33,686 bases of DNA, from contig PWNV01000020.1 in the NCBI GenBank assembly GCA_003557645.1, positions 142,328-176,013 on the forward strand. The letters run 5' to 3'. Source of the DNA: Candidatus Nealsoniibacteriota bacterium. GTDB lineage: Bacteria > Patescibacteriota > Minisyncoccia > Minisyncoccales > PWPS01. Made by a program: the position numbers and the translations under genes. This document shows positions 1 to 33,686 of this stretch, piece by piece (within the stretch, counting starts at the first letter, position 1; each line of letters opens with the position of its first letter). Under the pieces are notes generated by a model, which ran no database searches, was not told the DNA's origin, and saw nothing but the letters and a program-made list of their open reading frames with translations.

Positions 1-2
1 AG

Positions 3-1115
3 TGCCAAAGTTGTAATACCAGGATTAGAGTAGATCACGCTCTCGAGGATCAAGGAGTTGAAGCAGATGATAAAATGACACAAGAAGAGATCACTCAGTT
101 GTTTGAAAAGCACAAAGCACAAATAACTTGTCCTGAATGTAAAGCTTCTTCGTTTACATCTCCAAGACAATTCAACTTACTAGTAAAATCAAATTTAGGA
201 AACTTCACCGAAGACATGAACAAATCTCCTGTTTATCTTCGGGGAGAAACCTGTCAAGGTATTTACGTTAACTTTTTAAATGTTCTAAACTCTATGCGCG
301 TCAAGGTTCCCTTTGGAATTGCGCAGATAGGAAAAGCTTTTCGCAACGAGGTTACAGCCAGACAGTTTGTATTTCGAACACGCGAATTTGAGCAAATGGA
401 GTTTCAATACTTTACTCACCCCAAGGACGATATAGAGGAATACGAAAAATTAAAAAAAGAACGTTGGAACTTCTGGATAAAGATGGGTCTCTCCGAAAAA
501 AACTTGCAATGGAAACGTCATCCTAAGCTCGCATTTTATGCTAAAGATGCATATGACATTGAGTACAATTATCCGATCGGATGGAAAGAGCTGGAAGGTG
601 TTCATGCAAGAGGTAATTATGATTTAAGTCAGCATGATAAGTTTTCTGAAGCTAAAATAACTTACACTGATCCCGTTACCAAAGAAACATTTACGCCGCA
701 CGTAGCAGAAGCTTCTTCAGGAGTAGAGAGAGCTGTTTTTGCAATTCTGTGCGAAGCTTACACTCATGAAGAACTAGACAACGGAGAATCTAGAATTGTA
801 ATGAAGTTTAACAAGCAACTGGCTCCTATTAAGGTTGCTGTGCTACCACTTTTAAGCAGTAACTCTGATCTTGTTAAAAAAGCAAATGAAATCTTTGATA
901 CTCTTCGGTCTAAGTTTATGTGCCAGTTTGATGTCACTGGTAGTATCGGTAAGCGATATCGTCGTCAAGACGAAATTGGAACACCTTTATGTATTACTAT
1001 TGATTTTGATACCCTTAAAGACAACACTGTCACGATCCGTGATCGTGACAGCATGAAACAACAACGTATCTCTGTCGACAAACTAGAGAGCCTTCTCAGA
1101 GAAGAACTCTCCTAA
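3..1115 (+). CDS. glyS: Glycine--tRNA ligase (class II, alpha2 type), 5'-truncated by window edge
   Basis: Frame is open from base 3 (CQSCNTRIRVDHALEDQG...) into the listed ORF; GlyRS motifs (FNLLVKSNLG, YLRGETCQGIYVNF, FRNEVTARQFVFRTREFEQME) and C-terminal anticodon-binding domain ending TVTIRDRDSMKQQRI. Confidence 0.95.
   Translation, partial: CQSCNTRIRVDHALEDQGVEADDKMTQEEITQLFEKHKAQITCPECKASSFTSPRQFNLLVKSNLGNFTEDMNKSPVYLRGETCQGIYVNFLNVLNSMRVKVPFGIAQIGKAFRNEVTARQFVFRTREFEQMEFQYFTHPKDDIEEYEKLKKERWNFWIKMGLSEKNLQWKRHPKLAFYAKDAYDIEYNYPIGWKELEGVHARGNYDLSQHDKFSEAKITYTDPVTKETFTPHVAEASSGVERAVFAILCEAYTHEELDNGESRIVMKFNKQLAPIKVAVLPLLSSNSDLVKKANEIFDTLRSKFMCQFDVTGSIGKRYRRQDEIGTPLCITIDFDTLKDNTVTIRDRDSMKQQRISVDKLESLLREELS
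1027..1051. other. Perfect 11-bp inverted repeat with 3-nt loop inside the glyS coding sequence
   Basis: CTGTCACGATC-CGT-GATCGTGACAG read directly from sequence. Confidence 0.85.
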
Positions 1116-1119
1116 TAAG

Positions 1120-1548
1120 TTACATCTCACAACCAACCTTTTCTGCGAGCTCTTGTGGGTATCTGTTGCTTCTACAAATCTCCCCTTCAATTTGTACCTC
1201 TGGAACAGCCGTTCCATGCATCTCTTCACGACACCTCTCTTCTTCCTCTGTGCACTCCACGTAAATAGGGGCGATCATATCATACCCTCCGAAACGTTCT
1301 ACTACATCTGAACATGCAGGGCACCACGCGGACCCGTAGATAACCACTCCTTTCTCTTCCAAGCAACTTACAAGTTCAGTCATTTCTTCATTCATAAAAT
1401 CATTGCTCTCAGTAATATTATTTTCTTCAGATAATTTTATTTCCGGAAAAACGATACCTGCTCTTCCGTTCCCTTCCCCCGCTGTCATATAAAAAGCTCC
1501 CGCAATGATAAGAGCCCCTACACCAACTGCCATTATATTTTTTTTCAT
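1120..1548 (-). CDS. Membrane-anchored thioredoxin/glutaredoxin-like protein (CPAC active site)
   Basis: N-terminal hydrophobic segment followed by VVIYGSAWCPACSDVVERFGG and a cis-Pro-like TAVPEVQIEG. Confidence 0.8.
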   Translation of the reverse strand: MKKNIMAVGVGALIIAGAFYMTAGEGNGRAGIVFPEIKLSEENNITESNDFMNEEMTELVSCLEEKGVVIYGSAWCPACSDVVERFGGYDMIAPIYVECTEEEERCREEMHGTAVPEVQIEGEICRSNRYPQELAEKVGCEM

Positions 1549-1585
1549 ATTTTTATTAATTATTACAATAAACCACTACCTTCAC

Positions 1586-1614
1586 AAACTATCACATCTC
1601 CTTTCTTTTTTCAA
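1586..1614 (-). promoter_or_regulatory. Candidate sigma70-type promoter for the thioredoxin-like gene
   Basis: Minus strand TTGAAA-N17-TAGTTT with TGA directly upstream of the -10 (TGATAGTTT). Confidence 0.45.
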
Positions 1615-1640
1615 GATAAGGTCATAATTTTCTCATAAAG

Positions 1641-1665
1641 GAATGCTGTCTAAGAGACAGCATTC
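1641..1665. other. Perfect 11-bp hairpin with AAG/CTT loop downstream of the 1692-2099 gene
   Basis: GAATGCTGTCT-AAG-AGACAGCATTC; no clear T-tract on either side. Confidence 0.7.
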
Positions 1666-1729
1666 AGAAGCCTTTCTTCAATTTTCACTGCCTAAGAGAC
1701 AGCATTCAGAAGCCTTTCTTCAATTTTCA
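1646..1729. repeat. Direct tandem duplication, 42-bp unit x2, one mismatch
   Basis: ctgtctaagagacagcattcagaagcctttcttcaattttca (1646-1687) followed by ctgcctaagagacagcattcagaagcctttcttcaattttca (1688-1729). Confidence 0.95.
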
Positions 1730-2099
1730 GCCTTTTTTCTTTGGATAAAGAAGCTTGGGTGTACCTTAATAGTGCCATTGCTTCTATGTCGTCCTTTGCC
1801 TTTGCTTTGTAAAAATGTTTTAGATACTTCCCTTTAATTAATTTCTTTCTCTCTTCTTTATCAATATTTTCTAGAACATCGAGGCCGTCTCGGAAATATC
1901 CATTCCGGATAAACCAACAAGCAACGCTGATAAGAAGCTTTTTCTTGACTTTGCAGTTCTCCAATTCTCTTAGCTCTTCTATTACCGAGCTAACCTTTCC
2001 TTTTCGGATTAACTTACCCACATAGCGACCAGCTTTTACATTCCCTTGACTCACGTAGAACTTCATTATCCTTAAATATACCACACAAAAGATACTCAA
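1692..2099 (-). CDS. Hypothetical small helical protein (real start possibly Met12 at 2066)
   Basis: Open reading frame with MKFYVSQGNVKAGRYVGKLIRKGK...; 3' end lies in the duplicated 42-bp unit. Confidence 0.6.
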   Translation of the reverse strand: MSIFCVVYLRIMKFYVSQGNVKAGRYVGKLIRKGKVSSVIEELRELENCKVKKKLLISVACWFIRNGYFRDGLDVLENIDKEERKKLIKGKYLKHFYKAKAKDDIEAMALLRYTQASLSKEKRLKIEERLLNAVS

Positions 2100-2206
2100 A
2101 AATCTTTCCCTCCTTTAAGGCTGAATTTTATAAAAAAGAACACTTTTCTTACTCCTCTTTTCTTGCTATACTATACCACCTAAATAAAAATATGTAAAGC
2201 AAAAAA

Positions 2207-2773
2207 ATGTTAAAACATACAGAAATTAAAAAAGGGAAATTAATTATTCTAGATAATGAACCTTATGAAGTCATTCTTCACTCACACAAAGTAAAGGGTA
2301 GAGGAAACTCTGTCATGCAAACTCGTCTCAAAAATATCAAAACAAGTAGAGTTTTGCAAAAATCATTTCATTCTAGTGAAGATGTAGAGGAAGCAGAAAT
2401 TGAGAAACTTAAAGCACGTTTTGTTTATGCTAATCGTGATAAGTGCGTTTTTCATAAGGAGGGAGATCCTTCTTATCGCTTCGCCCTTACAGATGAACAG
2501 ATAGAGCAAAAGCAAGAGTATTTAACAGGTAACACCCCCGTTACTGCTCTTCTTTTCAAGAATCATATAATTAATATTTCTATTCCCATAAAAATGAATT
2601 TAAAAGTGAAAGAAGCTCCTCCTGGAGTAAAAGGAAACAGCGCTGAGGGAGGAACAAAAATAGTAACTCTTGAAACTGGAAAAGATATAAACGTCCCTCT
2701 TTTCATTGAAGCGGGAGATGTTGTAGAAGTAAACACGGAAACAGGAGAATACGTAAGAAGAGTTAAAGAGTAA
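2207..2773 (+). CDS. efp: Elongation factor P
   Basis: 188 aa, three-domain EF-P pattern (GKLIILDNEPYEV, QTRLKN, ...VKEAPPGVKGNSAEGGTKIVTLETG..INVPLFIEAGDVVEVNTETGEYVRR). Confidence 0.95.
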   Translation: MLKHTEIKKGKLIILDNEPYEVILHSHKVKGRGNSVMQTRLKNIKTSRVLQKSFHSSEDVEEAEIEKLKARFVYANRDKCVFHKEGDPSYRFALTDEQIEQKQEYLTGNTPVTALLFKNHIINISIPIKMNLKVKEAPPGVKGNSAEGGTKIVTLETGKDINVPLFIEAGDVVEVNTETGEYVRRVKE

Positions 2774-4688
2774 TCTCTTTTTTACAAGAATGATAAGTCC
2801 CCTCTTCTTTTATGAATTGAAATAATTTTTTGAAAACAGGATGAGAGGAAAGAGTGGATGAGTCTCCGATAATAATAAGCTTTCTTTTTGCTCTCGTAAG
2901 AGAGACGTTTAGTCTTCGCATATCTCTCAAAAATCCTATTCTTTTTTCTTTATTGCTACGAACCAAGGAAAGAATCATAGCCTCTCTCTCCTGCCCCTGA
3001 AATCCATCAACTGTATGAACTTTGACACTCAATTCTTGCCGCAATAATTCTACTTGATCTTCATAAGGGGCAATGACACCTATTTTTTCTTCCTCTACTC
3101 CAAAATTAATCAATTGTAAAATAGCTTTTTTTACTAGACTCGCTTCCAGTTCATTAAAATAAGACCAAGAGTCTTTCTTTTTATTTTCAAATCGAGAAGA
3201 GGATGCAGCAGTATCTATAAAAATAATTGGTAAAGAAAATTCTTTTCCTCCTAAGTCAGAAAGCTTTATATTTTTCACCTCTAAAGAAGGTTTTATTTCT
3301 CCCTCATAAAACTCCTTGCTTGGAAACTTCATTAAAAGCTCATTCATCCTGTATTCCGTATCAAGCAAGCTAGAAGAAAAAGAATATTTTTCAATCAAAG
3401 TCTCAAATAGCGTTATACTAAGATCTCTTGCCTCCTTGCTCACTACTGTAGGTGGAAGCTGTTTATGGTCACCCGCAAGCACAAATCTTGGACATTTAGA
3501 AAGTGGAATAAGAGTACTAGGAAACGTCGCTTGAGAAGCCTCATCAATTACCACTATATCAAATTTAACTTCATCTAAAAGCTCTAAAGCAGCAGATGAG
3601 TTCGTAGACAAAATCACCTCTGCCCTGGAGATAACGTTACGAGCTATCTCTTCTTCTATTGCACGCATTCCTTCAAAATACGCATCTGCTTTTTCTTTTA
3701 AAGATATCCACTTTGCCATTGAAGAGATTTCCTTAGCAGAGATGCCTCTCCTCCCTTTTTTAAAGTAATCAAACTTCATTATCTCCTTGTCACTCATCCC
3801 CCTTCTTTTCATAGGAACGGGTTTTTTATATTTTTTCTGTTCTTCGATCAATTTCTCCCCTTCTTTTTTTAGCTTACAAACAGAAGCATAGTCTTTTTCC
3901 TGCTCTATTAAAAAGGAGAGTGCGTGTTTTTTGAGCTCTTCACTGACGCGCGCAGGATGCCCTATACGAACTATATTTCCTTTTCCTGATAAATTCTCTA
4001 CTAAGTTGTCCACTGCTACATTGCTTTCTGCAGTAGCAAGCACCTTTCTGCCCTTTTTTGCCTCTTGAAGAATAACTTCCGTTATCGTTTTTGTTTTTCC
4101 CGTTCCAAAAGGACCATGAATTAAGAAAAAATCTTCAGCTCCGAGAGCCAAAGAAACTGCTTCCTTCTGCTTCTTGTTTAGTCTGTCGTTTATAAAAGAA
4201 ACATTTTCTCCTGAAGACAACTTAGGAACTCTTTCCCCTTTAAAATAATTGAGAACCTTTTCTCCTTCTTCTGTTATATTATTTAACACGCTCTTCATTC
4301 TTCGAAAAGTAATATCATCAACGTAAAGATCAACACGTAAGTCTTCTAGAGGAAATGAGGGAGTTTCTTTTATCGCTATAATCAAAAATCTGCCCCCAAC
4401 GGCAGTTATCATTCCAGAAAACCCTTCTTTTAATGGCTTTCCTCTACTAATTAGAACCTCGTTTCCTACAGCTATCTCCGTTATAATCTCCTTTTCTCTC
4501 CCTAGCTTTAGTAATTTATAACCCAGCTCTTCACCAATTATTCTCCCTCGTACTCCCAATACCGCTCTTCCTTTCTTTTCTCTCTCTTTTCCGGAAAGAG
4601 AACTTATCTCTCTTTTTTGCTCTTTCATCTCCTCTTTCCTCTCCTTTTCGACTAACCATTTTAATTTTTCAACAAAATCATCACTCAT
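2763..4688 (-). CDS. Upf1/IGHMBP2-like superfamily 1 helicase
   Basis: Walker A HGPFGTGKTKTITE, DEAS box VVIDEASQATFPS, LAGDHKQLPPTV, VHTVDGFQGQEREAMILSLVRSN, RRLNVSLTRAKRKLIIIGD. Confidence 0.93.
   Translation of the reverse strand: MSDDFVEKLKWLVEKERKEEMKEQKREISSLSGKEREKKGRAVLGVRGRIIGEELGYKLLKLGREKEIITEIAVGNEVLISRGKPLKEGFSGMITAVGGRFLIIAIKETPSFPLEDLRVDLYVDDITFRRMKSVLNNITEEGEKVLNYFKGERVPKLSSGENVSFINDRLNKKQKEAVSLALGAEDFFLIHGPFGTGKTKTITEVILQEAKKGRKVLATAESNVAVDNLVENLSGKGNIVRIGHPARVSEELKKHALSFLIEQEKDYASVCKLKKEGEKLIEEQKKYKKPVPMKRRGMSDKEIMKFDYFKKGRRGISAKEISSMAKWISLKEKADAYFEGMRAIEEEIARNVISRAEVILSTNSSAALELLDEVKFDIVVIDEASQATFPSTLIPLSKCPRFVLAGDHKQLPPTVVSKEARDLSITLFETLIEKYSFSSSLLDTEYRMNELLMKFPSKEFYEGEIKPSLEVKNIKLSDLGGKEFSLPIIFIDTAASSSRFENKKKDSWSYFNELEASLVKKAILQLINFGVEEEKIGVIAPYEDQVELLRQELSVKVHTVDGFQGQEREAMILSLVRSNKEKRIGFLRDMRRLNVSLTRAKRKLIIIGDSSTLSSHPVFKKLFQFIKEEGTYHSCKKEITL
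2765..2783 (+). terminator. Short intrinsic terminator-like hairpin with the efp stop codon in the loop
   Basis: AAAGAG-TAAT-CTCTTT followed by TTT; TAA stop at 2771-2773. Confidence 0.5.
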
Positions 4689-5132
4689 TTAAAAAAGCTT
4701 GCTTTCTTTCTTTTCTTTGTCGAGGGCTTCGTTTACTAAGCGGTCGGCCTCTTTGTTAGAGTTTCGAGAAACCGCTTTAAATTTTACCTTTTTGAAGTCA
4801 AGACATAAGTTCCAAAGCTTTAGAAAAAGTGGTTGCAATTTTTCATTTTCTATCTTGTACTTTCCCTGCATATGATTTACAAGAAGTTCGGAATCAGAGC
4901 ACAAAGTTACCTCTGTTTCCTTGGCAAGCCTTTTGCCAAATTGTCCTTTAAATTTTTCTAAGGCTAAAATAACTGCTTCATACTCAGCCTGATTATTTGT
5001 CATTTTATCTCCAAGATACTTCTCGTACTTTCGGACTATTTCTTTTTTCTCATTATAAAAAACTCCTCCCGCAGCCGCTGGTCCCGGGTTGCCTCTTGCT
5101 CCTCCGTCAGTATAGATTATTATTTTTTTCAT
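4689..5132 (-). CDS. rnhA: RNase HI-like ribonuclease
   Basis: IIIYTDGGARGNPGPAAAGGVF, NNQAEYEAVILALE, CSDSELLVNHMQGKYK, RNSNKEADRLVNEAL. Confidence 0.92.
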   Translation of the reverse strand: MKKIIIYTDGGARGNPGPAAAGGVFYNEKKEIVRKYEKYLGDKMTNNQAEYEAVILALEKFKGQFGKRLAKETEVTLCSDSELLVNHMQGKYKIENEKLQPLFLKLWNLCLDFKKVKFKAVSRNSNKEADRLVNEALDKEKKESKLF

Positions 5133-6237
5133 TCTTTTTAAAATAATTAATTAGGCAGCTCTTAAATTCCTCCAATTTTTCATTTTTTACCACAAATCCC
5201 GCTGCTTCTGGGTGTCCACCATAAGCTTCCAAGTAATTCTGACACTTGTCCATTGCTTCAACAGCATCATATCCAGAAGGTACTCTTGCTGAACCTCTGC
5301 TTACATCTCCTGTTTTAGCACATAAAAATATTGGTTTTTTAATTTTCTTGATAACGCGAGAAGCGATCGAGCCAGCAAAATGAGATAAAAAATCTCCTTG
5401 TTCAAAAATAATAACGTCCTCATCAGAAGTTTTCCGAAGTATCTCTTCGGAGGAGTTTGTGATCTCCTTACTTCTTTCTTGTAGCTCTGTTTCAAGTCTT
5501 TCTATTATTTGCTCAATTTCTTTTCTTTGTTCTGCAGTAAGTAAAAGAAAGCAATCATTAACATTTCCCTTGGGATTAGTTATGTTCAGAAGAGAAACTG
5601 CTCTTTCTATAAAATTTTCCGCAATATGTTCTCTTATAACAGAAAACGGCAGTTCTCTTGACTCTAAAAGAAGTGGAATTCCCTCTTCAAGAATTTCTTT
5701 GTTATCTTCTTTTTTTGGAACCATATCTGCAATCGTTCCCAAGGAAGCAAGCATTAAAAAACGATCTTTAGCTTCAGAGAAACTATTGCCAAGAAACTCT
5801 TCTGCTAATTTATAAACGATTCCTACGTTGGCTAGTTTTTTAAAAGGATAATCATCTCCCGCTTGTTTTGGGTTTAAAATGATAGATGCCTCCGGCAATT
5901 GTGATAGTGTTTTGTGATGATCAACAATAAAAACATCAAAACCCTCTTCCTTTGCAAATTTTATGCCCTTAAAATTAGTTATTCCACAGTCAAGGGTGAT
6001 AAGTAGAGCGGGAGTCTCGTTCTGCATAAAAGAAACTGCTGCCTCAGTCATTCCGTGCCCCCAATCCTCTCTACGAGACAGGTACACGGAAGCGCTTCCC
6101 CCTCTTTTTTCAATCGCTTCTTTTAAAATAATAGCAGAAGTAACTCCATCCAAATCCGAATCTCCGAAAAGCACAATGTTCTCTCCTTCTTCCACTGCTC
6201 TTTTGATCCTGCTAGATAATTTCTCTAGGTTTTTCAT
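5107..6237 (-). CDS. RecJ-like DHH/DHHA1 phosphoesterase (short form)
   Basis: GDSDLDGVTSA, LDCGI, VDHH, LASLGTIADMVP and DHHA1 motif YGGHPEAAGF. Confidence 0.88.
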   Translation of the reverse strand: MKNLEKLSSRIKRAVEEGENIVLFGDSDLDGVTSAIILKEAIEKRGGSASVYLSRREDWGHGMTEAAVSFMQNETPALLITLDCGITNFKGIKFAKEEGFDVFIVDHHKTLSQLPEASIILNPKQAGDDYPFKKLANVGIVYKLAEEFLGNSFSEAKDRFLMLASLGTIADMVPKKEDNKEILEEGIPLLLESRELPFSVIREHIAENFIERAVSLLNITNPKGNVNDCFLLLTAEQRKEIEQIIERLETELQERSKEITNSSEEILRKTSDEDVIIFEQGDFLSHFAGSIASRVIKKIKKPIFLCAKTGDVSRGSARVPSGYDAVEAMDKCQNYLEAYGGHPEAAGFVVKNEKLEEFKSCLINYFKKNEKNNNLY

Positions 6238-7448
6238 GATAGTGCATCAACTCCAGGCATAAAACCATTGCTTAGATAAGTAAGAAGAGCTCCACCACCG
6301 CAAGAAATATGATCCATCTCATCAGAAAAACCAAATTTCGAAATAGCATTACCTGTGTCTCCTCCTCCAATGATTTTGATAGCTTGCCGATTTCTTGAAA
6401 TTTCAAGAGCAATTTCACGAGTTCCCTTTTCAAAGTTCTTTTCTTCAAAATATCCCATGGGACCAGCCCAAACAATAGTTTTTGCGCCACTAATAATCTC
6501 TCTAAACATTCTCCTGGTCTCCGTTCCGATGTCAAGAATATCTTCTTCTTCTCGAACTCTTCCAGGTGCAGTCTCTCGAATATATGTCTCCCCTGTTTTA
6601 TCTGAAGAAACATCCACATCTACCGGAAAGTGCATTTTGGGAGAAGTAAGCTCTATTCCTTCTGCTGCATCCACAATTTCTTTTTCTGGCCAGGGACTGT
6701 TTAAATTTATTTTTTTGACTACGAGAATGGTATTAATAATCTTCCCTCCAAGAAGAACATGATCTGCCTCTTTTAGAAAATGCTTAATAACCTTAATCTT
6801 TGACTGCACCTTTGCTCCTCCAATAATAACCGCCAGTGGACGTTCAGGGCTTTTCTTTACTCTGCTTAAAATTCTAAGCTCTTTTTCCATTATTATACCA
6901 GCAGCAGAAGGAATCATCCGAGGAAGCAAAGCTATAGAGGCATGATTTCTGTGAGCAACTGAAAAAGCATCATTAATATAAACATCCGCTAAAGAAGAAA
7001 GTTTTTTAGCAAACTCTTCTTTACACTCTTCTTCTTCTTTGTAAATACGCAAATTTTCCAGGAGAAGAATGTCTCTCTCTTTCATGTTGCTAATCTCCTT
7101 CTCAACTTTTTCTCCGATACAGTCATCAATAAACTTTACTTCTTTCTTGAGTAATGAGGATAGTCTTTGTTTTACAACAACAAGACTTCCTTCCTTCTTA
7201 CGGGAAGAAAAAAGTTTTCTCCAAATTGATGCTTTCTTTGTAATTTCTCTCTTCTCTTCTGTCTTCTTGGAGCGATGACTAATCAAAATAACTTTTGCAT
7301 TGTTCTCTAGTAAGTAGTTAATTGTAGGTAGAGCTTGTTTTAGCCTTGTATCGCTAGCAATATCACCATTTTCTTTTAATGGAACATTAAAATCAACTCG
7401 CACTAAAACGCGCTTGTTTGCCACCTCAATTTGATCTATATAACGCAT
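6234..7448 (-). CDS. pgk: Phosphoglycerate kinase, divergent in the SHLGRP region
   Basis: VRVDFNVPL, LLLENLRIY, NDAFSVAHRNHAS, IIGGAKVQSKI, VWAGPMGYFE, GGGDTGNAISKFG, SCGGGALL. Confidence 0.93.
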   Translation of the reverse strand: MRYIDQIEVANKRVLVRVDFNVPLKENGDIASDTRLKQALPTINYLLENNAKVILISHRSKKTEEKREITKKASIWRKLFSSRKKEGSLVVVKQRLSSLLKKEVKFIDDCIGEKVEKEISNMKERDILLLENLRIYKEEEECKEEFAKKLSSLADVYINDAFSVAHRNHASIALLPRMIPSAAGIIMEKELRILSRVKKSPERPLAVIIGGAKVQSKIKVIKHFLKEADHVLLGGKIINTILVVKKINLNSPWPEKEIVDAAEGIELTSPKMHFPVDVDVSSDKTGETYIRETAPGRVREEEDILDIGTETRRMFREIISGAKTIVWAGPMGYFEEKNFEKGTREIALEISRNRQAIKIIGGGDTGNAISKFGFSDEMDHISCGGGALLTYLSNGFMPGVDALS

Positions 7449-7449
7449 A

Positions 7450-9012
7450 TTATTTCTTTTTTAAAACGTCTTTAAGGGCTTCCTTAAGTTTATTGATTCC
7501 TCCCTTTTCTTCCTTTTTATTTAGCGCTTCTTGCAATGATATTCCTTTTTCTCTCTTTAAAGGTTTTTCCTTTGAGGGCTTCTCTTTTTTTCTACAACTC
7601 TTACAAAAAGTAGGTCTTGTTTCGTCAGGGCGAAAAGGCACTTTTGTGTCTTTGCCGCAACGAGAACATCTAACATCGTAAAGCTCTTGTTCTTTTGTTT
7701 CTGGCGTTTTTTGTAATTGATCATCCAACCATCTTTTCAGCTTTTCCTCCACCTTGCTTCTCTCGGTAGCATACCTATCTCCGGAAGCTCGAATAATTTT
7801 TTCCGCATCTGGCTCCCCTTCTAGTTTCAGTGGTGGAAGGGTCTCCGCAGAAAAAGGTCTTCCCGAAACTCCATCTATCATTAGCTTTACATAAATATTT
7901 TTTTTAGGCAAATTAATAAAATCTTCCACACTAACATCCGGAACAAACTCTTTTTCCAGCACTTCCGCATCCTCTGATCCAACACGGAAAGAAATGATCG
8001 TGCCTACGTTCCCAAAGATAGCATCCTTCATGTAATCACCAGATTTATCATACTCTTCTAACTGCCCGATATACTGATGACTCAAAGTTAAGGCAAGTCT
8101 ATATTTTCTTGCCTCAGAGAGAATATCAACAAAGGAGCGTGTAGCAAAGTTCTGAAATTCATCAATATAAAGGAAAAAGTCCTTTCTTTCTGATTCGGGA
8201 ATTTCAACTCTCGCCATAGCAGCAAGTTGAAGCTTGGTGATAAGAAGGCCTCCTAAAAGAGTAGATTTATCTTCCCCGATCTTTCCTTTTGAAAGGTTTA
8301 AAATAAGAATTTTCCGGTTATCCATTATCTCTTGCATATCAATCGTAGACTTCACTTGTCCTACAATGTTGCGAATCAAGGGAGAAGAGATAAACTGACC
8401 CACCTTGTTTTGAATAGGTGCCATCGCTTCTGTTGCGTACTGTTTGCTCCATCCAGCAAACTCTTTCTTCCAAAAAGCTTTTACTACCGGATCTTCTACT
8501 TTTTCCACTACCTTTTCTCGAAACTCTACATCAAACATCATACGATTTATCCCGAGTAAAGTAGAGTTGGGATAATCCAAAAGAGCAAGAATGGTGTTGT
8601 TTAAAATATATTCCATTCGAGCCGACCAAACATCTGGCCACATTTTTTTAAAAACACCCATCAAACCAGAAGCTACTAAGTGACGATACTCTTTATCAAC
8701 ACTTTCCATAACATTAAAACCAATAGCCTTTTCTATGTTGCCCGGATCAAAATAAATCACATCATTTATTCGAGAAGAAGGAACATAATTTAATAAATTC
8801 CTTGCCGCCTCTCCGTGTGGATCAACAAAGCCAACCCCATCTCCTCTCTGGATGTCTTGTATCGCCATATTCTCCAAAAGCACCGTCTTCCCCATCCCTG
8901 TCTTTCCTATTGAGTAAAGATGACGTCTTCGATCGTCTCTTTTAATTCCAAACTTGCGCTTCTTGTTGCGATAGTTCGTATAACCGAAAAATGTAATGTC
9001 GTTTTCGTTCAT
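7450..9012 (-). CDS. VirD4/TraG/HerA-like type IV secretion-type ATPase with C-terminal zinc ribbon
   Basis: RRRHLYSIGKTGMGKTVLLENM (Walker A), GDGVGFVDPHGEAARNLL, FFLYIDEFQNFA (Walker B), SEARKYRLALTLSHQYI; C-terminal CSRCGKDTKVPFRPDETRPTFCKSC. Confidence 0.88.
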   Translation of the reverse strand: MNENDITFFGYTNYRNKKRKFGIKRDDRRRHLYSIGKTGMGKTVLLENMAIQDIQRGDGVGFVDPHGEAARNLLNYVPSSRINDVIYFDPGNIEKAIGFNVMESVDKEYRHLVASGLMGVFKKMWPDVWSARMEYILNNTILALLDYPNSTLLGINRMMFDVEFREKVVEKVEDPVVKAFWKKEFAGWSKQYATEAMAPIQNKVGQFISSPLIRNIVGQVKSTIDMQEIMDNRKILILNLSKGKIGEDKSTLLGGLLITKLQLAAMARVEIPESERKDFFLYIDEFQNFATRSFVDILSEARKYRLALTLSHQYIGQLEEYDKSGDYMKDAIFGNVGTIISFRVGSEDAEVLEKEFVPDVSVEDFINLPKKNIYVKLMIDGVSGRPFSAETLPPLKLEGEPDAEKIIRASGDRYATERSKVEEKLKRWLDDQLQKTPETKEQELYDVRCSRCGKDTKVPFRPDETRPTFCKSCRKKEKPSKEKPLKREKGISLQEALNKKEEKGGINKLKEALKDVLKKK

Positions 9013-9020
9013 AAGTTTAT

Positions 9021-10364
9021 TTATTCTTCTATGGGAAGATCTGAAGGAGCCTCTCTCTTCTTTGCATCAACACGAGGAATAATAGATGGTGGAGATACAA
9101 CCCGAGAGGGAAAGTGATAAATAGTAGCAAGTTCTGCTGTGCTCAGGTGGAAAGTAGCTCCCTCAACCTCTATCGGATCAAAAGCCGGATCACGATTTAT
9201 GTAGTTACGAAACATGGCTCTTTTTTTCGTGTAAACACGGCGCTTTTTAAACCAAAACCAATCGTACCAGTTCTGTTTTACTTTGGTAATAGTTTTTCCC
9301 CAGGGAATCATCATGTTCGAGCTGCTGGTATTGAATTCGTTAAAGTAACTCATTGGAAGCTTTGGTCTTCCTCCTTGAAATTTCTCCCTTTTGGTAACAT
9401 AAATATAACGAATAAAAACTTTGTAGATGTGCTTGGACATCTTCTGCTCAAGGCCTCTTAATATTTCTTTCTCCCCTCCAGTGAGCTTCATCTCGGGAAA
9501 AGCATCTTCTTCCTTCGGAGCTTCTCCTTTCTCTGGTTCGGGTAAAAATATCTTTATAACCTCTTGTACTGCCTCTCTAACAACAGATTTTGGTGGCTTA
9601 GGAGATTTCCTCCCAGCAATTTTTTCACGCTCTTCTTTAGCTTTATCAAAAAAACCACCTTCAAGGTTAGTAACCGGCCTTGCTCCAATTTGAATCCACA
9701 TCTGCTCACCCGGACCAAGCTTACTAAGACCCTCCATAAGAGCTGCTATCGGGTCAATTCTCTTCTCTTCTAAAGCCTCTCGCTCCGTTTCAAAATCAAG
9801 ATAAGTTTTAAGCGAGTAACAGTCTTTTTTGAGCATCGTGTAGTCGGTTCCCCAAACGTCCCACTCTTTATTTGGTATATCTTGTGGAACTTTTTTGGTG
9901 TAATCCTCTACTTCCTCAATCTCAGCCTCTGGATATTGTGCATAAATATGAGTTTCAAAAACATCCCTCTGTTCTTCTGGAATACGAAGCAAAAAATGAG
10001 GGACTCCTTCAATCGCCGCTATCTCAAGAGAAAAAGAGAGGCAGTCTTCTCCTATCCAGTATTTTTCAAACCAACTCGGATCTTTATAAACTTGCCAAAA
10101 CCCGATAAGCACCAGCTCCATCGCCCGCATCGGCTTTAAGTTCTCAGAAGGAATACGAACCTCAATCAATATCATCGGGTTTTGAGTCGTAAGCCAAGTA
10201 ACTACTCGCCAAAATCGCCAATGAAACTTGAAAATGGGATATAGAATAAAAGGCAGTGGAAGCCACCACCAGGTTATTGCTATTTCCCAAATGATCTGCA
10301 AGTAAGGCGTAGCCACAGTATACCACGCCTCAAAAAGTTCGTTAGGCCAGGGTATATTTCCCAT
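9021..10364 (-). CDS. Membrane-anchored protein of unknown function, partner of the downstream TraG-like ATPase gene
   Basis: N-terminal hydrophobic segments (IIWEIAITWWWLPLPFILYPIF), large soluble remainder; 8-nt gap to the ATPase gene. Confidence 0.75.
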   Translation of the reverse strand: MGNIPWPNELFEAWYTVATPYLQIIWEIAITWWWLPLPFILYPIFKFHWRFWRVVTWLTTQNPMILIEVRIPSENLKPMRAMELVLIGFWQVYKDPSWFEKYWIGEDCLSFSLEIAAIEGVPHFLLRIPEEQRDVFETHIYAQYPEAEIEEVEDYTKKVPQDIPNKEWDVWGTDYTMLKKDCYSLKTYLDFETEREALEEKRIDPIAALMEGLSKLGPGEQMWIQIGARPVTNLEGGFFDKAKEEREKIAGRKSPKPPKSVVREAVQEVIKIFLPEPEKGEAPKEEDAFPEMKLTGGEKEILRGLEQKMSKHIYKVFIRYIYVTKREKFQGGRPKLPMSYFNEFNTSSSNMMIPWGKTITKVKQNWYDWFWFKKRRVYTKKRAMFRNYINRDPAFDPIEVEGATFHLSTAELATIYHFPSRVVSPPSIIPRVDAKKREAPSDLPIEE

Positions 10365-11310
10365 CAGGAGTTCTTATAAAATATTTTTTATTGCTTAAAT
10401 TTTGGACAATGGTATTCTTTTTTACTACCCTCTGCTCAAAAACACGACTAACTATCTCATCTTTCTCTAAAGAACCTTCCTCTTTTAAAATACTACAAAT
10501 AACATCCTTCACTTCTCCGGGAACATAGCCCCACTTGGCAAGAGCATATATTCCTCTTCCTACCAAAACAAAGCGCGGGTCTTTAATAAGCTCGTTATGT
10601 ACAGTTTGTGAATTAGCTCCCTCTCCAATAAGCTCAGTTACTTTCTTAAAGTGGAGAGGCTTGTTTTCTTTTTTAACAGCAAGATAAGCTCTATCTCTTA
10701 TTCCTCGCGGATTAATTTCTGGCCACTCATATAGGCCAAAACGATCATCTCCGTCCCGGCCAATTAGTTTAGAAATTTCCAGCGAAGAAATAAGTTTTTC
10801 CAAAGAAATCTCCTCTTTTTCATTTAACTCTTCTGGAGAAATAGAGTGATTTTTTTCTTTTATCTTCTCATAACTATCTTCAACTATTTTATTAACAAGG
10901 CATATAACTTCCTTCTCGTTTGTCCAAAAAGAATGAGTTTTTTCTGTCTCCGGAATGTGAAATAAATCTCTGCTAAAATTTAAAAGAAAAACAATACAAT
11001 TCTCATCGTTCTTTTCCTCGATTAAAGAACTAATGAAGAGATCTTCTCGCTTTAATCCACCAAAAGAGTCTATTTTTTCTTTGAAAGAATCAAAAAAATC
11101 TTGGTGCTTTGCCGTGATTTTCTTTATCTGTTTCATCGCGTCCGCTTCAATCTGCCGAACTCTTTCTCTTGTAATTTGATAGCCTTCTCCAATAAACTCT
11201 AGAGTTTCCTTTTCTTTTTTTTCCAACCCATAACGACGCACAAGAATGTCTCTACTTCTTTCTGAAACATTCTCTAATAACTCTCTACAAATTTTTTGAT
11301 ATTTGCTCAT
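10342..11310 (-). CDS. Sigma70 region-4 + HARE-HTH-like transcription regulator (no region 2)
   Basis: N-terminal LEFIGEGYQITRERVRQIEADAMKQIKK matches sigma region 4.2; later NPRGIRDRAYLAVKKENKPLHFKKVTELIG...VLVGRGIYALAKWGY matches the HARE-HTH/RpoE-delta pattern. Confidence 0.8.
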   Translation of the reverse strand: MSKYQKICRELLENVSERSRDILVRRYGLEKKEKETLEFIGEGYQITRERVRQIEADAMKQIKKITAKHQDFFDSFKEKIDSFGGLKREDLFISSLIEEKNDENCIVFLLNFSRDLFHIPETEKTHSFWTNEKEVICLVNKIVEDSYEKIKEKNHSISPEELNEKEEISLEKLISSLEISKLIGRDGDDRFGLYEWPEINPRGIRDRAYLAVKKENKPLHFKKVTELIGEGANSQTVHNELIKDPRFVLVGRGIYALAKWGYVPGEVKDVICSILKEEGSLEKDEIVSRVFEQRVVKKNTIVQNLSNKKYFIRTPDGKYTLA

Positions 11311-11342
11311 ATTTCTCTAAGAGTTTATTTTTTGACCTACTC

Positions 11343-12248
11343 TTATTTTATACCTTTTTCTCTCTTATTGGTCAAATTATTCCAATCAAAAACAAGAGGA
11401 GCCGCTAAAAATATTGATGAGTATGTTCCTAACATAATTCCCAAAATAAGCGTAAGAACAAAATAGAAAAGAGTGGTTCCTCCCAGGAAAAGAAGAGCAA
11501 AAAGAACAAACAGTGTTGTTAAAGATGTACTAAGAGATCTTCCAAGTGTCTCATTCAAGCTTATATCAACAATTTCTTTTAACTCCTTTTCTTCTTTGTA
11601 TTTTTGTAAGTTTTCCCTGACACGATCAAAAATTACAACCGTATCATTAATCGAATATCCAAGAGTCGTGAGCAAGGCCACAGCGATAGGTATAGTGACT
11701 TGCGCTCCAAAAAAGTACCCTAAGAAGGCAAAGATACCAAGAATAATCAAAATATCGTGAAAAAAAGCGATTACGGCGGCAACCACACCATACTTCGTGG
11801 AATTTATCAATCCATCCTCTTCCTTGAAACTAATAGATATATATAAAACAATAAGAAGTGAGGATATTATAATGGCAAGAATCGCTTTCCCCCTTAATTC
11901 TTCCCCAATTGTTGGTCCGATAGCTTCAAAACGAACCTCTCTTGCCCCTTCTAATGCGCTCATTATCTCTTTATAGGTTTTTTCATCAGCTTCTTCGGTG
12001 CGAATAATAGCTCTTTTTTCTCCTAATGGTTGTACCTGTACTTCTCGAAGATCAACCACCTCAAGACTCTCTCTTATCTCTTCCATCGCTGGCCGCTCTT
12101 CTTCATACTCAACCTCTAAATTACTTCCTCCCACAAATTCAACTCCAGGAAGAAGTCCCATTGCAAAAACAGCAACTATACTGATTAAGACCAGGGATGC
12201 TGAAAAGTAATAATAAGTTTTTCTATATTTAGTAAAAATCATAACCAA
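11343..12248 (-). CDS. secF: Protein translocase subunit SecF
   Basis: GVEFVGGSNLEVEY, FEAIGPTIGEELRGKA, FFHDILIILGIFA, LGYSINDTVVIFDRVREN, SLSTSLTTLFVLFAL. Confidence 0.95.
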   Translation of the reverse strand: MVMIFTKYRKTYYYFSASLVLISIVAVFAMGLLPGVEFVGGSNLEVEYEEERPAMEEIRESLEVVDLREVQVQPLGEKRAIIRTEEADEKTYKEIMSALEGAREVRFEAIGPTIGEELRGKAILAIIISSLLIVLYISISFKEEDGLINSTKYGVVAAVIAFFHDILIILGIFAFLGYFFGAQVTIPIAVALLTTLGYSINDTVVIFDRVRENLQKYKEEKELKEIVDISLNETLGRSLSTSLTTLFVLFALLFLGGTTLFYFVLTLILGIMLGTYSSIFLAAPLVFDWNNLTNKREKGIK

Positions 12249-13639
12249 AATTTCTTTACTTTCTTTAGTCTGCTCTCTTCAAGAACATCAAGAAGAGCTC
12301 TGGTAACAACCATCGCTGCAAAAATACTTACCAATATTCCAAGAATAAGAGTAATAGCAAATCCACGCACAAAGCTAGTGGTAATGAAAAAGAGGATAAC
12401 AGCAACCATTAGTGTGGTAAAGTTTCCATCTCTAATTGAGGGCCACGCTCTCTTGTACCCCTCTTCTATACCGTCCTTTAGGTTCCCTCTCTTTTTCGTT
12501 TCCTCTTTTATTCGTGAAAAAATTAAAACATTTGCATCAATCGCCATACCGATAGAAAGAATAAAAGCTGCTATCCCAGAAAGAGTTAAACTAACAGGAA
12601 TCACCTGGAACAAGAAAAGCATTAAAAGTCCGTATATAGAAAGCGAAATAATAGAAACTGCGCCCGGTAATCGATAAATAATTATCATAAATGCAGCTAC
12701 AAAAGCAAACCCGATCAAGCCCGCCAAGAGAGAAACGTTAAGCGCATCCTCTCCCAGAGCGGGTCCGATGCTCTGCTGTGAAACAAGTTCAATTGGAACG
12801 GGGAGAGCACCTATGCGAAGATCACGAGCTATCTCCTGTGCTTCTTTGATTGTAAAATCTCCTGTAATTTGTGCCTCTCCTCCACTAATCTTCTCTTCCA
12901 CTCTTGCTTGCTGTAACAGCTCTCCATCCAAGAAAGTGGCTAAATTTTTTCCAACATTACGTTCAGTTATCTCTTCAAATAAAACGGCTCCTTCGTCCGT
13001 AAAACGAAGAGAGATAAAAGGTTCGTTAGTTATGTGATGATAGCTCACTCCTGCGCTTTCTAGGTGCCTCCCAGTAAGCTCAGTTACCTCAAAAGGATCT
13101 TCAAAAACAACTTCCCAATTCTCAATCTCACTCTCTTCAAGTTTCATAAAATCATCCATCTCTATCTCATAAAGCTCTTTTCCCAAGAAATCCTTCACTT
13201 CTTTTTCTTTCTCTTCTCTAATCTCCGCTTTCTCTGAAGAGATTTCCCTAAAGTCCAAAAACGGAGTTTCTCCAATAATATTAATTGCTTCTTCTAGGTC
13301 ATGTGCGCCAGGAATCTCTACCGCCAACCTGTCCCCTGTTACTCTTACATAAGCATCTGCTATTCCGTAAAGATCAATTCTTCTCTCAATAATATTTCGA
13401 AGTCCTTCCATTCTTTGCTCCTTGTTCTCGTAGGGAATATCAGAAAAATCTGCTTCGTATAAAAGATGTGCTCCTCCTTGGAGGTCAAGGCCAAATTGAA
13501 AATCTCTCTCGCGAAACTGCGGAATAGAGTCACTAAAAGTTTTCGTCCCCGCATTAAATGCGGTGGGAAACGTAATAATATATACGAGCATTGCAAGAAT
13601 AACTATCAGCAACGTCGTTATTTTCTTGTATTGAGACAT
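12239..13639 (-). CDS. secD: Protein translocase subunit SecD
   Basis: FGLDLQGGAHLLYEAD, ERRIDLYGIADAYVRV, SIGPALGEDAL, SIGMAIDANVLIFSRIKEE. Confidence 0.95.
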   Translation of the reverse strand: MSQYKKITTLLIVILAMLVYIITFPTAFNAGTKTFSDSIPQFRERDFQFGLDLQGGAHLLYEADFSDIPYENKEQRMEGLRNIIERRIDLYGIADAYVRVTGDRLAVEIPGAHDLEEAINIIGETPFLDFREISSEKAEIREEKEKEVKDFLGKELYEIEMDDFMKLEESEIENWEVVFEDPFEVTELTGRHLESAGVSYHHITNEPFISLRFTDEGAVLFEEITERNVGKNLATFLDGELLQQARVEEKISGGEAQITGDFTIKEAQEIARDLRIGALPVPIELVSQQSIGPALGEDALNVSLLAGLIGFAFVAAFMIIIYRLPGAVSIISLSIYGLLMLFLFQVIPVSLTLSGIAAFILSIGMAIDANVLIFSRIKEETKKRGNLKDGIEEGYKRAWPSIRDGNFTTLMVAVILFFITTSFVRGFAITLILGILVSIFAAMVVTRALLDVLEESRLKKVKKFWL

Positions 13640-13680
13640 GTTTCCTATTATGACACAATTATAATGCTAAGTCAATAATA

Positions 13681-16164
13681 TTACTTCCCATGACATTTTT
13701 TATACTTCTTTCCGCTCCCACAAGGACAAGGATCATTTCTTTTCGCAGGCTCATCGACCTTTCTCTTTACAATAATCTTTCTATTGACTGTCCTTGTTTG
13801 CGGTTTTCTAGCTCGAAAAATACGATCAGCAATCTCAGATTCTATGTTCTGCATAAGTCCATGAAACGCCTGATGTCCTTCTCTTTTATATTCAATCAAA
13901 GGATCCTTTTGTCCGTACGCTCGCAACCGTACAGACTCACGCAACTCATCCATCATGGTAAGGTGATCCTTCCACAGGAAATCCATCGTACGAAGAACAA
14001 CAAACTTCTCTAAATTTTGCATCTGCTCTTCACCTATTTCCTCTACCTTCTTTTTATATTCACTTTCGCTATATCCATTTCTTTTAATAACGTCCAAAAT
14101 GTAAGCTCGAAGGCCTTCAGAGTTATCTTGTTCTTTTATTTCCGCTCTCTTTAGAATATCATTTCTGAAATTATAAAACTTTTCTCTATGCTTAAATAAA
14201 ACCTCATCATACTGAAGAACGTGCTTTCTTGCATCAAAGTGATGGCCTTCCACTTTTTTTTGCGCTGATTCAATAATTCCGGAAACAAAACGAATATCAA
14301 TGGGTTGGTCTTCTGGAAAATTAAATTTTTCCATCAAATTTTCAATTCTTTCAGCTCCAAAAATACGCATCAAATCGTCTTCTAATGATATGAAAAACTG
14401 GCTTTCCCCTGGATCTCCCTGTCTTCCACACCTTCCTCTGAGCTGATCATCAATTCTTCGTGCTTCATGGCGCTCAGTTCCAAGGACATAAAGACCACCA
14501 ACGTTACGAACTTTTTCTGCCTCTTCCTTATCTGGAGGATTTCCTCCTAAAACAATATCCACTCCTCTTCCTGCCATGTTTGTCGCCACCGTAACTGCGC
14601 TAAATTTTCCCGCTTGAGCGATAATCTCAGCTTCTCTTTCGTGGTTCTTTGCGTTAAGAATTTCATGCGGAACACCGGAACGATTAAGCATTTTGGAAAT
14701 AATCTCATTTTTCTCAATAGAAACTGTTCCAATCAAAACGGGTTGCCCTTTTTCGTGTCTCCTTTTTACTTCCTTAACCACAGCCTCAAACTTTCCCATC
14801 TCTTTTTTATAAATTAAGTCTGGAAGAGATTTTCGAATAAGCTCTTTGTTGGTGGGAACAATCACAACTTCCATGCCGTACACCTTGAAAAACTCTTCAG
14901 AAGAAGTAACTGCTGTTCCCGTCATCCCAGATAGTTTCTTATACATTCGGAATAAATTTTGAAAGGTAACGCTTGCCATAGTGCTCGATTCTGGCCTTAT
15001 CTCTACTCCTTCCTTTGCCTCTATTGCCTGATGGAGCCCTCCCGACCACCGTCTTCCCGGCATTAGCCTTCCCGTAAAATCATCAACAATAATAACTTCT
15101 CCGTCTTTTACAACATAATTTTTATCTTTTTCATAAAGAGGCCTTCCTGTTTGAGGGGCTTTCGCTTGCGCGCGAAGTGCTTGCTCTAAATAGTAAACTG
15201 AATTCATCCCCTTGTCGTCGTAAATATTTTCCACTCCCAACGTCTTTTCTACTTTAGAGATTCCTTCTTCTGTGAGCGTTACTGCTTTCTCTTTTTCGTG
15301 CACTTCGTAGTCTTTGTTGGGAGTAAGTGTTGGAACAAGACGAGAAAACTCTTTGTACATTATCTTTTTATTTTCAAAATCTTCTCCCTCTTCTGGAACA
15401 GATATAATAAGCGGTGTTCTCGCTTCATCAATTAAAACAGAATCCACTTCATCAATCACCGCATAGTGGAATCCTCGCTGCACTCTCTCTTCTAGGCTTG
15501 GAGCCATGTTGTCGCGTAAGTAATCGAACCCAAACTGATTATTGGTTCCATAGGTTATATCCGCGCTGTAAGCTTCTTTTCTGCTGCACGGACGAAGAAA
15601 ATCTTCTTCCACACGAAAAGACCCAAGCTTATCACGAATCTCATCCTTTTTCTCATCTCCAGCCTTATATTCTGGATCATAAATAAAAGACTGTCTGTCG
15701 TTTATACACCCCACAGACAGTCCTAAAAAGTGATATATCTGCCCCATCCAAACCATATCTCTTCGTGCCAAGTAATCATTCACTGTCACCACATGAACAC
15801 CTTCTCCAGTAAGCGCATTTAAGAAAATAGAGGTAGTGGCCGCAAGAGTCTTTCCTTCTCCAGTTTTCATCTCTGCAACCTTTCCCTGATGAAGGATTAT
15901 TCCCCCGACAAGCTGAACGTCATAATGCCTTTCTCCTAGAGTTCGTTTCGCAACTTCTCGAACAAGAGCATATCCTTCTACAAGCAGATTATCCAGATCT
16001 TCTTGTTTAGCTCTTTTTTTAAGGCTTTCTGCCTTTTCTTTTAACTCTTCTAAAGACAGCTCCCTAATGCTTTCTTCTTCTTTATTTATTTTAGAAACGA
16101 CAGGATATACATTCTTTAAATGCTTTTCATTAACATCACCAAATATTTTATTGAAAAAAGACAT
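13681..16164 (-). CDS. secA: Preprotein translocase subunit SecA
   Basis: VQLVGGIILHQGKVAEMKTGEGKTLAAT, DEVDSVLIDEARTPLIIS, TVATNMAGRGVDIVLGG, SEC-C motif NDPCPCGSGKKYKKCHG. Confidence 0.98.
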   Translation of the reverse strand: MSFFNKIFGDVNEKHLKNVYPVVSKINKEEESIRELSLEELKEKAESLKKRAKQEDLDNLLVEGYALVREVAKRTLGERHYDVQLVGGIILHQGKVAEMKTGEGKTLAATTSIFLNALTGEGVHVVTVNDYLARRDMVWMGQIYHFLGLSVGCINDRQSFIYDPEYKAGDEKKDEIRDKLGSFRVEEDFLRPCSRKEAYSADITYGTNNQFGFDYLRDNMAPSLEERVQRGFHYAVIDEVDSVLIDEARTPLIISVPEEGEDFENKKIMYKEFSRLVPTLTPNKDYEVHEKEKAVTLTEEGISKVEKTLGVENIYDDKGMNSVYYLEQALRAQAKAPQTGRPLYEKDKNYVVKDGEVIIVDDFTGRLMPGRRWSGGLHQAIEAKEGVEIRPESSTMASVTFQNLFRMYKKLSGMTGTAVTSSEEFFKVYGMEVVIVPTNKELIRKSLPDLIYKKEMGKFEAVVKEVKRRHEKGQPVLIGTVSIEKNEIISKMLNRSGVPHEILNAKNHEREAEIIAQAGKFSAVTVATNMAGRGVDIVLGGNPPDKEEAEKVRNVGGLYVLGTERHEARRIDDQLRGRCGRQGDPGESQFFISLEDDLMRIFGAERIENLMEKFNFPEDQPIDIRFVSGIIESAQKKVEGHHFDARKHVLQYDEVLFKHREKFYNFRNDILKRAEIKEQDNSEGLRAYILDVIKRNGYSESEYKKKVEEIGEEQMQNLEKFVVLRTMDFLWKDHLTMMDELRESVRLRAYGQKDPLIEYKREGHQAFHGLMQNIESEIADRIFRARKPQTRTVNRKIIVKRKVDEPAKRNDPCPCGSGKKYKKCHGK

Positions 16165-16166
16165 TA

Positions 16167-16559
16167 TTAACCTCTCATTTTTTTAGCCCCCTGCGCTCCT
16201 TTTCTTCGCATTGTCGCAGCTTTATTCTTATACTCCTTCACCTGACGCTCTAGCTCGTACCTTACCTCATCTATCGAAGCTTTGATTGTTTCAGCAACAT
16301 CTTCCGCTTTAAGGGTTTTTCCTGGAAGAATCATCTGTGCTTCTGTTCTAAAGATTCTTCCTTTTCCTTCTCCGGTAACTTTTTCAATTTCAACTTCAAG
16401 AACAATGCGACTAACCTCTTCTCCAACCCTTTCTTGATCTTGGAGTTCCTTTTCTAAAAGAGCCGGAACAAAACGGCAAGCAGCAGAAAGTTTTTTTTCT
16501 GCATACTCTCTTAAGTGATCATTAACTTCAACGTTCTTTGCTCTTATCAATACTTTCAT
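16167..16559 (-). CDS. hpf: Ribosome hibernation promoting factor / RaiA family (short form)
   Basis: AKNVEVNDHLREYAEKKLSAACRF ... EAQMILPGKTLKAEDVAETIKASIDEVRYELERQVKEYK; adjacent to secA. Confidence 0.85.
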   Translation of the reverse strand: MKVLIRAKNVEVNDHLREYAEKKLSAACRFVPALLEKELQDQERVGEEVSRIVLEVEIEKVTGEGKGRIFRTEAQMILPGKTLKAEDVAETIKASIDEVRYELERQVKEYKNKAATMRRKGAQGAKKMRG

Positions 16560-16632
16560 AGATAAAATTTATTAACATGAATAACTATTTGGCATTTTAA
16601 CATAGGAGATTAAATAATAGAAATTACTTTGG

Positions 16633-17556
16633 CTAGCAAACAATCTCAACCTCTTTTTCAAGAAGAACTCCAAATTTTTCCTTCACTTTTTTCTTCACTT
16701 CTTCACTTAATTGAATCACATCTTCCCCAGTAGCTCCTCCCTTATTGATTATGAAATTAGCATGTTTCTTGGAAACCTGCGCTCCTCCAACAGATCTTCC
16801 CTTCATGTTACACCTTTCAATAAGGAAGGCAGCAGGAATAAATCCTTTTTCCTTGAATTTCTCCATCTCCGGAAATCTTTTAAACAGACTTAAGTCTGCC
16901 TTAGGATTTTTAAAAAAACTACCAGCGGAAGGTTCAAGGGGGTGATTTTCTTTTCGATATCCCAAAATTTGATTCATCTTCTCCTCTCCTTCTTCTCCGT
17001 ATGGGAAAAATAACTCTGCTTTCAAAATAAGAAGATTTTTTCTTTTTTTGAAAATACTTTCTCTGTAATCAGAAATACACTCTTTGCCATCCAGCTGTCC
17101 CCTCTTTAGCGTTTCAATATCTAAAATATCTACTTTTTCTAGAAAAGAATTAATAAATGTATTAAAAGCACCAGCATTTCCTCGAACAGCGCCACCAATG
17201 GTTCCAGGAACACCTGCTGCCCACTCCATTCCAACCCCCCTTTTTTCGGTCACCTTCCTTGCTACTTGAGGAAGAAAAGCTCCTGCTTCTGCCGACACGT
17301 AAACACCTTTTTCTTTTTCTTCAACCTCAATACCATCCATTTTCATTAAAATAACAACCCCTTCGTAGCGACAAGAAAACACCGTATTGCTTCCCGCCCC
17401 CAAAAAAAAGTAGGGAAGATTTTTTTTCCGTGCAACAACTAAAGCCTTTATCAAGTCTTCAATTGTTCTAGCCTTGAACAAATAATCAGCAACCCCCTTC
17501 ACTCTCATCGTCGTGTACCTCTCCAACGATACGTTTTTCTCAAAAAAGTCTTCCAT
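16633..17556 (-). CDS. murB: UDP-N-acetylenolpyruvoylglucosamine reductase
   Basis: TTMRVKGVADYLFKA, LGAGSNTVF, GMEWAAGVPGTIGGAVRGNAGAF, YRESIFK, PSAGSFFKNP, KHANFIINKGGATGEDV. Confidence 0.96.
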   Translation of the reverse strand: MEDFFEKNVSLERYTTMRVKGVADYLFKARTIEDLIKALVVARKKNLPYFFLGAGSNTVFSCRYEGVVILMKMDGIEVEEKEKGVYVSAEAGAFLPQVARKVTEKRGVGMEWAAGVPGTIGGAVRGNAGAFNTFINSFLEKVDILDIETLKRGQLDGKECISDYRESIFKKRKNLLILKAELFFPYGEEGEEKMNQILGYRKENHPLEPSAGSFFKNPKADLSLFKRFPEMEKFKEKGFIPAAFLIERCNMKGRSVGGAQVSKKHANFIINKGGATGEDVIQLSEEVKKKVKEKFGVLLEKEVEIVC

Positions 17557-17570
17557 TGTTTTTTTTTAAT

Positions 17571-17622
17571 AAAAAGGCCGGAAGCGTTAACTCCAATTCT
17601 GTGAGTACAGCCTTCCGACCCA
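17571..17622 (-). ncRNA. Candidate small RNA / leader attenuator T2 directly upstream of murB
   Basis: Promoter P2 immediately upstream; body GGTCGGAAG-27 nt loop-CTTCCGGCC forms a 9-bp stem followed by TTTTTATT; ends about 15 nt before the murB ATG. Confidence 0.6.
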
Positions 17623-17628
17623 TATGTC

Positions 17629-17656
17629 ATTCTATCAAAACAAAATAACATGTCAA
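17629..17656 (-). promoter_or_regulatory. Sigma70-type promoter P2 with extended -10
   Basis: Minus strand TTGACA-N16-TAGAAT, TGA preceding -10 (TTTTGATAGAAT). Confidence 0.75.
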
Positions 17657-17681
17657 GAAAATTTTAAAAATCATACAAAGC

Positions 17682-17704
17682 AAAAAGCCTCGCTCGAGTG
17701 AGGC
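17682..17704 (-). terminator. Intrinsic terminator of T1
   Basis: Minus strand GCCTCAC-TCGA-GCGAGGC followed by TTTTTG. Confidence 0.7.
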
Positions 17705-17737
17705 CTTTCGCCGAATTGGAGCAACTCCGTACTCACT
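17682..17737 (-). ncRNA. Candidate small RNA T1
   Basis: Promoter P1 upstream; body AGTGAGTACGGAGTTGCTCCAATTCGGCGAAAGGCCTCACTCGAGCGAGGCTTTTTG ending in a terminator hairpin. Confidence 0.6.
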
Positions 17738-17743
17738 ATCTGT

Positions 17744-17772
17744 ATGCTATCAAAAAAAAGTACAAATGTCAA
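17744..17772 (-). promoter_or_regulatory. Sigma70-type promoter P1 overlapping the stop codon of the upstream gene
   Basis: Minus strand TTGACA-N17-TAGCAT, TGA preceding -10 (TTTTGATAGCAT); TTGACA contains the TGA stop of the 17769-18788 gene. Confidence 0.7.
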
Positions 17773-18788
17773 GCTTGTACATACTCTTCCTCTTCTTCTT
17801 TTTTTAAAAAAATTTTCTGCAAAAAGCCCCTCCATGAAAGACGTGCAAAAAAGAATAATCCAAAAAAACAAACAAAAAGATCCGCCGTTCGAATTGCAAT
17901 AGCATAGGAAGTTCCTACAGCAAAGCCCATTCCAACAGCGCCAAACCCAACAGCAGAAATCATCTCCAAGCTCCCAAGCGATGCTGGTATTGGAAGTAGC
18001 ATAGAAAGAATCGTAAGACCGTAAGCAACAACCGCCCCACCCGCTTCAAAGCTGCCAATGAGGAAATAAATAATAAAGAAAGTACGAGAAAGAAAAAGAA
18101 AGTGCCTTAGAAAACTAAGAGTCATTCCTTGAAAAAGCTCTTTTTTCTTGGAAGAAAAAAAATAAAGAATCTGTCTTTCGATGTCAAGAACAACCTTTCC
18201 GTTATCTGTCGATGCAAAAGATTTTCCAAAAATCTTAAAGATTTGTCTCACGATACTTTCTTTCCTGAAAGCGCGTAGATAAAAGAAAAAAAGAACAATA
18301 AAAAGAACCAGAATAATCACTGCGCCGTAAATGATAACTGCGTTTTGAAAGGATAAAGTATAAAGAAAAAGTAAAATCAACCCAAAAAGGAGAAAAAGGA
18401 AGTGAGTGGTAACATCCATTATTTTGTCAATAATCGAGGAAGAGGCACTCTTCTTTAATCCTACTTCTTTTTTCATTAAATAAATTCTGACTGCCTCTCC
18501 TCCAAAAAGAGAAAACGGTGTTAAAAAATCTACCGTAAATCCTTTCACTAAATAGCGAACAACTATCATTAAGGGAACTTCTTCTCCCTCCGCACGTAAA
18601 ATACTTTTCCAGCGAACTGCACCAACCATTACAATTAAACAGGTCAGAAAAAGAAGGAAAAGTCCTTCTAATCCTAAAAAAAGACCGGCAGCCTCACCGA
18701 TCGTACCTAGTCCTGATTTCTCTAGTACATAGGAGAAAAGAAAAATACCCAAACCCAAGCTAATAACAAATTTTAGCGCCGTTTTCAT
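17769..18788 (-). CDS. Lysylphosphatidylglycerol synthase TM-domain / UPF0104-like flippase family membrane protein
   Basis: Multi-TM; VRYLVKGFTVDFLTPFSLFGGEAVRIYLMKKEVGLKKSASSSIIDKIMD is typical of the family; LLPIPASLGSLEMISAVGF. Confidence 0.85.
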   Translation of the reverse strand: MKTALKFVISLGLGIFLFSYVLEKSGLGTIGEAAGLFLGLEGLFLLFLTCLIVMVGAVRWKSILRAEGEEVPLMIVVRYLVKGFTVDFLTPFSLFGGEAVRIYLMKKEVGLKKSASSSIIDKIMDVTTHFLFLLFGLILLFLYTLSFQNAVIIYGAVIILVLFIVLFFFYLRAFRKESIVRQIFKIFGKSFASTDNGKVVLDIERQILYFFSSKKKELFQGMTLSFLRHFLFLSRTFFIIYFLIGSFEAGGAVVAYGLTILSMLLPIPASLGSLEMISAVGFGAVGMGFAVGTSYAIAIRTADLFVCFFGLFFFARLSWRGFLQKIFLKKEEEEEYVQA

Positions 18789-18789
18789 T

Positions 18790-20532
18790 TTAACTTTCTA
18801 TCAGAGAGTTCAAAAAAGCCCTAGTACGACTTCCTACATAGCCAGTACCCCTTGATAATCCAAGAGGAGAGAGAATGTCTTCTTTATGTTTCTCTTGGAA
18901 ACGAATCACTGCTCTTTTTGTCATTTCAAGAAAATTACCAGTTACAAGTCCTTCTGGATAAACATCCTTTCCCTGACCCTTTAAAAACTCTTGTAAGCAT
19001 CTAACACTTGCTGAGTTCTTGATTCCATAGCGAAGATCTTTATCAATGCTTGTACAAGAAACTGTTCCCATTTGATGTTGCAAATCTCTTCCCAATCTGT
19101 TCCTTAAATCAATAATTCTTTTTTCAATGGAAGCTAATCTTTCTAAGATAAGTCTTAAATCAAGAACTTCTTCTTTCTCTTCTTCTATATCATTTTTAAT
19201 GCTTGCTTCCCACCTGAGAAGATGGCTGCTCTCCGCTCCGTTAAATCCTTGAAACTTTTGTTGCATTGTAGGAATCAAAGTAATTGATTCATACTTGGAA
19301 TTAAATCCATCAATAAAAACTTCTCTCTTCTCATCTTCATCAAAATCAAGAAAAAGAACCTCGCACTCTCCGTTTTTTTGGCACAAGACATAAGGGACCT
19401 CAAATCTCTTTCCTTCTGGGGATTCAAATTGCAAATACAGTGTTCCTTTTCCTCCTATGATACGATACCAGTTTCCAGCCCAGTTTTTTGTTCGATAATC
19501 AACACTAAGGGATCCTTGCTCTGTAAAAGGAAGAAGGTTAATAGTTGGACTTATCTGTAGATTTTTTAAGTGTTCGTTCTTATAGCAATAACGCTCACCT
19601 AAAGAACAATCATTAACGTAAACAGCAATAGTCCAGTCAGTAAACACCTCAGAAAATGTAACATCGTAACCTTCTTTATTTAGGGCATAATCAATGCTAG
19701 GAATCCCAACAAGGCCTGATTGCAGTGAGCGGGAGAGAACTGCCTCTCCATAATGATCTACTAAATACTGCCCAAAAAGATTTACTGTTCCATAATCCGC
19801 ATTTTGTCCTGTCCACTCAGTAAGCGATATGTCCGGGTCACGTAAAAAATAATTTACTCCTCTCTCGAGATTACTTCCTTCATACTCATCGTCATAGCCC
19901 AGGAAAGTGGGCATATGCTCCGCTCTGAGCTCGTTAAGCCAAATCTCTTCTTGTACTCCATGTTTTTCCGTTTTTTCTGCAAAAGTTACAAGATGCATAA
20001 ACTCATGCCCTAAAAGGCCAGGCATTATCGGATCAACAATGTAGCTGGTATTAAGATAAACAATATTTCTCTCGTTTGATCTTGAATATTGAAATTTCGA
20101 GTATTGATCTCCAGTTCTGTAATAACCCCCTGCGTTCTTGTGCATCGGATGAAAAAGAACAAAAATACGATCACTCGGAGTCACTTCATGGCTTGGTTTC
20201 GCTCCAAATTTGGAAGTAATTTTATCATAAATATTATACTCAAACTCCGATCCGAGGCGATAAATCTCTTGTTCTTTGCTTGCTTTTTTCTCTTCACTAA
20301 GATTATCCCACCACTCCACATCAACGTAAAAATAAGCTTTATTGGTAATACGCTTTAGCTCTACATCGATCTTCTCTCTTGCTTGAAGATCATATGATTT
20401 TTCTATGAAAAAATCCTCCCTGTCTCCCACAGAAAAAGCTTCTCCAGAAAAAGGGATTAATAAAGCTAAAGAAAAACCTAGTAATAGTTTAAATCGCATT
20501 TTCATTTTTCCACCAATCTTTAAATAAAACAA
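18790..20532 (-). CDS. Secreted HExxH zinc metalloprotease-like protein with C-terminal peptidoglycan-binding-like domain (start probably near 20505)
   Basis: Signal peptide MKMRFKLLLGFSLALLIPFSGEAFS; LLGHEFMHLVTF...EIWLNELRAEHMPTFLGY; C-terminus SASVRCLQEFLKGQGKDVYPEGLVTGNFLEMTKRAVIRFQEKH. Confidence 0.78.
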   Translation of the reverse strand: MFYLKIGGKMKMRFKLLLGFSLALLIPFSGEAFSVGDREDFFIEKSYDLQAREKIDVELKRITNKAYFYVDVEWWDNLSEEKKASKEQEIYRLGSEFEYNIYDKITSKFGAKPSHEVTPSDRIFVLFHPMHKNAGGYYRTGDQYSKFQYSRSNERNIVYLNTSYIVDPIMPGLLGHEFMHLVTFAEKTEKHGVQEEIWLNELRAEHMPTFLGYDDEYEGSNLERGVNYFLRDPDISLTEWTGQNADYGTVNLFGQYLVDHYGEAVLSRSLQSGLVGIPSIDYALNKEGYDVTFSEVFTDWTIAVYVNDCSLGERYCYKNEHLKNLQISPTINLLPFTEQGSLSVDYRTKNWAGNWYRIIGGKGTLYLQFESPEGKRFEVPYVLCQKNGECEVLFLDFDEDEKREVFIDGFNSKYESITLIPTMQQKFQGFNGAESSHLLRWEASIKNDIEEEKEEVLDLRLILERLASIEKRIIDLRNRLGRDLQHQMGTVSCTSIDKDLRYGIKNSASVRCLQEFLKGQGKDVYPEGLVTGNFLEMTKRAVIRFQEKHKEDILSPLGLSRGTGYVGSRTRAFLNSLIES

Positions 20533-21199
20533 TTAAAATTCCAGAAATAATTCCAAGAAACAGCGCCAAAAGAATAGTTCTTTCCGGTTGCGGGCTTTCT
20601 TTGGTAATATCTATCGAAGAACTTTCTAAAACCATTTCTCTTGTGTCAATTTTTTCCTTTTCCATACTTTCAAGATCAAAGGACTCTCTCAATAATTCTC
20701 TTTTAACATTTTCCGCTCTTTCTTGAGCTGTAAAAAAGAAAAAAATCATACTTGCATCACGTTCTTGCATCGCCATCTCTCTAAGGGTTACCGCTTGCGA
20801 CTGAAGATATTCTAGCTGATCTTCAAGAGACTCTACCATCTTCCGCTGTAAATTAATTCTCCTTTCCTGTCTTTCTTTTTTATCCTGCATTATCTCTTCA
20901 TATTCTTCCTCTATTTCTAAAACTTTCCTCCTGAGAATGCTTTCAATTTCATCTTTGTTTGTTCCCTCTAGAACAATCTTTATTATATTCTCTTCCTCAA
21001 CGATCTCTAAGTCCGAATCCATCTCTAAAAAATAATCTATATCATCAACTTCCACCGTCAAAATGCCTTCATATGTGGTTGGTGTAAGAGAAAAGAAAAA
21101 AGCAGCGGTAAGAACAGCAACAAAAGTTACGCTAGCTACAACAGCCTTTTCTTTGATAATTATTTTAAGATAATCAAAAATTGTATATTCGTTTTTCAT
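20489..21199 (-). CDS. Wzz-like polysaccharide chain-length determinant protein
   Basis: N-terminal IFDYLKIIIKEKAVVASVTFVAVLTAAFFFSLTPTTYEG, long coiled coil, C-terminal PQPERTILLALFLGIISGILIVLFKDW. Confidence 0.7.
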   Translation of the reverse strand: MKNEYTIFDYLKIIIKEKAVVASVTFVAVLTAAFFFSLTPTTYEGILTVEVDDIDYFLEMDSDLEIVEEENIIKIVLEGTNKDEIESILRRKVLEIEEEYEEIMQDKKERQERRINLQRKMVESLEDQLEYLQSQAVTLREMAMQERDASMIFFFFTAQERAENVKRELLRESFDLESMEKEKIDTREMVLESSSIDITKESPQPERTILLALFLGIISGILIVLFKDWWKNENAI

Positions 21200-21248
21200 T
21201 TTAAGCTAACAATAACTAATATTTATAATTTGTGCAAGACATTATCTT

Positions 21249-21986
21249 CTAATTTTCAGATGCAAAAAGAGGAATTATACGATAATAAGCTGCCCCAAAA
21301 TACTCGTGAAAAGCAAGATCTGATTTTCTTAAATTTTGCGGATTGGGAAGAAAATCTAAAAAATGATAAGAAGATCCTCTTTTTCTTTTAAAGTCTGTAG
21401 GAGCTGGAATAGGATTAGCGCCAAGGCGTTCAAACTCACGTATAGATCGCTCCATATGATAAGCAGAAGTGACTAAGAAAAAATCCTTCTCCCCTACTAT
21501 TTTTTTTACATTCATTACATTCTCTCGCGTATTTCTAGATTTTCCTTCGATCGTGATGTCGCTTGGTAGTATTCCGCGATGAATAAAAAAGTTCCTTACT
21601 GCTATCGCCTCTTCACTTGCTTGAATTAATGGATCTGTGCCAGAAATAATTATTTTCATTGGCTCTTCTGAAAGATGCCAAATGCGCAAAACTTCACTTC
21701 CACGCAAAACATTACTTTCTCTTCCTCCAAGGAGAAGTACTGTTTTGTTTGATTTTGCCACATCATCAAGCGATAACGGCCTATACTTTTCTTCCAGTGG
21801 CGTTAAAGCAAAATCACTTATCGGTGTCGTGGAAAAAAGAAAATAAAACAAGATTCCAAGCACAATAAGCACCTTTCCACACTTTTTCCTCTTTTGCGAT
21901 AAAAGCAACACTAAACCTACTACAATAAAAAGAAGGAGAAACGTGCTCGGTAAAAGAAAGCTTTGCAGTACTTTAACTATAATCAT
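21249..21986 (-). CDS. YdcF/SanA-like DUF218 family protein
   Basis: VLLLGGRES, IIISGTDP, ITIEGKSRNTRENVMNVKKI, FFLVTSAYHMERSIREFERLG. Confidence 0.88.
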   Translation of the reverse strand: MIIVKVLQSFLLPSTFLLLFIVVGLVLLLSQKRKKCGKVLIVLGILFYFLFSTTPISDFALTPLEEKYRPLSLDDVAKSNKTVLLLGGRESNVLRGSEVLRIWHLSEEPMKIIISGTDPLIQASEEAIAVRNFFIHRGILPSDITIEGKSRNTRENVMNVKKIVGEKDFFLVTSAYHMERSIREFERLGANPIPAPTDFKRKRGSSYHFLDFLPNPQNLRKSDLAFHEYFGAAYYRIIPLFASEN

Positions 21987-22013
21987 AACCTCTTAATTAT
22001 AGCAGTTTCCCGT

Positions 22014-23348
22014 TTAAAAAACAGTACGTAAGGTTTTTAAAACAATTACTAAATCAAGAAAGAAAGAGCGATTTTTGATATAGTATAAGTCATACTTAAA
22101 TTTTTCTTTTGCCTCTTCTATTGAGGTTGATGCCGGATAATGAAGCTGAGCCCACCCAGAAAGACCTGGGCGAACTAAATAGCGTAAATTGTAAAAAGGT
22201 ATCTCTTTTTCAAACTCCCGCGCAAGTTTAGTCCACTCCGGACGAGGTCCAATAAAGCTAAGGTCTCCTTTTAAAACATTATAGAATTGAGGAAACTCAT
22301 CCAGGTGTATCTTCCTTAAAACTCCCCCCACCCTGGTTACTTCTCCTTTTTCTTTCTCTCTCCAAGGGTTTTCTTCTTTCTCTCCCCCGCTTCTCATGGT
22401 ACGAAACTTGTAAAGTGAAAAAGATTTTTTCCCCATTCCAACTCTTTCTTGCTTGTAAAGAACGGTTCCCGGAGAATCTATCTTAATTAAAAGTGCTATA
22501 ACAGGAAAAATTAAAGCAGTAAAAATAATTCCAAAAAAAGCAAAAATTATCTCTATTGCTCTTTTTATTAGTTCGCTTATTTTTTTCCTAGGAGAAGAGA
22601 TGTTCTCTAAAAACCAAAGTTCATCTATTGAGTAAAGTGGAATTTTTTTTGTTATTTCTTCGTAAAGAGTAGAGAACTCTATATAGTAAACACGAAAAGG
22701 AAGAGATGAAAATATTTCCTTTATTGTCTCTCTGTCTTCTTTTATTTGCGGAGTAAGCACGGCTATGTCGGCATTTTGGGCCTTTTCTTTGAGCTCCGTA
22801 ATATCATTTATTTTTATGTCTTCTCCTATCTTCTTCAATGTTCCTTTAATATCATAAACTCCTATTATCTCATATCCCGAAAGGTTTCGATTTAATATCT
22901 CTTCAAGCTCTCTGCAAAAACCGATTATTATTATTTTTTTCTTTAAATTTCTTATATTAAAAAGAAAAGATAAGAAATATCTCCACACGGAAAGCGTTAC
23001 GGTAAAGTTTGCCGCTGTTAGAAAAAGAATAGCACGAGGAGTCAACTCAAGCTGTGGTTGAAGGTAAAAATAAGCGGTTCCAATACCAACAGCAATTGTA
23101 AAAAAAACAACCAATCCTCTTAAATAATGAAAGCTTTTACGAAAAAACGGGGCTTCGTAGAGATCCATAATAAAAAGCATGAAAGCCCAGACAATAAAAA
23201 GGTAAAGAAAAGGTTCCTGCAATGCTTCGAAATTTCTAGGAGAGGGGGTGAAAGAGTTTCTTAAAAAAAGCGCAAAATAAAGGGAGAGATAAAAAAAGAA
23301 AAAATCTCCAATAAGCACGAAAATTGCGATAAACTTGTAATTTCTCAT
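22014..23348 (-). CDS. Polyprenyl glycosylphosphotransferase (bacterial sugar transferase)
   Basis: N-terminal TM bundle; C-terminal KIDSPGTVLYKQERVGMGKKSFSLYKFRTM, LRKIHLDEFPQFYNVLKGDLSFIGPRPEW, VRPGLSGWAQLHYP. Confidence 0.93.
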   Translation of the reverse strand: MRNYKFIAIFVLIGDFFFFYLSLYFALFLRNSFTPSPRNFEALQEPFLYLFIVWAFMLFIMDLYEAPFFRKSFHYLRGLVVFFTIAVGIGTAYFYLQPQLELTPRAILFLTAANFTVTLSVWRYFLSFLFNIRNLKKKIIIIGFCRELEEILNRNLSGYEIIGVYDIKGTLKKIGEDIKINDITELKEKAQNADIAVLTPQIKEDRETIKEIFSSLPFRVYYIEFSTLYEEITKKIPLYSIDELWFLENISSPRKKISELIKRAIEIIFAFFGIIFTALIFPVIALLIKIDSPGTVLYKQERVGMGKKSFSLYKFRTMRSGGEKEENPWREKEKGEVTRVGGVLRKIHLDEFPQFYNVLKGDLSFIGPRPEWTKLAREFEKEIPFYNLRYLVRPGLSGWAQLHYPASTSIEEAKEKFKYDLYYIKNRSFFLDLVIVLKTLRTVF

Positions 23349-23390
23349 ATTTTAATAATAGTCCATAAAAGCATTTTCACAAGATAAAAA

Positions 23391-23410
23391 AGAAAAAGGG
23401 GGTTACCCCC
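23391..23410 (-). terminator. Intrinsic terminator whose loop is exactly the stop codon of the 23403-23831 gene
   Basis: Minus strand GGGGG-TAA-CCCCC-TTTTTCT. Confidence 0.75.
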
Positions 23411-23831
23411 TATAACTGTAATTGCAAAGAAAGTCCGCTAAGTTATCAGCTGCTTCTTGCAAATCTTCTCCTTTCTCCTTTTCAGGTTTTAAGATGTACC
23501 TAACTCCTAGAGTAGTTTCTTTTATGCTAAAACACCATTTCACAACCAAGCACTTCCCGATCACTTCTTCTATAAATGATATATTTTCCATACTCTCATC
23601 AATAAAAGATACCCAAGGATAAGATCTTCTCTCTGTGTCAAATCCATCCTGATGGCCTTCGCAAGATTTTTCCGTAATAAATCCTTTCTGATTTAAAACA
23701 ATAACCAATCTCTCTACTCTCTTTTCAAGGCTGATTATATTCTCACAATACTTGCACTTTCTCTTTTCTCCTTCAAGGTAATCGTTTTTCTTTTTGCATT
23801 TCTCACAAAAAAGAACACACCCTTCTCTCAT
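23403..23831 (-). CDS. Hypothetical protein with N-terminal zinc ribbon and SCEGH motif
   Basis: FCEKCKKKN...KCKYCEN zinc ribbon; GFITEKSCEGHQDG...YPWVSFID. Confidence 0.65.
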   Translation of the reverse strand: MREGCVLFCEKCKKKNDYLEGEKRKCKYCENIISLEKRVERLVIVLNQKGFITEKSCEGHQDGFDTERRSYPWVSFIDESMENISFIEEVIGKCLVVKWCFSIKETTLGVRYILKPEKEKGEDLQEAADNLADFLCNYSYRG

Positions 23832-23890
23832 CTCTTATCCCTCCTTCCTAGTTAAATTATACAATAAATAACACTTTAAGCAAATTCCTT

Positions 23891-24673
23891 TCAATCAGAT
23901 TTTCTTTCTACCTTAAAATCAATTTCCTTTTTCATCTCTTCTACGTATTGCTTGATAATTTCTTTTAAGTAATCCCCCTCTTTCTCGGATAGTTTTATAA
24001 AACACTCCTCCTTTAATTTTTTTTCTGAAGAAGTTAATAAATGCTCTATAAAAGATTGAAAATATTCGGGGTGCCAAATATACATTGTTACAAGTTCATT
24101 AGCATCTTCTTGTGCCCTCACGGCGATTTCCGACACTCTGTTAGGAATTTTTTCATCTTGAAGATAGTCATATTGAGGAGCATTTCCCCAGATAGAGAGA
24201 CCTCTCTTGGTTTCCTCTTCTCTCTTTTGAAAGCAAAAATTAAAAAGACTGGAAAAACAAGAATTGATTTCTCCGTTTAGCGCTTTTTCATGCCACAGCT
24301 TTGAATCATCCAAGCTTTCTTTTGAAAAAAGAAGCTCCTGATAAGCATGACTTACTTCGTGGAGAAAGCGGTATTTCTTGGTCTCCTCTCCTCTCTCAGG
24401 ATAAAAATTTTCATTAGTTTCCTTGTTCATTCCAAGCCTAAAAATACAGTGCTCCCACTTTTCTTTGGGCATCCATTCTCTGGATATATAAATTTTCTTT
24501 GCACTACTAGAATAGATAAATCCCCAACTATGAGCTTGTTCCTCAATACTCCTAATATACCCTTTCTTTACCAGAAAGACTCCTAGCTCTGACTCAAGAT
24601 TAGGATTCTCGTCTCCTTCTGTTGCCTTCGAAGGAACCTGTAATATTTTTTTTACATCTTCTTCTAGGCTCAT
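23891..24673 (-). CDS. Hypothetical protein with HExxH motif (possible cytosolic metallopeptidase)
   Basis: YRFLHEVSHAYQELL; no signal peptide seen. Confidence 0.6.
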   Translation of the reverse strand: MSLEEDVKKILQVPSKATEGDENPNLESELGVFLVKKGYIRSIEEQAHSWGFIYSSSAKKIYISREWMPKEKWEHCIFRLGMNKETNENFYPERGEETKKYRFLHEVSHAYQELLFSKESLDDSKLWHEKALNGEINSCFSSLFNFCFQKREEETKRGLSIWGNAPQYDYLQDEKIPNRVSEIAVRAQEDANELVTMYIWHPEYFQSFIEHLLTSSEKKLKEECFIKLSEKEGDYLKEIIKQYVEEMKKEIDFKVERKSD

Positions 24674-24978
24674 ATTTTATTTTCACTAAGTTTTATAATT
24701 TCTTCCAGATTGTCTTCTTTATCTGATTTCACTCTGTGACGATACTTACATCGCACACATCTATAATGTATAAAATGTTCTCCTTTTTTTATTTCTACTC
24801 CCACAGGCTCCATAAGTCCCTTGCAGCTCTCTCTCCTGTCTCCTGGATTTAAATCAACATGCTTAGACCAAAGACATTTTGAGCAGTGATCAGTGTATCC
24901 CTCTCCCTTAATCATTGTTCTGCATTTTTCACATATGAAGTCTTCCTTTTTTCTTTGGAATCTTTTTTCAGAGCCCAT
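24670..24978 (-). CDS. RNHCP-domain zinc protein
   Basis: FICEKCRTMIKGEGYTDHCSKCLWSKHVDLNPGDRRESCKGLMEPVGVEIKKGEHFIHYRCVRC. Confidence 0.8.
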   Translation of the reverse strand: MGSEKRFQRKKEDFICEKCRTMIKGEGYTDHCSKCLWSKHVDLNPGDRRESCKGLMEPVGVEIKKGEHFIHYRCVRCKYRHRVKSDKEDNLEEIIKLSENKI

Positions 24979-26092
24979 AAGTTTCCACTGTCTTCTTTAT
25001 TATTTTTTTTTCTTCAAATCTCTCTTCTATAATTTCTCTCCCCCTTTTGCCATATCTTTCTCGATCCTCATCGTTCTCAAGAAGAAATTTTATTGCTTTT
25101 GCCAGCTCTTCTTTATTTCCTGGAGTTACCAAGATACCACTCTCCCCATCTTTTACTACTTCACGACACCCTGGAATATCTGTGGTTACAACCGCCCTTT
25201 CCATAGACCCAGCCTCTAAAATGATTTTTGGAACACCTTCTCGATACTTTGAGGGAAGAACTATAATATCAGATAAATAGAGAATCTCTCTGACATTACT
25301 ACTGTTACCAAGGTACTCTATATTCCCTCTTTCTTCCCACTTCCTAATTTCTCTTAAGGGAACCGCGGAGGGGTTTTCGTCAACTGGACCAACAAGAAGA
25401 AAGGTTGCTTTTCCTTTTAAACTCTCTGCCACTTCTGCAAACTCTCCGACTCCTTTCTCATATAGCATTCGAGAAATCATAGAAACAATCTTTTCACCTT
25501 CCTCTTTTTTCCTAGGCAACTTTTCTTTTAAGGCTTCTTTTTTGTTAAAATAATTTATATCAACTCCAGAACTTTCTATAAGAACACACTTCTCTTTATT
25601 TAAACACCCTTCTCTTAAAAGGTCTTTCATGTCCTGTTTGTTTTGGAAAATTACTTTTTTACAGAAACGAAAAGAAATCTTATATAAAAAAACAACGATT
25701 TTCCTGATAAATGACTTTTCCTCTTGAAAGGCATATCCCAGTCCATTAACTGTGCAGTAAATGTTTTCCACTCCTGCCATCCTTTGACCTAGAACTCCAA
25801 AAGTGTTGGGTTTAGAGGTAAAATTATGACAAAAGTTAATCCTTTCTCTTCTACAAAGATTAAAAACTCGAAGAATATACAAAAAATCACCACCCCTCCA
25901 ATCTACCGTTCTTTTTAAGGGAAGATCAAAAAAACTTATTCCTTCCTTTTCAATGCTTTCTTTGAATCTTTCTTCTGAAGAGCTTCCAACAGCAATAACA
26001 AAAAATCCCCTTGCCTTCATCTCTTTCATCAGCCCCATTCGAAAATTATGAAGAGAGAAATCTGTGTTAGAAAAATAAGCAATTTTATTCAT
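24968..26092 (-). CDS. Glycosyltransferase family 4 (GT-B)
   Basis: ISRMLYEKGVGEFAEVAESLKG, LLVGPVDENPSA, IEYLGNSSNVREILYLSDIIVLPSKYREGVPKIILEAGSMERAVVTTDIPGCREVV. Confidence 0.92.
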   Translation of the reverse strand: MNKIAYFSNTDFSLHNFRMGLMKEMKARGFFVIAVGSSSEERFKESIEKEGISFFDLPLKRTVDWRGGDFLYILRVFNLCRRERINFCHNFTSKPNTFGVLGQRMAGVENIYCTVNGLGYAFQEEKSFIRKIVVFLYKISFRFCKKVIFQNKQDMKDLLREGCLNKEKCVLIESSGVDINYFNKKEALKEKLPRKKEEGEKIVSMISRMLYEKGVGEFAEVAESLKGKATFLLVGPVDENPSAVPLREIRKWEERGNIEYLGNSSNVREILYLSDIIVLPSKYREGVPKIILEAGSMERAVVTTDIPGCREVVKDGESGILVTPGNKEELAKAIKFLLENDEDRERYGKRGREIIEERFEEKKIIKKTVETYGL

Positions 26093-26997
26093 ATACTAAG
26101 ATGCCGCTTACAGGCTCTTTCGATGTTCTCCTCCATTTTGTCTACTCCATCATTTACAATCCCTTCTTCTTTCTTTTCCTCTCTCACGTTGGCAATGATG
26201 TATAAAAGATCTTCTACTTTCCGAAGCATTCTTTTGTCCTCTAATGACTCTTTATACAGTTCCAACTGATTTTTTATCTGTTCTAGGAAGATCACTTGTG
26301 CCTTGCTGGTATGCACCCTTGTTTTTGCTTCTTTGTTTTTGGTTTGTAAAAGCTCTGCGCAATCATTAAAAAGCTCTTCCGCGTTATTTCTGTCAATACC
26401 AATTACTACAGGAACCGCCTTTTTTATTTTCCCCTTATAAACCTTTCCATCACTTCCTTCTATTTCTGAACAATAATACTTAACTTCTAGAGGAGCATCT
26501 TCATCTTTTACTTTGTTTAAATTTCTTTCTACTTTCCCTGCCACTCTTTCATAGTCAAAAGCCATACAAACATCTACAGCAAGAAAGCTTCTCTTCTTTT
26601 CGCCGTTAAACTCCAACACTAGATCCACTCCGTTCTTGTAATCATCGTAATCACAAGTTTTAATAACTACTGCTTCTCCTCCAAACCACTCGTTGAGCTC
26701 GGCTACTTCTTCAATAACTTTTTCCAACATCTTTGCTATCCTATGATTTTCCCTCTCTTCTTCTGGAAGCTTTAACTGTTTCTGCTCATATCTTTCTTTT
26801 AATTTTCTAGCAGACTTTTTGTCCCACTCTATCTCCTCTTCTCCATAATCTTCTATAAAATCCTCCATCCTTATTCTCTCTTGAGAGGCATTTTCTTCTA
26901 TAATCTTCATATTAGTTCTAAGCGACTCCTTTTCTAGAAAATCCCTTTTCGAAGGATTTAAAAACGGGTCTCTCTCTTCTATGGAATCTCTAAACAT
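26089..26997 (-). CDS. Hypothetical protein, possible PD-(D/E)XK-like fold
   Basis: EWFGGEAVVIKTCDYDDYKNGVDLVLEFNGEKKRSFLAVDVCMAFDYE. Confidence 0.55.
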   Translation of the reverse strand: MFRDSIEERDPFLNPSKRDFLEKESLRTNMKIIEENASQERIRMEDFIEDYGEEEIEWDKKSARKLKERYEQKQLKLPEEERENHRIAKMLEKVIEEVAELNEWFGGEAVVIKTCDYDDYKNGVDLVLEFNGEKKRSFLAVDVCMAFDYERVAGKVERNLNKVKDEDAPLEVKYYCSEIEGSDGKVYKGKIKKAVPVVIGIDRNNAEELFNDCAELLQTKNKEAKTRVHTSKAQVIFLEQIKNQLELYKESLEDKRMLRKVEDLLYIIANVREEKKEEGIVNDGVDKMEENIERACKRHLSI

Positions 26998-27055
26998 AAT
27001 CTTTGTTATAATAGATAAACATAGTTTCCGCCTTTTACTAAGACCGAAAATGTTT

Positions 27056-28198
27056 TCAGCTTTCTAAAATTTCTTTAAACACCTTTATCTGTTTTTCTAT
27101 CATCCTTTTTGTGGAAAAGTTTTTGACAGCGTAATTTTTCGCCTTTTCTGCCATTTTTTTTCTCTTCTCCTTGTCTTCTATGGTTTCTATTATTTTTTCA
27201 CTAAACTCTTGATCACTTCTTGCTAGTACAACTTTTCCTTCCGGAAAAAATTCTTCCTGCGCAGGAGATTCAATAGCAACTACTGGAGTATTTGCAAGCA
27301 TCGCCTCCATGACAACCAATCCCTGAGTTTCTGTTTTAGATGGAAAAGCGAAAATATCACAAGCTCCGTAAACTCTTTGAACTTCTTCCTTTGGAAGGGG
27401 TCCGCAAAAAACAACCATATCTTCAATTCCCATCTTTTTCGCCTTTTCCTTCATCTCTTCAATGTCTCCCGGCCCAGCAAAAAGAATCCTTGCCTTCACG
27501 TTTTTCTTTTTAAAATCCTCTGCCGTATCAAGTAAAATATCCAAATTCTTTTCTTTGGAAATTCTTCCAACGTAGAGCACTGTTGTCACTGCTTTGGGAA
27601 CTCCAAACCTTTCTTGTAGTTCTTTTTTGGAAAACGGTTTTGGAGGAAGCTCTAATCCTGTCGGAATTACATGAACTGGAGTTTTCACTCCATAACTTAA
27701 AAGTTTTTTCTTCATCGCCTCTCCGGGAACCATAACTGCATCAACGTTGTTGCAAAGCTCCTTACTTCTTCTTCTCATGGCATAAGCTCCCATCGTTCCT
27801 GCGTAAATCCTTCCATACTCCTCTATATAGGTGTGATAGAAAAGCACTTTCGGTTTTTTAGATTTCATCATCTGTGTCTCAAAAGCATTAGGAGCCCAAC
27901 TTACCGTATGCAGCCAGTAAACATCAGGATTAAACTCTTCTGCTATTTTTTTTATTTGACTTCTTGCTTTAATTCCAAAAACCCTTTCTTTTTTCTTAAA
28001 AATGCTAGCTGTGACACTCCGAGCAACCGAAGAGAAAGCTACTGGATAATGTTCTTCTCTTGCTTTTCCTTTTTCGTAAGAAGGAGAGATAATTCTCATC
28101 TCGTGCCCTCTTTTCGTAAATCCGTCAATAGAAGTATTAACAGAGACGGTAACTCCGTTTAATAAGGGATAAGTTAGCGAAGATATTAGTATTTTCAT
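27056..28198 (-). CDS. Glycosyltransferase family 4 (GT-B)
   Basis: YPLLNGVTVSVNTSIDGFTKRGHEMRIISPSY, LYVGRISKEKNLDILLDTAEDF, VFCGPLPKEEVQRVYGACDIFAFPSKTETQGLVVMEAMLANTPVVAI. Confidence 0.93.
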   Translation of the reverse strand: MKILISSLTYPLLNGVTVSVNTSIDGFTKRGHEMRIISPSYEKGKAREEHYPVAFSSVARSVTASIFKKKERVFGIKARSQIKKIAEEFNPDVYWLHTVSWAPNAFETQMMKSKKPKVLFYHTYIEEYGRIYAGTMGAYAMRRRSKELCNNVDAVMVPGEAMKKKLLSYGVKTPVHVIPTGLELPPKPFSKKELQERFGVPKAVTTVLYVGRISKEKNLDILLDTAEDFKKKNVKARILFAGPGDIEEMKEKAKKMGIEDMVVFCGPLPKEEVQRVYGACDIFAFPSKTETQGLVVMEAMLANTPVVAIESPAQEEFFPEGKVVLARSDQEFSEKIIETIEDKEKRKKMAEKAKNYAVKNFSTKRMIEKQIKVFKEILES

Positions 28199-28240
28199 TT
28201 TTTTCTCTTTATATAATAAGCTTGATTATTATTCTATCAC

Positions 28241-28270
28241 ATAAAAAAGAAACCGGCTAAAAATTGCCGG
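28241..28270 (-). terminator. Intrinsic terminator overlapping the stop codon of the 28257-28724 gene
   Basis: Minus strand CCGGC-AATTTTTA-GCCGG followed by TTTCTTTTTT; stop TAG lies at the loop/stem edge. Confidence 0.7.
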
Positions 28271-28724
28271 CCTTTTCTAATTTCTTAGCCTCTCTTTTCG
28301 CGTATTTAATATTTTTATTTATTTCGTGGAAACTGTCCACTTCTTCCTTGAATATTTTTTCAAGAAATATTATTATCTCCACTTTCGTGTATAAATTTCC
28401 AAAGGCTTTGTGCCATTCTCTGTGAATCTTTTTGGGAAAAGATATCATTATCTTTCCTCCACGACTCTTGGGTTTTATATGGTGCCTGTCATAAAGAGGA
28501 GATATCTTGAAGGTATCATCTTCCCACAATTCATAAATATCTTCGAGAAGAACGATGCCTCCGTTGTTCTTTTTTTCAACCATCAAATCAACAATTTCTT
28601 CGGCAAAAGAAAGAGCTGTGTTTTTACAAACTATTTTATTTGCAAAAACTACGCGTAGTGCGTTCTGAAACGCATAAGGCTTATTTTCAAGGAACGGAGA
28701 ACTCAGCTCATGTAACTGATTCAA
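28257..28724 (-). CDS. HNH-like small protein
   Basis: DRHHIKPKSRGGKIMISFPKKIHREWHKAFGNLYTKVE. Confidence 0.6.
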   Translation of the reverse strand: MNQLHELSSPFLENKPYAFQNALRVVFANKIVCKNTALSFAEEIVDLMVEKKNNGGIVLLEDIYELWEDDTFKISPLYDRHHIKPKSRGGKIMISFPKKIHREWHKAFGNLYTKVEIIIFLEKIFKEEVDSFHEINKNIKYAKREAKKLEKAGNF

Positions 28725-28759
28725 GAATCTTCCCTCCTTTTCTTGTTACTAATATAATA

Positions 28760-29896
28760 CTAAATTTCTTCTATTTTACAATAATAGCTCGTTGGTTCTT
28801 CTTCTACGTGTCCCTGGAACCCCTGACTATCAATGCAGTAATAATCCTTGTCTCTACTACAAAGAGCAGCCCAGGTGGCGTAGTCATCTCCATTAGAAGA
28901 GATTTCTATTCTGTACTCGCCATAATCTTTATATGTAGAACTACACTCTGGAACTCTTTCTTTTATCCAATTCCAATCTTCAGACTCCTCATGATTTTCA
29001 TAACTACCCTCTGTGTTCCGATAATAATTAATGTTCTCTTTTATTTTATTGAAGTGTTCCACAATCTCCTCGTCTATCGCTCTTCTCTCCAGTTCGCTTA
29101 ACATTTCTATTTCTGCTTCTTTCGAAGTTAAAAACTTCTCCGGAGAATTAATAGAGAAGTCTTGATTAAAACTAGAAAGGCTAACTGTTGTTTTTTTGCT
29201 TATAATCCCTTTTTGTGAAATTGAATCCAATTCTTCCAGAACCACCTCTCCTTGCCAAACAACCTCCCTTATGAAATAGTTTCTGTCCACCCAGACACTT
29301 ACCTTCTCTTCCTTAAAAAGAGCATTGTAGGCGTGGAGCTCCATGCCTCTTATCATCTCTCTTCCCTTATATTCTTCCATTTCAAGATAATCTCTAAAAC
29401 CAAGGAAAATTTCTGTCATGTCTTTTTCTGAAATAATTTCAGCAACCCCCTCTCCCTCCTTAAATATCTTGCCTAGATCTTCTTTTTCTTCGATCTTTAT
29501 CCATTTATTTTCAACTCTTTTCACCTCCTCTTTTACCGCTCCCCAGAAAGGAACCGTAACAACGTTAATATATAAATCGTCTTCTTCTTTAATCATATTA
29601 ACTCGAAGATCAAAAGACGTTCCTTTAGAAAAATAATTGACTGCGTATTCTCCTTTCACCCTTTCCTTCTCAAGATCAATATCCATAACTCCAGAAAAAA
29701 CACCCTCAACGGGGGAAATGTCTCCATACTTAAAAGAAGTGTTGATATCACTTCGAAAAGAGCTAACTTGGAAAGTGTTCTCTACCGCCTTTTTGAATCC
29801 TTTCTCAGGGTCAATTTCTTCTTCTGCAAAAAAGTAGGTCCAAGCAAAAAAAGCCAGCAATAACACCGAAACTATGGTTAAATAATTTTTCCACAT
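28760..29896 (-). CDS. Membrane-anchored protein with LolA/LppX-like region and pilin-like C-terminus (start taken as Met19 of the listed ORF)
   Basis: MWKNYLTIVSVLLLAFFAWTYFF anchor; beta-rich FKYGDISPVEGVFSGVMDID...; C-terminal YATWAALCSRDKDYYCIDSQGFQGHVEE resembles type IV pilin C-termini. Confidence 0.6.
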   Translation of the reverse strand: MWKNYLTIVSVLLLAFFAWTYFFAEEEIDPEKGFKKAVENTFQVSSFRSDINTSFKYGDISPVEGVFSGVMDIDLEKERVKGEYAVNYFSKGTSFDLRVNMIKEEDDLYINVVTVPFWGAVKEEVKRVENKWIKIEEKEDLGKIFKEGEGVAEIISEKDMTEIFLGFRDYLEMEEYKGREMIRGMELHAYNALFKEEKVSVWVDRNYFIREVVWQGEVVLEELDSISQKGIISKKTTVSLSSFNQDFSINSPEKFLTSKEAEIEMLSELERRAIDEEIVEHFNKIKENINYYRNTEGSYENHEESEDWNWIKERVPECSSTYKDYGEYRIEISSNGDDYATWAALCSRDKDYYCIDSQGFQGHVEEEPTSYYCKIEEI

Positions 29897-29921
29897 AACA
29901 TCGCATATTATACTAGTTTTA

Positions 29922-29950
29922 TTGTAATAAGGAAAGCATCTGATTGTCAA
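29922..29950 (-). promoter_or_regulatory. Candidate divergent promoter sharing its -35 with the plus-strand promoter
   Basis: Minus strand TTGACA (29945-29950)-N17-TTACAA; an alternative TATAAT lies closer to the start (29907-29912). Confidence 0.4.
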
Positions 29951-29972
29951 AACCAGTAAAAGAAATTATAAT
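29944..29972 (+). promoter_or_regulatory. Near-consensus promoter 6 nt before the ATG (predicted leaderless mRNA)
   Basis: TTGTCA-N17-TATAAT then ctaatc-ATG. Confidence 0.75.
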
Positions 29973-29978
29973 CTAATC

Positions 29979-32180
29979 ATGAAAGACTTAAAGCTTATCT
30001 ATAAAATAGGAATTGCCCTGATACTTCTTTTGCCGATTATAGCATGGCCTCCCCTTTTCTCTCCTCCAGCCTTTGGAAAGGGAATTCTTTTTCGTATCAT
30101 CTTTTCTTTTCTTCTTTTCCTCTTTCTCTATGAGGGGTTTTTAAAGGAAAAGGGAAGCATTTTTAGAAACATCATTGGGAAGATAAGGTCAAAAAAAGAT
30201 ATCTTCTTTTTTTCTCCGCTTCTCCTTCTTTTTTTCCTTTCTTTGTCCGTTCTTTTTTCCGTAGATCCTTTTTACAGTCTCTTTGGGAGTCCCGCTCGAG
30301 GAGGCGGCTTTGTAACTTTTGCTCTTCTTATCGTTCTCGCTTACTTTCTTTTCTTTCTTTTAAAGAAAGAAGATTGGAAGTTTGTGTGGAACATTTCTTT
30401 TGCTGTAGCAGCAGTAGCTTGTGTCGCCGCTATTTTTCAATGGCAAGGCCTTTTTGAAGATATCATTGTTGAATCATCAAGACGCCCTTTTTCCTTTTTC
30501 GGAAACCCAACCGTTCTCGGATCCTATCTTGCGACCCTTGTCTTCCCTCTTCTTGGATTTGCAATAAATGAAAGAAAAAAGAAAACGAAAAGTATTTATT
30601 TTCTTTTGCTTTTTTTAATAATTTTTTTTGTTCTCCTAACCTACACTCGTGCTGCCTTTTTAGGTATTTTTATAGGTTCCCTTTACTTCTTCATTTTATT
30701 CCCAAAAAAGGAAAAGATTTCGAAGGTTTTGCGTCCGATAGGGCTTGTCCTTATCTCGTTTTCCCTCTTTTTCGTTTACTACGTAAATACCGCATCTCTC
30801 CCTTCTTTTATAGAAGAAAACAGAACACTTTCTGGCTTTGTAAATAGACTGGACACAGAAAGAGCGTTAGAAGACCCACGCATAGGTGGTATTATCACTG
30901 GGTGGGAAGCAATAAAAGAAAGACCCTTCACTGGTTACGGCCCAGAAAACTTCTCTTACGCATACAGTCGCCATTACGATCCAGAAACCCCCCATATTCA
31001 TGCCGGCAGATATTGGGATAAAGCGCATAATCTTTTTATAGAGATTGGCGTTTGGGGAGGTTTCCCTGCCCTACTTTCTTTTCTTTTCATAATCCTTCTA
31101 GCGTTTCGTGCTCTTTCTCGAGAAAAGAAAGCAGAAAACCACTCTTTGCAAGCAGCTTTAATTGCTTTTTCTGTAGCAAACTTTTTCACTGTTGATGTCT
31201 TTTCTCTCTATCTTTTGTTCTTCCTCCTTATAGCATACATCTTTTCTCTTTGTTACAAAGAAGAAGAGGTTAACATGAAAAAAGAACTTGCAAAAAGGGA
31301 AGCTTACCGTGGGTATAAGAATCTCTTTCTTGGGATATCTCTGCCTTTACTTTTTATTTTTATATATACTTTTAATATTACCCCCCTTACGGCAAATCGA
31401 GACGCTAACTTAGCAGAAAGGCACAGAAACGCGAGAAGATGCGATCAAGCGATAGAAATGATAGAAAAAGCAACACAAAAAAATTCTGTGATAAACTCTT
31501 ATCTTCTCGCTAATAAAGCATATATCTTAGAAAGATGCCTTGATGATGGAGAAGAAAAAACAGAACGAATTTACAATGTAGTTAAAAAAGTGATAGAGAT
31601 AAGGCCGTCTACTCTGAGAGGATGGGAGTCCCTAGGAGCAGCGAAAATAGCATTATTTGAATACAGAAAAGACGAAGAATTGCTTCTTGGGGCATTAGAA
31701 GCTTATTCAAAAGCTGCTGAAATGAATCCCAAAAGATACTATCATCACAAAAATAAAGCATCACTCCAAATTAGGATAGAAGATTATGCGGGTGCTCTTG
31801 AAACTGCTCTAACTTGTCTGGAGATAAGAGATGTAAGTGATTGTTACTTCTATGCAGGAATCTCTAAAGCTGCTCTAGGAGAAGATGGAGAAGAGATGAT
31901 AGAAAAAGCCAAAAAGGCGGGCTACGACACTGATTCCGTTAACTCTCTAAACGCCCTTCTCTCTTCTTATATCTCTGCAAAAAGATATGAAAAAACAGTT
32001 CCTATCTACAAAAAGCTTATCGAAAAAGATCCCGAAGAAATGCAGTACCGCTCTTCCCTTGCTACGGTATATCGGGAGATTGGAGAATATCAAAAAGCGA
32101 GAGAGGAGGCCTTAAAAATACTAGAAATAAGTCCTGGATCAATTTTAATTATAGAAGAGTTCCTTCAAACGCTTCCCTAA
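29979..32180 (+). CDS. O-antigen ligase/polymerase (Wzy/WaaL-like) with C-terminal TPR repeats
   Basis: Multi-TM N-terminus, FGNPTVLGSYLA, GITGWEAIKERPFTGYGPENFSYAYSRHY...HAGRYWDKAHNLFIEIGVWGG; C-terminal TPR-like helices. Confidence 0.9.
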   Translation: MKDLKLIYKIGIALILLLPIIAWPPLFSPPAFGKGILFRIIFSFLLFLFLYEGFLKEKGSIFRNIIGKIRSKKDIFFFSPLLLLFFLSLSVLFSVDPFYSLFGSPARGGGFVTFALLIVLAYFLFFLLKKEDWKFVWNISFAVAAVACVAAIFQWQGLFEDIIVESSRRPFSFFGNPTVLGSYLATLVFPLLGFAINERKKKTKSIYFLLLFLIIFFVLLTYTRAAFLGIFIGSLYFFILFPKKEKISKVLRPIGLVLISFSLFFVYYVNTASLPSFIEENRTLSGFVNRLDTERALEDPRIGGIITGWEAIKERPFTGYGPENFSYAYSRHYDPETPHIHAGRYWDKAHNLFIEIGVWGGFPALLSFLFIILLAFRALSREKKAENHSLQAALIAFSVANFFTVDVFSLYLLFFLLIAYIFSLCYKEEEVNMKKELAKREAYRGYKNLFLGISLPLLFIFIYTFNITPLTANRDANLAERHRNARRCDQAIEMIEKATQKNSVINSYLLANKAYILERCLDDGEEKTERIYNVVKKVIEIRPSTLRGWESLGAAKIALFEYRKDEELLLGALEAYSKAAEMNPKRYYHHKNKASLQIRIEDYAGALETALTCLEIRDVSDCYFYAGISKAALGEDGEEMIEKAKKAGYDTDSVNSLNALLSSYISAKRYEKTVPIYKKLIEKDPEEMQYRSSLATVYREIGEYQKAREEALKILEISPGSILIIEEFLQTLP

Positions 32181-32788
32181 GGGGTTCTGGCCAGTGTAAA
32201 ACCCCACACCTTTTCTGCGCCCTCCTCCTTCATTTTTCTGGCATGCTTTTTAAGCGTTTCTCCGCTTATCCACGTGTCATCAATAAGAACTACTTGCTTT
32301 CCCCCACTTTCCATAATTTCTTTTTTGAAGATTTGAGAAAGATTTTTTGCAATCTCTTCACCGTAATTAAACTTTTTCTTCTCTTTGGGAATAAAAGAAA
32401 TCGTAGTTTCTTTATCTAATAAAAACGATAAAAACTCGGAAAATCTTTCTTTGTTCGTTTTCATGCAATAAACTCCACTTTCTAACATTTCCTGATAAAT
32501 ACCAACAAGCTGATCTTCTTTTGCCTCCCGAATTAATTTCTTGACTATACCCTCGTAATCCCAAAAATTAATAAGACCATCCAACCCCTTGTCACGGCAC
32601 GTTTTATGTTTTTTCCCTAAAAAAGCTGCTTCCTGACAAGAAGGGCAGATGAAATTTGCCTCAGACATAAAAAGATTGCACTCCGTACAAAGATATCTCC
32701 CCTCTTTACCACAACTAACACAAAACTTTGGAAACAAGATATCTAAAATCGTCTCTGCAATTTTTCTATACTGCTCTTTGTAGCCCAT
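32177..32788 (-). CDS. ComF family / phosphoribosyltransferase-like protein
   Basis: LFPKFCVSCGKEGRYLCTEC ... CPSC zinc-binding N-terminus and PRTase motif VVLIDDTWISGETLKKHARKMKEEGAEKVWGFTLART. Confidence 0.85.
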   Translation of the reverse strand: MGYKEQYRKIAETILDILFPKFCVSCGKEGRYLCTECNLFMSEANFICPSCQEAAFLGKKHKTCRDKGLDGLINFWDYEGIVKKLIREAKEDQLVGIYQEMLESGVYCMKTNKERFSEFLSFLLDKETTISFIPKEKKKFNYGEEIAKNLSQIFKKEIMESGGKQVVLIDDTWISGETLKKHARKMKEEGAEKVWGFTLARTP

Positions 32789-32794
32789 TTACCT

Positions 32795-33686
32795 TTAAAG
32801 AATTTTTTCGTCTATTTTTCTTTGATTTCTCTCTTTTGCTTGCTCTATTCTCTCTATAATCTTATCAATGGCATCTCTTATCTCCTCCTTGTCTTTCGCC
32901 TGTTCTTGAAGAAGAAGCATCGTTTGCATCATCGTTTCTAATCTCTTTTTCTGTGAAATTAGTTTTTCTTTCTGCCTCTCAAACTCTAAAACCTCTTGCA
33001 ACTCTTCTTCTAGTTTTTCTTCTTCCTCCTTTATCCTTTCGCTTAAATTTTCAGCTCTCTCAATCAGGGAGTGCAAAATTTCTTCTGCCACTTCTTTTAC
33101 TTTTTCAATTTGAAGAAAAGAAAGAAGATTTTCCTTAATGTTGTTTACTCTTTTTTGACGACTACGTAGATTTTCCAATTCTCTTTCCACTTCTAGAGAA
33201 CTTCTTCTTGGTGCTTTTTCTTTCTCCTCTTTCTCCTCTTCTTGTATCTCTTCTTCTTTTTCTGATTCTTTTGGCGAAGAAGCTGTTGCTCCCCCTCCTC
33301 CTCCACCACCTCCTGACCTTACCACCTTTCTTTTAAAGTTAGCTGTTATATTTTTGTCATCTTCCATGACTATAGCAACTGATTTTTCCGAACTCGAAAG
33401 ATTACCTGTCCACTTATCAAACTCCCAGTCGGAGGCTGGAGTGGCAGTAAGCTCAACCTCTTCGCCGTCTATATAAGAATGCTCTCCTTCTTTGGGGCTG
33501 GTTTCTCCTTCTCCGATAATTTCTATTACAAGATTATACTCCTCAAGAACGTTTACTTTTGTAACAGAAGATGTAACCTCTTCATAAGTAGCGGTAACTT
33601 CATAACTCCCCACTTCTGTTTTCTGAAAAAGCCCTTCTTCGTTTGCGTTGCTCCAAGTAAAATCTGTCTCATTATCGGTAATTAAA
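32795..33686 (-). CDS. Surface protein fragment: Ig-like/Big-type segment, InlB_B-type repeat, Gly-rich linker, charged coiled coil; truncated by window edge
   Basis: Frame stays open past the listed GTG start to the edge (...TDFTWSNANEEGLFQKTEVGSYEVTATYEE); GEGETSPKEGEHSYIDGEEVELTATPASDWEFDKWTGNLSS..ITANFKRK; SGGGGGGGGA. Confidence 0.8.
   Translation of the reverse strand, partial: LITDNETDFTWSNANEEGLFQKTEVGSYEVTATYEEVTSSVTKVNVLEEYNLVIEIIGEGETSPKEGEHSYIDGEEVELTATPASDWEFDKWTGNLSSSEKSVAIVMEDDKNITANFKRKVVRSGGGGGGGGATASSPKESEKEEEIQEEEKEEKEKAPRRSSLEVERELENLRSRQKRVNNIKENLLSFLQIEKVKEVAEEILHSLIERAENLSERIKEEEEKLEEELQEVLEFERQKEKLISQKKRLETMMQTMLLLQEQAKDKEEIRDAIDKIIERIEQAKERNQRKIDEKIL

Follow-up and report, generated by a model that had tools for sequence, protein, structure and literature searches.

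The question raised by this locus is what occupies the 212-bp gap between murB (16633..17556, minus strand) and the upstream gene (17769–18788) in the window, by which we mean the whole 33,686-nt stretch of DNA analyzed here. The genome to which it belongs is 596 kb long, 98% complete, and a member of the class Paceibacteria (Parcubacteria). The original prediction placed two small-RNA genes of unknown family in this gap. As far as the sequence goes that prediction is supported: the gap holds two units, called U1 and U2 here, and both units and their promoters are conserved. What it had overlooked is the apparent mutual pairing of U1 and U2, their non-tandem arrangements elsewhere, and the likely position of U2, in most genomes, as the first part of the murB transcription unit.

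Both promoters lie on the minus strand, as had been claimed. The U1 promoter (17744..17772) reads TTGACA-N17-TAGCAT with 10 of 12 matches, the U2 promoter (17629..17656) reads TTGACA-N16-TAGAAT with 11 of 12, and TTTTGATAGnAT is common to both; the U2 promoter was the top of 36 promoter-like sites in the 12 kb scanned. The arrangement TTGACA-N13-20-GATAGNAT was found in 3 copies in the whole 596-kb genome, 2 of them at the U1/U2 locus. Because the GATAGNAT form is present in just 3 copies, we rejected the idea that the motif is the general strong promoter of this genome.

Each promoter is followed by approximately 50–60 nt ending in a hairpin and a T tract, as described previously (GCCTCACTCGAGCGAGGCTTTTT and GGTCGGAAG...CTTCCGGCCTTTTT, respectively). 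U1 (17676..17737, minus strand; covariance model R2) is a predicted small RNA of about 60 nt. Its predicted 5′ end is element A (AGTGAGTAC; 17729..17737), which is followed by element B (CTCCAATTC; 17713..17721) and then by the terminator hairpin (17679..17712; fold z −3.25, with covariation in the stem), whose 8-nt loop ACTCGAGC contains the palindrome CTCGAG (17698–17693), all on the minus strand. This hairpin had been recognized correctly as a terminator but not in its full extent; the actual stem, GGCGAAAGGCCTC...GAGGCTTTTTGC, is longer and closes the 8-nt loop. U2 (17571..17622, minus strand; covariance model R1) is a predicted small RNA or murB leader of about 50 nt. On the same strand it contains the 5′ strand of stem P1 (17612..17621; fold z −4.54, with compensatory changes), element A′ (GTACTCAC; 17601..17608), element B′ (GAATTGGAG; 17591..17599), the 3′ strand of P1 (17575..17584; identified by folding and compensatory changes), and then a T tract at 17575–17571. 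The assignment of its hairpin as a terminator also stood, with the addition that the 27-nt loop closed by this stem is the predicted pairing site. When the U1 and U2 hairpins were compared with dinucleotide shuffles, their z-scores were −3.3 and −4.5, and 0 of 200 shuffles was as good.

Several conventional identities for the two units were tried and rejected. There was no open reading frame of at least 90 amino acids between murB and the upstream gene, in agreement with the earlier observation that no meaningful frame fills the gap, and a coding explanation was discarded because no frame is conserved. The impression that the RNAs belong to no familiar family held as well. Searches of the window with the Rfam 15 covariance models gave no match at or above the gathering threshold, and relaxed thresholds yielded no known family; the best sub-threshold matches were RefA9 (18 bits, where 49 are needed) and Chlorobi-1 (11.9 bits, where 50 are needed). 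RF00013 gave no match in the window's genome (G000) while control genomes were matched, but nothing ties U1 or U2 to RNA polymerase, and a 6S RNA equivalent was rejected. By inspection, the U2 cores of relatives contained neither an ATG nor a conserved frame, which led us to reject a type I toxin-antitoxin system. Phage decoys were rejected too: the U2 pattern had 0 matches in viral contigs, and two matches to the U1 pattern there lay inside phage coding sequence and were attributed to chance. The segments GGAGUUAACGC and CUAAGUCGAC may resemble 16S rRNA, probably by chance. A search of the literature on non-coding RNA in Patescibacteria found no paper describing such RNAs.

Conservation in relatives had been set beforehand as the check on which the original prediction could fail. 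In BLASTN searches against 100 relatives, both units were recovered from most of the window's family, and partial matches extended through the order. Covariance models were then used, R1 (U2) from 22 sequences and R2 (U1) from 15, whose E-values are rough. R1 matched 120 and R2 122 of the 247 genomes of the order, usually with one copy per genome. Both were present in 104 genomes, versus 59 expected if they were independent (hypergeometric 9e-33, a value inflated by shared ancestry). A class-wide draw of 384 genomes gave 68 R1 matches, with at least one false positive (that in G449, which is a plain terminator), and 45 R2 matches. When 296 genomes were drawn from the whole phylum, matches were confined to the same class; at the sensitivity used the pair is apparently restricted to Paceibacteria. 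Genus g2 of the window's family is represented by four genomes (G002, G005, G008, and G010), none of which matched the U1 or the U2 model, consistent with joint loss. Because promoters, hairpins, and pairing segments are found repeatedly in the order, we conclude that the two units are not chance features.

The promoters proved to be conserved when U1 and U2 loci of the order were compared with control stretches. A sigma-70-like promoter with at least 10 of 12 matches was present at 106 of 118 U1 loci versus 4 of 113 controls, and one with at least 9 of 12 matches at 79 of 119 U2 loci versus 7 of 112. The −10 box ends 5–7 nt before element A across the order; for U2 its distance to the beginning of the model is mostly 7 nt. 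Because the promoters sit at these fixed spacings, transcription of each RNA probably begins with its first structural element.

The principal finding concerns complementarity between the two units. Block A of U1 (GUGAGUAC) is complementary to block A′ of U2 (GUACUCAC), forming inverted repeat I4 in the window, and block B (CUCCAAUUC) is complementary to B′ (GAAUUGGAG) inside inverted repeat I1. The predicted helices are about 8–10 bp (A:A′) and 9–13 bp (B:B′) long. At the loci of relatives, a change in one block was matched by a change in its partner. The partner blocks are GUGAGUGCAU/AUGCACUCAC and CGAGUC/GACUCG in G007, and GGUGGGUGC/GUACCCACC and CCCGAUCUAUGGUC/GACCUAGAUCGGG in G036; in G222 the GACUUAG core is reversed to GUCUUAC, and U1 is altered to match. 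The exchanges in helix A:A′ included A-U to U-A (10), A-U to G-C (9), and G-C to A-U (8), and those in helix B:B′ included A-U to U-A, A-U to G-C, and C-G to U-A.

Quantitative analysis of this pairing was performed in two ways. In a concatenated alignment of 58 rows, 51 cells were double-changed versus 13.5 ± 2.9 after shuffling, and the covariation score was 0.186 versus 0.088 ± 0.007; 0 of 500 shuffles reached either value, with the qualification that the shuffles ignore relatedness. Sliding the partner by 1–3 columns reduced pairing from 85% to 28–41%. Duplex energies were also calculated for 102 genomes between the pre-terminator region of U1 and the loop of U2, with either the true partner or U2s of other families. 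The mean for cognate duplexes was −30.2 kcal/mol, versus −22.7 for other-family partners and −11.4 for shuffled loops, and cognate pairing was better on average than pairing with other-family partners in all 30 families. Permutation by family blocks, which partly accounts for relatedness, gave a mean of −23.6 kcal/mol (SD 0.6), and the best of 2000 permutations reached −25.6.

The same comparison was made with a held-out set of genomes from outside the order that had not been used in the models and in which U1 was located only by its promoter and a TGAGTG-like start. The cognate U2 exceeded the other-family average in 27 of 27 cases (−32.7 versus −24.8 kcal/mol; SD 1.1; best permutation −29.6). 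In three genomes without a match to the U1 model, a search for the pattern of promoter plus A found U1 convergent with U2 in G357 and G459, and about 25 kb from U2 in G452; in all three, the B element found in this way fits the local U2. Evolution thus strongly supports the maintenance of both predicted helices, A:A′ and B:B′, by compensatory changes. U1 and U2 turn out to be what these comparisons would mark as co-evolving RNA partners, widespread and previously undescribed.

These results bear on two of the simpler explanations. One is that the units are neutral leftovers, two ordinary terminators whose complementarity arose from a fortuitous inverted duplication. Some similarity is indeed built in, A and B each resembling the complement of the other, but class-wide conservation, compensatory change, and the held-out validation refute this explanation, to which we assign a practically negligible probability. 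The other is that one RNA regulates many mRNAs through A or B while its partner acts as a sponge that titrates it. Complementary small-RNA pairs of such logic exist in enterobacteria, and B pairs with a GGAG motif resembling a ribosome-binding site. Such motifs are rare in this DNA, however, and a seed with many targets could not drift with one partner. Because A and B co-vary with A′ and B′, broad mRNA targeting is unlikely, and we regard the sponge as improbable.

The arrangement of the two genes varied among the 104 genomes that contain both. U1 precedes U2 in tandem in 85, within 250 nt in 67 and farther apart in 18; in the other genomes the two are convergent (7), divergent (5), or on different contigs (7). 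Close tandem arrangement is therefore absent in 37 of the 104, including the convergent, divergent, and different-contig cases, and complementarity is kept in these genomes. The frequency of close tandems might suggest a single cis-acting leader that folds as a pseudoknot, in which the promoter between the units is incidental. That explanation is contradicted by the unlinked and distant pairs, and also by the conserved promoter of each unit and the terminator of U1, and we consider it very improbable. From the varied arrangements we conclude that U1 and U2 are separate genes whose products must meet in trans.

Some genomes had additional copies. In G139 (contig C84) there are two U2 genes, at 2318 and 4058, about 1.7 kb apart; G061, a genome with 5% contamination, has two U1/U2 pairs that differ in arrangement, on contigs C11 and C25. 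In families f72, f87, and f107 of the class, the U2 motif appears to be nested: the outer A′ and B′ flank a long stem that carries a complete inner U2. Such loci are L303 (G357), L312 (G437), L314 (G452), L317 (G499), L318 (G511), L298 (G315), and L291 (G295), and they look as if copies had been inserted into one another.

U2 is closely associated with murB. In 106 of 120 genomes it lies directly upstream of murB in the same orientation. The distance from the end of the U2 model to the murB start codon is at most 30 nt in 69 of 103, some start codons being approximate, and usually leaves too little space for another promoter. In the window the start codon is about 20 nt past P1, which leaves no room for a separate murB promoter, and murB there probably depends on read-through of U2. 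A role for the GGAG of U2 as the murB ribosome-binding site was dropped because its spacing is wrong and such motifs are rare anyway; a ribosome-binding motif was present at the murB start in 8 of 103 genomes. In the window, a Shine-Dalgarno-like motif accompanies the start of 6 of 25 predicted genes, and translation in this genome seems to be largely SD-independent. The order of genes in the window (16167–17556) is murB, then an HPF-type ribosome hibernation gene and secA. At class loci L261, L267, L292, and L299, an HPF-like open reading frame directly follows U2, which suggests an ancestral order U1-U2-murB-HPF.

The alternative that comes next after our preferred reading is that U1 is a conventional trans-acting small RNA whose sole real target is the murB leader, and that U2 is not an independent RNA. 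U1 would then act on murB much as CopA acts on the CopT leader, by controlling translation, stability, or termination. The linkage to murB agrees with this explanation, and U2 still leads murB in 26 of the 37 genomes in which U1 is not close and in tandem; many U2 copies, moreover, have no T tract. Against it, 14 genomes of the order retain a U2 that is not a murB leader; murB is divergent in 7 of them and undetected in the rest. U2 copies of this kind are often followed by a T tract of their own or by a distinct terminator (G031, G074, G096, and G181); the highest U2 score overall, 88 bits, was found in G031, though U2 there does not lead murB. Elsewhere in the class, U2 precedes HPF or other genes. 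The conservation of stem P1 is likewise independent of the T tract. T runs after P1, the mark of an attenuator when they follow a GC-rich hairpin ahead of a gene, are 4–5 in the window's family, whereas lengths between 1 and 7 occur in the order. By inspection, P1 pairing is kept across the class despite wholesale sequence change; P1 aligned too poorly for a U2 model covering the class. Because pairing is kept while sequence and T tract are not, P1 appears to be structural first and a terminator second. On balance we consider a murB regulator of this plain kind unlikely.

The U1 terminator offers a further observation. Its stem shows covariation in 9 of 13 pairs, and in 65 of 102 U1 RNAs the loop is 8 nt long, with unpaired flanks around a self-complementary hexamer. 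Counted by family, the palindromes are CTCGAG (20), CTTAAG (6), CTATAG (2), CATATG (1), and CTGCAG (1); palindromic loops occur in 22 of 30 families, and switches from one palindrome to another have occurred inside several of them. A comparable screen of 463 kb of the same DNA covered 305 other terminator-like hairpins, of which 2 were palindromic, and a generic trait of local terminators was therefore rejected. About a third of U1 RNAs are without a palindromic loop. Because the hexamer stays palindromic while switching among five palindromes, the simplest reading is selection for a self-complementary loop, which suggests that U1 dimerizes by loop kissing.

The explanation that we favor, with moderate confidence, is a dedicated two-RNA complex that pairs in trans and forms a four-way junction around P1, with control of the murB leader as one output. 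U1 would be transcribed from its strong promoter, beginning at element A and ending at the intrinsic terminator, and U2 would display A′ and B′ in the loop of P1. Because A-B and A′-B′ run in the same order, A:A′ and B:B′ could pair in trans while P1 and the U1 terminator remain folded, and the product would be a junction of P1, A:A′, the internal hairpin of U1, and B:B′. Simultaneous formation of both helices is putative, as is any protein partner. Within each RNA alone, A and B can pair weakly (GAGU/ACUC), and formation of the complex would thus resemble strand exchange. In most lineages the palindromic U1 terminator loops would also allow two complexes to join by kissing. In genomes with U2 fused to murB, the complex at the leader would probably set the amount of MurB, by altering termination at P1 or by changing how accessible or how stable the start region is; in genomes with a separate U2, it would act away from murB.

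Several observations weigh against this explanation, among them the weak pairing of A and B within each RNA and the share of U1 RNAs, about a third, that have no palindromic loop. The proposed junction is pseudoknotted, A-B and A′-B′ being in the same order. In the window's genome the small U1 hairpin GGAGUUGCUCC overlaps B and must open; there it would become a 7-nt linker. The position of U2 ahead of murB in most genomes also fits a plain murB regulator. More tentatively, we envisage as a possibility an RNA-only two-component assembly, in which crossed-helix heterodimers with a four-way junction would be joined pairwise by the palindromic U1 loops into a housekeeping-like particle of Paceibacteria, murB control being secondary or incidental.

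Non-coding RNA in Patescibacteria is nearly uncharted, and the pair of RNA genes described here persists in dozens of families of bacteria with reduced genomes, next to an essential cell-wall gene; its intermolecular pairing can be read from evolution alone. If the two-RNA complex is correct, it would represent a small, naturally occurring two-strand RNA switch or assembly and would open a way to study gene regulation in bacteria most of which resist cultivation; if the two-component assembly is correct, two tiny, separately encoded RNAs build it. The predictions are testable with short synthetic RNAs.

U4/U6 snRNA and tracrRNA-crRNA are examples of two separately made RNAs that form one functional paired unit; the strand order in U4/U6 is nested and gives a three-way junction. 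U1 and U2 would likewise be separately made RNAs that pair into one unit, but without a Cas protein or a splicing context. The nearest known mechanics are those of CopA-CopT of plasmid R1, in which an antisense RNA acts on a hairpin in the repA leader and loop contact leads to a four-way junction with side-by-side helices (PMC10798244). In both systems a small RNA would pair with a leader hairpin, the U1/U2 junction being deduced from covariation, and the target element lies in an mRNA leader, for U2 apparently in most genomes rather than universally. CopA, however, is encoded on the opposite strand to its target, is fully complementary to it, and has a nested strand order, whereas U1 has its own gene, partial complementarity in two blocks, and a crossed order, is often unlinked, and may dimerize; U1 and U2 are separate same-strand loci in the window. 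Bacterial pairs of small RNAs and sponge RNAs, found by RNase E CLASH and similar methods (PMC5286369), also consist of two small RNAs that base-pair in trans, but a sponge titrates a regulator whose targets include other mRNAs, whereas U1 and U2 co-vary as exclusive partners class-wide. Multimerization by RNA contacts is known for the self-assembling bacterial RNAs GOLLD, ROOL, and OLE, homo-oligomers of RNAs hundreds of nucleotides long (PMC12286853), and for the HIV DIS, a kissing-loop dimer with a 6-nt palindromic loop (PMC7357161). The U1 loop resembles such a palindromic kissing loop and may act similarly; unlike these homo-oligomers, U1 and U2 would be a pair of different RNAs of only about 50–80 nt.
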